Positions 1-64,000 of a DNA stretch of 64,000 bases are shown one piece after another; position 1 is the stretch's first letter, and every line of letters begins with the position of its first letter. The notes beneath the pieces were generated by a model, which was not told the origin of the DNA, made no database searches, and saw nothing but the letters and a program-made list of their open reading frames with translations. This DNA is from Desulfobulbus propionicus (lineage in GTDB: Bacteria; Desulfobacterota; Desulfobulbia; Desulfobulbales; Desulfobulbaceae). The translations under genes were made by a program, and so were the position numbers. The stretch lies in assembly GCA_002748755.1 (NCBI GenBank), contig PDTD01000016.1, forward strand, positions 1 through 64,000, in the 5' to 3' direction.

Positions 1-1
1 C

Positions 2-527
2 GAACTCAACGCTACAAAGACGATTTTCCCAGGAACCAACCTGCGTCTGGTTTACAAACTGGTGTCCTAACAAAATCTTCAGAGGTCAGGAGGTCTGAAG
101 GTTCGGATTCATCGGAAAAGACTTGAACGCTTCAACAGAACGGTCAGGGAACTGACCAGACGCAGTTGTGGTAAGAGGTTGAAGCAGCTGATTCACGAAC
201 TGAACCAGTACGTTACTGGCTGGTGGGATTACTTTCGTTCGACGGAAGCTCAATCCTTCCTTAAGGGAATAGGCATCTGGATAGTGCGACGGTTGCGGAG
301 TCTTGTCTGAACAATGGAAGAACCCTAAAACCTGGGTAGCAAACCTGAAGAAGCTTGGAATTGCTCACGCCGATGCCATGCTCTGCGGCAACGCCCGCAA
401 GAAGTACTGGCATAAGAGCAAGGTCAAGTGGGTGACCATTGCCATGCCACAACGATATTTTACCTGCCGAGGATTAACCTTGTGGCCATACTGGTTTCCT
501 GATCCGCCGAACCACCTTGGTACGTGA
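2..527 (+). pseudogene. Group II intron maturase, C-terminal part, broken
   Basis: This is the 3' part of a group II intron-encoded reverse transcriptase/maturase, cut by the left window edge. The frame starting at base 2 reads FPGTNLRLV, then RIHRKRLERFNRTVRELTRR and GWWDYF, which are typical of the maturase (GIIM) domain. It carries an in-frame TAA at 68-70 and runs into TGA at 308-310. The next frame resumes at once with QWKNPKTWVANLKKLG and ends with the usual WVTIAMPQRYF block. One stop plus one apparent single-base deletion make this a decayed copy. The family roles (splicing and mobility of its own intron) are known; loss of function here is inferred. A 9-bp perfect hairpin follows at 534-561, possibly a remnant of intron RNA structure. 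Confidence 0.85.
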
Positions 528-533
528 TCCGAC

Positions 534-561
534 TTGTGTGTGCCGTACCCGCCACACACAA
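534..561. repeat. Perfect 9-bp hairpin after the maturase remnant
   Basis: The arms ttgtgtgtg (534-542) and cacacacaa (553-561) are perfectly complementary around a 10-base loop. It sits just after the broken maturase, where the intron's 3' RNA domains would be expected, but I could not match it to a domain V consensus. There is no T-run, so it does not look like a terminator. Confidence 0.45.
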
Positions 562-637
562 TCGAATAAGACCGTGATTCGTTCTTCACACGATGGTACT
601 TATGGAAGGTCTTTTATTCGAGGTGCTTTTGGGACCA

Positions 638-669
638 CATAACATGTTCATGAAAAAATCTGGGTTAGA
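638..669 (+). repeat. Remnant of dispersed MITE-like repeat (right end only)
   Basis: The bases reading aacatgttcatga, then aatctgggttag, match the right terminus of the dispersed repeat family (consensus tgttcatgagaaatccgggctag). No left end can be seen upstream, so this is a solo or truncated end. It lies between the maturase remnant and the stop codon of the hybrid kinase gene. Confidence 0.5.
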
Positions 670-683
670 TCCTCTTCCTGATA

Positions 684-2372
684 CTAATCAAGGAGCTCCC
701 TGAAAAAAATAAGCAACTCTTGAACGGTTTGTTCAACCTTGGGCAAGAGCGGTTCAACCTCCTTAAGATTGTTATTTTTTCCTGCCCGCTCAATACGTTG
801 ACATAATTTAGCCAGCCGCACTGCCCCGACCTGACTGCTACTGCCCTTCAACATATGCGCATATTTTTGGACATCGCCTCCACATCCCTTTTGAAAAGCC
901 GCTTTCAGAGCAGTAGTTCTTTCTTCCAGCACACCCACAAACACCTTCACAACCTTTTCCAGGTTGCCGACATGCTGTTCTAGTTTTTTGAGAGCATCCA
1001 GATCAATTATGGCATTTGTATGCGATACCGTCTGTTCTTCTGGATTGTCAGTCACTCCTATTTGAATTTTATCCCGTACTTCCGGTAGCCATGTGGAAAG
1101 GACTGTCTGCAGCCGTTTAAAATCAAGGGGTTTCACGAGATAATCCTTCATACCGACCTCAAAACACCGTTCATGGGTATGCTCGGTCGCATCGGCAGTC
1201 AAAGCAATAATGGGAGGAACAGACGAGCCTTTCCTGCGAAGCTCATCCGAAATCCTGGACGTCGCTTCAAAACCATCCATTACCGGCATCTGGCAGTCCA
1301 TAAAAATGAGATCAAAGGGAATTTGATGACACAACTCGATTGCCTGCTGCCCATTGGCTGCAAAATAAGTCCTCAGCCCAGTATCCTTGAAAATTTCTTC
1401 CATCACAATACGATTCGTCTGGTCGTCATCAACAATGAGAACACGACTTTCTCCTGTATCAAGACGCAACTCAGAAGCAGGAGGTATATATTCAGGGCTG
1501 GGTAACGCCATATCAAAAAGAGCGGGGAAATCTGCAAGGCTTTCCCCGTAATCTGTCGGCTGAAACAGAAGGGTGAACAAAAAACGGCTGCCTTTACCAG
1601 GCTTGGATTCAACTTCAATCTCTCCCCCCATCAAGTGTGCCAGCTTGGAGCAGATTGAAAGCCCCAGGCCGCTTCCTCCAAAACGCCGGGTGGAACTGCA
1701 ATCAGCCTGGACAAAAGGTTCAAATAGGTTTTTTTGAGCTGTTGCAGAGATGCCTTCTCCAGTATCAGTAACAATAAAGCGCAACAGGTCACCCTTCTCC
1801 CTCTGCTCAAGACATTCTACCTCCAGGGTCACTTGACCGTTGTCAGTAAATTTGATGGCATTGCCAAGAAGATTGACAAGTATTTGGTGGAGCTTCAGGG
1901 CGTCACCCTTATAATATCTCCCTACTGAAGAGCCGCTGACCAGCCGTACAGTGACGCCCTTTTGTCTTCCAGCGACGCCATAGAAGGTCAATAACTGTTG
2001 CAGTAATTCCCCAAGGTCAAAAGATATAATTTCCAGCCCCATTTTCTGCGCCTCAATTTTACTGAAATCAAGCAGATTATGGATCAATGTAAGCAGGCTT
2101 CGGGCAGACGTACGGATAAGCTGGGCAAAGTGTTTTTGACGAGGTTGCAATTCTGTGTTGAGCAAGAGTTCACTAATGCCGATAACACCGTTCATCGGGG
2201 TCCGAATTTCATGACTGATCATAGCCAGGAAATCAGACTTTGCTCTGGAGGCACTATCAGCCTGTTTCGCCTTCTCCCGGAGCCGTTGATTCTCTGTGCG
2301 CAGGTTGGTGCACTCCGCTTTGAGGTCTGCTATTTGCTTCTTCAGTTGAGATTCCGTTATTGTTCCAGGCAT
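684..2372 (-). CDS. Hybrid sensor histidine kinase with receiver and Hpt domains
   Basis: A 562-residue cytosolic phosphorelay protein. It has an N-terminal coiled coil (about residues 7-45), a HisKA domain with SHEIRTPMNG (phospho-acceptor His54), an ATPase domain (NLLGNAIKF, DTGEGIS, GGSGLGLSI to about residue 270), a receiver domain from about residue 310 with phospho-acceptor Asp359 in FMDCQMPVMDG and the KPLD lysine, and a C-terminal Hpt with His506 in AHMLKGSS. No membrane segment or PAS domain is visible, so the signal input is unknown, perhaps through the coiled coil. I chose the ATG at 2372 because longer versions run into the upstream helicase gene; this start leaves 2 bases after that gene's stop codon. 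The four-part His-Asp-His relay needs an output regulator, which is not adjacent. Confidence 0.9.
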   Translation of the reverse strand: MPGTITESQLKKQIADLKAECTNLRTENQRLREKAKQADSASRAKSDFLAMISHEIRTPMNGVIGISELLLNTELQPRQKHFAQLIRTSARSLLTLIHNLLDFSKIEAQKMGLEIISFDLGELLQQLLTFYGVAGRQKGVTVRLVSGSSVGRYYKGDALKLHQILVNLLGNAIKFTDNGQVTLEVECLEQREKGDLLRFIVTDTGEGISATAQKNLFEPFVQADCSSTRRFGGSGLGLSICSKLAHLMGGEIEVESKPGKGSRFLFTLLFQPTDYGESLADFPALFDMALPSPEYIPPASELRLDTGESRVLIVDDDQTNRIVMEEIFKDTGLRTYFAANGQQAIELCHQIPFDLIFMDCQMPVMDGFEATSRISDELRRKGSSVPPIIALTADATEHTHERCFEVGMKDYLVKPLDFKRLQTVLSTWLPEVRDKIQIGVTDNPEEQTVSHTNAIIDLDALKKLEQHVGNLEKVVKVFVGVLEERTTALKAAFQKGCGGDVQKYAHMLKGSSSQVGAVRLAKLCQRIERAGKNNNLKEVEPLLPKVEQTVQELLIFFRELLD

Positions 2373-2374
2373 GG

Positions 2375-5300
2375 TCAGGAAAACAGTGAAAGTTGAAGAG
2401 AGTGAGCTTTCTTTTTCTTTGGCGCGGTCACAACCGGAGCCGGTTGCAGGTGTTCGGCAATCAACTCCCTTGAAAAAGGAGAAATCTCGCACAGTTTAGT
2501 TTTTCCATTTTGTACCCTGGACCCGCACCAGGTTAAATATAATATCTCCACCGCCCGGGTCATCCCAACATACAGCAGACGTCGTTCTTCTTCGATATGC
2601 GCCTGCAGTACAGCAGGGGAAAGATCATTGTGAGGGTGCAGTGGGATCAGTCCATCTTCAAAACCGGCAAGAAAAACCAGTTTGAATTCCAGTCCCTTGG
2701 CAGCATGGAGGGTGGAAAGTGTGATGGCTTCACTTTGGGGTTCGTAGAGAACACTTGCACTGTAGCGCTGCAGGTAGTCAGAAAAATCATCCAGGCTTGG
2801 ACCATAGTTGACGGCAAGTCTATGTAACTGCCGGACTTGGTTATTCCCTGATTCCAAACCATAATACTCAGCCAGGCGCATAACCAACTCCACCATGGGC
2901 ATTCCCGCTCCACACGCCCTTTTCAGGGTCTGAAAAAAGGTCTGAAAATTCCATAAAAGCCTTGGGGTATCTGCTGCATATACCCCATGTATTTCCTGCC
3001 CCAGTATATCAGAGACCTCTTTATGGTCCCCCATCCACAGAGCAAGCCTGCGTAAGGTCCTTTCTCCGACACCCGGCTCCTGTTGAAGCAGGTAGAGTTG
3101 CTGCTCGATCCCCGCTCGCCCGGCCAAAAAAAGGATGGCGTAATACAGAGGGCGCATGTCCTTTGTGGTATAAAAGGCCTTTTGATCGACACGTTGATAC
3201 GGTATACCCCGCTGCTGGAGCACCCTGCTGACCGGTTCCATCTGGTGGCCTGTACGAAAAAGAACCACTATATCGCGCATCCCCAGGGTTGCCTGTTCTT
3301 TGATATCCATACGTTCAATAACACGATGCGAGGTCCCGCCCAGATGGGCTTCAATATGGTCCAGAATACAGCGCGCCTCCTGATTTGGTGTAGTGCACCT
3401 GCACAGATAAAGAGAACCCGTTCGCTCATGAATCGGTCGCATGGGTCTGCGTACCCAATCCGCTGTATTGCCTGCGATAAGGCGTTCGGCGCTGCGAAGG
3501 ATATGCAATCCACTGCGATAATTGGCAGTCAATTGTATGACCTGCGCATGGTGGTTGACCGCAAACCGGGAAAACCAGCGAGCATCAGCACCGCGAAAGC
3601 CATAGATGGACTGGTCCGGGTCACCGATAACAAAAACTGGCTGCGACTCTGCCAGCAGAGAAACCAACTCATACTGTTCATGATTAATATCCTGAAATTC
3701 ATCAACAAAAAGGGCCCCGGTCGCCATGCGTATGCGCCTGCTCTCCTCTGTTTCCTGCTGCAGCTTTCCTGCCAAGACAGGAATGATACAGTCCATATCA
3801 ATGAGATTTCTTTTTTCAAGCGCATGATGATACGACTGCACCAGGGGGTCTTCCATGCCAGGAGAGAAGACCAGTAGGCGCTGTATATGTATAGCCTTTT
3901 CTTCTGCCTGCCGCAGGGAAGATGCCAGATCAAGTTGCATCAGCATCAACGGCCGGTCATCGCTGCCCAAAACCTGCAGTTCCGGCGTTTTTTCCCTAAG
4001 CCAGCGAAGGCAGTAGCCATGAAAAGTGCTTATCTGGAGTCTGTCGGCAACCTCTTTTTGATCGGCAAATCTTGAGCGGATTTCATCCGCAGCTTTATTG
4101 GTAAAAGTAATGACCGTGCATGGTCCCTCTCCTTGAGCGAGCTGTTTCCGTACCCGAGCCACCAGGGTATGGGTTTTACCACTTCCCGGCCCTGCCTGGA
4201 CTGCTATAATTGGGGAGGTCGAATCAACCGCAGCCTGCTGGGAGACGTTGAGTTCAGCAGATGGAATTGTCGGTTTTGCATCCTCTTCTTCTGCCGTTTT
4301 TTTACCATCTACCTTAACGGTTCGTTTTTTTTTGCGTGGTGCGCTGACTGTCATACCAAAAAGATTCCCCTGACCAACCAGCTGTTCCTTTTCCTTTGCG
4401 GCAAAAACGCGGATAACGCCATATGCACCGTCAAATCCCGGCCTGCGTATGACCTCTTTGTCTCTGATACGACGGATGGCCTCTTGAAGCAGAGCATTGC
4501 TCTTTTGCCCAATTTCTTCAAGGGGGGCATCCAGCAAAACGGAGAACTCCGAGCCAAAGGTGCGAATAGCCTGGGCATAGGCATGTCGTACTTTTTTGCT
4601 GGTTGGCCCGACATTCAGCAGTTCACTGAGCACTTCCGGCAAAGGGATGACACTATAAACGGCGGGATCGTGCTCTTGAAACAGCGGTCTTTCACGATCT
4701 GCGAGCACCATCACTCGATTGAGTACGCCAATGGTGAGGGGCTTCCGGCAAACCGGACAGATATTATCATGCTGCCTACTCTCCTGTGGTTCAAAACATA
4801 TCTGGCATTTTCTATGGCCATCGCAATGATATTTCCCCTCTTCAGGGTAGAACTCGACTGTGGCGGTGAACACTTGTCGTCCGCTTGCGTCCCTGGGGTT
4901 ACGGATGGCATCACGCAGGTGATAGAAGCTTGGTTCCGTGTCAAAAATATTCGCCTCTCTACCGAGCTTGCCTGGTGAGTGACAATCAGAATTGGAGACC
5001 AAAGTGAAACCATCCAGGGCGGAAACGCAGCGATTCATTTCCGGATCTGAGGACAACCCGGTTTCCAGTGCAAAAATATGCGGTGTCAGATCTTCAAAAC
5101 ATGCTTCGATGGTATCAAAACCGGATTTTGATCCAAAGAGGGAAAACCAGGGGGTCCAGATATGGGCAGGTACAAAAAAACCTTCCGGCGCATTTTCCAG
5201 CAGAATTTCCAGTAGATTTTTGGCATCAAGCCCCAGTATAGGCCGGCCGTCTGATTTGAGGTTCCCTATATTGGCCAGCCTTTGATTGATTTTCTGTACG

Positions 5301-5665
5301 GATTCCAGATCGGGGGCCAGAAGAATGTTATGATTTTTTCGAACCCTACCAGCCTTTTTGTAAATAGAACTAATTTCAGCAGTCAACACAAACCGGACCT
5401 GTTCTACCGACCGAATCCCTTGCAGTTCTACTGGCAAAAAATGACTGCAGTCCAGATATTCATCACGGAGTCGATACAATCCGGGTTGATCTTCAACTAA
5501 CTGTTCGCACAGGCTGGCATACCATGCAGGATGGGTAAAATCGCCGGTACCGACAATATCGATCCCTTTGATTGCGGCCCAGGCAGCCAACCCCTGCAAG
5601 GTACTGGACGCGCTGGTTGCCCTGGAATAGGCTGAATGTATATGCAAATCTGCTCTATATTGCAC
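2375..5665 (-). CDS. EndoQ-like PHP nuclease fused to UvrD-like helicase
   Basis: A 1096-residue two-part protein. Residues 1 to about 270 form a PHP metal-dependent phosphoesterase domain (ADLHIHSAYS at 5-14, SNSDCHSPGKLG near 225-235). A zinc-ribbon-like CxxC pair follows (C287/C290 and C303/C306), then a helix-hairpin-like stretch; this matches endonuclease Q-type proteins, which nick DNA at deaminated bases. From about residue 472 a UvrD/Rep superfamily 1A helicase follows, with Walker A AGPGSGKT at 491-498, VDEFQD, GDPDQSIYGFRGA, AKGLEFKLVF and VGMTRA motifs. The start is GTG, 6 bases after the nadD stop. A DNA repair role is inferred from the two halves; the substrate is unknown. Active-site residues of both parts look intact. 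Confidence 0.88.
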   Translation of the reverse strand: MQYRADLHIHSAYSRATSASSTLQGLAAWAAIKGIDIVGTGDFTHPAWYASLCEQLVEDQPGLYRLRDEYLDCSHFLPVELQGIRSVEQVRFVLTAEISSIYKKAGRVRKNHNILLAPDLESVQKINQRLANIGNLKSDGRPILGLDAKNLLEILLENAPEGFFVPAHIWTPWFSLFGSKSGFDTIEACFEDLTPHIFALETGLSSDPEMNRCVSALDGFTLVSNSDCHSPGKLGREANIFDTEPSFYHLRDAIRNPRDASGRQVFTATVEFYPEEGKYHCDGHRKCQICFEPQESRQHDNICPVCRKPLTIGVLNRVMVLADRERPLFQEHDPAVYSVIPLPEVLSELLNVGPTSKKVRHAYAQAIRTFGSEFSVLLDAPLEEIGQKSNALLQEAIRRIRDKEVIRRPGFDGAYGVIRVFAAKEKEQLVGQGNLFGMTVSAPRKKKRTVKVDGKKTAEEEDAKPTIPSAELNVSQQAAVDSTSPIIAVQAGPGSGKTHTLVARVRKQLAQGEGPCTVITFTNKAADEIRSRFADQKEVADRLQISTFHGYCLRWLREKTPELQVLGSDDRPLMLMQLDLASSLRQAEEKAIHIQRLLVFSPGMEDPLVQSYHHALEKRNLIDMDCIIPVLAGKLQQETEESRRIRMATGALFVDEFQDINHEQYELVSLLAESQPVFVIGDPDQSIYGFRGADARWFSRFAVNHHAQVIQLTANYRSGLHILRSAERLIAGNTADWVRRPMRPIHERTGSLYLCRCTTPNQEARCILDHIEAHLGGTSHRVIERMDIKEQATLGMRDIVVLFRTGHQMEPVSRVLQQRGIPYQRVDQKAFYTTKDMRPLYYAILFLAGRAGIEQQLYLLQQEPGVGERTLRRLALWMGDHKEVSDILGQEIHGVYAADTPRLLWNFQTFFQTLKRACGAGMPMVELVMRLAEYYGLESGNNQVRQLHRLAVNYGPSLDDFSDYLQRYSASVLYEPQSEAITLSTLHAAKGLEFKLVFLAGFEDGLIPLHPHNDLSPAVLQAHIEEERRLLYVGMTRAVEILYLTWCGSRVQNGKTKLCEISPFSRELIAEHLQPAPVVTAPKKKKAHSLQLSLFS

Positions 5666-5671
5666 TGTCTG

Positions 5672-6349
5672 TTACCTATAGAGGTTATGCTCCTGAATAT
5701 AGTTTTGCACAACTGGATCTAATCCGCTCGGGCAAATGCCCGACTGCAGTTGGGACCGGACCTGGGACGAGGAAACAGGAATATGCAGATGACCATGATA
5801 AATCAGCTTGGTATTGGCAGTGGAACGAAACTGCTGAATGCTCTGGTCGTATTGAAATTCAGGCTTCAGGCCTTTAACGCAGTCGGCAACAAAGAAGGAT
5901 GGCGTTTGATCACGGCGCCCTGCAACAATGACATCTACCAGCGAGAGAAGACGTTCTGATCGGTGCCAGGTTCTCAGTTCTTGGAGGGAATCTCCTCCTA
6001 TAATCAGGGAATATCTGGTCTCAGGATATTTTTTTTTCAGTGTCTCTATGGTATCTACAGTATAGGAGCGTCCTCGATGCTCCTCCTCTATCAGCGACAC
6101 CTGCATATCAGGTTCGTTTACAAGAGCCAGACGCAACATGGCTACCCGATGTTTGAATGAGGCTTTGGTATATAATTTGTGCGGGGGATATGGAGCAGGA
6201 ATAAAAAGAATGGCATCCAGATGGTGCCGTCTGAGCACATAACGGCAAATCTCCAGATGACCGTTATGTACCGGATCAAAAGTACCACCAAACAGGCCGA
6301 TATCCTGCTGGCCCGCCTTGGGGCTGGATTGGTTACTGTCGTATTGCAC
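5672..6349 (-). CDS. nadD: Nicotinate-nucleotide adenylyltransferase
   Basis: NadD makes deamido-NAD+ from nicotinate mononucleotide and ATP in NAD synthesis. The 225-residue protein shows the nucleotidyltransferase signature GLFGGTFDPVHNGH near the N terminus (HxGH at the end) and the C-terminal VSSSQVRSQL version of the ISSTxIR motif. Length fits the family. The start is GTG at 6349, inside the last codons of proA (17-base overlap), so translation is probably coupled. The same strand carries proB-proA upstream, a common arrangement in this lineage. Confidence 0.93.
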   Translation of the reverse strand: MQYDSNQSSPKAGQQDIGLFGGTFDPVHNGHLEICRYVLRRHHLDAILFIPAPYPPHKLYTKASFKHRVAMLRLALVNEPDMQVSLIEEEHRGRSYTVDTIETLKKKYPETRYSLIIGGDSLQELRTWHRSERLLSLVDVIVAGRRDQTPSFFVADCVKGLKPEFQYDQSIQQFRSTANTKLIYHGHLHIPVSSSQVRSQLQSGICPSGLDPVVQNYIQEHNLYR

Positions 6350-7592
6350 CTTGTCCGTACACGATAAACTTTCTGGTTGTCAATTCCTTCAATCCCATGG
6401 GGCCATAGGCATGAAGTTTTGTGGTGGAGATGCCTATTTCTGCGCCCAGCCCAAATTGTCCTCCGTCATTAAAACGAGATGAGGCATTGACCATTACGGC
6501 TGAGGCATCGACTGAGCGAAGGAATTCCTGGCTGCGCTCATAGGAATCAGTCACAATAACCTCGGTATGCTGACTCCCGTATTGTGCGATGTAGTCCATG
6601 GCCTCTGCCATACTGGAAACGACCTTGACCACCATGGTCAGATCAAGAAATTCCGTCCCCCAGTCCTCCTCGGCAGCAGGTTGGATGGAGGGAACCAGGC
6701 TGCAGCTTTTCAGACAACCAAGGAGGCGAACATTGTTCGCCTCAAGTGCGGCTGCGATGCGAGGCAGGATTGTGGCTGCGCACGCTTCGTGCACGAGCAG
6801 CCCTTCAAGGGCATTACACACCCCGGGTCGCTGCACTTTTCCATTAACAACAAGAGCCACGGCCTTGTCCGGGTCTGCAGATTGGTCAATAAAGGCGTGA
6901 CATACACCCTTGTAATGCTTCAGCACCGGAATCATGGATTTTTCAGTTACGGCCCGGATAAGCCCCTCACCGCCTCTGGGAATGACCAGGTCTATGTATT
7001 CTTCCTGTTTGAGCAGGATATCGACAGCGGCCCGTTCAGTCATGGGCAATACCTGTACCACGGCAGGATCAACCTGATGTTTGTCCAGCACCTGCTGCAT
7101 CAACTTTGCCAGGGCAAGATTTGAACGAATCGCCTCTGATCCTCCCCGAAGGACAACCACGTTGCCGGCTTTCAGGCAGAGGGTCGCTGCGTCAATGGTC
7201 ACATTGGGTCGGGATTCATAGATCATGCAGATCACCCCCAGGGGAACACGCATTCGTCCTACGCTGATACCGCTAGGCCGTTGACGCATCTCTGTCACTT
7301 CTCCCACAGGATCACTCAGGGCGGCTATTTCCCGTACCCCCTGCACCATGGAGACAATACCTTGTTCATCAATGCGAAGACGATTGAGCAGGGCAGGGCT
7401 GATACCTTTTTCTTGTGCAGCTTCAAGATCTTTATTGTTTGCACCTATAATCTCTTCAGCTTGCGAGGTCAGGGCTTGAGCGATATCCAAGAGAATTTCA
7501 TTTTTAACAGCCGTTGGCAGGTTAGCCATGATACGTGACGCTGCTTTGGCCGTGCGGGCAATTTCTCTAATCGACTGTTCCAACTGCTCCAT
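6333..7592 (-). CDS. proA: Gamma-glutamyl phosphate reductase
   Basis: ProA reduces gamma-glutamyl phosphate to glutamate-5-semialdehyde with NADPH, the second step of proline synthesis. The 419-residue protein has the aldehyde-dehydrogenase fold typical of the family, with the catalytic cysteine in QRPGVCNALEGLLVH and the conserved YESRPNVTIDAA and LRGGSEA segments. Start ATG at 7592. It follows proB by about 100 bases and overlaps nadD by 17 bases, so all three are likely co-transcribed. Confidence 0.95.
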   Translation of the reverse strand: MEQLEQSIREIARTAKAASRIMANLPTAVKNEILLDIAQALTSQAEEIIGANNKDLEAAQEKGISPALLNRLRIDEQGIVSMVQGVREIAALSDPVGEVTEMRQRPSGISVGRMRVPLGVICMIYESRPNVTIDAATLCLKAGNVVVLRGGSEAIRSNLALAKLMQQVLDKHQVDPAVVQVLPMTERAAVDILLKQEEYIDLVIPRGGEGLIRAVTEKSMIPVLKHYKGVCHAFIDQSADPDKAVALVVNGKVQRPGVCNALEGLLVHEACAATILPRIAAALEANNVRLLGCLKSCSLVPSIQPAAEEDWGTEFLDLTMVVKVVSSMAEAMDYIAQYGSQHTEVIVTDSYERSQEFLRSVDASAVMVNASSRFNDGGQFGLGAEIGISTTKLHAYGPMGLKELTTRKFIVYGQGAIRQ

Positions 7593-7698
7593 CTCTCAGT
7601 CCTCCATTATCTTCCTGCTCAGTGGGTCTGTTCATCAATGTCTGCCTGTAAATGCTTCAATGCTATAAGCATTGATAGCCCCGCTCGTAGGGGTATTC

Positions 7699-9907
<2,209 letters not shown>

Positions 9908-9909
9908 TT

Positions 9910-9949
9910 AAAAAAAAACTCGGCACCAATATCTCTATTGATGCCGAGT
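9910..9949 (-). terminator. Rho-independent terminator between rpmA and obgE
   Basis: On the minus strand a 13-bp stem (arms 9937-9949 and 9918-9930, with one G-T pair) closes on a 6-base loop and is followed by 8 T residues. This is a textbook intrinsic terminator. It ends transcription of rplU-rpmA, or attenuates it before obgE. Confidence 0.9.
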
Positions 9950-10015
9950 CTCATGAGAATCGGTATGCAAGGTGGTGCTGCCTTGAAATATCTCTATAAC
10001 AGAGTTCCTGTACGA

Positions 10016-10270
10016 TTATTCGGGATAGACAGAAACCCTCTTTTTATTCTTGCCAAATTTTTCATACTGCACAGTACCGTCAATTTTAGCAAAAAGGGTA
10101 TAATCCCGCCCACAGCCGACGTTCGCACCAGGATGAATTCTGGTACCCAGCTGTCGAACCAAAATATTCCCGGCTCTGACCACCTGCCCGCCGAATCGTT
10201 TTACACCTCTACGCTGACCGGCACTGTCGCGCCCGTTCCGTGAACTACCGCCTGCTTTTTTATGAGCCAT
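10016..10270 (-). CDS. rpmA: 50S ribosomal protein L27
   Basis: bL27 lies near the peptidyl transferase centre of the 50S subunit. The 84-residue sequence begins [16 protein letters not shown] and continues with the conserved LGVKR-like [18 protein letters not shown] and [11 protein letters not shown] blocks. The ATG at 10270 matches the family N terminus; an upstream ATG at 10288 would add six residues not seen in the family. There is no Firmicutes-type cleavable leader. It follows rplU by 42 bases. Confidence 0.97.
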
Positions 10271-10312
10271 GCTTTTATCTCCGTCCAAGATACCAGGTAA
10301 GAAACCAGTTCC

Positions 10313-10624
10313 CTATGCTGTTATGTTTTCTATGGTCAGCGCTGTATAGAACTGACGATGCCCTTTTTTAACCTGATATCCTTTTCGTCTTTTTTTCTTA
10401 AACACAACCACCTTTTTGTTCCTGCCCTGCTCAGTAATCCTGGCAACCACTTTTGCACCATCAACGACAGGTTGTCCCACCCTGACGGTTTCACCGTCAA
10501 CGACAAGCAGAACCTCATCTAGTTCCACAGTATCGCCAACCGCGCCTTGGAGTTTTTCAACCCGAAGTGTTTCACCGGCTTCAACCTGGTACTGTTTGCC
10601 ACCGGTGCGGATTATTGCATACAT
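10313..10624 (-). CDS. rplU: 50S ribosomal protein L21
   Basis: bL21 binds 23S rRNA in the large subunit. The 103-residue protein starts MYAIIRTGGKQYQV and has the family's C-terminal KRRKGYQVKKGHRQ block. A strong Shine-Dalgarno (gaggagg) lies before the ATG, and a sigma-70-like promoter lies about 55-80 bases upstream. First gene of the rplU-rpmA transcript. Confidence 0.97.
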   Translation of the reverse strand: MYAIIRTGGKQYQVEAGETLRVEKLQGAVGDTVELDEVLLVVDGETVRVGQPVVDGAKVVARITEQGRNKKVVVFKKKRRKGYQVKKGHRQFYTALTIENITA

Positions 10625-10676
10625 GCGATTCCTCCTCTATCCATTAAAACAAAAAAATATATTTGCGTGAATATCA

Positions 10677-10706
10677 AATATAACATATTGCTCCAATACA
10701 TGTCAA
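10677..10706 (-). promoter_or_regulatory. Sigma-70-type promoter for rplU-rpmA
   Basis: On the minus strand TTGACA (10701-10706) is followed after 18 bases by TATATT (10677-10682), or after 17 by TTATAT. Both hexamers are near consensus and lie suitably upstream of rplU. Transcription start not determined. Confidence 0.72.
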
Positions 10707-10729
10707 GTCAAACGTGTTCACACCTCTTT

Positions 10730-11219
10730 TAACACCCCTGGTATTCAGATCTCTTATCCTCCATCCCATCGGTAACATCGGTGACGTGTGAAGAGGCTGC
10801 TCGAAAGAGGTATGGGGTGATGGACCCTATTCCTTGGACGACCTGGTTTCCACCTGTTTCTTTGAGGGATTGTTTTTGTGGGAGGCGCTTTCGACCATTT
10901 GCCGCTTCCAGCTGGAAGCCATCATCGGATACGCACCGAATCGACTGCCATCTTGGACATTGTTGCATTGTTGTGCGTTGCCCCATGAGCCACTCTGCTT
11001 ATGGTGAGGGCAGTGGTTTGACCATGAAAGAGGCCCCTATGATTACACTGCCAGAATACACTGCCAAAAATCTAGACGTCGGCCCAGTCTGCGCTGATGT
11101 GAACTCCGGGCTAAAATTAATAGGTATGCCCCTTGTCGGAAACGACTGAAGCACTTATCGTATAGGAATACTCAAAATCATTCTCATACTCACCATGTAC
11201 ACATTTAAGGAGATTTATT
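10730..11219. other. No convincing gene; unassigned spacer upstream of rubredoxin
   Basis: This 490-base stretch has open frames on both strands (plus 10781-11149, minus 10729-10986), but neither has a recognisable family, a good ribosome binding site or a coding-like protein. It could hold an old mobile-element scar; I cannot name one. The last bases carry the ribosome binding site aaggag of the rubredoxin gene. Confidence 0.4.
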
Positions 11220-11378
11220 ATGAAAAAATGGGAATGTCCGTGCGGCTACATCTATGACCCGGCAGAAGGAGATGCTGATAGTGGAATTGATGTAGACACC
11301 CCTTTTGAAGATCTGCCCGATGATTGGGTCTGCCCCAAATGTGGTGCAGAAAAAGAATATTTCTACGTCGTTGATTAG
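11220..11378 (+). CDS. Rubredoxin with a shortened first cysteine knuckle
   Basis: A 52-residue one-iron electron carrier, common in anaerobes for oxygen and reactive-oxygen detoxification. The sequence has the [27 protein letters not shown] and EKEYF features of rubredoxins. Strikingly, the N-terminal iron loop reads WECPCGY, so its two cysteines (C6 and C8) are separated by one residue; the classical loop is CxxCG. The second loop (CPKCG, C38 and C41) is normal. Start ATG at 11220, 8 bases after aaggag. No obvious partner gene is adjacent. Confidence 0.9.
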
Positions 11379-11435
11379 CCTCGCCTGAATCCGTACATGC
11401 CCCAAACTGACGGTTATACGACTACTATATAAGGG

Positions 11436-11544
11436 CCACGGATTCCAATGAGACCGAATCCGTGGACGTTCAAAAGCAATGCGGCCCTAAACAGAGCAAC
11501 ACCTCTCTTGAGGCTTTGCCTGCAGTGTTTTTCAACGTCCACGG
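11436..11544. repeat. Nested inverted repeats downstream of rubredoxin
   Basis: A 10-bp perfect hairpin (arms 11436-11445 and 11456-11465) overlaps the left arm of a larger inverted repeat: ccgtggacgtt at 11460-11470 pairs with aacgtccacgg at 11534-11544. No T-run follows, so it is not a classical intrinsic terminator. The two structures are mutually exclusive, which is the main reason to record them. Confidence 0.6.
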
Positions 11545-11822
11545 ACTCAAGACGAGCTGGAGCCAAACGCAATCCCATCTTGTAACTACCTTATACTGAA
11601 CAAAAACTGAACAAAAACGCTCTATTTTCTGTTCATAGATGATCTCGACAGACCGAAGAGAATGATCATCCTCGATTTCTCTTGAGCATGCTTTTTTATT
11701 CGCTTAACAAACATACAGCAAAAATAGAAATACAGCCATACTGCGCTACGAAAAACCAGCGAATTTGGCACACCATGAGCTGATGAATAAACCGGGCTAG
11801 GTAGCCAACACTTAAAGAATCC

Positions 11823-12452
11823 ATGCACCCAAGAACGGAACAATTCTTCTGCATCCTTTGCCTTGGCAGCCTGATTCTGACCTTCGGTTGCATAGGGCCC
11901 ACAGAGAAAACCTACCAGTACACTTTAACGCCCATCACTGATTCCCCATCGGCTACCCAAAAAACGAAAGAAATCTTGCCGGGCAAGATTCTTATCATGC
12001 CCGTACAGCTCGCTGCCCTGTTGCAACACCCCGGAATACTGAGCCGTCCAGACGAGACAACTGTACACATTACCCACACCCATACCTGGGCAGTTCCCTT
12101 GGACCGACAACTCACAACGGTGCTCACCCAAAACCTGCGTCACCTACTTAAATCACCCAATATTTTTGTATACCCGGGTCCCAAATACGCGCAATTCAAG
12201 TACCGTGTTGAGGTGCATATGGAGGATTTTTCCATGACCGGAAAATCCTTTAACACCCAGGCGACCTGGACTATCAATGATTCTAAAACGCAGCGTGTTC
12301 TGAAATATTCATCCTTTACTGATACCAGGGAGCCTACTCTTGCCGATTATCAGCATCAGGTCAAGGCTGGCTCCAAAGCAGTAGAAGAAATGAGCAAACA
12401 AATTGCCAAGGCATTTATCGATCTTCGCCCTCCCCTACTAAAGTCGGATTAG
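11823..12452 (+). CDS. PqiC-like ABC-transport auxiliary lipoprotein (DUF330)
   Basis: A 209-residue predicted outer-membrane lipoprotein. The N terminus has a hydrophobic signal ending LTFGC (lipidated Cys23), followed by the YTLTP start and ILPGKILIMPVQLAALLQ pattern of the PqiC/DUF330 family, and a C-terminal ABC_trans_aux-like domain ending QIAKAFIDLR. Family members work with MCE-type lipid transport systems, but no pqiAB lies nearby; the mla genes are at the far end of the window. The ribosome binding site is weak. Its 3' end overlaps the convergent ABC transporter gene by 38 bases. Confidence 0.75.
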   Translation: MHPRTEQFFCILCLGSLILTFGCIGPTEKTYQYTLTPITDSPSATQKTKEILPGKILIMPVQLAALLQHPGILSRPDETTVHITHTHTWAVPLDRQLTTVLTQNLRHLLKSPNIFVYPGPKYAQFKYRVEVHMEDFSMTGKSFNTQATWTINDSKTQRVLKYSSFTDTREPTLADYQHQVKAGSKAVEEMSKQIAKAFIDLRPPLLKSD

Positions 12453-14295
12453 ATAAAGCTTGAGCCCAATAATAATCCCGGTTTTTTTCAGATGACTCTG
12501 CTGCTTTTCCCCCTTGCAGGTCCAGGCTGACGAGTCGGCTATAGAGCGAATCCGTCGACATAAGTTCAGCGTGCGATCCCTGTTCAATAATTTTCCCCTT
12601 GTCCATAACCACGATTCTGTCCACCCGACGAACAGTGGATAACCTGTGGGCAATAACCAGCGATGTCCGATCATTAAAACTTGCGGCAATCGCTTCTTCG
12701 AGCAGGTTTTCGGATTCCGTATCAATAGAGGATGTGGCTTCATCAAGGATAAGGACGAGAGGATCCCGGTAGAGCGCACGCACAAAAGAAAGCAGCTGCT
12801 TTTCCCCCACAGACAACTCCATCCCCCCTTCCCCTATCTTTGTCTGCAAGCCTGCGGGCAGCTTACTGATAAATGTGGTCAGGCCAGTTTGTCTGAGGAT
12901 ACGGGTAAGTTTTTCGTGGTCAAGGGGTTGATCAAGGACAATATTGTCCAGGACCGTACCCGGTAAAAGAAAGATATCCTGCATGATCAGGCCAACAGTT
13001 TGGCGCAAAACCGGCAAAGGCACCGTACGGACATCCACGCCATTGATACTGACCGTTCCCTCGGTGGGATCGAAAAACCGGGCCAGCAGGTTCACCAATG
13101 TTGTTTTGCCTGCACCTGTACTCCCAACCAAAGCAACGCTCTCACCTTTTTGAATACACAGATCAATACCCTTGATCACCGGCTCATCTTTGGTATAGCC
13201 AAAGGTGACCCCTGTGTAACAGACGTCCCCTTCGAGTACTACCGGCTTTTCCAGCTTAGGTGAGGTGATTCTGCTCTTTTCATCGAGTAGGTCAAAAATT
13301 CGTTCCGCTGAGGCCATTGCTGATTGAACAATGGAGTATTTTTGGGAGAGATCTCGCAAGGGTTGAAAAAACAGGCGCATGTAGAAGAGAAAAGCAACTA
13401 GTTCCCCCAGGCTGAGTCGATTGCTGATAATTTCCCCTCCCCCATACCAGAGGATCAAAGCGACGGCTGCCGAACTCAACAGGTCGGTCAAAGGCATAAA
13501 AAAACCAAAGACCTTGACCTGAGCAATATTTCGGCGCAGATATTCCTCGTTCAGTGTGATACATGCCCTTTCCGCCCACTCTTGACGGCCAAAGGCCTGA
13601 ACAACGTTCATGGCTTCCAGGGTCTCAGCAAGAAAGGAATTGATCTGGGCAAGTTGACTGCGAATCCGACGAAAAATTTTTCGGGCACGTTTTGCAAACT
13701 GCAGGGTTATCCAGAGTGCCAGGGGAACAAAAAGGGACATGAGCAGGGCCAGACGCACATTCATAAAGTACAAGAACGCAAAAATTCCGACCAGTTTTAG
13801 CGCATCGTTAAACAGGGTAACCATGACCGATGTGAACATCTCATGCATATTCTGAATGTCGTTGGTCAAACGGGTCACCAGCTGCCCGGCTCTATGCGCA
13901 TTGAAAAAAGCAAGATCCATCTGGAGAACATGGCCAAAGAGCTGTTGACGCAATTGATGCATGACGGACTGACCGATCCATTCAAGAAGAACAATCTGGA
14001 CAAGAGTGGCCAAAAAAATACAGCAAATCAAAAAGCCAAAAGAAAACGCAAGATTTTGCAGCCCGAGGATTCTGGCATTGATTTCCAGCTGCGATTGCGC
14101 CATATATCCATCAATACCCTGCTGCATAATTCTGGGCAGTAAAAGAGTGGCCAGGGAGATGGTAAAAGAAAGAAAAATAGCACCTGCAAAGGCCGCTTTA
14201 TGGTGGTGACAATACCCCAGGATGCGTTTCCAGAGATGAACGTCATTCATCTTGCCACTCTGGCCTTTTTCCGTATATCCAAAATCTCCGCGCAT
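12415..14295 (-). CDS. ABC exporter subunit, MdlB-like (canonical catalytic Glu)
   Basis: A 626-residue half-transporter with an N-terminal six-helix type I exporter domain (about 30-325) and a C-terminal ATPase. Walker A is GSTGAGKT (391-398), Walker B is LVLILDEA with the catalytic Glu519, and H-loop His550 is present. Its signature motif is the deviant LSVGEKQ instead of LSGGQ. With the next subunit (Walker B DD) it should form a heterodimer in which one ATP site is degenerate, as in MdlAB or BmrCD. Start and upstream stop overlap as TGATG. The substrate is unknown; lipids or drugs are typical of the family. Confidence 0.88.
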   Translation of the reverse strand: MRGDFGYTEKGQSGKMNDVHLWKRILGYCHHHKAAFAGAIFLSFTISLATLLLPRIMQQGIDGYMAQSQLEINARILGLQNLAFSFGFLICCIFLATLVQIVLLEWIGQSVMHQLRQQLFGHVLQMDLAFFNAHRAGQLVTRLTNDIQNMHEMFTSVMVTLFNDALKLVGIFAFLYFMNVRLALLMSLFVPLALWITLQFAKRARKIFRRIRSQLAQINSFLAETLEAMNVVQAFGRQEWAERACITLNEEYLRRNIAQVKVFGFFMPLTDLLSSAAVALILWYGGGEIISNRLSLGELVAFLFYMRLFFQPLRDLSQKYSIVQSAMASAERIFDLLDEKSRITSPKLEKPVVLEGDVCYTGVTFGYTKDEPVIKGIDLCIQKGESVALVGSTGAGKTTLVNLLARFFDPTEGTVSINGVDVRTVPLPVLRQTVGLIMQDIFLLPGTVLDNIVLDQPLDHEKLTRILRQTGLTTFISKLPAGLQTKIGEGGMELSVGEKQLLSFVRALYRDPLVLILDEATSSIDTESENLLEEAIAASFNDRTSLVIAHRLSTVRRVDRIVVMDKGKIIEQGSHAELMSTDSLYSRLVSLDLQGGKAAESSEKNRDYYWAQALSNPTLVGEGEDR

Positions 14296-16124
14296 CAGTT
14301 CGTGCTTCTCACAGTTGCAGGTTGCAAGGTATCAGCAAACAGGTCGCTCTGTTGTTTACTGACCATGGTGTAATACAATGGGTGTGCCATAAGCTGTGCA
14401 TGCGATCCGCGGGCAGCTATTGTTCCATTTTCCAGAAGCACGATCATTTCAGCGGACTGGAGCACGTTCACCCGGTGCGACACAATCAACACCGTCTTGG
14501 CGTGAAAACTCTCGCAGATACCCTGAAGAATCTGTTGTTCGGTTGCCACATCCACGCCATTGAGGCCATCATCAAGGACAAGAACAGGTCTGTCGCTAAT
14601 AAGCGCCCTGGCCAGAGCGATGCGCTGCCTCTGCCCGCCGGAAAGTTTCACCCCCCGTTCGCCTATGATTGAGGCGTACCCCTCAGGAAGGCGGAGAATA
14701 TCCTCATGGACAGCCGCCACCTGAGCTGCTCTGTATATATCCTCTTTTGTATGGTCCACCTTACCGAATCCGATGTTTTCAGCAATGGAGTGTGAAAACA
14801 AGACAGGCTCCTGTGCCACCCACCCTATGTGCGAGCGAATATACGCAGCACTCAAGGTGTTCACATCGACGCCATTGAACAGCAGCATACCGTCTTCGAC
14901 AGAATACACGCGCATAAGCACTTTGCAGAGCGTGGTTTTTCCAGAGCCAGTTCGCCCTGTGACCCCCAGGACACCAGGACGAAGAGTCAAATCAATCCCA
15001 TCCAATACCGGTCGTTTTGAAGATGGGTAGGTGAACCTGAGATTCCGACAGTGTATAGTCACCTGATCAGTCTCAACCGGGTATGCTCCCGCCAGAGGGG
15101 CAATCTCCGGTTTCTCCCTGAGCAGTCGGTACACACGCCCCAGGGAGGTCAAACCACGTTGGGCAACATTGGATACCCAGCCCAAAGCCATGATCGGCCA
15201 AATCAGTAAATAGAGATAGGTGGAAAAGGCGACAAATTCGCCCAGCGAGATTTGATTATGGACAACCAGAGAACCCCCTTTATAGAGGACGAGCAGCATG
15301 CCGATATTGCCGACAAGTGAGGCAGTGGGAAATAAAGTGCCCTGAATGAGCGCAACCACAAGGTTACTTTTCACATACTGCCTGCCAAGAAGATCAAAAC
15401 GGTCTGCCTGAAGTTGCTCCAGGGTATATGCCTGAATGAGGCGTACAGAAACAATGGTACTGCGGGCAAATTCAGTGAGGAGGGCAAATTGCGCCTGCAC
15501 TTTAGTAAAACGTTTATGCAGATGACCGGAAAGATACCAGGTACTCAAAGCAAGAAAGGGCATGGGCAGCAGGGCATACAGGGTCAGTTTCCAACTGATA
15601 ACCGCCATAAAGCCGATGGCAGCTAGGGACATCACAAAGGCATCAGTTGCTGCAACCAGCCCCATGCCGAAAGCCATCTGAATAGCACTGAGATCATTCC
15701 CGGCATGAGCAATGAGGTCTCCTGTGCTCCAGCGCCCATAAAACTGCTGATCCATTTTCAAGAGATGCCTGAAAAGCCGATCCCGAATTTTCTTTTCAAG
15801 TATCCGGGAAAAGCCGAGAATGAGATAACGCCACAAAAAACGGAACCCAGCCACACCAAGCGCGGCAACGATAATTGCGCTGCTTAAGGTCAAGAGGCTC
15901 TTTCCCGTGGCGCTGCCTTGTGCCAGCGCATCCACGCCCTGCTGCATAAAACGGGGGATGATAAGCTGCAGATAATCAACGATCAAAATAGCTGCAAACC
16001 CGACGGACAACCTCTTTTTATGCGCCAAAAACAGAGGGCCAACAATGCCAAGCGATTGCCACACAAGCCTATCTTTTTTTTTCAGATCCCGCCGTCCTGC
16101 AGCTTTCGTCTCAGATCGAATCAT
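14295..16124 (-). CDS. ABC exporter subunit, MdlA-like (degenerate Walker B)
   Basis: A 609-residue half-transporter paired with the downstream gene. It has six membrane helices in about residues 35-320, Walker A GRTGSGKT (390-397), a normal LSGGQ signature (494-498), and Walker B VLVLDDG in which Asp519 replaces the catalytic glutamate. The H-loop histidine (SHR) is present. The E-to-D change here and the deviant signature of the partner both fall in the same composite site, as expected for an asymmetric heterodimeric exporter. The ATG overlaps the stop of the J-domain gene by 4 bases (ATGA). Confidence 0.88.
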   Translation of the reverse strand: MIRSETKAAGRRDLKKKDRLVWQSLGIVGPLFLAHKKRLSVGFAAILIVDYLQLIIPRFMQQGVDALAQGSATGKSLLTLSSAIIVAALGVAGFRFLWRYLILGFSRILEKKIRDRLFRHLLKMDQQFYGRWSTGDLIAHAGNDLSAIQMAFGMGLVAATDAFVMSLAAIGFMAVISWKLTLYALLPMPFLALSTWYLSGHLHKRFTKVQAQFALLTEFARSTIVSVRLIQAYTLEQLQADRFDLLGRQYVKSNLVVALIQGTLFPTASLVGNIGMLLVLYKGGSLVVHNQISLGEFVAFSTYLYLLIWPIMALGWVSNVAQRGLTSLGRVYRLLREKPEIAPLAGAYPVETDQVTIHCRNLRFTYPSSKRPVLDGIDLTLRPGVLGVTGRTGSGKTTLCKVLMRVYSVEDGMLLFNGVDVNTLSAAYIRSHIGWVAQEPVLFSHSIAENIGFGKVDHTKEDIYRAAQVAAVHEDILRLPEGYASIIGERGVKLSGGQRQRIALARALISDRPVLVLDDGLNGVDVATEQQILQGICESFHAKTVLIVSHRVNVLQSAEMIVLLENGTIAARGSHAQLMAHPLYYTMVSKQQSDLFADTLQPATVRSTN

Positions 16125-17122
16125 AACCGTGTCCGTACAAGCTCTTTATATGCGGCTGTCAAGGCTATGAAGGCATCATGGTCACCGCCCTTGTCTGGAT
16201 GCGTGATATGCGCCTTTTTACGATAAAAAGCAGTCAAGGCCTTTTTGTCCATTTTGGCTAATTCTTCCCGGGTGAGACCCAAGGTATGCAAGGCCTTGTC
16301 CAGCGACATGGATCGGTTTGTCGGGGCAGGACGAAAACCACCGTGGAAGCGATGGGTCCGAGGACCTCTTTGAAACAGAAAGCGCACTTCACCGAGTACA
16401 TCGAAATAGAGAATGAGGTACTTGCGCAGGTACTCCGGTGTGTTTTCCGTTCTCTCAAATCCCTGCCAAAAGGCGTCTTCCTGATCCAACAGACAATAAC
16501 GACTGAGAAAGGCTGCGTCCAGTTGTTCCTGCTCCAGAGTATGCACCATATCTCGGTGCCACTGTTTGCTGAAACACTTCTGCAGGTCAAAAATGGCAAA
16601 AAGATAGTTGTGCAACTCTCTTGATTGCAACGCCTTTTCTTTCTCTGAGACAAGCTGCTCAATCTCATCTCTGGATTTGCCGAGGAGGACTCGATACAGC
16701 GCTGGAGATCTATCCACCAAATTCGGCGCACTATGCCCAAAGCGAAGAAAGTGCAGTCTTCTTCGGTCAAAAACATGCGTTTGGGCAATGATTTTCAATT
16801 TGCCGTCCCTGGACAGGGGTTTCCAATTTCTATATTTATGACGATTGCGAAAAGGTTCGGTTTTGTATTTTATATACGGGTTCACAAAGGGATAAAACAA
16901 CTCCTCCACATCTGTCTCGTCAACGTCCACCCCTTTACGCTTTAGTCTCTGCAACAGCAATGCATCTATTTCAAACGTAATATCACTGGTGTAACGTATA
17001 TAGCGTGCGGGATCCGTCCCCAGACTGACCAGATCCCTTGACAGATAGTGGTCGCCTTGGGCAAACGATTCGCGCAGGATGTATTGCATGCCTTCCGGGG
17101 AAGCCTGTCTTGCCAAATACAT
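16121..17122 (-). CDS. Protein with C-terminal J domain, otherwise unknown
   Basis: A 333-residue protein whose last ~65 residues form a J domain (LGLTREELAKMDKKALTAFY, then the HPD motif in HITHPDKGG and a KELVRT helix). J domains recruit and stimulate Hsp70 (DnaK). The first ~265 residues have no family I recognise; they are rich in Tyr, Arg and Phe and have no signal peptide or clear membrane helix. I start at the ATG 17122; a TTG at 17143 would add seven residues, and neither has a good ribosome binding site. It overlaps the ABC exporter pair by 4 bases, so the three genes form one operon; a link to exporter assembly is speculation. Confidence 0.75.
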   Translation of the reverse strand: MYLARQASPEGMQYILRESFAQGDHYLSRDLVSLGTDPARYIRYTSDITFEIDALLLQRLKRKGVDVDETDVEELFYPFVNPYIKYKTEPFRNRHKYRNWKPLSRDGKLKIIAQTHVFDRRRLHFLRFGHSAPNLVDRSPALYRVLLGKSRDEIEQLVSEKEKALQSRELHNYLFAIFDLQKCFSKQWHRDMVHTLEQEQLDAAFLSRYCLLDQEDAFWQGFERTENTPEYLRKYLILYFDVLGEVRFLFQRGPRTHRFHGGFRPAPTNRSMSLDKALHTLGLTREELAKMDKKALTAFYRKKAHITHPDKGGDHDAFIALTAAYKELVRTRL

Positions 17123-17261
17123 ATATAAATAATTACAATTCAATAAGTTAAGAACAATAAAAAGAAACTATCACAACAAGTACGGGTACAAAAAGCACAT
17201 CACTATCTGCTCAACTCTGCCCGGTGGAAAAGGTTTATACCCAACTACGCATGGACACTGT

Positions 17262-17388
17262 GGACCAAAGGTCAACTCAGGCAGCACCACCTGCGGCCGT
17301 GTTGTCCCAGCAAAGAGAGGGTACTATAATGCACTGTCAAAATCTTTGCATCTGTCACCGCCTGAACTGATAAAAAACCAGCACGGGT
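17262..17388 (-). repeat. MITE-like repeat, subfamily 2 (partial copy H)
   Basis: The stretch matches the repeat at 43215-43330 closely: accaaaggtcaactcaggca, the block agagagggtact, aatctttgcatctg and accgcctga occur in the same order and spacing. It ends with the left-terminus-like cctgaactgataaa. The TTTTTGTCTC-type right arm is not recognisable, so the copy is partial. Non-coding; it lies between the J-domain gene and the sensor kinase stop codon. Confidence 0.7.
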
Positions 17389-17414
17389 TTATCCTTGAGA
17401 TCGGAACTCACAAC

Positions 17415-18998
17415 CTAGGAGTTGTCTGTATCGACTGGGCTTCCCGGTTCTGCTGTCGGCAAATACAGATGAACGCAGGTTCCCTGATTCTCTTCAGATT
17501 CTACCCAGATCATCCCGCCATGTTTCAACATAACAGCATGGGCTATGGAAAGGCCAAGCCCCATTCCTTTTTGTGCGCCTTTCTGTTTAGTGGAATAATA
17601 CGGATCGAAAATCTTATTTATAATTGATTTCGGAATACCTTTTCCGGTATCGTTAAAGCGTATATGTACATGTCTGCCTTCTGGTATAGGCTGGTTGGTA
17701 CGTTCAACCTCATCCTCGGAGGTCACCACCTCCAGGGCGACGCTGATACGGCCCTCGCCTGACATGGCCTCAATTGCGTTCAGGGCCAGGTTGTCAAACA
17801 CCTGCTGCAATAGAAAAGGATCAAGGTATACATGAGGAAAGGTACTGTCGCTCTTGATATGAAACTTGACCTGAGTATACCTTGTTTGGCGTTCCAGACT
17901 CTTGCTGATAAGCTCACGCAAATCAACCAAGGATTTCTGGGGCAGGTAGTTTTGGGAAAAAGTTGTAAACTTTCGAATCAACTGTGTTGTTAACCCCAAC
18001 GCCTTCGTTACCTCTTGAAGCAGAGATTGCACCTCCTCGTCATGGCTGACATAGCGGGCCATCTCCACATTACCCGTGATAATAGTCAGGAGATTATTGA
18101 AATCATGTGCAATGCCGCCAGCCATGACTGACATGGCATCAATTTTCCGAATACGCTGCATTTCCTTTTCAAGCCGCTTCTGCCTGGCTTCCAGAGCTTT
18201 CCTGACAGAAATATCCCGCACCAAAGCGATACAAAAAAGATTCTCCTCTTCAAAAAGGGAAAGCAGGTTCACAGTTACCGCCTTATCATGGATATGGGCA
18301 GGATTGTCATAGGTAGAACTAAAGGCCATTTTTCCCGAAAAAGAATCATTACTATCCAGCCATTGTTCTATGGCCTGCTTTTCTTTATCTTGAAAAAAAT
18401 CCTGAAACTTCTTCCCCAATAATTCAGCTTCCTCCATTTCGCAAAGCGCGACACCCGCACTGTTGACCATGACAATACGACCTTCCTGGGTGAGTTCAAA
18501 AACACCTTCGTTCATGTTGGCGAGGACAACCTCATTATGTCGTTTGCTCAACAGAAGCTCCTTGATCACTTCCCGGGAATACAGTTTGTCTATTCCAGCA
18601 ACCCCGCTTTCTCTCCTCTCACCAGAATGAAATTTCTCAAGGGCGGCGAGAATGTGGCTGCGCATGGTCCTGGTCGGCCCTTTGGCAATGATGACATCAG
18701 CACCGATCTGCTGGGTACGCTCATCGTCCTCCATGGCTACGCCGGAAAGAATGACAAGAAAAATATCAGCAAAATGCGGTGTGTTACGAATGATATAGGA
18801 GAGCTTTTCGCCATTAATTTTCGGCATAATCAAATCGGTGAAAACGATATCCGGTTGCTTTGAATTCAGCAGGTCAAGGGCTTCCAGACCGTTGTGAGCC
18901 GTAATGGTCTCCCATCCCTGCTGATGCAGTATGGCGGTAATGATTCGTCTGAACACCGGATTGTTATCCACTACCAAGGCACAAAAAGATTTATTCAT
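17415..18998 (-). CDS. Receiver-PAS-histidine kinase (NtrB-like class)
   Basis: A 527-residue soluble sensor. The N-terminal receiver domain has Asp55 (IVFTDLIMPK) and a non-canonical KGPTR in place of KP near residue 106. A PAS domain spans about 155-270, followed by a coiled linker, a HisKA domain with GGIAHDFNNLL (His298), and an ATPase domain with NALNAIEA-like N box, DTGKGIP and GMGLGLSI. The AHDFNN motif is typical of NtrB-like kinases. It overlaps the upstream response regulator by 8 bases, so the two are co-expressed and probably partners. The input signal is unknown. Confidence 0.9.
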   Translation of the reverse strand: MNKSFCALVVDNNPVFRRIITAILHQQGWETITAHNGLEALDLLNSKQPDIVFTDLIMPKINGEKLSYIIRNTPHFADIFLVILSGVAMEDDERTQQIGADVIIAKGPTRTMRSHILAALEKFHSGERRESGVAGIDKLYSREVIKELLLSKRHNEVVLANMNEGVFELTQEGRIVMVNSAGVALCEMEEAELLGKKFQDFFQDKEKQAIEQWLDSNDSFSGKMAFSSTYDNPAHIHDKAVTVNLLSLFEEENLFCIALVRDISVRKALEARQKRLEKEMQRIRKIDAMSVMAGGIAHDFNNLLTIITGNVEMARYVSHDEEVQSLLQEVTKALGLTTQLIRKFTTFSQNYLPQKSLVDLRELISKSLERQTRYTQVKFHIKSDSTFPHVYLDPFLLQQVFDNLALNAIEAMSGEGRISVALEVVTSEDEVERTNQPIPEGRHVHIRFNDTGKGIPKSIINKIFDPYYSTKQKGAQKGMGLGLSIAHAVMLKHGGMIWVESEENQGTCVHLYLPTAEPGSPVDTDNS

Positions 18999-19359
18999 TT
19001 TTCAGTAGCTCCTTAACAGCTTCGGCAAGTTCTTTGACATCAAATGGTTTGCTGAAAACCCTATCTGCTCCCAGCTCCTTGGCAGCAGGCAGATATGCTT
19101 CAGGCCCGATACGGCCTCCACCGGATATGGCGATTATTTTCAAGCCAGGGTACTCTTTTTTTAAGGCAGTAATGGTTTCCAGCCCCTCCTGTTCTGGCAT
19201 TATTATATCCGTTATTACCAGATCCGCCTTATACTGGTGCTGTTTAACCATGCCATCAAGACCATCCACTGCCTCGAGCACCTCGTATCCAGTCCATTCT
19301 ATAATCTGACGAAGAAGCAACCGCATTTGCTCATCATCATCTATAACTAAAATCCTCAT
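18991..19359 (-). CDS. Single-domain response regulator
   Basis: A 122-residue CheY-like receiver with the acidic pocket DDDE (7-10), phospho-acceptor Asp51 in VITDIIMPEQEG, conserved ISGGG in place of the usual T/S loop, and the KPFD lysine near residue 103. There is no output domain, so it signals by protein contact or as a phosphate relay. It overlaps the downstream kinase gene, its likely partner. Directly upstream is a decayed receiver-domain fragment. Confidence 0.92.
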   Translation of the reverse strand: MRILVIDDDEQMRLLLRQIIEWTGYEVLEAVDGLDGMVKQHQYKADLVITDIIMPEQEGLETITALKKEYPGLKIIAISGGGRIGPEAYLPAAKELGADRVFSKPFDVKELAEAVKELLKNE

Positions 19360-19361
19360 AA

Positions 19362-19495
19362 TTACTCCGCCTCACGATAGGACAGCATCTTCCATATAGC
19401 CACAGTCAGTTGATGTATGCCAATGGGTTTGGAAAGAAATCAATTGATTACAGCCTGCTCGGATTCCTCCGGTGTTATGACATCGCTCTACCTAA
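19362..19495 (-). pseudogene. Decayed receiver-domain C terminus
   Basis: On the minus strand, just before the response regulator, one frame reads SDVITPEESEQAVIN, stop, FLSKPIGIHQLTVAIWKML and ends at TAA 19362-19364. The order (T/Y-S-D-x-x-T-P-E-E, then F-L-x-K-P) is that of the last third of a receiver domain, often at the end of hybrid kinases. The in-frame TGA, a TAG just upstream and the lack of any N-terminal part make it a remnant. Confidence 0.65.
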
Positions 19496-19626
19496 AGCAG
19501 AGGGTTATCGGCAGGTGCTAAAAACGTCCTCCCACCTTTTAAACAAGTTGAAACCTTGTCTGATGTGGCATGGTCTGCTCAGTGATCCACAGATCGACAG
19601 CGGCACCGCAACGTTGAAAAGAGCGT

Positions 19627-19860
19627 AATCTGGATTTCTCATCAGCTCAGGTGATGCCAGGTTTGGGAGTTGTTGATACCTCATTCGACCTGGGTATAGA
19701 TGTTGCCATACTACTGTCGAATGGGGGGCGCCTGAGTTCTCCTCTGGTGAACAGTTTGGTGAAAGCTGCGCCGACTCTCGAATCCCATATAGCCCATATA
19801 GATCTGTTTTTGTCTCTTTTTCCTCAAATGAGGCAAAATTTCATAAGAAATCCGGGCTAG
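19627..19860 (+). repeat. MITE-like repeat, subfamily 1 (copy B, ~234 bp)
   Basis: The left end is ctggatttctcatcagctcag. The centre has cctgggtatagatgttgcca. The right arm is ctgtttttgtctctttttcc, then tcaaatgaggcaaaatttca and taagaaatccgggctag at 19844-19860. The outer ends form an imperfect inverted repeat. The interior has no convincing reading frame. It lies between the decayed receiver fragment and the yvcK-like gene, 155 bases from the latter's stop codon. Confidence 0.85.
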
Positions 19861-20015
19861 AACTTGAGCAATGTTCTGACTAAGGAGAACATTTTATGTA
19901 TTTTGAAAGAGTGCAATCCTTTTTTTTCATAGCTGCACTCGCTGTAAACAATACTCCACAGGCTCCAGAACATACAGGGGAAAAGCACTGTTTGTCCTTT
20001 CTAAACGCCCCATAA

Positions 20016-22367
20016 TCACAACACCTCTTTCGGCGCAGATGAACAGGGTAGGTGCTGTCTGAAAACCCTTTCCCTGAAAAAGGTTATGATGTCCTGCCGC
20101 CGTCCTTTGAGTCGAATCTGTTCGGGTATGAGGTTGGATACATCGTATTTCATGATTGACATTTTATAATCCATGGTAGGCGCAAGACGATTGTCCAGGT
20201 ACCATGCATAAAATAAACCGAAAAACAAGCCCGGGGGAGTGAAGCCATCACGCCCATGGATCACTCTGAAATAGACCCTGTCCTCCTCAGGCATGGTCAA
20301 CATTTTAGAAAGGCCCAAATAACAATCTATATCCCTTGCCGACAAAAAGGCATGCAGTTGCTGGGGGGCACGTGTTTTCAGTTGATACATTCTGCCAATC
20401 TCGATCCCATTTCGTCGTATTGGCAGCATGACTTTTTCCAGTGCATAGTCACCGAGTAACGACTGCCCAAGAGCGATAAGAAACACTCTTTCAAAATGAT
20501 TGAGGTTTTCTGTCTGGTCCTGTCTAATGGTAATCTTTCGTTCAGCAGGATCATAAAAGGAGTAGACATTATCCCATTCCTGGCACCGTTGCCAGCAATC
20601 GGGGGAGATAAGGAGGATGCCTTGTACGTTTTGCAGGTGCTCCAAGAGAATGTCAGGATGCTGCCAGAGAAAATCAGCCAACCGCTCCACCAGCCACTGC
20701 TGTTGGACCTCGGGCATCATACGGGGTGAGCTTGCAGAAGCATTCCAACATTCGATGCTGAGATTTTTCAGTTTTGAACGAATCTGTTCAAATCGCCAAC
20801 ATGGCGGCCTCTTTTCCAGCTTTTTGCAAAGAAATGTGGTTGGAGAGGGTTCAATCTGGAAAAGAGGTTCGCATTTCTCCAGGAGTTCAGCTTTGTTTAA
20901 GACCCACAAGGTTTTTATGGCCAGGGCCAAAGCATCTGGATCATGCTGGATCCGACCCCTTCTGAGCAGGAGATCTTCTGAATACAGGCGGGCTTCCACC
21001 GTTCGCAAACCAATCTGTTGAATCTCACTGCGATCCAAATAAATGGGTTGTTTTTCTTCCAGGGCATATTTCTGCAAAATAGAACCGGGGATCTCTTTCA
21101 TTTTTACGCCGAGAACATGCGAAAACAGCCCCTGAATACCCTTGGGAATATTACGCTGGTAGGCTCGAATCAGGTCAGAGACGTGGAACTTGCGGTCTGG
21201 TATCTCCTGGGAGAGGTCTGTCTCTCCTTTCTGCACCCATATATTGGCCACCAGGAGTTTCAAAGCGGTTAGGTTGGAACGAATGGCATCTGCCATGCCG
21301 GGAATCTGCAAAATTGGTATAATGGAGGTATAGAGACTGCCCGGGGCAAAGACAATGATATCTGCCTTGCTCATCAACGCAACAAGTTCAGGGACAAGAT
21401 GCGGTTTTCGACTGAAATCAACAAAAACCCTGTCTACGGCATATCCTCGTTGGGCTTTGCTGGATTTGTCCTCACTGGTCACCAAGACACCGTTGTTGTA
21501 CAGTATCTGTATCTGAGACGAGGTCGTGGTACAGGGCAGGACGCTCTCTCCTTCAACTCCCAATGCCAGAGAAAACTTCCTCAGCCCTTTGGCCGTGGCC
21601 TCCTGCACCATCAGCGGCGAGGCTAGCAAATCATTATTGGTCTTATTTGGTGAAAACTCCTGATAAATTGCCGATGCGACAAGAAGATTACCCAGGCACT
21701 GCGGCCTGTAAAGTGTCGGCGCAAGGCGATCATCGATAAACAGAGACTCTGTGAGCTTTTCAATATACGCCCTAAGTTCGGGCGGCAGGTCAACCAATAT
21801 GGCCCCCGTGTCCACGAGGAGTTGAGCTGAAGAAAACGGACGTGTAATGAATCGATAATTCATCAGGGCAAAGAGGGCATCAACAGCTCTGGTCACCTTT
21901 GATGCACCAAGCCCGTACCGCTGCATCAGTCTATTTCTCCGAACTGATGACAGCAAGACATGACGAAGATCCCCTAGAGCGATGAGGGGAAGATCTTTGA
22001 GCAGTTCACCTGTTGAGCCACCGTCGTCCGTCACACAGACCACAGCATGCAGGTTGGGAAAGACCTCTTTCATGCCGGAAAAAGGGTGCTGCCGCCAGTG
22101 TTTTTGTCTGGAGTCCCCTCCTATGAGGTTAGACAAGCCTGTCCCCCCCCCAAGGACCACCACCTGGAGTTCCTTGACATCAACGGCGTGGATCTGTTCG
22201 ATGAGGGCTGCGTATTGGCGATAAAGCGGTTCGCTGCCTTGCCCGTGCCCACTTTCCAGCAGCAAAGAGGTTATTTTTTCGGCACAGTTTTTCCCTGGTA
22301 GGAAATCAAGGGCCGAAAACGACACGGAGGTGAACTCCCGCATATGTGCATTAACAGGATTTTCCAT
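20016..22367 (-). CDS. YvcK/CofD-like protein with a long extra C-terminal region
   Basis: A 783-residue protein. Residues ~65-410 match the YvcK (gluconeogenesis factor, UPF0052) family, with GGGTGLSNL (73-81), the DDGGSTGELL block (114-123), LGDLRHVL and FAPGSLYTSIIPIL. YvcK binds UDP-GlcNAc in Bacillus and affects cell-wall metabolism, and is about 320 residues long. Here a ~64-residue N-terminal extension and more than 350 further C-terminal residues are present; the latter I cannot assign. The neighbour kdsB (63 bases upstream, same strand) fits an envelope role. The ATG at 22367 is used; the function of the extra region is unknown. Confidence 0.82.
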   Translation of the reverse strand: MENPVNAHMREFTSVSFSALDFLPGKNCAEKITSLLLESGHGQGSEPLYRQYAALIEQIHAVDVKELQVVVLGGGTGLSNLIGGDSRQKHWRQHPFSGMKEVFPNLHAVVCVTDDGGSTGELLKDLPLIALGDLRHVLLSSVRRNRLMQRYGLGASKVTRAVDALFALMNYRFITRPFSSAQLLVDTGAILVDLPPELRAYIEKLTESLFIDDRLAPTLYRPQCLGNLLVASAIYQEFSPNKTNNDLLASPLMVQEATAKGLRKFSLALGVEGESVLPCTTTSSQIQILYNNGVLVTSEDKSSKAQRGYAVDRVFVDFSRKPHLVPELVALMSKADIIVFAPGSLYTSIIPILQIPGMADAIRSNLTALKLLVANIWVQKGETDLSQEIPDRKFHVSDLIRAYQRNIPKGIQGLFSHVLGVKMKEIPGSILQKYALEEKQPIYLDRSEIQQIGLRTVEARLYSEDLLLRRGRIQHDPDALALAIKTLWVLNKAELLEKCEPLFQIEPSPTTFLCKKLEKRPPCWRFEQIRSKLKNLSIECWNASASSPRMMPEVQQQWLVERLADFLWQHPDILLEHLQNVQGILLISPDCWQRCQEWDNVYSFYDPAERKITIRQDQTENLNHFERVFLIALGQSLLGDYALEKVMLPIRRNGIEIGRMYQLKTRAPQQLHAFLSARDIDCYLGLSKMLTMPEEDRVYFRVIHGRDGFTPPGLFFGLFYAWYLDNRLAPTMDYKMSIMKYDVSNLIPEQIRLKGRRQDIITFFRERVFRQHLPCSSAPKEVL

Positions 22368-22430
22368 TCTTCCTTGGCTGAGGGAGACCTTGGTCTACCG
22401 CCATGCGCCGGTACCCTTGCAGGTCGCTCC

Positions 22431-23201
22431 TTACCTGATGCCCCCGCTTTCCTGGAGTTTATGCTCAACCCTCTCTATATCCAGCGGTGTGTCTACTTCT
22501 ATGGAATCATGCTCTGTGAGAACAACCCGGATGGTATAACCGAATTCCAGCGCTCGCAGCTGCTCCAGTTTTTCAAACCGTTCCCACTCGCCCTCAGGCA
22601 ACCCCACAAAGGTTACGAGAAACCCCTTACGATAGGCATAAAAACCAAGATGCTTATAATATGTAGGCTGTTGACTATCATCGGGATTACGCTGGAAGGG
22701 GACAGGTGCTCGCGAGAAATACAGAGCATTCATATAACAGTCAAATACTGTTTTGACGTGGTTAGGGTCAGTTATCTCCTCTGGTCGAATGATCTTATAA
22801 ATTAGTGTCGACATGGGTAGAGCGGGATCCTCGACAAGGGGGCGGGCTACCTGGTCTACAATTTCACCTGGAAATAACGGTTGATCTCCCTGGATATTGA
22901 CGATAACATCATGTTCTTCAATATTGAGCAGTTCTGCGGCTTCCGCAAGACGATCAGTTCCGGTGGTATGCTTTTTTCCGGTCAAAACGACCTCGCCCCC
23001 GAAGGATTCAACAACAGAGGAGATACGGCGGTCGTCCGTGGCCACAACAACACGGTCGAGCATCTGCACCTGCTGGGCCCGTTCAACAACATGTTGAATC
23101 ATGGGTTTCCCTGCAATCAATGCCAGAGGTTTGCCTTGAAAACGATTGGAATCATACCTGGCAGGAATAATTGCAACGACTTTTGTTTTTTTTTCACTCA
23201 T
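22431..23201 (-). CDS. kdsB: 3-deoxy-manno-octulosonate cytidylyltransferase
   Basis: KdsB activates Kdo with CTP to CMP-Kdo for the inner core of lipopolysaccharide. The 256-residue protein has IIPARYDSNRFQGKPL at the N terminus, the VVATDDRRI and NIQGDQPL motifs, and HLGFYAYR near the middle. Length is typical. Presence of a KdnA-like aminotransferase about 1.1 kb away raises the option that the substrate is 8-amino-Kdo, as in Shewanella, but this cannot be decided from sequence here. Confidence 0.93.
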   Translation of the reverse strand: MSEKKTKVVAIIPARYDSNRFQGKPLALIAGKPMIQHVVERAQQVQMLDRVVVATDDRRISSVVESFGGEVVLTGKKHTTGTDRLAEAAELLNIEEHDVIVNIQGDQPLFPGEIVDQVARPLVEDPALPMSTLIYKIIRPEEITDPNHVKTVFDCYMNALYFSRAPVPFQRNPDDSQQPTYYKHLGFYAYRKGFLVTFVGLPEGEWERFEKLEQLRALEFGYTIRVVLTEHDSIEVDTPLDIERVEHKLQESGGIR

Positions 23202-23312
23202 GCGACCGCCTTAAAAGGACTACATAAAAGTAACATATTCCTATTTATACTACCTTGCCACCAAGCAAAAGGCAATGTACATTCATACCACTCTTGAAAG
23301 GGTCAGCAAATC

Positions 23313-24110
23313 GTGGCCAAACCGGTTTTTCTTATCACGCCGACCGTCGACATGGCGAAACAGCAGAAACAAGCTCAGGCACTTGATCTTGAACTCGTAG
23401 ACCAATGGACAGCCAACACTCCGTTTCTGCACCTTGTTGACGGTGCTCTAACCCTATCAGTATGCACACCCGGCTCAGCATCGCCCCTTTCCGTTTTCGT
23501 CGATTTCATCACCTTCCGGCACACTTTAAAACCGGCAGGAAACAAACAAAGATTACTCCTTAGAGCCGTGAAAACCCGGCAATCAGACCATGTCTCCATC
23601 CTTGATGCCACGGGAGGTCTGGGCAGAGACAGTTTTCTCCTGGCGCAGGCAGGGCACGATGTGATCGTATTGGAGCAAAATCGAATTGTGTTTGCCTTAC
23701 TGGCAGATGGGCTGGAAAGAGGAATGCGACAGGAACAAACCAGGGAGACATGCCGTCGTATGGCTTGCCATTGTTGTGAAGCGGCTGCCTACATACTACA
23801 GAGGCAGCCGCGAGTAGAAGTTATCTATCTTGATCCCATGTTTCCAAAAAGAGGAAAATCAGGAAAAGCGAAACAGCAGCTGCAGGTGTTGCAATATCTG
23901 CTGCCTCATCGCGATAATGACTGCCGGCTCCTCTCTTCTGCCTGGGCGGTTCGTCCCCAAAAAATAGTCGTTAAGCGTCCCCTCAAAGGCCCGCATTTGT
24001 GCCATCTGGCCCCCGAGTACACCCTCCGTGGCAAGACCATTCGTTATGATGTCTACACCCCGGTATCACGAAAAAATCCTTTTTCAACGGATCAAATTCC
24101 CATACGCTGA
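23313..24110 (+). CDS. rsmJ: 16S rRNA (guanine-1516-N2) methyltransferase, RsmJ-like
   Basis: A 265-residue SAM-dependent methyltransferase. It has the glycine-rich SAM motif LDATGGLGRDSFLLA near residue 98, the acidic end of strand 2 (VIVLEQN), and the RsmJ-type catalytic loop YLDPMFPKRGKS. RsmJ methylates G1516 of 16S rRNA. The start is GTG at 23313, preceded by aaaggg. It is divergent from kdsB and convergent with the aminotransferase gene. Confidence 0.85.
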   Translation: MAKPVFLITPTVDMAKQQKQAQALDLELVDQWTANTPFLHLVDGALTLSVCTPGSASPLSVFVDFITFRHTLKPAGNKQRLLLRAVKTRQSDHVSILDATGGLGRDSFLLAQAGHDVIVLEQNRIVFALLADGLERGMRQEQTRETCRRMACHCCEAAAYILQRQPRVEVIYLDPMFPKRGKSGKAKQQLQVLQYLLPHRDNDCRLLSSAWAVRPQKIVVKRPLKGPHLCHLAPEYTLRGKTIRYDVYTPVSRKNPFSTDQIPIR

Positions 24111-24328
24111 CCTCTGGTTAGAGAGGAAACCCTACTGATGTACGATCACTCACCCGCCGGAATTGCTCACCAGCTCGGGCTGTACCAGATGCAAAGGTTG
24201 TGGTAGTGCTTGATGGTTTGCTCTCTTTGTTGTCAAAACACCTCCAAAGAGAACGGCGCCTGTGCTGATCTTTGATACACATCTTGGGGCAATACACTGC
24301 AAAGTATTTCTTGTATAAATACAAAAAG

Positions 24329-25528
24329 TTACACCCGAGCGGCTTTCTCCACGGCAGCGATAATTTTTTTTCTGTCTACTTCTGCCAGTTTGACGGGAAC
24401 CTGATAACAGAGTGTCCGTTGCAGCAATGCCGCAGAAGTAGGCAGCGCATCCGGATCGTACACATAGCGGCGTTTGCCATGGGCATAAAACGGCCAACCA
24501 TTATAAGCCAGAGTTTTTTCCCCAAGTAAATGCTCCCATCCAGGATAAAAATGCCAAGTATTTTCACTCCAGTTGATCGCCGCAGCATCATGCTTGCGAA
24601 GCACCCTGTTGACTGCCTGCGCCTTCTCTTTGTCCGGCAGCATGAACGCTATAAAAGTCGCTGAATCCCCTTCGGGATCCTCAATTTCCCGAAAAGTAAC
24701 CCCCGGAATGGCACTCACTATCTCTTTCAGGGTAGCCTTGTTATTGCTCTGGGCTGCGATGATACCGTCCAGTTTGGCAAGCTGGGCCAAGCCTATTGCT
24801 CCCTGCAGTTCCATCATACGATAATTAAAGCCAATAAAGGAGCGTCCTTCACCACCTCGCCCACCAGGATTAACAGCATGGTCGTGTCCATGATCATGGT
24901 ATTCGGACATGGTACGCCACAGGGACTCATCATTGGTAATACACATACCGCCCTCACCGGTTGTGATGGTCTTGACAGAGTCAAAGGAGAACGTTCCCAC
25001 ATCGCCAAAGGTACCAACATGCCGACCATGGATTCTGCATCCGGCAGCTTGGGCAGAGTCTTCTATCACGGGAAGATTGTGCGCGTCGGCAATGGCCTTT
25101 ATCTGTTCGATTCTCGCCGGGGCACCAAGCATATGGACAACAATTATGGCCTTGGTCTTTTCAGTAATTTTTTTCTCTAGATCCAGTGGATCCATGTTCA
25201 GTGTGGTATCAATCTCAGTAAAAACAGGTACTCCCCCAACATCAAGAATTGCCTCCCAAGTTGCCACAAAGGTAAATGATTGCGTTATCACCTCGTCACC
25301 GGCTCCGATCCCAAGGGCAGCAAGAGCGATCTTTACGGCGGCAGTCCCCGAACTGACGGCCTGGGCCTGGGCTGCACCGGTATACGCAGCAAAGGCCTGC
25401 TCAAATTCTCGAACTTTGTAGACACCATTTCTCTGGGCATCAAATTCGTATCGAAACAGCACCCCAGTATCAAAAACATCCAACACCTGCTGTTTTTCCT
25501 CTTCACCAAAGACTTCAAAACCAGGCAT
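24329..25528 (-). CDS. DegT-family aminotransferase, KdnA-like
   Basis: A 399-residue PLP enzyme of the DegT/DnrJ/EryC1/StrS sugar aminotransferase family. It has SSGTAAV (phosphate binding, near 59), EDSAQAAG (156-163) and the PLP lysine K186 in SFDSVKTITTGEGG. The N-terminal MPGFEVFGEEEKQQV and the DHGHDH segment resemble KdnA, which aminates Kdo at C8 in Shewanella. The nearby kdsB supports that reading, but the dehydrogenase partner (KdnB) is not in the window. The alternative is another nucleotide-sugar transaminase. Family assignment is firm; the KdnA role is inferred. Confidence 0.8.
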   Translation of the reverse strand: MPGFEVFGEEEKQQVLDVFDTGVLFRYEFDAQRNGVYKVREFEQAFAAYTGAAQAQAVSSGTAAVKIALAALGIGAGDEVITQSFTFVATWEAILDVGGVPVFTEIDTTLNMDPLDLEKKITEKTKAIIVVHMLGAPARIEQIKAIADAHNLPVIEDSAQAAGCRIHGRHVGTFGDVGTFSFDSVKTITTGEGGMCITNDESLWRTMSEYHDHGHDHAVNPGGRGGEGRSFIGFNYRMMELQGAIGLAQLAKLDGIIAAQSNNKATLKEIVSAIPGVTFREIEDPEGDSATFIAFMLPDKEKAQAVNRVLRKHDAAAINWSENTWHFYPGWEHLLGEKTLAYNGWPFYAHGKRRYVYDPDALPTSAALLQRTLCYQVPVKLAEVDRKKIIAAVEKAARV

Positions 25529-25629
25529 GACATCTCCTTTTAGTAAAAATGTGCTGTGGGATTCCTACCCAGACTTCGTATGAACATTTTGAAAGAATTG
25601 TCAGGAAATAGTTTTTTATAACAAGCTTA

Positions 25630-25683
25630 TTTTGTTATTTTTTTTATTTCCATAACATGTTCATGAGCAATGCGGGCTGATTA
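25630..25683 (+). repeat. MITE-like repeat remnant (right end, copy L)
   Basis: The bases cataacatgttcatgagcaa followed by tgcgggctga match the right terminus of the dispersed repeat family and share cataacatgttcatga with the remnant near 640. The T-rich stretch before it (25617-25650) may be its decayed right arm. No left end is recognisable upstream of the aminotransferase gene. Confidence 0.55.
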
Positions 25684-25817
25684 TATCAACTCGTACCTGC
25701 TCACATCCTTCCAGGTTTGCACTGGCGCACGTTCTCGCTCCAGCAGAACCTGCGCGGGTGCGCGGGAATTGTAAGCGTTCTCACAGTGAGCGTTTGAAAA
25801 TGGCCTGTGGTGAGAAG

Positions 25818-26669
25818 TTACCTCGACGCAAGATAGCCATTATCAATCAGGCGAACCCGTTCAGCAATATGGACGGCCAGGGCAAGCACTGTCTGGGCAT
25901 CGGCTTCTCTTACTGCCTGCAGGCTGTCACAATGCACGAATTCGACGTAATCTATTCGGGTCTCTTGATGCTTGCGAATATGCGCTTCCACCTGTTGTTT
26001 CAAGATGTTGGTTCGTTTTTCTCCTCCGTTGTACAGTTTTCTTGCCAACGCAAGGCCAGTGGAGAGACTCAGGGCTGCATTTCTGTGTTCGGGAAGAAGA
26101 TTGGCGTTCCGGGAACTCATGGCCAGCCCGTCCTGTTCGCGAACAATGGGATGACCGACAACCTGAACCGGCATATTCAGGTCGCGAACCATGCGCCGAA
26201 TGACAGCCAACTGCTGAAAGTCCTTCTCCCCGAACAAGGCGAACTGGGGCTGGATGATGGTAAACAGCTTGGCCACCACGGTCGTCACTCCTGAAAAATG
26301 CCCCGGCCTATGCGCCCCACACAGATTCGTCGTCAGGGCCTGTACCGACACCTCAGTCGTGAAACCTTCTGGATACATCTTTTCAGAAGTTGGGGTAAAT
26401 AGCACCTCTACGCCTTCTGCTTTTGCTTTGGCAATATCGCCGACCAGATTTCTGGGATAACGATCCAGGTCTTCGTTGGGGCCAAATTGAGCAGGATTCA
26501 CAAAAAGACTGGTGACAACCAGATCGCTGAGTTGCTTGGCCCTGCGCATAAGACATAAGTGCCCCTCGTGGAAAAATCCCATGGTAGGGACCAGGCCGAT
26601 GGTTTTACCCTGACCTGCCATTGCAACGGACCAGGCATGCATTTCCTGGGGATTGTCTATTATCTTCAT
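25818..26669 (-). CDS. panC: Pantothenate synthetase
   Basis: PanC joins pantoate and beta-alanine with ATP to make pantothenate for coenzyme A. The 283-residue protein has PTMGFFHEGHLCLM (HxGH-type motif), FVNPAQFGPNEDLDRYPR, FGEKDFQQL and MSSRNANL, all diagnostic. The ATG at 26669 overlaps the stop of the TPR gene (ATGA). panB is not in the window. Confidence 0.96.
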   Translation of the reverse strand: MKIIDNPQEMHAWSVAMAGQGKTIGLVPTMGFFHEGHLCLMRRAKQLSDLVVTSLFVNPAQFGPNEDLDRYPRNLVGDIAKAKAEGVEVLFTPTSEKMYPEGFTTEVSVQALTTNLCGAHRPGHFSGVTTVVAKLFTIIQPQFALFGEKDFQQLAVIRRMVRDLNMPVQVVGHPIVREQDGLAMSSRNANLLPEHRNAALSLSTGLALARKLYNGGEKRTNILKQQVEAHIRKHQETRIDYVEFVHCDSLQAVREADAQTVLALAVHIAERVRLIDNGYLASR

Positions 26670-27367
26670 GACCGTCTTAGTCTTCTCAACTTAGACACGA
26701 CTACGCTTCTGGCGGGATCCTGTTGACCAAACTGTCCACCATGGCCTGCGCTCCATTCAAGATATTTGGAGTACATGACCAAAGCCTGCTCCCTGTTCTG
26801 CATGGTTTCATGTATTCTACCCATGGCAAGGTAGGACTCTGCTTCAAATCCGGCTGTCTCTGCAAGTAGGGTGTACATACCCAACGCTTTTTCATTCTCA
26901 CCGGTTACCTCATACACACTGGCTATTTTTGAGCTGATCAATGGCTTGAGAATTGATGTGGTATCAAGATCTCTATCCATCTGCATAAGGAGCTGCAGCT
27001 CCTTGTCATATTGTTTTTTCTGGTGGTACCGCCGAACGAGCGCTACCTTTGCCCAAGTTGCTGCGTCCATGGAGCTGTACTTCTCCATAACCTCCTGCAG
27101 CTTTTCTTCCCCGTTTTGCGGTGCCTGTATAGCGGCATCTAGTTCCGAGGCAGCCTTGTTGAGGCGGTATGCACGATAGGAACCGTATAACGATACACTT
27201 GTCACCGTAACCAGAATAATGATGGATACAGTCCAGATCTGTTTTGTATGTTCGCGAATAAAGCGTTTTGTCTTGGGCGGCAGGCCAAGCTGTTCCAGCA
27301 GTCCATCGGGTTTATCCACGTTATGGAGCAGTTCCGCATTTTTGTAGGAGGAGGTTGGTTCAGACAT
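26666..27367 (-). CDS. Single-pass membrane TPR protein
   Basis: A 233-residue protein with a short cytosolic N terminus, one membrane helix at about 43-63, and a C-terminal region of helical TPR-like repeats (KVALVRRYHQKKQYDKEL, KIASVYEVTGENEKALGMY, AMGRIHETMQNREQALVMYSKYLE). The topology resembles YfgM-like periplasmic chaperone-type proteins, but the identity is not firm. It overlaps panC by 4 bases; I see no functional link to pantothenate synthesis. Confidence 0.72.
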   Translation of the reverse strand: MSEPTSSYKNAELLHNVDKPDGLLEQLGLPPKTKRFIREHTKQIWTVSIIILVTVTSVSLYGSYRAYRLNKAASELDAAIQAPQNGEEKLQEVMEKYSSMDAATWAKVALVRRYHQKKQYDKELQLLMQMDRDLDTTSILKPLISSKIASVYEVTGENEKALGMYTLLAETAGFEAESYLAMGRIHETMQNREQALVMYSKYLEWSAGHGGQFGQQDPARSVVVSKLRRLRRS

Positions 27368-27790
27368 AAATTTCTCTTTGGTTTCATTATCTCTTTTCTT
27401 TTTACTGTCACAACAATGACTTTCTCACGCTGATCCCCATATGCCCAAATACCTTTGCCCGGGACAGAGGGGGGCATGATGCATGCGGCAGTACACATAT
27501 ATGCTCTTGCATCACAGGATGTGTCACTGCCAATTATCACCCCTCTTCGTATGCAGGCGGTAACATATATGCCTGAGAAGAATATGATACCAACAAAGAC
27601 TGAACCTGACAAAACCTGAGCTGATAAGGAATCTGATCTACGCAGGCTGGGGCGATGAGAACGCCAATGGGCCTATACGAAGCCGGTTTTGCGCTGAATT
27701 ATACAGCAGGAAGAAAAAAATGCATCATGCAATCCCGCAATAACCAGATAAAGTTGCCCCAGGAGCAATCACAGCGTATACTCACAGATT
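27368..27790. other. Divergent intergenic region with a repeat remnant
   Basis: This 423-base region separates the TPR gene from xseA, which diverge, so it should hold promoters for both; I see no clear sigma-70 pair. A partial copy of the dispersed repeat occupies about 27535-27640. The minus-strand open frame here (27202-27612) overlaps the TPR gene and has no recognisable protein features. Confidence 0.5.
27535..27640 (-). repeat. MITE-like repeat, partial copy (subfamily 1)
   Basis: The run ggcggtaacatatatgcctg, then aagaatatgataccaacaaa and cctgagctgataaggaatct, follows the left half of the repeat seen at 41434-41525 in the same order and reverse orientation. The other terminus cannot be recognised near 27430. 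Confidence 0.55.
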
Positions 27791-29134
27791 ATGGACACCA
27801 CACCACATATCTATTCTGTTTCTGAGCTGAACGGCCTTATCCGAAACATGCTGGAAGGAGCATTTCCGTTTATCTGTGTCCAGGGTGAGATATCAAACCT
27901 GCACACGCCTTATTCCGGTCATTCCTATTTCACCCTCAAAGACAACAAAGCCCAGCTTACAAGTGTCTTGTTCAAGCTGCAGAAACGATACCTGGAGACC
28001 GCACTGGCTGACGGCCAGCACGTTATCTGCCGCGGCAGGCTCACCGTCTATGAACCAAGAGGTGATTATCAACTCATAGTAGACACGGTTTCGTTCCTCG
28101 GTGCAGGGAGTCTCCAGCAGGCTTTTGAGCAATTGAAACAAAAGTTATCTCGGGAAGGCCTGTTCGATCCTTTGCGTAAAAAAGCCATACCCACGTCACC
28201 TGAACACATTACCTTGATCACCTCTCCCAGAGGCGCCGCTGTTCATGATTTTATTCAGATAGCAACCAGACGCGCACCCTCCTTGCATCTTCTGGTCTAT
28301 CCAGTCAGTGTCCAAGGCTCCCAGGCACCGGCCGAAATCATTCAGGCCATCCAAATGGTTAACAAAGAGGTGGCTACCGATGTGATCGTCCTCTGCAGGG
28401 GAGGAGGGTCCATTGAAGATCTGTGGGCATTCAATGATGAACAGCTTGCCAGGGAGATTTGTCGTTCAAGGCTGCCTGTGGTCAGCGCAATCGGACATGA
28501 GATAGACTTCACCATAGCCGATTTTGCTGCAGATCTGCGAGCGCCGACCCCCAGTGGAGCCGCAGAACTGATTGTCCCGGACAACAGTACGCGACAACTG
28601 CAGTTGCGGGAGTTGCAGAAAAGAATTGAACAGAGCATGCGGGGCCGACTCTCTGACTACAGTCACAGATTACGCTATGGCGAACAGGCATTGTCCAAGA
28701 TGACCTACCCGCTCGAACATCAGCTCCTCCGCCTGGGTCAACTCAGCCTGCAGATGGAGCGGAGCTTGGAAAACCTTCTCTCTGTGAAAGCAGAACAGAT
28801 TCGTCAACTGAGCGGAAGAATTGACAAGCGTAACCCCATGGCCTTACTCAAACTTCATCGTCAGCAGGTCGCTCATGGGAATTATCGCCTACAGCGGGCG
28901 ATGTGTGGTGTTCTGCATCAGAAAAGTCAAACCATGGTCAAGGTCAGCAGTCTGCTGGATGGAGTCAGCCCCCTGGCTACCCTGGCCCGTGGATATGCCA
29001 TTGTGCGAAAAAAGAAAACACCCCATTCCATCATAACCGACCCCGACCAGGTGGTCAGTGGCGAGGAGTTGGACATCCTAGTCAGTAAGGGCACGCTCCT
29101 GGTTAGCGTGACGGGGACATCGGACAGGGAATAA
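27791..29134 (+). CDS. xseA: Exodeoxyribonuclease VII large subunit
   Basis: XseA is the catalytic subunit of exonuclease VII, which degrades single-stranded DNA. The 447-residue protein has an N-terminal OB fold (VQGEISN, SGHSYFTLKD), the catalytic core (ITSPRGAAVHDFI, RGGGSIEDLWAFND, AIGHEIDFTIADFAADLRAPTPS), a long coiled-coil region and the C-terminal LARGYAIV segment. The small subunit xseB, usually next to it, does not follow; the next 400 bases hold only a repeat. Confidence 0.95.
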   Translation: MDTTPHIYSVSELNGLIRNMLEGAFPFICVQGEISNLHTPYSGHSYFTLKDNKAQLTSVLFKLQKRYLETALADGQHVICRGRLTVYEPRGDYQLIVDTVSFLGAGSLQQAFEQLKQKLSREGLFDPLRKKAIPTSPEHITLITSPRGAAVHDFIQIATRRAPSLHLLVYPVSVQGSQAPAEIIQAIQMVNKEVATDVIVLCRGGGSIEDLWAFNDEQLAREICRSRLPVVSAIGHEIDFTIADFAADLRAPTPSGAAELIVPDNSTRQLQLRELQKRIEQSMRGRLSDYSHRLRYGEQALSKMTYPLEHQLLRLGQLSLQMERSLENLLSVKAEQIRQLSGRIDKRNPMALLKLHRQQVAHGNYRLQRAMCGVLHQKSQTMVKVSSLLDGVSPLATLARGYAIVRKKKTPHSIITDPDQVVSGEELDILVSKGTLLVSVTGTSDRE

Positions 29135-29279
29135 AACAGTATTTGAGGGGATACCAATACCCCATACCACCAAAAGGAAAGGACGGCTCTTTTATCTTTG
29201 CGGATTGAGGAGAAAACCATCTATACAGATGACCCTGTGGAGCCAAGGCCATCACGGCGAAAGCTCGCTTCAGTAGTAC

Positions 29280-29476
29280 CTAGCCCGGACTTCTCATCAG
29301 CTCAGTCGGAGCCAGGTTCGGTCGTTTTTGGCCAAAATACTGCCGAAGATGATACCGCATGGTCTGAGCTTTGGTGAAAGTAGTCCAAATTTGGGTCTGT
29401 TCGCGGACATCAACATGCACCTGTTTTTGTCTATTTCTCCTCAAACAAGACAAAATGTTCATGCATTATCCAGCCT
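29280..29476 (+). repeat. MITE-like repeat, subfamily 1 (copy C, ~197 bp)
   Basis: It starts ctagcccggacttctcatca and has the right arm ctgtttttgtctatttctcc, then tcaaacaagacaaaatgttc. The left terminus is the exact complement of the ccgggctag that ends copy B. The right end is slightly decayed (atgcattatccag). The central part is about 30 bases shorter than other copies. No reading frame of note. Confidence 0.85.
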
Positions 29477-29553
29477 AAAAGACCTGTATACACCATACCT
29501 GAGGCGAAAAGACACATTTCGCAACTCGAGAATAGTTCGAGATCTCATCAAAC

Positions 29554-30018
29554 TTAGTTGAGAAGAGCTTCAACCTCACTATTGATGGCTGTTAGAAGCA
29601 CATTTAATTTTTCCGGATTAGTTTTCGCCGTGCTCTTGAGTTGTTTGCCCCATTCCTTGAGCATTGAGGTATCGACCTTGCGCTGCTCATTATCTTTGCA
29701 CCACTCCAGACCAATCTTGTAACCGAGTTCCTGAAGCAGTTGCGCTTGCGCTGATTGCTCTGGACCAGGTGTCTTGGCAAGAATACCCTTTGTTATATCC
29801 TGCCAGCCATCAAAAAGCATGTTGCCTTCCTGAAACCGTATGAACCATTTTCGTTCTTCATCATTCAAACTCAGCGGTATACTGTATTTGTGCCCCTGAT
29901 GACTTTCCTGAGAACGTACAGCGAGTTTATCATCCTGATCAGCCTGGACAGGTGTAGTCAGAAAGAACGTCATCAGGACAATCAGCAAAATCAACAGGTC
30001 ATGAGTTCTCTTATTCAT
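29554..30018 (-). CDS. Small exported protein of unknown function
   Basis: A 154-residue protein with a clear signal peptide (MNKRTHDLLILLIVLMTFFL, cleavage likely after VQA at residue 26). The mature part is hydrophilic and helical (EERKWFIRFQEGNMLFDGWQ, LQELGYKIGLEWCKDNEQRK, SEVEALLN). I do not recognise a family. I chose the ATG at 30018, with a ggaaag ribosome binding site; the longer version would add 30 residues before the signal peptide. It is probably periplasmic. The single cysteine rules out an internal disulfide. Confidence 0.7.
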   Translation of the reverse strand: MNKRTHDLLILLIVLMTFFLTTPVQADQDDKLAVRSQESHQGHKYSIPLSLNDEERKWFIRFQEGNMLFDGWQDITKGILAKTPGPEQSAQAQLLQELGYKIGLEWCKDNEQRKVDTSMLKEWGKQLKSTAKTNPEKLNVLLTAINSEVEALLN

Positions 30019-30093
30019 AACTCTTTCCAAAGTATATGTTGTGGTACTAAAACAAATTCTTACTCCTAAAGTAGCACCAGTATTCGGCCCTGT

Positions 30094-30119
30094 CAATAAA
30101 AAGTACAATTTTTTGTACC
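30094..30119 (-). terminator. Probable intrinsic terminator after cobT
   Basis: On the minus strand ggtacaa and ttgtact form a short stem (6 Watson-Crick pairs plus flanking wobble) with a small A-rich loop, followed by TTTTATTG. It lies 24 bases after the cobT stop and before the next same-strand gene. The stem is AT-rich, so strength is uncertain. Confidence 0.5.
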
Positions 30120-30142
30120 TTCAAGCGCGCCAACAGCTCACG

Positions 30143-31225
30143 CTACTGTTCTTTGCCACTCACCGCAGCTTCAGTAAATGTTGCCACTTCGGTGAGCAGT
30201 CCCACTGCCGCTTCCAGTCCGTTCATGGCAAAGGCAGCACCGGTTCCTTCCCCAAGGCGCATATTCAAGGAAAACAAGGGGTCGCGTCGTAGCTTTTCAA
30301 GCATGAAACGGTGCCCCGGTTCAGCACTTTGGTGGGAACAGATGATATAATCCCGCACAAAAGGTTCAATGGCGTAAGCTATGAGCGCACCGGCAGTGGA
30401 AATAAACCCATCGACCACCACAGCTTTCCGGTTGGATGCCGCACCAAGAATCAACCCTGCAATGCCTCCTATTTCAAAACCACCCACCTTGGCAAGGATG
30501 TCCATGCCGTCTGCGGGATCAGGCCTGTTCACAGTCAGGGCCCGATCAATCACCTGTATCTTGTTCTGCTTTTGGCTCGCACTTATTCCCGTTCCGCTTC
30601 CAGTCAACTCGGCCGTTGATTTGCCCGTCAACACAGCGGCAATGGCTGTTGCCGGTGTCGTATTGCCAATGCCCATTTCACCCGTCCCAAACACATCCAC
30701 CTGCTCTGCGAGCATATCCGCAACCTGAATCCCGGCCTCCACAGCCATGACCGCATGTGTTCTCGACATGGCTGGCCCCTGAGCGATATTGGCCGTACCA
30801 CCTGAAATTTTGCGGGAAAGAAAGCCGGCCTCACCCTGCAAGGAGGCAAAGGTGTCGCAGGCTCCCATGTCGACAACCAGTACCTCAGCGCCAGCCTGTC
30901 TTGCCATGGCGTTGATCGCTGCGCCACCCTGGATGATATTATGCACCATCTGGGTAGTGACCTCCGCAGGGAAACAGGAAACGCCCTCTGCGGTAACCCC
31001 ATGATCCCCGGCCATGACAACAATCCGTTTAGAGGCCACCTTTGGCGTCAGGGTACGATAGATACCCGCCAGTTGAACGGCCAAATCCATAAAATCCCCC
31101 ATGGCCCAATGGGGCATGGTCAACTGTTCCAGCCTTTTCACGGCCTGATCTCGCCAACTCTGGTCCTGCGGATAAATTTTGCGAAGAGTGCTCTGTATAT
31201 AATTGTCTGCTTGCGTGCTGTTCAT
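30143..31225 (-). CDS. cobT: Nicotinate-nucleotide-dimethylbenzimidazole phosphoribosyltransferase
   Basis: CobT makes alpha-ribazole 5'-phosphate, which supplies the lower ligand of cobalamin. The 360-residue protein has MPHWAMGDFMDLAVQLAG, VVMAGDHGVTAEGVS, TTQMVHNIIQGGAAIN, GTGEMGIGNTTPATA and a C-terminal RLGEGTGAAFAM with the catalytic glutamate. I use the ATG at 31225, which gives the family's usual N terminus. No cobalamin riboswitch or other cob gene is visible nearby. The upstream DUF89-like gene ends 37 bases before it. Confidence 0.94.
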   Translation of the reverse strand: MNSTQADNYIQSTLRKIYPQDQSWRDQAVKRLEQLTMPHWAMGDFMDLAVQLAGIYRTLTPKVASKRIVVMAGDHGVTAEGVSCFPAEVTTQMVHNIIQGGAAINAMARQAGAEVLVVDMGACDTFASLQGEAGFLSRKISGGTANIAQGPAMSRTHAVMAVEAGIQVADMLAEQVDVFGTGEMGIGNTTPATAIAAVLTGKSTAELTGSGTGISASQKQNKIQVIDRALTVNRPDPADGMDILAKVGGFEIGGIAGLILGAASNRKAVVVDGFISTAGALIAYAIEPFVRDYIICSHQSAEPGHRFMLEKLRRDPLFSLNMRLGEGTGAAFAMNGLEAAVGLLTEVATFTEAAVSGKEQ

Positions 31226-31262
31226 AGGTACCTTTTTCGTTTTTTCTGAATGGGTGATGGTA

Positions 31263-32999
31263 CTATCGTACTTCAGAAAGACTCCTGTCATACAATTTTC
31301 CCACGCCGTACTCACGCCGCCGTTGGAATTTTTCCAAGGGTGGCCCTATCAGTTGCATTTCCGGATACAGATCCACCATTTCCCTGGCGATCTCCATCTC
31401 TTTGGTGCAACCAGTGGAATAGGTAGCGTCCTTGCCTATCCATTCCGGCGGAACCTTTTTTTCCATCAAACTGAAGGTCTTCTCAATATCAGAAACAGTT
31501 TGAAAACGCCAGATATCAATGAGCCCGGATCGTTGGAAAATCTCCCACATGTACATAATGTCATCAGCGTCCATACCTTCTTCAAAGTACTCAGCCGGAT
31601 TTATTACCACCACATCATGCAACGAGGTTCGAAGATGATTAACAAACACATCCAGTACTTCCTTTGCCGTCTGCAACTGGCCGGGGATTGAACCGACTAT
31701 GGCCGAATAAAAAAGGATTCGCTTGCCGCTCTCTTTTTCCTGGCGCACCATGTCTATGAGTTCCTCAGCCTTTGTCCCCAGTGTTGATTTGGAAAAACGA
31801 ATAACGGCAGGATGGTGTTCTTTAAGCACAAAATCCAAGATACCGTCACCCTGGGGAATAATTGATACCAGGTCCCGGGTGAATTGAAACTGATTGGTAA
31901 TGCTTTCCCTGCATTCAGGACTGCGACTGATGACCAAATCGGCCTCCTTAAAGGATCTGGCAAAAGTGACTGAAGTCAATAAGGGATTCAACGGCTCTTG
32001 AGTGCCGTCAGAAATAACCATCAGCCGATCATCTTGTCCCAGTCTACGAAGCAGCTCATTCTTGGAGATTCTTTCATCACCGACAATATCTGCTCCGGCC
32101 AGCATCCTATCCAGGGTCGCATCTTCAAGGACATCAATAAAAGCGACCCTATGATAATAAAAATCCTGTTTTACTGCCAGGATTACCTTGACCCCTAGTT
32201 GCATCAAGAGTTTTATAATAGCCAGATCAAAGACGATTTCACCAGACCTGCCAGCCAGCCAGAGAATGCATGGTTTCCCCTTTCCCTCGACAACATCTCG
32301 TAACCAGGAACACAGCCAGCGCCATTCCTTGCAAAGAAGCGGTTGATTCATAACCTCACGCAGATACTTGCCGTCAGGAGGCTGCCCATCATTCCAGATA
32401 GAACGCAGAGAGGAAAGCTGCAGCAGACGACACAGGCGAAGGATCTGTACATGAAAAGCAATGTCAGCCAAATTTGATTTATCATGGATTTCCAACCCTT
32501 CCCTGGAGTCAATACATTGCTTGAACAAAGCCGATTCCAGAAAATCGGCAGCCCTTTTGTTGTGCTTCTCCTTTTCTCTGGCCAGGGGGCGGTCTATCTC
32601 ACTGATGGTGGTGAATATTCCTAAAAGCCTTTTTTCCAGGCGGCCGGGCAAATGGATTTTTTGACTTATTTCATGATTGTACGTAATGGAAAGCAGGCTT
32701 AACAAATATTGTCTTTTATAGGTATCAACCACCACCTCGTGTACCAGTTGTTCTAGTCTGCTCCAGATAGGAATATATGCCGAGGTGAGGAGTGTTTCTG
32801 CACGTTTTTCAATGATGGCTTCAAAAAGGGCGTCAGAGCAGGGATAATATATCTGATCCGGTTGCAGATACAACACGAAGTTGAGCTGTTCCGGGGAAGC
32901 GACTCTGTCAGGAAAGGCTTCATACGCTAAATGATTTTCGGTATAAAAATTCGTTATCCAGGCATCCTTGTCTGGATCGAGTCCGCGTTGATAGTTCAT
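31263..32999 (-). CDS. Divergent DUF89/ARMT1-like protein
   Basis: A 578-residue protein whose middle (about 240-440) follows the DUF89/ARMT1 pattern: WLAGRSGEIVFDLAIIKLLM, then GVKVILAVKQ, VLEDATLD, and KEADLVISRSPECRE, in the positions of the DNAGE, VK, D and SKGxGN-E motifs. Canonical members are metal-dependent carbohydrate-phosphate phosphatases. Here the metal-binding D and N of DNAGE are replaced (AGRSGE), so activity may be lost or changed. The N-terminal ~200 residues are helical and unassigned. The ATG at 32999 is used. It is probably co-transcribed with cobT, with no obvious functional tie. Confidence 0.62.
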   Translation of the reverse strand: MNYQRGLDPDKDAWITNFYTENHLAYEAFPDRVASPEQLNFVLYLQPDQIYYPCSDALFEAIIEKRAETLLTSAYIPIWSRLEQLVHEVVVDTYKRQYLLSLLSITYNHEISQKIHLPGRLEKRLLGIFTTISEIDRPLAREKEKHNKRAADFLESALFKQCIDSREGLEIHDKSNLADIAFHVQILRLCRLLQLSSLRSIWNDGQPPDGKYLREVMNQPLLCKEWRWLCSWLRDVVEGKGKPCILWLAGRSGEIVFDLAIIKLLMQLGVKVILAVKQDFYYHRVAFIDVLEDATLDRMLAGADIVGDERISKNELLRRLGQDDRLMVISDGTQEPLNPLLTSVTFARSFKEADLVISRSPECRESITNQFQFTRDLVSIIPQGDGILDFVLKEHHPAVIRFSKSTLGTKAEELIDMVRQEKESGKRILFYSAIVGSIPGQLQTAKEVLDVFVNHLRTSLHDVVVINPAEYFEEGMDADDIMYMWEIFQRSGLIDIWRFQTVSDIEKTFSLMEKKVPPEWIGKDATYSTGCTKEMEIAREMVDLYPEMQLIGPPLEKFQRRREYGVGKLYDRSLSEVR

Positions 33000-33082
33000 T
33001 TACTCACTCTTTGTTATTTTAATGAATGGCTGGCCTATGTACAACCCCGCATTCATAACGGACCAGGTAGAGACTACATTGG

Positions 33083-34228
33083 TTAATTGCCCACTCTCCT
33101 ACATCCGGGCGCAGAATGATGCCCAGGCACCTTGCCATGAAGCAGCTCATCAAACCATTGTTCATACGCACAGGCAAGATTGGTCCAGGAATACGGTTCT
33201 GTCAGGGCCATGGCTTCTTGCTGCGAAAAAGAAACACCGGAAAGGAGCAGCTTTGCCAATGCCTGCTCTAATTTTTCCTGCGAATATCGGTACTCTTTTC
33301 CGAACAGTTCAGGATATGCAAGTCTGTCTGGAACCAAGGGACGACATCCGGCACGAACAGCCTCCAGCATGGAAAATCCAAAAAATTCATGTCTTGCCGT
33401 GGACACAGCCACTGTCCCTTGCTCCAGCAGGGCAAGGTACTGGTCACGGGAGGAGACATAACCAAAATGGATAACCCGTGCACCGAGCGTTTGGATGGCC
33501 TGTTCAAACACAGGTGGTCGCTTTCTAAAGGACTGACCGAGCACAATGAGTTTGAATGGGATCTCCCTGGCCGCCAGGCGAAACAGAGCTGTAAAAAATT
33601 CTTCTGGATTTTTATCATGTTCCCAGCGATGATTCCACAGAATAACAGGGTGCTGCGTATCTTTGCTCGCCCAGTCCGGGTTCGGACCAAAATCCATGCC
33701 CGGTCTGAGAATTGAGCAGGACTTCTGCAGAAGGTCTATCTGTTCTTCCATTTGGAAATCCCGGTTTTTTTTCAGATAGCTGTAGACACCATGGAAAAAG
33801 GTATCCCTGTTATATGCACTGTTGAATGCTACTTTATCGGCACAGAGCGCGGAGGTATAATTTATGGCTGCGTAACAGGAGCGACTTGCGAAATCTCCAC
33901 GATCCGGATAGGCGAACTGATTCTCATGAAAATAGAGTCCAATAGGAAGAAAAATACCTACCCGGGCCAAAAGCGAGCGCAATACCGCCACATCGAGATA
34001 TCCTGAGGTAAACAGGGCATCATAACGTTTTCCCTGTTTGTACAAGGCTCCAATCAATTGCGCCATGTGGGGAGAGGCAAGATGCATGCGGGATTTCCAC
34101 TTTCGTGCCGGCAGAGTCAGCAGGGTACAATGCATCCCGGAGTGTTGTTGCAATCCATCAAGAACCCTCTGGTGCGATCCACCATAATACGGCTCAAGAA
34201 CGAGAATATGCCTCCGTTTTTTTCCCAT
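33083..34228 (-). CDS. tRNA-queuosine alpha-mannosyltransferase-like glycosyltransferase (DUF3524)
   Basis: A 381-residue GT-B type glycosyltransferase. The N-terminal half has ILVLEPYYGGSHQ, LPARKWKSRMH and HENQFAYP, diagnostic of DUF3524/QTMAN. The C-terminal half is a GT4-like domain (LWNHRWEHDKNPEEFF, VSTARHEFFGFSMLEAVRAG, PLVPDRLAYPELF). Vertebrate QTMAN (GTDC1) adds mannose to queuosine in tRNA-Asp. Bacterial members are less studied, so the tRNA role is inferred. The last ~15 residues are basic. No queuosine synthesis gene is in the window. Confidence 0.82.
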   Translation of the reverse strand: MGKKRRHILVLEPYYGGSHQRVLDGLQQHSGMHCTLLTLPARKWKSRMHLASPHMAQLIGALYKQGKRYDALFTSGYLDVAVLRSLLARVGIFLPIGLYFHENQFAYPDRGDFASRSCYAAINYTSALCADKVAFNSAYNRDTFFHGVYSYLKKNRDFQMEEQIDLLQKSCSILRPGMDFGPNPDWASKDTQHPVILWNHRWEHDKNPEEFFTALFRLAAREIPFKLIVLGQSFRKRPPVFEQAIQTLGARVIHFGYVSSRDQYLALLEQGTVAVSTARHEFFGFSMLEAVRAGCRPLVPDRLAYPELFGKEYRYSQEKLEQALAKLLLSGVSFSQQEAMALTEPYSWTNLACAYEQWFDELLHGKVPGHHSAPGCRRVGN

Positions 34229-34765
34229 GGTTCAACGAAAAAGGTACGTCTTCATCTTGCAAGTGTATTCTGGCCTAAAATATGACGAGGGACAGACTCA
34301 GGTTACGACACATTGTGCCTGTCATACGACGAAAGGCTGTAGGCCAGTGGATGTGGGGTGCGCTCTAGAAAAGTATTTTTTATTTCCTGTGAGCAGGTAC
34401 ATCTTTTGACTTTTCCCATCCACTCTTGCGTGGAGAGAAAAACACCCGTTGTGGTATAGAGAGAAATGGAATTCAAGGTCCTTAAAAAAAAAGAATGGGC
34501 GATTTCGGTCAAAATTATAATCTCAGGTACCATCTTGTGGTATACTCAATGGTATCATTATCATGTGGATGCGCAAATATGCTGGCGAGCCACGGCATAA
34601 CCTGTTGCTATGTACCTGAACCATCACGGAATCGGGTAGTTCACGTTCCGCTCTCTTTGAAATGTCACGGAACCGATAATGATTGCTCAGATACCTTTAC
34701 ATGCAAGGTAGAGGTATGCAAAACAGCTCCTGTACAAAACTACGTTCTCAAGACAGAGGTTTACT
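34229..34765. other. Intergenic region without a recognised gene
   Basis: These 537 bases lie between divergent genes (DUF3524 glycosyltransferase and GYF-AIM24 protein). Small frames on both strands have no recognisable protein features. Promoters for both flanking genes should be here, but I cannot point to a convincing pair. No repeat of the dispersed family is seen. Confidence 0.5.
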
Positions 34766-35761
34766 ATGGCAAACTGGTATATCGCGATTAACGGTAAATC
34801 GCAAGGCCCTTTCAATGAGCTACAGCTCATCAGCGGTCTGCATACAGGCCAATACGACGCAAATACACTTGTCTGGCGAGACGGCTTGACTGACTGGGTT
34901 CCTGCCGGGAGTGTTCAGGAATTGCAGCAGAGCGCTCCGTCAAACGCTCCCCCACCACCAAGTGGTATGACCGCCCATGAGATAGACTATGAAATATTTG
35001 GTCAGGAAATGCAGTTTGTCGAGATTGAACTCGACACCAACGAAAGTGTCGTTTCCGAAGCCGGGGCCATGATGTATATGCACGATCAGGTCCAGATGGA
35101 AACAGTTTTTGGAGATGGTTCGCACGCCTCCCAGAGCGGCAGTTTTTTCGACAAGATGCTGGGTGCGGGGAAACGGCTCATCACTGGAGAAGGCCTGTTC
35201 ATTACCATGTTCACCTACACAGGGCACGGCAAAGGAAAGGTAGCCTTTGCCTCACCCTATCCGGGAAAAATAATCCCCCTGGATCTCTCTGCCTATGGGA
35301 ACAGAATTATCTGTCAAAAAGATGCATTCCTCTGTGCCGCGAAAGGGGTCGCCATCGGCATTGCCTTTCAGAAAAAAATCGGCACGGCTCTTTTTGGCGG
35401 AGAGGGCTTTATTATGCAGCAACTTGACGGGAACGGCCTGGCCTTTGTCCACGCAGGCGGTACCATTGTGGAGAAAGAACTGGCTGCTGGCGAGACCATG
35501 CGCGTCGATACAGGGTGTCTGGTTGCTCTGACTCAGACTGTGGGATACGACATTGAGTTTGTAGGCAACGTCAAGTCGGCCATTTTCGGAGGTGAAGGTT
35601 TCTTTTTTGCCACCCTACATGGACCCGGTCATGTCTGGCTGCAGTCACTGCCCTTTTCCCGGCTTGCGGGACGTATCCTGCAGGCAGCGCCCCAAACAGG
35701 CAGTGGTGGAGCGGGCGAAGGCTCAGTCCTGGGAGGGCTGGCCAACATATTTGAACGCTGA
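34766..35761 (+). CDS. GYF_2 domain-AIM24 family fusion protein
   Basis: A 331-residue cytosolic protein. Residues 1-55 form a GYF_2-type domain ([20 protein letters not shown], then [15 protein letters not shown]), which usually binds proline-rich peptides or serves as an adaptor. After a proline linker, residues ~70-300 match the AIM24/TIGR00266 beta-sandwich family ([76 protein letters not shown]). The function of AIM24 in bacteria is not known. The convergent DUF533 protein has a proline-rich linker that could be a GYF ligand; that is speculation. Confidence 0.88.
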
Positions 35762-35814
35762 GCAGGCAATCAAGCGTACAAGCGGGTTACACAATAGGCA
35801 ACAGTGGAGCCCGC

Positions 35815-35953
35815 TTAACCCAATCTTCTCATGAAGTTTTTTTTAAAAGCTAAAGAATCAATACAACTACAATAGTAGTATAAACTTTTATAGATTCTTT
35901 TTTATACTCACCAGAGTTTTGTATGCTCACCAAAGGTAGGTATCCGGGTTAGT
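35815..35953 (-). repeat. Possible decayed MITE-like repeat with an internal hairpin (copy M)
   Basis: The segment begins taacccaatcttctcatgaa and ends atccgggttag, like the two termini of the dispersed repeat. Inside, aaagaatc (35852-35859) and gattcttt (35893-35900) form an 8-bp inverted repeat followed by further Ts, which could act as a terminator between the two convergent genes. The DUF533 stop codon (35949-35951) lies within the terminal gggttag. The interior does not match other copies. Confidence 0.4.
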
Positions 35954-36653
35954 CCTCTCTCTGTTGCTGCAAAAACGCCTGCATACCTGAACTTAACCCC
36001 AAAGCTTCGCCCAGCCTGTCCAGCCAAAGGCGTTCCGCTTCCGTGTCAATTTCCATGGCTGTAGCGGCCAGCATGTACATAGTCTTGGCAACACTTGGCT
36101 CCTTCATTCCCTGGACCAGTTCCTCCACGGATTTGGGGTTGTGCAATTCATCCAGGAGAAACAGGGTTTCTTCCCGGGTCAACTCGGCACCCTGCAACTG
36201 TTCCAGTATCCTCTGTTCTTCTGTCTCGTCCAGGGTGCCATCGGCGTGGGCAGCGGCAATCATCACCTGAATCATTCTCAGGGACACATTCTGCTTGTCC
36301 GGTTCAGCTATAGTTGAATCCAGAACCTCGGCAGGATTAGTCGGCATTGCCGGAGCCGCACCTGAAGGCAAAGGCGGAGGAGGGCTGGCATTGCTCGCAG
36401 AAACTGGTGGCGGCGGAGAGGGGTACCCTCCGCCTGCGCTCCCTCCTGAAAGGGGTGGAGTTTTCTGCCGCTGTCGATAGATCTCATAGGCTCCGACCCC
36501 AAGCCCGATAATGGCCATCAAACCTTTTCCTGTGGTAAGTTGATCAGTTACCGCCCCAAATCCTGTTTTTTTCTTGTTTTTACCTTTTTTGCCGTAACCG
36601 GTCCCGGTAATCTCTCCCAGCACCTTGCCCAGAAGTTTTTCAGTATTGATCAT
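35949..36653 (-). CDS. DUF533 / TerB-like protein
   Basis: A 234-residue protein. The N terminus (INTEKLLGKVLGEI) and a hydrophobic stretch (GLMAIIGLGVGAYEIYRQR, about 45-65) are followed by a Gly/Pro-rich linker (about 70-105). The C-terminal TerB-like helical domain has MIQVMIAAAHADGTLDETEE and an acidic MEIDTEAERLWLDRLGEALGL motif. This fits the DUF533 family, of unknown role. I use the ATG at 36653. It is convergent with the GYF-AIM24 gene. Confidence 0.8.
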   Translation of the reverse strand: MINTEKLLGKVLGEITGTGYGKKGKNKKKTGFGAVTDQLTTGKGLMAIIGLGVGAYEIYRQRQKTPPLSGGSAGGGYPSPPPPVSASNASPPPPLPSGAAPAMPTNPAEVLDSTIAEPDKQNVSLRMIQVMIAAAHADGTLDETEEQRILEQLQGAELTREETLFLLDELHNPKSVEELVQGMKEPSVAKTMYMLAATAMEIDTEAERLWLDRLGEALGLSSGMQAFLQQQRED

Positions 36654-36787
36654 GTCACATTTCCCAGTTGGAGCGCAATGCAAGCCGGAATCGGCTGCTA
36701 CGCGCCTTTCTTTTATTATTTGCCCCCTACGGGTCAAGCAATGTTACCGTAGGCACTTCGTTACCAGGACTTCGAGGCAGAAGGCTG

Positions 36788-37012
36788 CCCCGGATTGCTC
36801 ATGCACTTTTTGTCTGATTTGAGAAGAAATACGTACAAACACGAGTGGATGATACCCGAAAGAGGTCTCCCATTTCGACGAAATGACTTCCAAAGGTCCG
36901 TGCAGACAGTATCATCTTCGTCAGCATTTTGGCAACACATATAGCTAAAAGACAATGAGCTCCCAAGCGACTGAACCATGTTCACCCTCGGCTGATGAGG
37001 AACCCAGACTAC
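36788..37012 (-). repeat. MITE-like repeat, subfamily 1 (copy E, ~225 bp)
   Basis: In reverse orientation: right terminus cccggattgctcatgcactt with tttgtctgatttgaga, centre atcttcgtcagcattttggc followed by aacacatata, and left terminus ggctgatgaggaacccagac. Order and spacing match copy F (41305-41525). It lies between the DUF533 start and the SprA-family metalloprotease gene, so it may carry or displace their promoters. Confidence 0.8.
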
Positions 37013-37163
37013 CACCCCGGCGAATTTGACCACCAACTGCGTACTACTTTTGTCATGGAAAATCCGGAACAGCCCAGGAAAAACCAGAGAAAGCACGCCT
37101 TAATCTTGATTCTTTCATCACTGATCCTTTATAGTGTATATGAAAAAAAACACGGCAGATTCC

Positions 37164-37880
37164 ATGCAGATCAATCAGCACCGACCATCTCACCTAACTA
37201 TATCCGCTGGTAGACAGGCCTCTACCAAACAGGCGTTGTATTTCCAGCAAACAAAACAGAGAAAACCTGCCAAGAGCCTGCCTCATGCGGGACAGGGAAC
37301 AACAGAACAAGGTCCCGTCGCAGACCAGATCACCTTGTCTTTTGAAGGGCAAGAAGCATCAAAACGAACTGCACACTTTGCAAAAACCATAGATTGTCAC
37401 AAACCCATTCAGACAGACAGCCAGGAAGCTCTTTCCAACAAAGAGCGACAACGTATTCTGGAACTGCAGCGAACGGACAGAGAAGTCCGAGCCCACGAGC
37501 AGGCACATCTGGCCAAAGCTGGCCCCTATGCTGCTGGCGGAATGACTTTTACCTATGCCCAGGGGCCGGACGGTAAACGTTATGCTATAGGAGGAGAAGT
37601 CCCCATCAACATGAGCGAGGAAGCCACGCCTGAAGAGACCGCCATCAAAATGCAAACCATACAACGTGCTGCTCTGGCACCCGTCAATCCGTCGGCGGCA
37701 GATCGGATGATAGCGACCCAGGCAGCTGTCAAAGAAAACATAGCCCGGATGGCAATGCGCAAAGAAAATGACGAGGAGCCCTCGGCTCCGGCGTCTGCCA
37801 GAACCAATGAACAGCACCCACAACAGCAGGTCAAGAGCTCCGATTCAAAAGAATATCGATCCCTGGACGTGACCATCTAA
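37164..37880 (+). CDS. SprA-related putative metalloprotease
   Basis: A protein of about 238 residues. The C-terminal half matches the SprA-related (PF12118) family: RTDREVRAHEQAHLAKAGPY contains a zincin-type HEQAH, followed by GGMTFTYAQGPDGKRYAIGG, EVPIN, MQTIQRAALAPVNPSAADR and an Ala-rich helix. The N-terminal ~100 residues are Gln/Lys-rich and probably disordered. The start is uncertain: ATG 37164 gives MQINQHRP, while ATG 37140 would add eight residues; neither has a strong ribosome binding site. No signal peptide is visible. Proteolysis is inferred from HExxH only. Confidence 0.78.
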   Translation: MQINQHRPSHLTISAGRQASTKQALYFQQTKQRKPAKSLPHAGQGTTEQGPVADQITLSFEGQEASKRTAHFAKTIDCHKPIQTDSQEALSNKERQRILELQRTDREVRAHEQAHLAKAGPYAAGGMTFTYAQGPDGKRYAIGGEVPINMSEEATPEETAIKMQTIQRAALAPVNPSAADRMIATQAAVKENIARMAMRKENDEEPSAPASARTNEQHPQQQVKSSDSKEYRSLDVTI

Positions 37881-37947
37881 CCATTGAGAGGCCTGCAGAC
37901 GGTAACGCCACCCCAACCTCACAGTCCTTAAAAGGAACAACACCCAT

Positions 37948-39258
37948 ATGCCCCATCGACAATTCAACCAAGAATTTTGCAACTTTCTCAGCCGTTCGAC
38001 AACCCCTTATCATGCTGTCAAAAATTGCGAAAGGATCTTAGAGGCAGCCGGTTATACACCTCTTTATGAATCACACCCTTGGAGCAATCCGGCTCCTGGC
38101 AGATACTATGTCACCCGCAACGGTACAAGCCTGATAGGATTTCAAATACAGGATACCTGCACCTCTTTGCGTATGGCCGGAGCCCATACCGACAGCCCCA
38201 CTCTACGGGTAAAACCAAATCCCCTGTACCGCAATAACGGTTATCTCCAGTTGGGGGTCGAGGTTTACGGCGGCGCGTTGCTTACCCCTTGGTTTGACCG
38301 GGACCTTTCCATGGCAGGACGGGTAACCTGGCACAACGGAAATGCCCGCCTTTGCTCCAGCCTGATCGATTTTCGCCGTCCCATAGCCCTCATCCCAAGT
38401 CTGGCTATCCATCTGGATCGTGATGCCAATACCAACAAAACAGTGAACAGGCAAAACGATCTGGTGCCGATTATCATGCTGGGTGAGACAGAACAGGCAA
38501 CAGACTTCATCCAGGTACTCAAGGAACAGCTCTGCAGGGAACATGCAGGATGTGAACAGGCAAAGCCCGTTGATTTCGACCTTTTCCTTTACGACACCCA
38601 GGCGCCCGCAGTGATCGGTTTGCAGGAAGAATTTATCAGCGCTGCACGCCTGGACAACCTGCTCTCCTGCTACTGCATCGTCCAGGCTGCGGTGCAGAAC
38701 GACAATACGGAAAATGTACTGTTTGTCCTCAATGACCACGAAGAGGTCGGCTCTGTATCGACCAGCGGGGCGCAGGGCCCGTTTTTGCGTTCCATACTCT
38801 CCCGCCTGTATCCCAAGCCTGCTCATCGTGATCGTATACTGCATGGTTCGATGCTTGTTTCCGTGGACAACGCCCATGCGGTCCACCCCAACTTTGCCAC
38901 AAAACACGAGCCTCACCACCTGCCGAAACTCAACGGCGGCCCGGTCATTAAAAAGAATGCCAACCAACGGTATGCAAGTGATGGTACCACTGCCGGCCTA
39001 TTTAAACTGCTCTGCAGGCACAATGCCGTACCTGTGCAGGAGTTTGTCATGCGTAATGATATGGCTTGCGGCTCAACCATTGGGCCACTCACCTCGGCGG
39101 CAATCGGCATACCGACCATTGATATCGGAGCCCCTCAACTGGCCATGCACTCCATCCGGGAGACCATTGGCAGTCTGGACGGCTTGTATTTGGAAAAGAT
39201 ATTAACAGCTTTTTTTAACACACAGGCAGACAGACTGACCTGTGCTGAAGTTTCCTGA
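37948..39258 (+). CDS. apeB: M18 family aminopeptidase
   Basis: A 436-residue zinc aminopeptidase. It shows the M18 pattern: AGAHTDSPTLRVKPNP (metal-binding His/Asp), AARLDNLLSCYC, NDHEEVGS (catalytic/metal Glu-Glu), SVDNAHAVHPN, GPVIKKNANQRYA and GSTIGPLTSA, ending with IGAPQLAMHSIRE (last metal His). It removes N-terminal residues from peptides in the cytoplasm. Upstream spacer aaaggaa before ATG 37948. Its stop codon (39256-39258) is directly followed by the right arm of a dispersed repeat. Confidence 0.93.
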   Translation: MPHRQFNQEFCNFLSRSTTPYHAVKNCERILEAAGYTPLYESHPWSNPAPGRYYVTRNGTSLIGFQIQDTCTSLRMAGAHTDSPTLRVKPNPLYRNNGYLQLGVEVYGGALLTPWFDRDLSMAGRVTWHNGNARLCSSLIDFRRPIALIPSLAIHLDRDANTNKTVNRQNDLVPIIMLGETEQATDFIQVLKEQLCREHAGCEQAKPVDFDLFLYDTQAPAVIGLQEEFISAARLDNLLSCYCIVQAAVQNDNTENVLFVLNDHEEVGSVSTSGAQGPFLRSILSRLYPKPAHRDRILHGSMLVSVDNAHAVHPNFATKHEPHHLPKLNGGPVIKKNANQRYASDGTTAGLFKLLCRHNAVPVQEFVMRNDMACGSTIGPLTSAAIGIPTIDIGAPQLAMHSIRETIGSLDGLYLEKILTAFFNTQADRLTCAEVS

Positions 39259-39309
39259 TTTTGTCTTTATTCTCAAATGAGACAAAATGTTCATGAGAAA
39301 CCCGAGCTT
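39256..39309 (+). repeat. MITE-like repeat right end abutting the apeB stop (copy D)
   Basis: The run gattttgtctttattctcaa, then atgagacaaaatgttcatga and gaaacccgagctt matches the right arm and terminus of the repeat family closely. The left half is missing because the aminopeptidase gene occupies that space, so this is a solo end or the result of recombination. It begins within the stop codon. Confidence 0.75.
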
Positions 39310-39544
39310 GCATGTACACCAAAAGGCAGTCCCCTCCCACTACCTCCTGGATACGCAAAACCGACTCAACTGGAGCCCCTTTGTGCTCACCTATTAGCTC
39401 TGCCAATACCTTTTTCTGAGAAGGAATACTTTTCGTCCGTCTCTCCCCATTGCAGTTTTACTTTAGTATCTAATCTGCTATACTCACAGCAACATACAGC
39501 CTTTCACCCAAAAGCTTTCAAAGTACAACACGCCTTTTAGGACC

Positions 39545-41209
39545 ATGCCTGTCTTTGTCAACCACTTTTTCCTTTTACTGGCCATTTTCTCAACTCTACA
39601 CCTGCTTTCGCCTGCCATAGCCCATGCAGCAAGAACGTATGACGTGGCCTACACCTGGGACAGAAATCTTGACAATGTCCTGGATTACAAAACAGAATTA
39701 GAGAAACTTCTTTCTCCTGCGATCAGCAAGCACCTCAAGGTTGTTAAAAAGGGTTCTGAATATGGTATTATCTACGACTGCAACAAGTCAGGTGTCGATA
39801 TTGTCAAGGTCATTATCCGTCAAGGTCAACTCCTGAGGGAGGCCGGACTTGATAGCGCCATCGCCATACAGGACAAAGGCTACCATGAATTATTCAATGT
39901 CAGTTATGGGTACGGACCAAACCTGGGGGCCATGAAAAAAAACTATGCAAAAGTTTATCAATATCTGGGGAAATCAGTCGGCAGACACCTCTATATTGAG
40001 CAGGATCCAAAAGGGAACTATTTCCTGGTATATCGACGACATGGAGATCGCTCCTCCACCATAACAGTAGCCAAAAGGCATGGCAGACTGTTACAAAAAA
40101 AAGGCATTCAGACCAGCATCACCGCAGAACACAACAATCCTGTCGTTTTTGGCGAATCCAGCTATCTCCACATTGGGGAGCAGAATGCGTCGCGCAATGG
40201 GCTCACAGAACAGGCTGTGCAAAAAATCAAACAATCACTTAAAGTTGCCGAGAAAAACAGCACCATCTCCAAGCAGGAGGAAAAAGCCTTTACCCAGGCG
40301 CCTATCATCTTGTATCCGGGAAACATGAAAATCGCCGTACACGCTCGTGCGCACGGTACAAATTCCTATAAAGGCATTATTCCGGCACCTCGCCTTTCCA
40401 GCACCCAGGAGGGACTCAAGCGAGCCGCCGGTTCCCTCATGGAAAAGGACGTCGAACGGTACATAAAACAGCTTCGTCGAAAAGGCCAACTTAGGGGTGA
40501 CGAAAAAACAGGCTGGATGGTGTATGACCTCAACCGCAATGTCAGTTTGGTGGACATTAACGCTGACCGTTCCTTTCAGGCAGCTAGTATGATTAAACCG
40601 TTTGTTGCCCTGGCGTTTTTTCACAAAGTTCAACAAGGACAACTCAAATATGGCCCCAAGAGCAGGCGGCAAATGGAGGCGATGATCCAGCGCAGCTCCA
40701 ATTCTGCAACCAATTGGGTCATGCGGCAGGTAGGCGGCCCTTCAAGCTGCCAGCGTTTACTGTTAAAACAGTACCGTCATCTCTTTAAGAATCTCGTGAT
40801 CGTCGAATACATTCCCGCTGGAGGACGCACCTATCGGAACAAGGCAATGCCCTCTGATTATGTCCGCTTTCTCCGTGCGCTTTGGAACAAGGAGCTGCCT
40901 TATGGGAAGGAGATTCGGCGGCTCATGTCTTTACCTGGCCGTGACCGTCTGTATTACGGTACCCCCATTCCTCAAGGCACCCTGGTATACAATAAAACCG
41001 GCACCACGGCACACCTATGCGGCGATATGGGCATTCTTGTCCCCCAAACTAAAAGTGGCAGCAGGTATCCCTATGCCATTGTCGGTATCATTGAACGCAG
41101 TTCGCGACCTTCCAACTACAAACAGTGGATGCAGTCCAGAGGGAGCGTCATCAGAAAAATATCCACGCTGGTATACCAAAATTTGAAGAAAAAACATGCA
41201 CTGAAATAA
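39545..41209 (+). CDS. Exported serine beta-lactamase/PBP-fold protein with duplicated N-terminal domain
   Basis: A 554-residue exported protein with a signal peptide (cleavage near AHA/A at 28-29). Two similar ~80-residue units follow (YDVAYTWDRNLDNVLDY at 32 and FNVSYGYGPNLGAMKKNY at 117), both ending in LLREAG/LLQKKG and a short strand. The C-terminal ~235 residues are a class A beta-lactamase-like serine hydrolase with SMIK (S348-K351), SSN (384-386) and KTG (484-486). Such proteins act on peptidoglycan or are inactive relatives. The neighbouring transglycosylase gene supports a cell-wall role. No class A Glu166-type motif was identified, so antibiotic hydrolysis is not claimed. Confidence 0.8.
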   Translation: MPVFVNHFFLLLAIFSTLHLLSPAIAHAARTYDVAYTWDRNLDNVLDYKTELEKLLSPAISKHLKVVKKGSEYGIIYDCNKSGVDIVKVIIRQGQLLREAGLDSAIAIQDKGYHELFNVSYGYGPNLGAMKKNYAKVYQYLGKSVGRHLYIEQDPKGNYFLVYRRHGDRSSTITVAKRHGRLLQKKGIQTSITAEHNNPVVFGESSYLHIGEQNASRNGLTEQAVQKIKQSLKVAEKNSTISKQEEKAFTQAPIILYPGNMKIAVHARAHGTNSYKGIIPAPRLSSTQEGLKRAAGSLMEKDVERYIKQLRRKGQLRGDEKTGWMVYDLNRNVSLVDINADRSFQAASMIKPFVALAFFHKVQQGQLKYGPKSRRQMEAMIQRSSNSATNWVMRQVGGPSSCQRLLLKQYRHLFKNLVIVEYIPAGGRTYRNKAMPSDYVRFLRALWNKELPYGKEIRRLMSLPGRDRLYYGTPIPQGTLVYNKTGTTAHLCGDMGILVPQTKSGSRYPYAIVGIIERSSRPSNYKQWMQSRGSVIRKISTLVYQNLKKKHALK

Positions 41210-41304
41210 GGCGCTAAACGATTACCATCGCCCTCTTTTTATCCTGCAACTTTTTCCTGGGCAGGCCACTAAGCGCCCTACCTTTTTCAAGACCCTGGTT
41301 CTAT

Positions 41305-41525
41305 CCCGGATTTCTCATGAACTGTTTTTTCATTTGAGAATAAACAAACAAAAACAGTTGGATGTGATATCCATAAGTCGGCTAAATTCTCAATGCACTC
41401 TGCGCCAACGCTCAGCCCAGGCTCTCTCATCTTCGGCAGTGTTTGGGCAACACATACGCTCAAGAATAATGCCTTACCAACAACTCCTCAAACCTGGTAC
41501 CACCTGAACTGATGAGCAATCCGGG
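41305..41525 (-). repeat. MITE-like repeat, subfamily 1 (copy F, ~221 bp)
   Basis: Reverse orientation with both ends clear: cccggatttctcatgaactg at 41305 and ctgatgagcaatccggg ending at 41525. The centre holds atcttcggcagtgtttgggc then aacacatacgctcaagaata. It fills the space between the convergent serine hydrolase and transglycosylase genes. Confidence 0.88.
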
Positions 41526-41552
41526 CCAACTCGGGTACCACGTTCCGATCTG

Positions 41553-42776
41553 CTACCTGGCAATCAGCTTCAAGAAATCCTGATCAGCTTCCCCGGTCTG
41601 TCGTTTCCCATGCAGACGCTGAACAAGACGAATCGCCCGCTTGGTCTCTTTGCCAATGGAGCCATCAATCTCACCATTGTAGTACCCCAACTCCTTAAGG
41701 CGTCTTTGTAATGCAAATTTTTCTTCAATATCGAGCGATCCAGGGGGTCTTGGCCAGGACTGTACCAGCCCCTTGCCACCGGCAAGACGATCAGCAAGCA
41801 TGCCAACGGCCAAGGCATAAAAATCAGAATTATTGTAGCGTTTAAGAACAAAAAAATTACGCAGCATGAGAAAAGCAGGTCCGTTTGGGCCGGCAGGGAA
41901 CCTGAGTTCCGCCCTGTCGTCGGGTCGGGGGAAAAGTCGGTGAGCCGTACGGACAAAACCCATCTGCTGCCACTGTTTTAGGGTTCTGGTCTGCCCCTTG
42001 TACAGGATCCCGTTGGCTGGGGCAAGCACCTCATAGCCCCATGTTTTCCCAGTCTGCCAGCCATTCTCAGCAAGTAAATTGGCTGCGGTTGCCAGGGCAT
42101 CGGAAACAGTGTTCCAAATATCCCGTCGTCCATCCCCATTCATATCCACGCCATAGGCAAGATAACTGGTAGGAATAAACTGGGTATGTCCCATGGCACC
42201 TGCCCATGACCCCGTGAGCCCTGCCAGCCCCACATCGCCAGCCTGCACAATCTTCAGGGCGGCTACAAGTTGGGTTCGGGCATACTTGGCACGTTTTTTA
42301 TCCGCATACGCCAAGGTGGCCAGGGCTTGGGGAATATAATGCAGTCGGGATTTCTTTTTCAGGACCCTACCGTAACTGGTTTCCATAGACCAGATGGCGA
42401 GAATCACCTCCGAACGTACACCGAACTTTTTCTCCACGCTTTGCAGGGTTTGGCGATGCAATTGGTGCATATTATGACCTGTTTGGATTGAACGAGGATT
42501 GACACGTGCGTCCAGGTAGTTCCAGATTGTGGATTTGAATTCAGGTTGATAATGTGCCTTGGCGAGCACCCTGGGATCAGGGTAATGTACCTGAGCAAAG
42601 GCCCTGTCATAAGTAGATCGTGAAATGCCCTGTTCAGCAGCCGTCGTATAAAAATCATTGAGCCACTGCTGGAACGACTGTTCGCCAGCGAAACCTTTCT
42701 GGCTCCCCTGGAGGAACAGGATCAAAAAAAAGACTGCGGTCAAAAAACCGTACCCTCTCTGCTTTGAATGTAGCAT
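41553..42776 (-). CDS. MltB-type lytic murein transglycosylase with peptidoglycan-binding domain
   Basis: A 407-residue exported enzyme that cleaves the glycan strand between MurNAc and GlcNAc. After a signal peptide (about 1-31), the SLT-2/MltB domain has ILAIWSMETSYGR with the catalytic glutamate, GAMGHTQFIPTSYL and DMNGDGRRDIW. The last ~60 residues are a PG_binding_1 domain (LQRRLKELGYYNGEIDGSIG). No lipobox cysteine is obvious, so it is probably periplasmic. Convergent with the beta-lactamase-fold gene. Confidence 0.92.
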   Translation of the reverse strand: MLHSKQRGYGFLTAVFFLILFLQGSQKGFAGEQSFQQWLNDFYTTAAEQGISRSTYDRAFAQVHYPDPRVLAKAHYQPEFKSTIWNYLDARVNPRSIQTGHNMHQLHRQTLQSVEKKFGVRSEVILAIWSMETSYGRVLKKKSRLHYIPQALATLAYADKKRAKYARTQLVAALKIVQAGDVGLAGLTGSWAGAMGHTQFIPTSYLAYGVDMNGDGRRDIWNTVSDALATAANLLAENGWQTGKTWGYEVLAPANGILYKGQTRTLKQWQQMGFVRTAHRLFPRPDDRAELRFPAGPNGPAFLMLRNFFVLKRYNNSDFYALAVGMLADRLAGGKGLVQSWPRPPGSLDIEEKFALQRRLKELGYYNGEIDGSIGKETKRAIRLVQRLHGKRQTGEADQDFLKLIAR

Positions 42777-43120
42777 ATCGTGTACTACCCTTCTATGAAT
42801 TGTTTTTTACCCAAACTCCAAAAAGAGTACCGCATAACCAGCAAATTGAAAAGTTCTTTGGAAACGGATAGCCAGAGACTTCGGCCAATCGATGCCAACA
42901 ACTGACAATACAACACAAGGGGGAAAGCACCTCGTGTTTTTCCTTGTGAGGCCGCACGGCCTGCCCCAGCTTAAACGGTCACCTTTTCCCCATAGCCCCA
43001 CTTCCTTATTATGAAAAAATATGCCCAGATCACAACACAAGGCCTGCAGATCTTGTCAGCTCCCCGAATGTCTCAGGACTACTCTGGAGGAGTAAAAATA
43101 CTATAATAGAAAAACAGTTA
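42777..43120. other. Intergenic region with two hairpins
   Basis: No gene is recognised. A stem with arms aacacaagg (42912-42920) and cctcgtgtt (42930-42938) is followed by Ts on the plus strand and looks terminator-like, although no plus-strand gene precedes it. A second hairpin, aggcc/ggcct, follows near 42949-42962. The mltB-type gene's promoter should be here. Confidence 0.45.
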
Positions 43121-43330
43121 ACCCATATTTCTCATGAATAGTTTGTTTTATTTGATAAAACATACATACAAACAGATGTCTGTAGTGCCCTTGAGTGGTC
43201 TTAAAAGTGCATACACCAAAAATCAACCCAGGCGGCACCGTCTTCCGCCGTGTTTTGATAGAAGAGAGGGTACTCTCAGGCACTGCCAAGATCTTTGCAT
43301 CTGGCACCGCCTGAGCCGGTGGAAAATCCG
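43121..43330 (-). repeat. MITE-like repeat, subfamily 2 (copy G, ~210 bp)
   Basis: The right terminus is acccatatttctcatgaata in reverse orientation, with the arm tttgttttatttgataaaac. The central part (accaaaaatcaacccaggcg, agagagggtactctc, atctttgcatctg) matches copy H at 17262-17388 rather than copies B, E, F and J. The left terminus reads cctgagccggtggaaaatcc. This defines a second subfamily with shared ends and a different centre. Confidence 0.78.
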
Positions 43331-43691
43331 TCAAGAGCAAACAGCGTGGAACGATCACTCTCGGAAAAATCTTTTTTTCCCTGAAAGATAACTTGTCTGA
43401 CTGCTCACCAAAAAATCAAGCCTTTTTTCAAACAAGAGGTTATTTTTCAACAATAGAGATACAAAAATACCGGAATCGATACCAACTAGCTCTCTTTTAC
43501 CAGCCTTTTAGGTAGGCCGCACCTTGCTGTTTTTGCCGAGACAGCCTATACTGCACCTCCAAAGGAGAGGCATAGCTGGTATCAACCTGAAAAAAATTTC
43601 GACCAAGCGGTAGAGGCTTGTGCATACCATTCGTGCCGTGCGATCAGACAGTCCCTGTGGGGACACTGTTTCAGAGAGTGGAGTTTGCTGG
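43331..43691. other. Leader region of the homocysteine gene cluster
   Basis: No gene is seen in these 361 bases. An imperfect hairpin near 43650-43672 (acagtccc, tgtg, ggga, ca, ctgt) lies close to the ATG of the COG1900 gene and could affect its expression. I looked for S-box, SAH and cobalamin riboswitch landmarks and did not find them. The ribosome binding site ggag precedes the ATG at 43692. Confidence 0.4.
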
Positions 43692-44888
43692 ATGTCAAAA
43701 ACGTATGACGAAATAAACGAAAAAATCTCGGCCGGTAAAGCAGTGGTTCTTACGGCAGAAGAAGTTATAGCGTATGTGGATAAAAAAGGTTTGGAAAAAG
43801 CTGCCGCAGAAATTGATGTGGTCACCACAGCGACTTTCGGGCCCATGTGTTCTTCGGGCTGTTTTCTCAATTTTGGGCATAGTACGCCCAAAATACGCAT
43901 CTCAGAAGCCTGGATAGAAGATGTCAGGGCCTATTGCGGTATCGCAGCTGTGGACGTCTACCTGGGTGCGACCGAATTACGGCACAGTGACCCGGCCAAC
44001 ATGTACTTTCCCGGCGAATTCCGATACGGAGGCGGTCATGTTATTGAGGATCTGGTAGCAGGCAAACAGCTGCAGTTGTTTGGACTCTCCTACGGCACTG
44101 ATGAATACCCACGCCGCGAAATCCGGACCATGTTCAACATTCATGACCTCAATCAGGCCATTATGACCAATCCCCGCAACTGTTATCAAAATTACAACGT
44201 GGCCATCAACACCTCGGAAAAAACCATCTACACCTACCTTGGTATCCTCAAACCCCGCATGCGCAACCTGACGTACAGTTCCGCCGGACAACTCTCACCT
44301 CTGCTAAACGATCCCTTGTACCAGACTATTGGTATCGGCACCTCTATCTGGCTGGCCGGAGCACAAGGCATAGTGTATGCAGAAGGAACCCAGCACTGTT
44401 CACTTGTTGAGCGGGGTGAAAACGACGTCCCTGTTGAAGGGGCAGGAACCCTGGCGCTTACCGCAGACATGAAAAAAATGTCTGCGGAGTTCGTTCGCGG
44501 GCTTAGCCTCAAAGGATATGGTGTCTCACTGGCTCTTGGTGTGGGTATCCCCATCCCCATACTCAATGAAGAAATCCTGAGGCGGACCACAGTTCGCGAC
44601 AGAGATATATCAGCCTGTATTATTGATTATGCCTACGATTACCCCCAAAAAACAGGTAAAGTGCTCCAACAGTGTACCTATGAGCAACTCAGAAGCGGTA
44701 CCGTGGAAATAGAAGGCCGTGCTGTCAAAGTTTCTTCCATGTCATCCTACAGCAAGGCCTTGAAAATATGTGAGCTGCTCAAAGCAGAGATTCAGAGCGG
44801 TACCTTTCTCCTTTCTGTGCCCAGCCGACGGCTTCCAGGTAATCAGGGTATGCAGCCGCTCAACATACAGGGGCCGTCAAAATGGTAA
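43692..44888 (+). CDS. Homocysteine biosynthesis protein, COG1900 (DUF39) family
   Basis: A 398-residue protein of the DUF39/COG1900 family. In Methanosarcina acetivorans the homolog MA1821, with the NIL-ferredoxin MA1822 and a COG2122 protein, is needed to make homocysteine from aspartate semialdehyde and sulfide. Landmarks are GPMCSSGCFLNFGHSTPKI (C53 and C57), NPRNCYQNYNVAINTSE and GAQGIVYAEGTQHC. The archaeal protein carries CBS domains; this one does not. The start at ATG 43692 fits the family. It overlaps the ferredoxin gene by 7 bases. Confidence 0.88.
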   Translation: MSKTYDEINEKISAGKAVVLTAEEVIAYVDKKGLEKAAAEIDVVTTATFGPMCSSGCFLNFGHSTPKIRISEAWIEDVRAYCGIAAVDVYLGATELRHSDPANMYFPGEFRYGGGHVIEDLVAGKQLQLFGLSYGTDEYPRREIRTMFNIHDLNQAIMTNPRNCYQNYNVAINTSEKTIYTYLGILKPRMRNLTYSSAGQLSPLLNDPLYQTIGIGTSIWLAGAQGIVYAEGTQHCSLVERGENDVPVEGAGTLALTADMKKMSAEFVRGLSLKGYGVSLALGVGIPIPILNEEILRRTTVRDRDISACIIDYAYDYPQKTGKVLQQCTYEQLRSGTVEIEGRAVKVSSMSSYSKALKICELLKAEIQSGTFLLSVPSRRLPGNQGMQPLNIQGPSKW

Positions 44889-45292
44889 ACAAGAAAATTT
44901 ATCTCTACTTTCCCAAAAGTGAAACGGATAAGCCCATTGTCTGTCAGTTGGTCCGTGACTACGATCTAACCATCAACATTTTCCGGGCCCAAGTCACCCC
45001 GGAAGAGGAAGGGTATCTTTCCCTGGAAGTGACCGGCACCGAAGAAAACATGGCTCAGGCCTTTGAGTATCTGCAACAATTTGATGTCATCATCCACGCA
45101 GGCAACAAAGGCGTCCATTGGGATGACCAAAGGTGTACCCATTGCGGCAATTGCATCGCCCACTGTCCTACCGGGGCACTCTTTTTTACAGACCAGACAA
45201 CCCGGGAGGTCTGCTTTGATGAAGAAAAATGCATTGAATGCCTTTCCTGTATAACCAACTGTCCCTTCGGTGTTTGCTCTTCAGCTTTTTAG
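44882..45292 (+). CDS. NIL domain-ferredoxin protein of homocysteine synthesis
   Basis: A 136-residue protein with an N-terminal NIL (ACT-like) domain (about 1-75) and a C-terminal 2[4Fe-4S] ferredoxin (CTHCGNCIAHCPTGAL and CIECLSCITNCPFGVC). It matches MA1822-type partners of COG1900 proteins, which supply electrons or build the persulfide for homocysteine formation. Overlap with the COG1900 gene points to stoichiometric production. Confidence 0.92.
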   Translation: MVNKKIYLYFPKSETDKPIVCQLVRDYDLTINIFRAQVTPEEEGYLSLEVTGTEENMAQAFEYLQQFDVIIHAGNKGVHWDDQRCTHCGNCIAHCPTGALFFTDQTTREVCFDEEKCIECLSCITNCPFGVCSSAF

Positions 45293-45304
45293 CACAGTGC
45301 AGCC

Positions 45305-46042
45305 ATGCGTTCGTTTCGTTCATTCACCTGGAAGGATACCAACCTGCGCATCGCCAGTGATCAGTTCGCCTGTATCACCCATGCCATTGTACAGGAGCGC
45401 ACAGCCTTGGAACGCTATATCAGGAAACACCCTGAGTTCCGGGTGGCCCTCACCCCCCTCCCCCTGCTTGATGATGCCCCAATCAGTGCCCAACGTATGG
45501 CTGCTGCAGCCTGGCGGACAGGGCTTGGTCCCATGGCCTCTGTTGCAGGAGCCCTGGCACAGATAGGCGCAGAGGCTGCCATGAGTAAGGGCGCATCAGA
45601 AGCCATTGTGGAAAATGGAGGCGATATCTACCTGCACAGCTCTACCCCTGTGACCATAGGTGTCTATGCAGGCAACAACGCCATAGGTGATAAACTGGCT
45701 TTTCTCATTTCCCCTGCTGAACTCCCCCTGGCACTCTGTTCCTCCTCCAGTATTATGGGACATTCCCTGTCATTTGGCAGCTGCGACCTGGCCACCGTCA
45801 TTGCCGGAGATGCGGCGCTGGCAGATGCCGTGGCCACCTTGGTCTGTAACTTGGTGCAAGCAAACAGTGATCTCGAAAAGAGCCTCAACAAGGCGGGTAC
45901 CATACCAGGTGTGCAGGGTATACTTGCGGTAAAAGACGATCAGGTAAGCATATATGGAAAAATCCCGGAACTTACTCGAAACCGAGACAGCTGTCTGCAA
46001 AATAAAATGACCAAAGATCTTGCTTCAGGCTTTTTCCCGTAG
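45305..46042 (+). CDS. UPF0280 (COG2122) ApbE-like protein
   Basis: A 245-residue protein of the UPF0280/COG2122 family, distantly related to ApbE flavin transferases. Landmarks are AAAWRTGLGPMASVAGALAQ, ENGGDIYLHSSTPVTIGVYA, SSSIMGHSLSFGSCDLATVIA and DAALADAVATLVCN. A COG2122 protein is required with COG1900 and NIL-ferredoxin for homocysteine synthesis in Methanosarcina, and its position 12 bases after the ferredoxin gene supports that role here. Confidence 0.9.
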   Translation: MRSFRSFTWKDTNLRIASDQFACITHAIVQERTALERYIRKHPEFRVALTPLPLLDDAPISAQRMAAAAWRTGLGPMASVAGALAQIGAEAAMSKGASEAIVENGGDIYLHSSTPVTIGVYAGNNAIGDKLAFLISPAELPLALCSSSSIMGHSLSFGSCDLATVIAGDAALADAVATLVCNLVQANSDLEKSLNKAGTIPGVQGILAVKDDQVSIYGKIPELTRNRDSCLQNKMTKDLASGFFP

Positions 46043-46129
46043 CCACCCATAAGGGGCTACCCGACATTGCTTATACCAAGAAAAGAAAGACACACTCGCT
46101 CTACTAGTTACAGAGGACCCAGCAGGCTC

Positions 46130-46717
46130 ATGGACACATGCACACTCAGCAAAAGAGAAGAAGAACAGGATATTCTTTTCGGTGTAATCAATCGCTTTAT
46201 CGGCTATTTTACCAGACAGACCGTTCCTGCAACCAGCAATGACATGACCTGTGAATATCCTTTTGTGGCAATGGATACCAGGCAGGCCTACCAACAGATA
46301 CGGATGGCCAGGGATTTTTTTAACCGGAGAGGCAAAACCATTGCGGAGTTGTCCTTCATCGACATAGGCTGTGGCATTGGGAACATCCTCTTGCTGGCCG
46401 AAATGATGGAGTTTCAGGTATATGGAATCGAAAAAGATAGAGCTTCAATACCCATTGCCTGTCAGCTTCTGGGCCAGGATATTGTACATGAGCAGGATAT
46501 CTGGTCGTTCAACGACTTGAACATCTTTGATGTTGTTTACTATTTCCGTCCGTTCAGCCATAAGACGCCACAGGTCCGATTTGAAAAATATATTGAAAAT
46601 ACGCTCAAACCAGGAGGTATTCTCATTGCCAATCGCAAAATGGATGAAAGCATAAACGCTGATCCCCGGTTCTCCCGCCTAAGCCAGACAATGCCGGTAT
46701 GGTACAAAAAGGTGTAA
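46130..46717 (+). CDS. Class I SAM-dependent methyltransferase, substrate unknown
   Basis: A 195-residue protein with a Rossmann methyltransferase core: SFIDIGCGIGNILLLAEMM (motif I), VYGIEKDR (acidic end of strand 2) and NTLKPGGILIANRKMDES. The first ~60 residues contain a helical region that may set specificity. I start at ATG 46130; a start at 46067 would add 21 residues of unlikely composition. It follows the homocysteine trio on the same strand, but I see no specific link. Confidence 0.72.
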   Translation: MDTCTLSKREEEQDILFGVINRFIGYFTRQTVPATSNDMTCEYPFVAMDTRQAYQQIRMARDFFNRRGKTIAELSFIDIGCGIGNILLLAEMMEFQVYGIEKDRASIPIACQLLGQDIVHEQDIWSFNDLNIFDVVYYFRPFSHKTPQVRFEKYIENTLKPGGILIANRKMDESINADPRFSRLSQTMPVWYKKV

Positions 46718-46948
46718 CCAGACAGCGAGATAAAATGATACTAGAAAAATGTAACATGAGAATGCCCTTTTGAATTTTCGTTTATGTTCCCCAAAAAGAC
46801 AGAAGCAAAGGAAATAAGATTCCGATACTGTCCCGGTGTTGCCCAATAGCGTAGACCGACCTCTACAAAATGCAGTCTTTTAGATAAAGAAAAGACATAC
46901 AAAAAGTATAAAGCTTTTTCCAGTAACCTTTTGTGATGGTGAGAACAT

Positions 46949-48151
46949 ATGGAGAAACAGTTCAAGATCGTTTCCACTGGTGTACCCCTGGCGGGGTTTA
47001 GCCTGGATGACGTAGTCGATAATCTTGTGGCCATGACCAACCTGAATCACGAAAAGGCCAAAACACTCCTCTGCAGCGGCAAGCCTGCACTAATCAAGAA
47101 AAATCTTGCGCCAGAGGTAGCAGAAAAATATCAAAAAAAATTACAGCAGGCAGGACTTGCTGTACAAATACTACCTCAATCACCCCCAACGGACCCATCA
47201 TCAACAGTCCAAGGGCATGCGAAAGCATCCGAACAAGAAGCCCCGCCCCCTCCTCCACCTGAGACTTCCCCCAGAAACGAAAAGGTGTACAGCACCCCCA
47301 AGGCAGAACTCAAGAAGCCCCAAAGCTCCAGCGAAGCATGGCTGGAGGAACCCCGAAAGGTTACAGCCTTCCGGGGGTGGACATGGATCACTCGTGCCGT
47401 CCCGCTTTTTTTTGCTGCACCATGGCAATGGATAGGGATGAGTATTGCGGCTTTGCTGATCATCATCCTCGTCAGCCTTATTCCAATTCTCGGGCCTCTG
47501 ATTCAGCAATTTGTTATGGTACTATTGATGGCCGGCATGCTGATGGCTGCCCATACGCTGGCAGAAGGGAACAAGTTTACATTTGCTTATCTCTTCAAAG
47601 GCTTCACCCGCAACCGCAATCAATTACTTTTGATTACCGCCATCTACTTCGGATTTTTCATTGTTCTTGCCTGTATTGTTGGCATCTTCTTTTTTAGTAT
47701 GGGCATATTTGACCAGATGGCAAGCGGTGTTTTTTCTTCTGAAATCATGTTGCAGATTATTACTAATCATCCCTATATTGTGCTCTTGACCATCGGCGGA
47801 ATCGCTCTTGTCACCATTCCCTTTTTCATGGCCTACTGGTTAACGACACCACTAGTGGCTTTACCAGGCCTGAAAGCCTGGCCTGCATATGCGGTTAGCC
47901 TGAAAGCATATCTCCGAAACTGGATTCCTTTTTTGGTGTACAGTATTATGCTCGCCATTGTTGGTGGTATAGTCTTGGCCATACTTATGGGCCTGATGGC
48001 TGTGCTCTCCGGGATGATTGCTGCCCCCGTATTTATCATTATCCCTTTGGTCCTGCTGTCCAACACCGTCTTTATCATACCTCTTGCTGTGATAGGATTG
48101 CTGAGTTATTACCTCAGTTTTCGGGATATTTTCCATGCAGAAACGCAATAA
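46949..48151 (+). CDS. Membrane protein, BPSS1780-like, with bL12-CTD-like N terminus
   Basis: A 400-residue protein. Residues 1-70 (FKIVSTGVPLAGFSLDDVVD, then KAKTLLCSGKPALIKKNL and KKLQQAGLAVQIL) read like the C-terminal domain of ribosomal protein L7/L12. A proline-rich linker (about 75-110) leads to a membrane domain from about residue 140, beginning GWTWITRAVPLFFAAPWQWI, as in BPSS1780-family proteins, with about six helices. Function unknown. It is followed within 30 bases by the RDD and SpoIIM-like genes, suggesting a membrane-protein operon. Confidence 0.7.
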   Translation: MEKQFKIVSTGVPLAGFSLDDVVDNLVAMTNLNHEKAKTLLCSGKPALIKKNLAPEVAEKYQKKLQQAGLAVQILPQSPPTDPSSTVQGHAKASEQEAPPPPPPETSPRNEKVYSTPKAELKKPQSSSEAWLEEPRKVTAFRGWTWITRAVPLFFAAPWQWIGMSIAALLIIILVSLIPILGPLIQQFVMVLLMAGMLMAAHTLAEGNKFTFAYLFKGFTRNRNQLLLITAIYFGFFIVLACIVGIFFFSMGIFDQMASGVFSSEIMLQIITNHPYIVLLTIGGIALVTIPFFMAYWLTTPLVALPGLKAWPAYAVSLKAYLRNWIPFLVYSIMLAIVGGIVLAILMGLMAVLSGMIAAPVFIIIPLVLLSNTVFIIPLAVIGLLSYYLSFRDIFHAETQ

Positions 48152-48178
48152 TTCTTGATCGTTTTACAACCAAAAAGA

Positions 48179-48886
48179 ATGCAACAGGCACAATACGATA
48201 CCATCTCCTCTTTTCAGGCCCCTGAAGGCGTGGAACCGAGCCTTTCACCAGCAGGCCCTTTTGTTCGAGCCAATGCCTGGCTCATCGATTGTGCCATCAA
48301 GGGCGCCTCTTACCTGGTGATACTTTTTGTCCTGCAGCTTTTTGGCGGTTTAGGTGTCGGGGTGAGCTTTCTTCTTTTTTTCCTGATCGAAAGGTTCAAT
48401 CCTGTGGCCATCGGGGTTACCACAGGTGCGACACCGGGGAAAGCAGCAATGCCCATTACGGTCGTACAGAATAACGGCACGCCCATTGGACTGGCATCCT
48501 CACTCCTTGGTAACCTTATTGGGGTGATCGATTTTCTTCCTTTGGGCAATGTGGTGGGCGTGGTCACCATGGTCCTGAATGCTCAGTTCAAGCGCCTGGG
48601 GGATATTGACGCTGGATACTTGGTGGTCTATACCAATGGGGGAACAAAAAACACACCAATACCAGAGGCCCCTCCCACTCCATCCCCGATTCCGCTCAGG
48701 GGGGAGGAGCAGTGTCTGATTCTTGATTTCTGTGAACGTTGCAAACAGCTGACGTTGTCAAGAAAAAACGAACTTGCTGAGCTGCTCGTTGTATTCACCG
48801 ATCCAGAAAAGCCGGCCGAAAAACTCGTTTCTTCCGATAACTGGTTCATGAAAGGAAGGGGAGCCCATGCATCAGCACAGATTTGA
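48179..48886 (+). CDS. RDD family membrane protein
   Basis: A 235-residue protein with an RDD domain (NAWLIDCAIKGASYLVILFV, TPGKAAMPITVV, ALNAQFKRLGDI-like RLGDIDAGYLVV), three or four membrane helices in about 40-155, and a cytosolic C-terminal domain of ~85 residues containing ERCKQLTLSRKNELAELLVV. RDD proteins are thought to be transporters or regulators. Start at ATG 48179; a TTG at 48155 is possible. It overlaps the SpoIIM-like gene by 20 bases; the RDD-SpoIIM pairing is common in bacteria. Confidence 0.82.
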   Translation: MQQAQYDTISSFQAPEGVEPSLSPAGPFVRANAWLIDCAIKGASYLVILFVLQLFGGLGVGVSFLLFFLIERFNPVAIGVTTGATPGKAAMPITVVQNNGTPIGLASSLLGNLIGVIDFLPLGNVVGVVTMVLNAQFKRLGDIDAGYLVVYTNGGTKNTPIPEAPPTPSPIPLRGEEQCLILDFCERCKQLTLSRKNELAELLVVFTDPEKPAEKLVSSDNWFMKGRGAHASAQI

Positions 48887-49844
48887 ACAACAGCATCAGC
48901 AAAGCTGGGAAAAATCTGGTGCGGTACTCGATTTCCTTGAGCGCAAGAAGTCGTCTCCATCCAGGCCCACCCGATCATCGGATGAACTGCCACAGCTGTA
49001 TCATCAACGGTGCAATCAGTACGGTCTTGCCGAGACAAGACATTACAGCCCTGCCCTGGTAGATCGCCTGCAGGAACTTGTTTTGCGTGGATACAAGCAG
49101 CTATACAGACCAAAAACAAATTGTTTCTGGTTATTCATAACCTTCCTTGCCCGTGATTTTCCCAAGACTCTGCGAAGATACCAGATGGCTTTCTGGCTCT
49201 CCTTTCTCTTGTTCTACGGGTCGGCAACGGCCATCGGTCTGGCAACCTATGCCAACCCCTCTCTCATCTATTCCGTCATGTCAGAAGACCAAGTTTTGAC
49301 AATAGAAGCCATGTATTCAAAGCCCAAATTCGATAAAAATGCTTCAACTGAGGGTAAGGCTCAAAACGATCATTCCATGTTCGGCTTCTATTTCATAAAT
49401 AATATCTCCATAGGTTTCAGAACCTTTGCCGGTGGTATACTCTTTGGAGCGGGAACAGTTCTCTTGCTTCTCTATAACGGCCTTTTCATCGGCAGTGCGG
49501 CCGGACACCTCTCCCACCCTCCCTATGGCGAAAATTTTTGGGTGTTTGTCTCCGGGCACGCGGCCTATGAATTGACCGCCATCATTATCTGCGGTACAGC
49601 AGGCCTTATCCTGGGATACAGCCTGTTGAGTTCTGTCTGTTTCTCAAGAGCGCATGCCCTTAAAACCATGGGGCCAAATGCGTTGAAACTGGTTATGGGC
49701 GGTGCGCTCATGTTGTGTATAGCAGCATTCATAGAAGCGTTCTGGTCATCAGCCCAAATAGTTCCAGAAATCAAATACTGGGTAGCGGCCGCTAACTGGG
49801 CAACGGTTCTGCTCTACTTTCTCTTTGCTGGCAGGAAGCAATGA
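48867..49844 (+). CDS. SpoIIM-like (DUF95) membrane protein
   Basis: A 325-residue protein with a cytosolic N-terminal part of ~100 residues and five or so membrane helices. FINNISIGFRTFAGGILFG, YNGLFIGSAAGHLSHPPYGE and FVSGHAAYELTAIIICGTAGL are typical of the stage II sporulation protein M family. In non-sporulating bacteria the role is unknown; genes of this type usually sit with RDD, DUF4129 and MoxR genes, of which only RDD is here. It overlaps the RDD gene by 20 bases. Confidence 0.85.
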   Translation: MHQHRFEQQHQQSWEKSGAVLDFLERKKSSPSRPTRSSDELPQLYHQRCNQYGLAETRHYSPALVDRLQELVLRGYKQLYRPKTNCFWLFITFLARDFPKTLRRYQMAFWLSFLLFYGSATAIGLATYANPSLIYSVMSEDQVLTIEAMYSKPKFDKNASTEGKAQNDHSMFGFYFINNISIGFRTFAGGILFGAGTVLLLLYNGLFIGSAAGHLSHPPYGENFWVFVSGHAAYELTAIIICGTAGLILGYSLLSSVCFSRAHALKTMGPNALKLVMGGALMLCIAAFIEAFWSSAQIVPEIKYWVAAANWATVLLYFLFAGRKQ

Positions 49845-49883
49845 ATCCTGATCAGATACCTGTCAGCATTCGTCCACGGGAGG

Positions 49884-50093
49884 TGGCCCCCAAAAACTGG
49901 ACAATGTGGTAAGCTATAAGTCAGACCACATTCAAGAGGACCTGACAATGGGTAAAAAACGCAAAACACACAGTCCACAGTTCAAGGTAAAGGTTGCTTG
50001 AGCAGCCATTCAAAACGACGAAATTCTCTTGAGGATAAAACTCCGGATGCGGTCTACTTTAGTTTGCCTTGCCCGTTCGCCGAGGCTGCCTGA
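49884..50093 (+). mobile_element. Internally deleted IS3-family element
   Basis: It begins with an IS3-like terminal repeat tggcccccaaaaactggaca (49884-49903). An OrfA start follows at 49948 (MGKKRKTHSPQFKVKVA, then an in-frame TGA at 49999 and AAIQNDEI). About 30 bases later another frame gives DKTPDAVYFSLPCPFAEAA and TGA (50091-50093), the typical C terminus of IS3 OrfB. Nearly all of both transposase genes is missing, so this is a deletion derivative of about 200 bases that could only move with help. The right terminal repeat was not found. Confidence 0.75.
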
Positions 50094-50102
50094 TGCCTAT
50101 TA

Positions 50103-50270
50103 TTAGTTTTCTGCTCTCAGGGCTTGTAGCTTATCCCACCCATCAGGCTGTCCAATCAATTGGGTCCACCACCGTTTTCCAGCGCCAAAGCTGCCAGCCG
50201 CCCTTATCAATTCATGTCTTGCGATCAAGAGTTCAGGGAAGCGGTAAGACCCGCGTGGCCAAAAACATGC
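50103..50270 (-). pseudogene. Unidentified protein fragment next to the IS3 remnant
   Basis: The minus strand reads RFPELLIARHELIRAAGSFG, then GAGKRWWTQLIGQPDGWDKL and QALRAEN before a stop at 50103-50105. It looks like the end of a real protein, but I cannot name the family, and its upstream continuation runs into the ribD coding region. Most likely debris from a mobile element. Confidence 0.35.
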
Positions 50271-50280
50271 GACCTGCGCC

Positions 50281-51393
50281 TTACACATGCTCAGGCCGGA
50301 TACCCTTGATGAGAACATCGTCACCTAACGGCAACACCTCAGTGATGGAAAATCTCTCTGCGGCTGACAACTGGTGACAACCATACCCCTGGACTATGCC
50401 TTGACCTTGTGGACCAATAAAAAAAGGCGCATAGAACAGATTAATTTCATCCACCAGCTCCTGGTTGAGAAAACTACCGTGGACATGAGCACCACCTTCC
50501 ACAAGAACAGAAACCACATTCTGCCGACCCAGCCAGGTCAGAATACTGTTGAGATCCAGGAAACCAGTTTCAGGAACCCTGTTCACTGAAACCAATCTGC
50601 ACCCTTGTTGTTTCAATGCGTCTTTTTTTTCTGCGAAAGTATCCTGGGCATGAAAAATAACCGTGTCGGCATTGGAGTTTTGATGCAACATGTTAGCTTG
50701 GGGAGAAATCCTCAGGCGGCTGTCCAGTACCACTCTCAAGGGATCCCTCTGTGGGGAATGATGAAGACGAGTGGTCAAACTCGGGTTGTCGATGAGGGCC
50801 GTATTTGAGCCGATGAGTATGGCATCTACCTGATTTCGCAACTGATGTACGTAGTCATGGGACTCTGTCCCGGTTATAGTACCACCCTCGCCTTTTGCAT
50901 AGGTTATCTTACCATCCAGACTCAGACCTGCTTTCAGAATGACCCACGGTAGTTGGGTTTGGCTGTACTTGATAAACGGATAGACAAGCGCTTTGCACTC
51001 CTGTTCCAGAACGCCCGCTTCTACGGCGAGTCCCTTGTCCTGAAGAAATTTTTTTCCACCCCCCAGAACATGCGGGTTTGGATCAAGCAGACCGATCACA
51101 ACACGGTCCAGGCCAGCATCAAGAATAGCCTGGGTACAGGGAGGGGTTTTACCGCTATGATTGCAGGGCTCAAGGGTGACATAAATGGTTGCACCGGCGG
51201 TGTTACCCTTTGCATCTAAAATAGCATTGACTTCTGCGTGGGGTTCTCCTGCCCGGTGATGATAGCCGCAGCCGACCACGACATCATCACGAACAATGAC
51301 AGCACCGACTGCTGGATTGGGGCTTGTCCGTCCCAAGCCTTTACGGGCCTCTGTTAGGGCTAATGCCATATAGTGAGTGTCTTTTTCAGTCAT
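50281..51393 (-). CDS. ribD: Bifunctional riboflavin deaminase/reductase
   Basis: RibD deaminates and then reduces the pyrimidine intermediate of riboflavin synthesis. The 370-residue protein has the zinc deaminase motif GEPHAEVNAI and TLEPCNHSGKTPPC, and the reductase domain from about residue 150 (WVILKAGLSLDGKI, DAILIGSNTALIDNPSLTTR, VLVEGGAHVHGSFLNQELVDE). I start at ATG 51393, preceded by ggga; longer versions are unlike the family. Downstream rib genes are absent; an IS3 remnant follows. Confidence 0.94.
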   Translation of the reverse strand: MTEKDTHYMALALTEARKGLGRTSPNPAVGAVIVRDDVVVGCGYHHRAGEPHAEVNAILDAKGNTAGATIYVTLEPCNHSGKTPPCTQAILDAGLDRVVIGLLDPNPHVLGGGKKFLQDKGLAVEAGVLEQECKALVYPFIKYSQTQLPWVILKAGLSLDGKITYAKGEGGTITGTESHDYVHQLRNQVDAILIGSNTALIDNPSLTTRLHHSPQRDPLRVVLDSRLRISPQANMLHQNSNADTVIFHAQDTFAEKKDALKQQGCRLVSVNRVPETGFLDLNSILTWLGRQNVVSVLVEGGAHVHGSFLNQELVDEINLFYAPFFIGPQGQGIVQGYGCHQLSAAERFSITEVLPLGDDVLIKGIRPEHV

Positions 51394-51680
51394 GATGATG
51401 TCCCGACAAATGGAAAAGGTACTGCTCCGGACCTCGGATGAACAATTTATCGGAAGATGAGACAACCCAGGGCCATCCCGTTCATCTGTTGGTCTCTTCT
51501 TGTCACTAAAAAAATACTCATCAGAAATTGAGGCTCAAGGTGGAGATGACGCTGGAAACAATCGTCACATTTGTAAATCAGCCGGGTGCTAGCGAGAAAG
51601 TGTACCAGTACGAATTTGCAAGGCTGAGCATCGGTACCTAAAAAAGAAGGTTTGCGGACTCCAACCTGAGGCCTGTCCTT

Positions 51681-52142
51681 CTATCCTCCTGGTTTATCGA
51701 GAAAACTTTTCAACTCCTCCATAAACTCATTCACATCTTTAAACTGTCTGTACACAGAGGCAAAACGTACGTACGCCACCTCATCCAAAGCAGGCAAATC
51801 CTCCATGATCCATTCACCAACCTGGTTGGTTGGAACCTCCTTACCACCAACATCTTGCAAACGCAGCTCGATACGATCGACAAAGGAATCAATATCGGTC
51901 ATACTCACAGGCAGTTTCTCACACGCTTTTTCCAGGCCGGCAATAATTTTGCCGCGATCCCATGCCTCACGCCTGCCGTCTTTTTTTATCAACATAGGGA
52001 GCATGAGTTCAATACGCTCATAGGTGGTAAAACGATGTTCGCATACACTGCATTCCCGTCTTCGGCGAATGATGGTTTTATCCTTGTTTGTCCGAGAGTC
52101 GATAACCCTGTTTTCCAGATGGCTGCAATAGGGACACTTCAT
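51681..52142 (-). CDS. nrdR: Ribonucleotide reductase regulator
   Basis: NrdR is the ATP/dATP-sensing repressor of ribonucleotide reductase genes. The 153-residue protein has the zinc ribbon [15 protein letters not shown] and [13 protein letters not shown], followed by the ATP-cone ([20 protein letters not shown]). The nrdR-ribD order on the same strand is common in this lineage. A 287-base gap separates it from ribD. Confidence 0.96.
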
Positions 52143-52483
52143 GGGGATTCCTTACTCCTGACGTGCTCATCAGCATTTCTGATGACTCTTCACTTTTTTA
52201 AACCAACAACAGTCTGTTTACATGGATACGTATGAAAAAAAGGAGAAAACACTATTGGTTGGATCATTTTTCTCCGCATCCATACGCACAGGGCACCAAA
52301 TTAGGGCTTTTTTTGATCACAGAGCATACATGCGTCCCAGGACCGCCTGCAAGCAGTTAAGGGAAAAAAACAGCATAAGAAGATGGATATATGCCATCCG
52401 AGTAGTAGTATTATATTTAATACGATGAGACCCTGATAAGCAATCCAAATCATACCTACCTCATTTGACCATAGCTGCAGGCT
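52143..52483. other. Intergenic region between rpiB terminator and nrdR
   Basis: No gene is seen. In related gene orders glyA often sits between rpiB and nrdR; nothing like it is present here. The segment is AT-rich, and ctgataagcaatcc at 52434-52447 weakly resembles a left terminus of the dispersed repeat. The nrdR promoter should lie near 52143-52250, but I cannot point to it. Confidence 0.45.
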
Positions 52484-52525
52484 AAATAAAAAAGCCGGTC
52501 CTTGTTATATGCAAGGGTACCGGCT
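52484..52525 (-). terminator. Rho-independent terminator after rpiB
   Basis: On the minus strand agccggt and accggct (plus an inner cctt/aagg part) form a GC-rich stem with a small loop, followed by TTTTTTATTT. It lies 29 bases after the rpiB stop and closes the lipid synthesis operon. Confidence 0.88.
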
Positions 52526-52553
52526 GGCATGCCGCAATCTGGGATACTCTGGA

Positions 52554-52979
52554 TCAATCCATTTTTTGTAGTCTCCTCTGGTGCCTACCTCCTGTAAACT
52601 CGGTAGTCATCCAGGTTTTGACCATATCCAGAGCCACTGCGTCCCCCAGTACGCGCTCACCCAAGCAGAGTACATTGGCATCATTATGCTCGCGGCTCAT
52701 TCTGGCGGTGAAGTTGTCATGGCATAGAGCGGCGCGAACACCTTGAAACCTATTCGCACTTATGCTCATACCAATACCAGTGCCACAAACAAGAATACCT
52801 CTCTCTGCATCGCCTGCGAGAAGTTCTTGACAAAGTTTTTGGGCGAAATCAGGATAATCTACTGATTCTGTTGAAGTACAACCACAGTCTTCCACCCTGT
52901 GACCTTGTTGCTCAAGAAAGGTTACAATTTTTTGTTTAAGACTGAATCCGCCGTGATCACTACCTATGAGAACTTTCAT
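52554..52979 (-). CDS. rpiB: Ribose 5-phosphate isomerase B
   Basis: RpiB interconverts ribose 5-phosphate and ribulose 5-phosphate. The 141-residue protein has GSDHGGFSLK, the catalytic cysteine in GILVCGTGIGMSISANR, and EHNDANVLCLG. It is the last gene of the fatty acid operon, 19 bases after fabF; this fabF-rpiB link is common in deltaproteobacteria and probably not functional. Confidence 0.94.
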   Translation of the reverse strand: MKVLIGSDHGGFSLKQKIVTFLEQQGHRVEDCGCTSTESVDYPDFAQKLCQELLAGDAERGILVCGTGIGMSISANRFQGVRAALCHDNFTARMSREHNDANVLCLGERVLGDAVALDMVKTWMTTEFTGGRHQRRLQKMD

Positions 52980-52998
52980 GCATACTGGATTTCAAAAC

Positions 52999-54240
52999 TT
53001 AATCAGTGAACTTCTTTAAAACAATAACCCCATTGGTCCCCCCAAAACCAAAGGAATTGGACAGAGCTACCTGGGGATTGGTTTCTCTGGCTGTCAGAGG
53101 CACATAGTCGAGATCGCATTCCTCTGACGGCTCATCCAGATTGGCTGTCGGTGGAATAATCCCGGTGTGCATGGTCAAAGCCGTAAAGGCAGCCTCAATG
53201 CCACCTGCTGCGCCGAGCATATGGCCTGTCATGGACTTGGTGGAGCTGATTGCAAGTTTATAGGCATGTTCCTGAAAAACAGTTTTTATGGCATAAGTCT
53301 CGCATTTGTCATTCAGGGGGGTAGATGTCCCATGGGCGTTGATGTAATCAACCTCTTCCGGGTTCAGTCCGGCATCATTCAGCGCCATCTGCATGCATCG
53401 AGCAGCACCTTCCCCATCCTCAGGCGGCGCTGCAATATGGTAGGAGTCACTACTTTGGCCATAACCGATTATTTCAGCATATATCCTCGCTCCCCGTTTT
53501 TTTGCCTGCTCCAGTTCTTCCACAACCAGAATACCGGCGCCCTCTGAAATAATAAAACCGTCACGTCCCTTATCAAAAGGTCGAGAGGCAACGCTTGGAT
53601 CATCATTTCGTGTGGAAAGAGCTTTCATAGCACTGAAACCAGCCACGGCCAGCGGACAAATCACGGATTCGGCCCCGCCGGTAAAAACGATATCGCAATC
53701 ACCGTAGGCAATATGCCGAAAAGCCTCTCCCACTGCATGCGTGCCCGCTGCACAGGCGGTAGTTTGGTTCAAATTCGGTCCCTTGCTCCCCATTCTCATG
53801 GAGATTTGTCCAGAAACCATATTGGGTATCACCCTGGGAATGAAAAACGGAGTTACCTTACGCGGTCCCCTCTCCTGCAGTATCTGATGATACCTTTCAA
53901 TGGTGGGGAGCCCGCCCATGCCGCAACCCGTTATGACCCCAATCCTCTCACAGTTTGCCGCGTCAATGGTTAAGCCGCTGTCCTGCAAGGCCAGTTCCGA
54001 GGCCGCAATGGCATACTGAACAAACTCGTCCAGATTCTTAACCTGTTTTTTTTCAAACCAGATTTCAGGGTCAAAATCCTTGACTTCGCCAGCAATTCGA
54101 GAGGCGTATCCGCTCGCATCAAACCGGGTAATCGGTCCTATTCCTCCCTGTCCTTCAATAAGCTTGTCCCAGGTCCTATCCGTTCCTGTTCCCAAAGGGG
54201 TAACTAATCCTATACCAGTAATAACGACCCGTCTTTTCAC
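52999..54240 (-). CDS. fabF: 3-oxoacyl-ACP synthase II
   Basis: FabF condenses malonyl-ACP with acyl-ACP in chain elongation. The 413-residue protein has the catalytic cysteine in [18 protein letters not shown] and the two histidines in [11 protein letters not shown] and [12 protein letters not shown] use the GTG at 54240, with gaggga 9 bases upstream, which gives the family N terminus [10 protein letters not shown]; a longer frame adds 27 unrelated residues. It follows acpP after a 177-base spacer that contains a long inverted repeat. Confidence 0.95.
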
Positions 54241-54314
54241 TTGTTTGCTTCCCTCGATTCTCACCACTGGCAGGGTGTATAAAAAATATCGCTGTAAATT
54301 GTCTATTCTCTCAG

Positions 54315-54406
54315 AGCTCACAGACGCCCCTGGAATTGCTGATAGTCTGTCTCAACAAGCCTTCCCCTGAAAGAGGGATAAAAATCGCCCGGGGTGTCTG
54401 TGAGCT
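54315..54406. repeat. 16-bp inverted repeat in the acpP-fabF spacer
   Basis: agctcacagacgcccc (54315-54330) and ggggtgtctgtgagct (54391-54406) are complementary at 15 of 16 positions around a 60-base loop. There is no T-run. Lying between acpP and fabF, it may stabilise acpP mRNA or set the acpP:fabF ratio. Confidence 0.7.
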
Positions 54407-54417
54407 TTGTTTCTATT

Positions 54418-54648
54418 TTACTGGAGTTTTGCTACATAATCGATGGCATTTTGCACAGTAAGGATTTTTTCAGCTTCTTCATCAGGAATTTCAACATCAA
54501 ACTCCTCTTCCATTGCCATAATCAGCTCAACCAGATCAAGAGAATCTGCTCCAAGATCATCTACAAAGGATGCCCCAGCAACTACTTTATCTTTCTCAAC
54601 ACTGAGTTGTTCTACAATTATATCGATCATTTTATCTTCAACAGCCAT
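54418..54648 (-). CDS. acpP: Acyl carrier protein
   Basis: The 76-residue ACP carries the growing acyl chain on a phosphopantetheine at the serine of [20 protein letters not shown]. It is strongly acidic, of standard length, and lies between fabG and fabF as in most type II operons. The cell usually needs far more ACP than enzymes, which fits the RNA structure after it. Confidence 0.97.
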
Positions 54649-54714
54649 TGTATTCTCCTAATCATTGATTGTTTATGTTGTTTTTAGATAAACAGTGCCA
54701 GAAGCCTACGTTCA

Positions 54715-55464
54715 TCAGTTACCCATATACATGCCACCATTCACATGAAGGGTCTGACCTGTGATGTATTTAGCATCGTCTGAAACAAGAAAGGCTACGG
54801 CAGCGGCCACATCGTCGGGCTCTCCGAGAGAACCGAGTGGTATTTGCCTCCGTATAGCCTCTTGGATTTCCGGCTCAAGTCCCTTCGTCATATCGGTAAC
54901 AATGTATCCAGGAGCGACGCAATTAACAGTGACATTGCGTCCTGCCAGTTCTCTTGCCATGGATTTGCTCAAACCGATGAGTCCGGCTTTTGCGGCGGCA
55001 TAATTCACCTGCCCACCATTACCAAGAAAACCAATCACGGATGTCATGTTGACTATACGGCCCCACCTGCTTTTCATCATGGCACGCATTGCGGCTTTAC
55101 TGCAGGTAAAAGCACCTTTTAAATTGGTGTCAAGGACATCCTTCCAGTCCGTTTCTTTCATCCTGGCCATGAGGCCGTCCCGGGTGATGCCAGCGTTGTT
55201 GATCAGGATATCAACGGGACCAAACTCTTTGCTTATCTCTTGCAAGGCCTGATTGACGGCATCGGTATCTCCCACGTTAAAAGGACAAAGAAAGGCCTTA
55301 CCTCCTGCCTTTTCCACAAGAGCCTGTGTTTCTTTGGCAGCCTTTGGGTTGGAAACATAGTTAATTCCAACATGAACGCCCAATGAGGCCAGTCTTTGAC
55401 AGATTGCTCTGCCTATGCCTCGGCTGCCGCCGGTTACCAGTGCTGTCTTGCCTTTAAGAGTCAC
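54715..55464 (-). CDS. fabG: 3-oxoacyl-ACP reductase
   Basis: FabG reduces 3-oxoacyl-ACP with NADPH. The 249-residue short-chain dehydrogenase has TALVTGGSRGIGRAI, NNAGITRDGL, the catalytic Ser in NMTSVIG and YAAAKAG (YxxxK), and ends MYMGN. The start is GTG at 55464, overlapping the end of etfA by 11 bases, so translation of fabG is probably coupled to the ETF gene. Confidence 0.96.
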   Translation of the reverse strand: MTLKGKTALVTGGSRGIGRAICQRLASLGVHVGINYVSNPKAAKETQALVEKAGGKAFLCPFNVGDTDAVNQALQEISKEFGPVDILINNAGITRDGLMARMKETDWKDVLDTNLKGAFTCSKAAMRAMMKSRWGRIVNMTSVIGFLGNGGQVNYAAAKAGLIGLSKSMARELAGRNVTVNCVAPGYIVTDMTKGLEPEIQEAIRRQIPLGSLGEPDDVAAAVAFLVSDDAKYITGQTLHVNGGMYMGN

Positions 55465-56650
55465 TTTTCACCTCTCGTATGCGTTTGATAAGAGCAGGAA
55501 GAACTTCATAGAGATCACCTACTATACCATATGTGGCCAAATCAAAAATTGGTGCGTGCTCGTCTCTGTTAATAGCGACAATTACTTCAGATGACTGCAT
55601 CCCCGCTGCATGCTGTACCGCTCCTGATATTCCACAGGCAATATACAATTGAGGACAAACTGTTTTTCCGGTCTGGCCTACCTGGTGAGGATACGGAATC
55701 CAGCCGGCATCGACAGCGGCACGACTGGCTGCCACCGCACCATTGAACTCTTCGGCAAGCTCTTTGATCAGGTCAAATCCTTTTTCCGATGCCAAACCTC
55801 GCCCACCGGCGATCAATGCTTCGACTTCTTGAATATTGACCTTGTCTTCTGCACCTTGCACGGTTTCCAGCACCTCTACCCTGGAGCGTAGCAAGGCAGT
55901 CGGCACTGCAATATGCTCTACGCTTCCGGTTCTCGTGGTGTCAGGTTCAAGCGCAGCCATAACGTTTGGTCGAACAGTTGCCATCTGCGGCCTGGTTTGA
56001 GGACAGGCAATGGTGGCCATGATATTGCCACCAAAGGCTGGACGGGTCTGGAGAAGCATACCGTCTTCTTCCCGTATTTCCAGTTGGGTACAGTCGGCAG
56101 TCAAGCCTGCCCCAACAAGGGTGGCCACAAAAGGGATTACAGCACGCCCCATCGCAGTGGCACCGGCAAGAACAATTTCTGGTTGTTTTTCCTTGATTAT
56201 CTTTTCAAGGATATAACCGTAAGTATCCTCTTTGAATTGGGCAAGGGCCGGATCGTCTACAAGATACACTTTATCGGCCCCCGCATGCTGAAGAGAATCA
56301 GCATGTTGGCCGATGTTATCGCCCAGTAAGACGACGCTCAAGGGAACACCTCTGGCCCGAGCCAGTTTGGTACCAATACCAAGAAGTTCAAAGGTGACCG
56401 AAGCTATACTGCCATGACGACATTCAGCGCACACCATAACACCGGACCACTCGTGGATATCAGTCTGTACTTTTTTCTTGGTGAACTCAATGGACAATGC
56501 TTCGAAATCGCATGCCTCAACACAGGCTCCGCACAGGGTACAGTTATCGTTGGAGACCGGACAGTCGTCTTGTATGGTTATGGCACCGAACGGGCAGGTA
56601 GATTCACAGAGGCCGCAAACGATGCATTTGTCACAATCAATTTTCAACAT
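55454..56650 (-). CDS. etfA: ETF alpha subunit with N-terminal ferredoxin domain
   Basis: A 398-residue electron-transfer flavoprotein alpha subunit. Residues 1-57 are a 2[4Fe-4S] ferredoxin domain (CDKCIVCGLCESTCPFGA and CTLCGACVEACDFEA). The EtfA domain follows from about residue 70, and its C-terminal FAD-binding part has LIAGGRGLASEKGFDLIKEL, PYPHQVGQTGKTVCPQLYIA, CGISGAVQHAAGMQ and VIAINRDEHAPIF. Ferredoxin-fused EtfA occurs in anaerobes. The fused clusters suggest exchange with low-potential carriers. It overlaps fabG by 11 bases. Confidence 0.94.
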   Translation of the reverse strand: MLKIDCDKCIVCGLCESTCPFGAITIQDDCPVSNDNCTLCGACVEACDFEALSIEFTKKKVQTDIHEWSGVMVCAECRHGSIASVTFELLGIGTKLARARGVPLSVVLLGDNIGQHADSLQHAGADKVYLVDDPALAQFKEDTYGYILEKIIKEKQPEIVLAGATAMGRAVIPFVATLVGAGLTADCTQLEIREEDGMLLQTRPAFGGNIMATIACPQTRPQMATVRPNVMAALEPDTTRTGSVEHIAVPTALLRSRVEVLETVQGAEDKVNIQEVEALIAGGRGLASEKGFDLIKELAEEFNGAVAASRAAVDAGWIPYPHQVGQTGKTVCPQLYIACGISGAVQHAAGMQSSEVIVAINRDEHAPIFDLATYGIVGDLYEVLPALIKRIREVKSDS

Positions 56651-56703
56651 AGCAGATGATAATGGTGAAAGAAATGTGGTGTCAGGCTCTTGAGCAACAC
56701 TTT

Positions 56704-57483
56704 TTACAGGTAGGCTTGAAGGCTTTCCACCAGTTGTGCCACCTGCTCTTCAACCGTGCCGGTAAATATCTGTCGATCACCTCGAGGTTCGGGTGAAAAG
56801 ACCTTCACGACCTGGGTTGGGGAACCACGTAAACCTATATGATCAGCTGCTGCACCAATATCTTCTGCAGAGAGTGTCTTAATGACGGCCTTTTTAGCCT
56901 TCATTTTACCTTTCAGAGAAGCGACACGCGGCTCATTGATATCTTTAACAACTGTCAGGAGAGCGGGAAGGGGGACCTTGAGTACATCAAAGCCATCATC
57001 CATCATTCGCTCAACCACAAGCGCATCCTGAGAGGAGGCACGGGTTTTCTGAACACAGGTTACAAAGGGCACATTGAGTCGACAGGCAATTCCAGGCCCG
57101 ACCTGAGCGGTATCACCATCTATGGCCTGCTTACCGCATATAGTCAAATCAACGCTGCCCAGTGTTTCAATAGCCTTTGCCAGGGTGTAGCTGGTCGCCC
57201 ATGTATCTGCTCCTGCAAAAGCCCTGTCTGAAACCAGAAAAGCCTCATCAGCTCCACAGGCAATGGCTTCTCGTAGCATGTCCTCAGCCTGCGGAGGGCC
57301 CATGGTAAGCACAGTCACCTTGCCGCCATGCTGTTCTCTGAGGGTAACGGCCTCCTCCAGTGCATGCCGGTCATAGGGATTCATTATGGACTCAACGCCA
57401 TCCCGAGCCAGGGTATTGGTTTCAGGATCAAGGCGTACATCTTTGGCATCCGGGACCTGTTTTATGCAGACAACAATATTCAT
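56704..57483 (-). CDS. etfB: ETF beta subunit, bifurcation-type motifs
   Basis: A 259-residue ETF beta subunit. It has the family MNIVVCIKQVPDAKDVRLDP, NPYDRHALEEAV, TMGPPQAEDMLREAIACGAD, FAGADTWATS and GKQAIDGDTAQVGPGIA. The last two segments resemble those of clostridial bifurcating EtfB, which bind a second FAD, rather than the AMP-binding form in mitochondria. So electron bifurcation or confurcation is possible; this is inferred. It lies 3 bases after acd and 53 bases before etfA. Confidence 0.93.
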   Translation of the reverse strand: MNIVVCIKQVPDAKDVRLDPETNTLARDGVESIMNPYDRHALEEAVTLREQHGGKVTVLTMGPPQAEDMLREAIACGADEAFLVSDRAFAGADTWATSYTLAKAIETLGSVDLTICGKQAIDGDTAQVGPGIACRLNVPFVTCVQKTRASSQDALVVERMMDDGFDVLKVPLPALLTVVKDINEPRVASLKGKMKAKKAVIKTLSAEDIGAAADHIGLRGSPTQVVKVFSPEPRGDRQIFTGTVEEQVAQLVESLQAYL

Positions 57484-57486
57484 GGA

Positions 57487-58635
57487 CTAGGCGTACTCCT
57501 TGTTGAGTTCCTGGCCAATAACGTTGCGTTGAATCTGATTTGTCCCTTCATAAATCTGAAGAATTTTTGCATCGCGCATCATCTTTTCCACAGGATATTC
57601 TTTCATATACCCATAGCCACCAAGCACCTGAACAGCGTCAGTGGTCACTTTCATCGCCACATCAGTTGCAAAAACCTTGCACATGGAAGATGCTTTGGAC
57701 ACGTTCTTAGGGTGGTCGTCAATATGTCGTGCCGCTGCATAAACCAGGGCCCTGGCGGCTTCAACCTGAATAGCCATATCAGCCAGGATATGTTGTACCG
57801 CCTGAAAGGCAATAATGGGTTTATCAAACTGAACACGCTGTTTGGCATAGGAAACAGCTTCATCAAGAGCCGCCTGGGCAAGTCCGACACCAAGAGAAGC
57901 TATCCCGGGTCTGGAAATGTCCAGGGTTTTCATCACGGTGATAAACCCGGTGCCCTTCCTCCCTACCAGCCGGTCTTTGGGAATTCTACAATTATTGAGG
58001 ATAAGCTCACGGGTTGCTGAGGAGCGGATGCCCATTTTGTTTTCTTTTTTCCCATAGGAAAAACCGGGGTCTCCGTCTTCAACGATAAAAATAGAAGCCC
58101 CGCGGGCTCCCTTTTCTGGGTTTGTCTGGGCGACTATCGTGTAAATCTGTGCTGCACCGCCATTGGTAATCCACTGTTTTGTCCCGTTCAGAACCCACTC
58201 ATCCCCATCAAGTATGGCCGTGGTCTGGATGCCCGATGCATCACTGCCGGCGTTTGCTTCGGTCAGTCCGAAAGCAGCATATTTTTTTCCTTCAGCGACT
58301 TGAGAACAGTACTTTTCCTTCATTGCATCACTGCCGGCAAAAAGAATAGGAAAGAGACCTAAAGCGCTGGCTGCAAAACTGGTTGCCACCCCCACACACC
58401 CTCGTGCCAATTCTTCCATGGCCAGTACGATGTCAAAACATCCCCCGCCAAACCCACCGTATTCTTCAGGGATAAAAAGTCCGAAAAGATCTGCTTTGGC
58501 GATATCGTTTAAAATCTCAGCAGGGAATTGATTTTTTTCGTCGAGTTCCGCTCGCACAGGAATGATTTTCTCATTCGTAATTTCCCTGGCAGTATCGACG
58601 ATCATCTGTTGTTCTTCAGTTAAAAAATAATCCAC
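57487..58635 (-). CDS. Acyl-CoA dehydrogenase (Bcd-like) in the fatty acid operon
   Basis: A 382-residue FAD-dependent acyl-CoA dehydrogenase. It has the N-terminal helical domain (TEEQQMIVDTAREI), the FAD/substrate motif FGLTEANAGSDASGIQT and QWITNGG, DKPIIAFQAVQ, and the catalytic glutamate in LQIYEGTNQIQRNVIG. It is close in pattern to butyryl-CoA dehydrogenases. The start is GTG at 58635, 18 bases after fabH. Such enzymes oxidise acyl-CoA or, with a bifurcating ETF, reduce enoyl-CoA. Its place between fabH and the ETF and fabG genes suggests an enoyl-reduction or chain-recycling role. Confidence 0.93.
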   Translation of the reverse strand: MDYFLTEEQQMIVDTAREITNEKIIPVRAELDEKNQFPAEILNDIAKADLFGLFIPEEYGGFGGGCFDIVLAMEELARGCVGVATSFAASALGLFPILFAGSDAMKEKYCSQVAEGKKYAAFGLTEANAGSDASGIQTTAILDGDEWVLNGTKQWITNGGAAQIYTIVAQTNPEKGARGASIFIVEDGDPGFSYGKKENKMGIRSSATRELILNNCRIPKDRLVGRKGTGFITVMKTLDISRPGIASLGVGLAQAALDEAVSYAKQRVQFDKPIIAFQAVQHILADMAIQVEAARALVYAAARHIDDHPKNVSKASSMCKVFATDVAMKVTTDAVQVLGGYGYMKEYPVEKMMRDAKILQIYEGTNQIQRNVIGQELNKEYA

Positions 58636-58653
58636 GAATCTCTCCTTATATGC

Positions 58654-59631
58654 TTACCAACGCACCAGTAACGATCCCCACGTCAGGCCGCCACCAAATG
58701 TGCATAAGGCGACAAGGTCGTTTGCTTGCAGCAAACCTTGCCTATTGGCTTCATCCAAGGCAATCGGAATACTGGCCGCTGAAGTATTGCCGTATTTGTG
58801 AACATTTAAAAAAACTTTTTCCTCCGGCAGGTGTAAACGCTCGCGCAGGTTATGCAAAATTCTTATATTCGCCTGATGCGGAATAAGCAAATCAATGTCA
58901 TCCGGGCGGAGCCCGTGGTCTTGCAGCAGACTCGTTACCGCATTTTCCATCGATCTGACGGCGTGTTTAAAAATATCACTGCCGTTCATACGGATTAGGG
59001 ATCCCTGCCAATCTTCTTCTTTGAGATCTTCATTCTGACTTTCCGGGCTGTCTATGTGCAACAGGTCCCAATATGTACCGTCAGAATGTAATCTGCTGCC
59101 TAAGATGCCACGATCTTCATTTGTAGCAGCGACCACAGCTGCCCCTGCGCCATCTCCAAAGAGTACACAGGTATTACGATCTTGCCAGTCCACCCTGGTG
59201 GAGAGAGTCTCGGAACCGACAACCAGGACCTTCATGTCCGGCTGGCTCTGCACGTAGTGCCGGGCAAGGTCCAGAGCATAGGTGAAGCCGGCACAGGCAG
59301 CATTGATATCATACGCAAAGGCATGAGCAGCCCCTATTTCAGCCTGAACAAAACAGGCTGTGGAAGGCATGATCTTATGGGGCGACACCGTTGCAACGAC
59401 CAGCAAGCTGATCTCTTGGGGGGGGACCTGTGCTGATTCCAGTGCCTGCTTAGCCGCCTGGCTCGCAATCTGATAATTCTGTTCGCCCGGCCCGGCAATG
59501 TGTCGGGTTTTGATGCCGGTTCTGGTAGTAATCCACTGATCAGAAGTATCAACCATCTTTTCCAAATCCTGGTTTGTCAATCTTCTGGAGGGGATACATG
59601 ATCCTGTACCGATAATTACCGCTCTACTCAT
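58654..59631 (-). CDS. fabH: 3-oxoacyl-ACP synthase III
   Basis: FabH starts fatty acid synthesis by condensing an acyl-CoA primer with malonyl-ACP. The 325-residue protein has the catalytic triad: Cys in NAACAGFTYALDLA, His in IPHQANIRIL and Asn in KYGNTSAASI, and ends FGGGLTWGSLLVRW. It follows plsX by 16 bases. fabD, which in many bacteria is next, is absent. Confidence 0.96.
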   Translation of the reverse strand: MSRAVIIGTGSCIPSRRLTNQDLEKMVDTSDQWITTRTGIKTRHIAGPGEQNYQIASQAAKQALESAQVPPQEISLLVVATVSPHKIMPSTACFVQAEIGAAHAFAYDINAACAGFTYALDLARHYVQSQPDMKVLVVGSETLSTRVDWQDRNTCVLFGDGAGAAVVAATNEDRGILGSRLHSDGTYWDLLHIDSPESQNEDLKEEDWQGSLIRMNGSDIFKHAVRSMENAVTSLLQDHGLRPDDIDLLIPHQANIRILHNLRERLHLPEEKVFLNVHKYGNTSAASIPIALDEANRQGLLQANDLVALCTFGGGLTWGSLLVRW

Positions 59632-59647
59632 GAGATGTCCCGTGGCA

Positions 59648-60664
59648 TCAGGCAGTGTCGGCAGTACTGTTCAGCGCTACCAGTATGGATGCATTGACTT
59701 TGTTTTCAACCATATCTGAGGCGACACCTATGGCATTGCGAATAGCAGTAGCATCGGAGCTGCCGTGGCAGATAATGCCCGTACCGTCGATACCCAGCAA
59801 AGGAGCACCTCCGTACTCGGCATAATCCACCTGTCTTTTAAAACCTGCAAAGGCTTTTCGTATCAACAGATATCCCATCTTGGCACGCCAGGTTTTCATG
59901 ATTTCTTTTTTCAGCATCTGCATGGCAGCGTCGGCCAATCCTTCACTGATTTTCAGGGCAATATTGCCGACAAAACCATCACAGACAATCACGTCGACAT
60001 CCCCTCTATAGACATCTCTACCTTCAACATTCCCTATAAACCGCAGTGGACTGCGCTGCAGAAGCGCATACGTGCCTTTAACGAGGGCATTTCCTTTTCC
60101 GGTCTCTTCGCCTATACTGAGCAGGCCGACCCTTGGTTTTTCAATGCCAAGCAGTAAACGGGAACATGAGGAGGCCATGAGAGCAAACTGATAAAGGTGT
60201 TGCGGCCTGCAGTCAACGTTTGCGCCTATGTCCATCAACATCACCGGTCGTTTGAGCGTAGGGAAAAAACTAGCTATCCCAGGGCGAGAGACCCCTGCTA
60301 ACCGACCCAGTTTACGAATTCCGGCTGCAAGCGTAGCACCTGAATTCCCGGCAGAAACAACCGCATCTGCTTTGCCATGCTTAACAAGATCAAATGCGAC
60401 CATGACCGAGGCATCTTTCTTTTTACGGACCCCATCAACCGGTGATTCATCCATGCCGATACAGTCTGGAGCATGGACGATACTCACTCTCTGAGAGCCG
60501 CCGAAAGATGAACCGGCAATGGCCTGAAGCTGAGTCCGAAGAGACTGTTCTTCACCGACAAGAATTACATCGAGACTCTGATTCTCCGATACCGCTGCAA
60601 GGGCACCATGGATAAGGATTTCAGAACCCGAATCGCCACCCATGGCGTCTAGGGCTATACGCAC
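59648..60664 (-). CDS. plsX: Phosphate acyltransferase PlsX
   Basis: PlsX converts acyl-ACP to acyl-phosphate for phospholipid synthesis. The 338-residue protein begins RIALDAMGGDSGSEI and has VVSAGNSGATLAAG, LMDIGANVDCRP and ICHGSSDATAIRNAI. The start is GTG at 60664, with agga upstream. The rpmF-plsX spacer, usually short, is widened here to 642 bases by two dispersed repeats. Confidence 0.95.
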   Translation of the reverse strand: MRIALDAMGGDSGSEILIHGALAAVSENQSLDVILVGEEQSLRTQLQAIAGSSFGGSQRVSIVHAPDCIGMDESPVDGVRKKKDASVMVAFDLVKHGKADAVVSAGNSGATLAAGIRKLGRLAGVSRPGIASFFPTLKRPVMLMDIGANVDCRPQHLYQFALMASSCSRLLLGIEKPRVGLLSIGEETGKGNALVKGTYALLQRSPLRFIGNVEGRDVYRGDVDVIVCDGFVGNIALKISEGLADAAMQMLKKEIMKTWRAKMGYLLIRKAFAGFKRQVDYAEYGGAPLLGIDGTGIICHGSSDATAIRNAIGVASDMVENKVNASILVALNSTADTA

Positions 60665-60864
60665 AATCAGTTCCTGGTTGGTCTATGCCTGGAAGTATTA
60701 CTCGCGTTCACGTCCAGGTTAACTTCGACTCCCGCATGCTGACCAAATCTACCGTAAACATGCAAAGAGGATCGAAATCTCATTTCATTCGTTTATCTCC
60801 GAAGAGACAATCTTGGGAGATACAGCCACAACTGAGCGAAAATCACATTGATGAACAGGGAGTT

Positions 60865-61084
60865 ACCCGTACTTCTCAACAGTGAAGGCGGTGTCAGCTT
60901 CGGTCGTTTACGGGGACGCTTTCTCCTGAGGTAAAGGTGTTGCAAGAAGGCTACCGAAGATGAAGCCGTATAAGCTGACCTGGGGTGACCATTTTGTCAT
61001 AAATGTGCCATTGCTCATTTCCATCAGATGCATTTGTATATACTGTTTCAATAAGACAAAATGGTAATAAGAAATACGGGGCTA
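60865..61084 (+). repeat. MITE-like repeat (copy I, ~220 bp), tandem with copy J
   Basis: The left terminus is acccgtacttctcaacagtg and the right terminus gacaaaatggtaataagaaa, then tacggggctag. Its centre (tcggtcgtttacggggacgc, gctaccgaagatgaagc) differs from subfamily 1 in part. The last four bases, ctag, are also the first of copy J, so the two copies share one terminus. It lies in the rpmF-plsX spacer. Confidence 0.75.
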
Positions 61085-61310
61085 GCCCGAATTTCCCATC
61101 AACTCAGGCAGTCCCAAACTCGGCAGTTTTTGCCAACGCATTATACCTGGGTATATGTGTTGCCAATATACTGCCGAAGGAGGGGCCGCCTGGGCTGACA
61201 TTTGGTGAACATTTTGTCGCAATTCGACTCTGTCAACGGATAGCACATCCATCTGTTTTTGTTCACTTTTTCTCAGACGAGACAAAAAGTTCATGAGAAA
61301 TGTGAGCTAG
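61081..61310 (+). repeat. MITE-like repeat, subfamily 1 (copy J, ~230 bp, best preserved)
   Basis: Full-length copy: gctagcccgaatttcccatc at the left, the palindromic centre cggcagt...tataccTGggtata...actgccg (about 61121-61183), the right arm ctgtttttgttcactttttc and gacgagacaaaaagttcatg, and gagctag at 61304-61310. The rpmF stop codon (61307-61309) lies inside the terminal ctag. No coding potential. It provides the reference for the family. Confidence 0.88.
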
Positions 61311-61495
61311 TTGAGTTCATCCTCAAGCTGGATAATAGTCTTCCCCTTGTACATGCCGCAGCCGCCACAGAGTTGATGCGGTTTCTTAGGCTCACCACAT
61401 TCGGGGCATGACCCAATGCTAGGCCTCGTCAGGGAATCATGGGCTCTTCTCTGTCTGGTTCTTGAACGTGAATGTCTACGTTTTGGTAAGGCCAT
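61307..61495 (-). CDS. rpmF: 50S ribosomal protein L32
   Basis: bL32 is a small zinc-ribbon protein of the 50S subunit. The 62-residue sequence begins MALPKRRHSRSRTRQRRAHD and has the cysteine pairs CPECG and CGGCG, so it is the zinc-binding form. The ATG at 61495 follows a gaggag site. It follows yceD, as usual. Its stop codon TAG coincides with the ctag end of repeat J. Confidence 0.95.
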   Translation of the reverse strand: MALPKRRHSRSRTRQRRAHDSLTRPSIGSCPECGEPKKPHQLCGGCGMYKGKTIIQLEDELN

Positions 61496-61556
61496 AATAC
61501 AATCTCCTCGCTCATTACCGACATCCAGTAGGGTTGCCGGTACTGCCAACAATGGT

Positions 61557-62084
61557 TTACTTCTCTTTTTTTTTGTATTCTGCCAAGATGGCAAAGGGCG
61601 AGTTCCCCGCCTTCACCGTACATTGACAGGGTTCCCTGTTTAGATTTGCACCGCAGTGGCTGCAAATTCCCTTGCACCCTGATGCACAGATTTTCTTCAC
61701 AGGAAGAGATAAAAGAATCTGCTGCCTCAAGACGTCATCAAGATCTATAGACGGCTCATGGAGTTCTATGGTATCCATCTGTTGAGCATCGCACTCAAGT
61801 TCATGAACCTGCCACCTGCTTGTTCCAGCAACTTCAAAAAGCAGGTGGAAGGTGGTGTCTATCACACAGCCATAGGATTCCAGGCATCTATCGCAGACAA
61901 CCTCAGGTACAGCCTGGATGACTCCACTCAACTCAATCTGTTGGTCATTCTTTTTAACCAGCCGGAGTGCAGCTTTCGTCACATGCCCAAAAGAAAGAAT
62001 CTCCTGATCCGTTATAACCCCATTGAGTTCTCTGCACTCATAGAGATACCCGGTTGAAGAAATTTCGTTAAATGTAATACGCAT
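61557..62084 (-). CDS. yceD: YceD/DUF177 family protein
   Basis: A 175-residue protein of the DUF177 family, which is linked to 23S rRNA or large-subunit maturation. It has the typical VCDRCLESYGCVIDTTFHLLF and, C-terminally, SLPVKKICASGCKGICSHCGANLNREPCQC, giving four to six cysteines able to bind zinc. Its position before rpmF-plsX is highly conserved in bacteria. First gene of the operon as seen here. Confidence 0.92.
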   Translation of the reverse strand: MRITFNEISSTGYLYECRELNGVITDQEILSFGHVTKAALRLVKKNDQQIELSGVIQAVPEVVCDRCLESYGCVIDTTFHLLFEVAGTSRWQVHELECDAQQMDTIELHEPSIDLDDVLRQQILLSLPVKKICASGCKGICSHCGANLNREPCQCTVKAGNSPFAILAEYKKKEK

Positions 62085-62680
62085 ACGCCCCTGCCCTCTC
62101 GCCTACATTTCTTATGAAGAAGCGTCTCAAGTTGTTCAAGGAATTTGAAATCAAAAGATATACAGTACCTGGAAAATGGATGGTTTGACGCACTGTTTAC
62201 GAGGGGGCCTGAGCTGAGTCGTAGCCGAATTTCGTCGAAGCCGAAAATAATACACAAAAACTTTAAAGAAAGCCAACTAAAAAAAAGCCTCAATGTGAAT
62301 TCTTTCGTCAACTCATAAACATATAGTTCAGGCCTGGGGCCAAAACTATTTAAAAAACACTGGAATCAGATAGGGTTGTAGCGATTGCGTACAACCACAG
62401 GCACACTTTATACTCATGCAAGAATTGTAGAATGGAACCGCTACAAGGAAGAATCAAGATTGCTTGTATCCAGTATGGTGTAGGACGAACAACTGCAATT
62501 GACTACCCAACACGACCTGTACCCAATAATCTGGAAAAATTAGGCTCCTTTTTGCAGAGCTTCTCTGTTTTTTTAAACTGCGCCTGATCCTATTGTAAGA
62601 ATACTGCCTTGTCCCTCGTATGCGGCCAATCTCAGTCGAGAAACAGAAAAGGTACGTCAAATGAAATCGAGGGTACAGGT
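62085..62680. other. Intergenic region upstream of yceD
   Basis: No gene is recognised in these ~600 bases; small minus-strand frames (62012-62311 and 62454-62774) have no family features. The segment acatttcttatgaagaagcg near 62106 weakly resembles a repeat terminus, but the rest does not match. Promoters for the lipid operon should be here; I see no clear pair. Confidence 0.45.
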
Positions 62681-62724
62681 AAAAAAATCTCTGCTGCCTT
62701 GCATCCTTTTTCCCCTCGCAGAGA
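62681..62724 (-). terminator. Probable intrinsic terminator after mlaA
   Basis: On the minus strand tctctgc and gcagaga (7 perfect pairs, 62718-62724 with 62688-62694) enclose a 23-base loop and are followed by ATTTTTTT. It starts 24 bases after the mlaA stop. The long loop lowers confidence. Confidence 0.65.
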
Positions 62725-62748
62725 GCTACATTGTATGTGGACAGAGGT

Positions 62749-63504
62749 CTAGTCTTCGCTAACAAAACGGGCACGGTTCCTATGTTGATAGCGGTATTGC
62801 ATATACCCGTTTCGCACAGCTATATATGGGTCGAAACTCATTTTTTTTAGGTCATCATATTCGCCCACGTGAAAGGAGAATTGATTGAGCTTCTTGGCGA
62901 CATGTCCTCCCCCTGAGGTGATATAATCATCGGCCCAGGAGTAGAATGGGGCACCGGCGCAAGCATCAAGGATGGCGCCACTGAAATCACGAATGGTAGA
63001 GGAACCGTACAAGGGGACAACCAGGTATGACCCGTCACCTATTCCCCAAACTTCCATGGATTCCCCCAATGAAGCCTCGATCGGATGCAAACTGAATTCA
63101 GTACGAGCGGGGTCGCCTAATCCAAAAACCCCAAAAATCGTGTTGATGGTGAATCGCCCCAGAACTCTTGCCGAATCTTCAAACCTACCTTGAAGAAGGC
63201 AGTTAACGAATCGGACTGGTTCGTCAAGGTTGTAAAAAAAATTGTTAATTATCATTCGAAAATCTGGAGCAACTATTTCGCTGTATGTCCTGACAACAGG
63301 ATCCAGCACGTAGGCATAAGCAACATCGTTAAAGGCGAACATGGCCCTGTTCAACGGCTCCAGTGGGTCAGGAATAGTATCGACAGTCAGGCGTTCTTTG
63401 TAGAAATCATCATCTAGGAAATCCATCTCATTTTCGGCCCGGCATACCACAGGTAACAGAACAAAAAACAGGGGGATGAAAAGAACGCGTACACAGGGGT
63501 TCAT
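62749..63504 (-). CDS. mlaA: MlaA (VacJ) outer-membrane lipid transport protein
   Basis: MlaA takes phospholipids from the outer leaflet of the outer membrane for retrograde transport. The 251-residue protein has a signal sequence (MNPCVRVLFIPLFFVLLPVV) and the VacJ pattern PDPLEPLNRAMFAFND, INNFFYNLDEPVRFVNCLLQ, GVFGLGDPA and YLVVPLYGSSTIRD. The only N-terminal cysteines are C4 and one near residue 21 (VVCRAEN); VVC could be a weak lipobox. I start at ATG 63504, with agga 8 bases upstream. It follows mlaD by 10 bases. Confidence 0.92.
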   Translation of the reverse strand: MNPCVRVLFIPLFFVLLPVVCRAENEMDFLDDDFYKERLTVDTIPDPLEPLNRAMFAFNDVAYAYVLDPVVRTYSEIVAPDFRMIINNFFYNLDEPVRFVNCLLQGRFEDSARVLGRFTINTIFGVFGLGDPARTEFSLHPIEASLGESMEVWGIGDGSYLVVPLYGSSTIRDFSGAILDACAGAPFYSWADDYITSGGGHVAKKLNQFSFHVGEYDDLKKMSFDPYIAVRNGYMQYRYQHRNRARFVSED

Positions 63505-63514
63505 GATAGTTATC

Positions 63515-63964
63515 CTAATCGACTTCACCAAATGCAAATTTGGAGATCAAAGACTCGATATCAACTGCTGACTCCGTATCCAGCAAGACATCGCCCGGTT
63601 TATATATTTCTTCGGCTCCGCCCAGGGATATTTGAATGTACTTGTCCCCGATTATGCCCTGTGATTTCACAGAGGCAATGGAGTCCACAGGAACGCGCAC
63701 ATTTTTGTCGAGCTGCATGCTAATAACTGCCAGTCCCTCTGTACTCAGGACCATATCTCGAACGGTTCCGACATGTACCCCTGAAATCTGCACCTCAGCT
63801 CCAGATTTTACACCTGAAATATTATTGAATTCAGCCTTCAGTTCGTAGGACTGTACACTGGTCAAAAAAGGGACTTCTCCAAGCCTGAAAGCCAGCCAGC
63901 ATAATGCGGCAAAACCAAAAAGCAAAAAAAGTCCGACAAAGATGTCAAATCGAGAATGTCTCAT
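63515..63964 (-). CDS. mlaD: MlaD, MCE-domain lipid transport protein
   Basis: MlaD is the periplasmic MCE ring of the inner-membrane MlaFEDB complex. The 149-residue protein has one N-terminal membrane helix (FDIFVGLFLLFGFAALCWLA) and an MCE domain (LKAEFNNISGVKSGAEVQIS, GVHVGTVRDM, VKSQGIIGDKYIQISLG). Length fits. mlaE and mlaF would be expected just beyond the right edge. Start ATG at 63964. Confidence 0.93.
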   Translation of the reverse strand: MRHSRFDIFVGLFLLFGFAALCWLAFRLGEVPFLTSVQSYELKAEFNNISGVKSGAEVQISGVHVGTVRDMVLSTEGLAVISMQLDKNVRVPVDSIASVKSQGIIGDKYIQISLGGAEEIYKPGDVLLDTESAVDIESLISKFAFGEVD

Positions 63965-64000
63965 CTACAACTCCATAGTGAGAATTGGTTACAAATCAAG

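Follow-up and report, generated by a model that had tools for sequence, protein, structure and literature searches.

The window, a stretch of 64,000 nucleotides from Desulfobulbus propionicus, contains nine genes on its minus strand in the order plsX-fabH-acd-etfB-etfA-fabG-acpP-fabF-rpiB (Table 1), as an earlier reading of the sequence alone had described. The segment from 54715 to 59631 spans fabG to fabH only and not the entire nine-gene operon. From plsX to etfA the genes are separated by 16 (plsX-fabH), 18 (fabH-acd), 3 (acd-etfB) and 53 bases (etfB-etfA), and etfA overlaps fabG by 11 bases. The gap range of 3 to 53 bases in the sequence-only reading holds for this part, as does the overlap, but it is wrong downstream of fabG because fabG and acpP are 66 bases apart and acpP and fabF at least 96; the fabF-rpiB gap is 19 bases. 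For fabF, the GTG that opens the 440-aa frame probably lies ahead of the true start, which would be downstream of 54321, because the match to the family starts at residue 29-30. Promoter-like and terminator-like patterns between 52000 and 63600 did not exceed their frequency in shuffled sequence, and Rfam yielded no matches within 50000-64000.

The operon lacks fabD, as had been claimed, but the genome does not: fabD is located at G000:C29:51821-52681 (264.2 bits, cut-off 260.9). In other lineages fabD sits inside this same operon.

Table 1. Genes and protein features of the fatty acid synthesis operon in the window
Feature	Coordinates	Strand	Basis
plsX, phosphate acyltransferase	59648..60664	-	TIGR00182, 367 bits (cut-off 243)
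fabH, beta-ketoacyl-ACP synthase III	58654..59631	-	TIGR00747, 417 bits (cut-off 292)
acd, member of the acyl-CoA dehydrogenase family and proposed enoyl-ACP reductase	57487..58635	-	three Pfam ACAD domains; no NCBIfam cut-off reached
Glu363 of ACD	57547..57549	-	invariant across 52 aligned rows
etfB, bifurcating-type ETF beta subunit	56704..57483	-	nearest solved chain 6fah_B (CarD), 267 bits
EtfB residues 87-91, RAFAG (RXFXG)	57211..57225	-	sequence; role according to the consulted part of PMC9232219
EtfB residues 122-130, DGDTAQVGP, beta-FAD recognition motif	57094..57120	-	sequence; role according to the consulted part of PMC9232219
etfA, alpha subunit of the ETF, with a two-cluster ferredoxin domain at the N-terminus	55454..56650	-	nearest solved chain 6fah_A (CarE), 405 bits
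Ferredoxin-like domain of EtfA, residues ~1-55	56486..56650	-	Pfam Fer4 and Fer4_7; cysteines
Arg203 of EtfA (RPAFGGN), corresponding to the arginine at N5 of beta-FAD	56042..56044	-	aligned with LctC; role according to the consulted part of PMC9232219
fabG, 3-oxoacyl-ACP reductase	54715..55464	-	NF004197, 341 bits (cut-off 332)
acpP, acyl carrier protein	54418..54648	-	NF002149, 115 bits (cut-off 106)
fabF, beta-ketoacyl-ACP synthase II	52999..54321	-	TIGR03150, 649 bits (cut-off 494)
rpiB, ribose-5-phosphate isomerase B, conserved neighbour	52554..52979	-	TIGR01120, 206 bits (cut-off 139)

The dehydrogenase and its electron transfer flavoprotein

The solved acyl-CoA dehydrogenases (ACADs) nearest to ACD are short-chain butyryl-CoA types, with 5ol2_C as the closest chain (389 bits); CarC scores 321 bits. 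The best NCBIfam model is that of acryloyl-CoA reductase (430 bits, under the cut-off of 640). Glu363 sits at what we take to be the catalytic-base position of acyl-CoA dehydrogenases, and the EG pair at this position is retained in all 170 extracted ACD rows. The ACDs of fab operons form a single clade when compared with 13 other ACADs (support 100/100), and 23 positions separate the two groups (170 versus 13 rows), including R28, K197, K314 and K351. The use of these positions as an ACP-binding signature was dropped as there were no structural coordinates to place them. Frames of 673 and 744 aa near acd in two genomes (G012 and G070), considered as FabH-ACD fusions, turned out to be other-frame readings of GC-rich neighbours.

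EtfB contains the segment GADTWATS and, within the claimed AIDGDTAQVGP, the motif DGDTAQVGP, together with an SPT segment at residue 221. The claimed 2[4Fe-4S] domain of EtfA is likewise present: ten cysteines lie among the first 47 residues, and Pfam Fer4 matches two stretches, corresponding to two N-terminal 4Fe-4S motifs. Compared with bifurcating groups, EtfB is nearest to CarD, and both subunits possess the published bifurcation motifs. DGDTxQVG occurs in 138 of the 144 extracted EtfB proteins and RXFXG in 139, whereas SPT is often missing, since only 107 have it. The N5 arginine is found in 131/135 extracted EtfA proteins (it is replaced by Lys in L221, and the motif was not found in L168, L176 and L178) and the two-cluster ferredoxin domain in 126/135. 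According to the part of PMC9232219 that was consulted, alteration of these EtfA and EtfB motifs in Ldh-EtfAB abolished or lowered activity.

Conservation of acd beside fatty acid synthesis genes

In three sets of genomes, which overlap in some members, same-strand fab genes lie beside acd in 52/52, 38/40 and 68/80 acd-holding loci. The acd gene remains next to fab genes across loci in which fabD, etfBA and other members are variably present, and it is kept in operons in which no adjacent fabH was found (for example L143, L154, L161 and L163). Within the order Desulfobulbales, ACD and ACP are the best-conserved fatty acid synthesis proteins. The conserved block also includes rpmF, rpiB, nrdR and ribD. 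Judged by score, 42 of the roughly 95 families sampled in one phylum have a fab-type ACD. In 45 of 57 genomes, the window's own among them, it is the sole ACAD found at 1e-15. Both acd and this ETF are missing from one genome, G055 (89% complete), which contains FabL.

Occurrence of other enoyl-ACP reductases

No classical enoyl-ACP reductase of the FabI, FabL or FabK type was found at the ortholog level in the window's genome, which is 90.66% complete, just as none had been noted in the window. Searches gave no FabI at 1e-30 and no FabL at 1e-45, and the FabK model TIGR03151 scored 175.9 bits, short of its cut-off of 453. The FabV model PF12241 had no matches in the 57 genomes and equally none in the control set; FabV is SDR-like. 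The window's genome encodes a divergent FabI-like SDR (166 bits versus FabI cut-offs of at least 337) and a FabX/FabK-like flavoprotein that has a four-cysteine segment in common with its best solved match.

FabI was found in 3/146 genomes with a fab-type ACD versus 50/151 without it and, counted by family, in 1/42 versus 19/53, statistics that ignore shared descent. FabL is encoded by 42 of the 57 relatives, and the one protein tested exceeds the curated FabL cut-off; in the phylum sample FabL occurs in only 10 of the 146 genomes with a fab-type ACD. The FabX/FabK-like flavoprotein is present in 51 of the 57 relatives, and each of the remaining six has FabL or an SDR with a Y-x6-K site; therefore, no examined Desulfobulbales genome is without every alternative. 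G052 (100% complete) contains two SDRs at 1e-8, neither of which has the Y-x6-K site, and neither FabL nor FabI was found in it at the cut-offs used (1e-45 and 1e-30). The screen for other enoyl-ACP reductases was also empty in 26 of the 151 genomes without a fab-type ACD.

Several of these observations speak against a reductase function of ACD-EtfBA: the frequency of FabL and of the flavoprotein among the relatives, the incompleteness of the window's genome and its FabI-like SDR, the three genomes that combine FabI with ACD, the state of G055 and the 26 empty screens. So do the butyryl-CoA-type solved relatives and the non-bifurcating ETF of Clostridium propionicum.

Proposed function of ACD-EtfBA

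We propose, with a probability of roughly 0.7, that ACD-EtfBA is dedicated to the reduction of enoyl thioesters in type II fatty acid synthesis and takes the place of FabI. Reduction of enoyl-ACP or enoyl-CoA by the flavin module had been suggested before; on sequence grounds this role is supported because the operon is conserved, FabI is nearly excluded and other acyl-CoA dehydrogenases are lacking. The direction, enoyl reduction, we infer from the genomic context. Given such a role, there is good reason to expect an ACP-bound rather than a CoA-bound substrate, most likely trans-2-enoyl-ACP, and the complex would rather likely be electron-bifurcating. The earlier suggestion of confurcation with NADH and ferredoxin does not fit, as confurcation is the acyl-oxidising direction; enoyl reduction should proceed by NADH-driven bifurcation. 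The other earlier suggestion, that exogenous acyl chains are recycled into the FabH/FabF pathway, finds no support in the operon's nine genes. In the proposed mechanism, NADH would reduce the FAD of EtfB, from which one electron would move by way of EtfA's shuttle FAD to the FAD in ACD, where the C2=C3 bond would be reduced. The other electron would reach ferredoxin through EtfA's pair of [4Fe-4S] clusters. The net reaction would be 2 NADH + enoyl-ACP + 2 Fdox -> acyl-ACP + 2 NAD+ + 2 Fdred. The dehydrogenase is the constant part of the system; because in some lineages etfBA does not adjoin acd or EtfA has no ferredoxin domain, bifurcation is probably not universal.

The complex might work in the opposite direction and oxidise acyl-ACP to trans-2-enoyl-ACP as a step in making unsaturated fatty acids anaerobically, similar to FabX of Helicobacter pylori, which would leave FabL, the FabI-like SDR or the FabX/FabK-like flavoprotein as the real reductase. 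The prevalence of FabL and the flavoprotein among the relatives and the SDR in the window's genome agree with such an arrangement, as does an NMO-family gene within the operon of G253 that adjoins etfA. We nevertheless consider it unlikely: the fab-type ACD excludes FabI and not an unsaturation enzyme, and FabL is rare among those genomes of the phylum sample that have a fab-type ACD. Moreover, the flavoprotein is a better candidate for unsaturation than the ACD complex, because its four-cysteine segment matches that of the best solved match and, in FabX, this domain stands in place of the NAD(P)H domain (PMC8626469, in the part consulted).

Activity on short acyl-CoA, for example from crotonyl-CoA to butyryl-CoA, is another improbable reading, in which ACD-EtfAB would supply FabH with primers or serve short-chain catabolism and would owe its place in the operon to feeding the pathway. 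It is consistent with the butyryl-CoA dehydrogenase types among the nearest solved relatives, the acryloyl-CoA reductase model and the position of fabH as the upstream neighbour of acd. Arguing against it are the operons that hold acd without an adjacent fabH, and primer supply leaves the exclusion of FabI unexplained; a single ACAD in 45 of 57 genomes weighs against ACAD-based beta-oxidation. A neighbourhood conserved without any functional link, as the presence of rpmF, rpiB, nrdR and ribD in the same block might suggest, is very improbable, for acd keeps to the fab genes when other members are lost or gained and tracks the absence of FabI.

Significance and relation to known systems

Bacteria that synthesise their fatty acids themselves depend on enoyl-ACP reductases as essential enzymes, which also serve as drug targets. 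If the reductase reading is true, the dehydrogenase-ETF complex would be a further class of these enzymes, unrelated to the others, and would explain how these bacteria manage without FabI. It would also put a Bcd/Car-type bifurcating complex to anabolic use; we know of no other such case. Membrane synthesis would be tied to the ferredoxin supply in energy-limited anaerobes, and the step may save energy while membranes are built. Many sulfur-cycling bacteria include, among the genes for building fatty acids, an enzyme normally used for their breakdown, together with an electron-splitting partner; this enzyme is probably an unrecognised version of an essential step. More tentatively, at somewhat under even odds, ACD with a bifurcating ferredoxin-fused ETF could be the enoyl-ACP reductase class of much of the Desulfobacterota and of some Nitrospirota, in which elongation would reduce ferredoxin and conserve part of the energy that organisms with FabI lose. 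For annotation, an acyl-CoA dehydrogenase and an ETF in these genomes need not imply beta-oxidation. In the open-access PMC literature, the titles and abstract openings among the matches listed mention no acyl-CoA dehydrogenase as the enoyl-ACP reductase of a fab operon.

FabI, FabL, FabK and FabV share the proposed reaction and metabolic place but are unrelated proteins with SDR or NMO folds and use no electron transfer flavoprotein. Both ETF subunits are closest to those of the caffeyl-CoA reductase-EtfAB complex CarCDE of Acetobacterium woodii, which also has a two-cluster ferredoxin domain on EtfA and an ACAD-family enzyme that reduces a conjugated enoyl thioester. In contrast to CarCDE, the window's complex is encoded in a fatty acid synthesis operon, and its ACD is nearer to 5ol2_C than to CarC. 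The bifurcating butyryl-CoA dehydrogenase Bcd-EtfAB of Clostridium difficile (5ol2) serves fermentation. It provides the closest solved dehydrogenase and an EtfB with DGDTAQVGP, but lacks the ferredoxin domain on EtfA (PMC9232219, in the part consulted). The NCBIfam models that score best for ACD and EtfA are those of the acryloyl-CoA reductase AcrABC of C. propionicum; however, the window's proteins remain below the curated cut-offs (ACD 430/640, EtfB 247/475, EtfA 336/600 bits), and the closely related ETF of AcrABC is described as non-bifurcating in the same part of PMC9232219. FabX resembles the proposed system in acting on acyl-ACP by flavin chemistry and in having an Fe-S cluster (PMC8626469, in the part consulted). 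It differs in being an NMO-fold dehydrogenase/isomerase that uses O2 and no ETF, and the window's genome has a separate FabX-like protein besides ACD.

The operon and its conservation in Desulfobulbales

All nine genes of the order plsX-fabH-acd-etfB-etfA-fabG-acpP-fabF-rpiB, proposed on the minus strand from the sequence-only reading, are present and each matches its family. The narrow intergenic gaps described there hold upstream of fabG but not downstream, where they are larger than claimed, and fabD, thought to be missing, does occur in the organism (G000:C29; 264.2 bits versus a cut-off of 260.9). The family search revealed three acyl-CoA dehydrogenase domains in ACD and a ferredoxin domain at the N-terminus of EtfA. 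The genome (2.0 Mb, 44 contigs) is 90.66% complete, and the genus mate G003 also carries the locus. The rpmF-plsX gap measures about 640 bases versus about 12 in the genus relatives that were read; a sequence of some 60 bases starting GACAAAATG was spotted there by eye, twice and with imperfect agreement.

Among the 57 genomes of the order, ACD was found in 55, the exceptions being G008, in which the contig stops within etfA, and G055 (89% complete). An EtfA of the ferredoxin-fused kind is likewise present in 55, including the window's own genome; the raw tally of 57 was reduced by G013 and G055, whose matches are at the ferredoxin level only. Across 55 loci the order DUF177-rpmF-plsX-fabH-acd-etfB-etfA-fabG-acpP-fabF-rpiB-nrdR-ribD is maintained up to the contig limits. 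Identities to the window proteins, read off the comparison of these 55 loci, are 71-91% for ACD, 72-96% for ACP, 63-82% for FabF, 58-81% for FabG and 52-81% for FabH. Of the 55 loci fetched from relatives, 52 contain acd; in every one of these, acd adjoins fab genes of the same strand and etfB lies at most 0.9 kb from acd (52/52). Inserts of 1.3-2.5 kb separate etfB from etfA in five relatives (L092, L093, L095, L096, L097); judged by eye, their open reading frames resemble PIN-type toxins, an AbrB-like antitoxin, a methyltransferase and a TIR-like protein.

Distribution and phylogeny of the fab-type ACD

A match to ACD at 1e-100 was obtained in 218 of 297 phylum genomes. The best scores are bimodal, with an empty zone from about 1e-119 to about 1e-129, and the upper, fab-type group comprises 146 genomes. 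Two further sets were inspected: 40 loci hand-picked from these genomes, mostly one per family, and the best 80 named loci among the matches listed; some genomes recur in more than one of the sets used here. acd adjoins same-strand fab genes in 38/40 and 68/80, with etfB at most 0.9 kb away from it in 27/40 and 67/80, respectively. The two exceptions among the 40 are L167, at a contig end, and L176 (G083), in which none of the fab genes was found near acd-etfB-etfA. The 12 named loci devoid of fab neighbours are all titled Nitrospirota, and in five of them the sequence on a side is shorter than 1.2 kb or 4 kb; in seven other Nitrospirota loci (L237, L238, L244, L248, L250, L252, L256) fab genes are near acd. 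In 11 of the 40 phylum loci fabD comes directly after acd or etfA, which suggests that it belonged to an older operon arrangement from which it departed in Desulfobulbales.

A tree was built from 59 rows: the window, 45 of the 170 fab-type rows extracted, and 13 further acyl-CoA dehydrogenases of the phylum, several of which sit on long branches and are of unsure placement. In it, the 46 fab-type rows fall to one side of one branch with support 100/100. This side contains L176 and six Nitrospirota, two of which (L228, L235) are without nearby fab genes. At 1e-15, exactly one acyl-CoA dehydrogenase match is present in 45 of the 57 order genomes, the window's own included, more than one in ten and none in two. 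By this count of dehydrogenases, the fab-type ACD does not look like an enzyme of ordinary beta-oxidation.

Among the matches listed, no open-access paper was seen to describe such an arrangement. A review from 2022 on enoyl reductases in bacteria contains none of the terms acyl-CoA dehydrogenase, electron transfer flavoprotein and ferredoxin (PMC9260719). The term acyl-CoA dehydrogenase is likewise absent from a comparison of fatty acid clusters published in 2009, which places the FabI of Desulfotalea psychrophila in an unrelated cluster (PMC2649909). The components are of known kinds; their combination and operon location are new to us.

ACD-EtfAB and the alternative enoyl reductases

ACD-EtfAB probably serves as the enoyl(-ACP) reductase of the operon. 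With an E. coli query at 1e-38, FabI was detected in 53 of the 297 genomes, in 3/146 with the fab-type ACD versus 50/151 without it (Fisher p 1e-13, ignoring shared descent); the three, G250, G272 and G334, belong to one family. By family (95, inferred from family numbers), 42 have the fab-type ACD, 20 FabI and one both (p 3e-5, again ignoring shared descent). Neither is found in 101 genomes. FabK exceeds its cut-off in four genomes, none of them in the fab-type group. A wider screen (FabI 1e-38, FabL 1e-60, FabK model 1e-30) found no reductase in 59 of the 146 fab-type genomes, 23 of which are at least 99% complete; the same blank result in 26 of the 151 others implies that it overlooks some reductases. 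One gene that escaped it is an NMO-family gene between etfA and fabG of the fab operon in G253 (L177), 37% identical to the FabX/FabK-like protein discussed below.

In the order, FabL-like proteins are present in 42 of the 57 genomes; the query exceeds the curated FabL cut-off (368.5 versus 328), and among solved structures it matches 3oic best, an enoyl-ACP reductase [NADPH], the FabL of B. subtilis (276 bits; next 162). None was found in 15, among them the window's genome, G006 and G021 (both 100% complete), G012 and G039 (single contigs), G046 and G052. Eight genomes were surveyed for SDRs (45 matches, of which 30 were fetched and read). Three of them belong to the window's genome: the FabG of the operon, another FabG, and a FabI-like protein that carries the Y-x6-K motif. 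The latter two lie in the Ole-type cluster of the table, together with its ketosynthase III, alpha/beta hydrolase, OleD-like reductase, FabA-like dehydratase and a ligase resembling olefin-beta-lactone synthetase; the Ole models score under their cut-offs. The cluster recalls polyunsaturated hydrocarbon and ladderane-like clusters of D. psychrophila (PMC2649909) and is taken as a secondary pathway; it could serve primary synthesis. The Y-x6-K type is lacking among the SDRs read in G052 (both of two) and in G039 (four out of five), genomes which both retain the FabX-like flavoprotein.

The FabK model at 1e-30 matches 79/146 genomes with the fab-type ACD and 109/151 without it. The flavoprotein of the window's genome is nearest to 9lt5 and 7e1q ('2-nitropropane dioxygenase', H. 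pylori FabX; 140 bits), ahead of FabK 7l00 (129 bits), and it has four cysteines at the positions of the cluster ligands in 9lt5/7e1q. FabX is described as having a cluster domain where FabK has its NAD(P)H domain, and as oxidising acyl-ACP (PMC8626469). This makes the flavoprotein a fair candidate for making unsaturated fatty acids anaerobically and a weaker one for a reductase that uses NADH. It is present in 51/57 order genomes; the six in which it was not found at this level (G012, G033, G041, G046, G047, G053) each carry FabL or a Y-x6-K SDR.

Coordinates of features in the window, elsewhere in its genome and in related genomes
Feature	Location	Description
FabX/FabK-like NMO flavoprotein, window's genome	L122:4937-6004 (G000:C43)	FabK-model match, four clustered cysteines
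Ole-type cluster, outside the window	L289:2722-14941 (G000:C20)	OleD-like reductase, AMP ligase, alpha/beta hydrolase, ketosynthase III; own FabG, FabA-like dehydratase, FabI-like SDR, two amine-oxidase/phytoene-desaturase-like proteins, a ketosynthase
rpmF-plsX gap	window 60665-61306	
Second EtfA-like match, G039	G039:C1:225898-226890	40-45% identity, inside 700-aa open frame
Second EtfA-like match, G052	G052:C12:22931-23788	40-45% identity, inside 552-aa open frame

Probable electron bifurcation

The nearest solved chains are CarD for EtfB and CarE for EtfA, subunits of the caffeyl-CoA reductase of Acetobacterium woodii. For each subunit, the top five solved matches are ETFs labelled or known as being of the bifurcating type; human ETF ranks far below them for both. 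The window EtfB contains DGDTAQVGP, RXFXG and SPT, and EtfA the arginine; these were mutated and tested in A. woodii Ldh-EtfAB (PMC9232219). For the related CarCDE reaction, the energetics make bifurcation favourable when the enzyme works as a reductase (PMC5861303). The study on Ldh-EtfAB reports that CarCDE still bifurcates after removal of its Fe-S domain and that a close ETF relative from C. propionicum is non-bifurcating (PMC9232219), so that bifurcation by ACD-EtfAB is less certain than its role as a reductase. Nine of 135 operon EtfAs lack the Fe-S domain, and the arginine motif was not found in three of the nine; some lineages with a fab-type ACD may accordingly not bifurcate. The second EtfA-like matches of G039 and G052 are perhaps fused ETF proteins.
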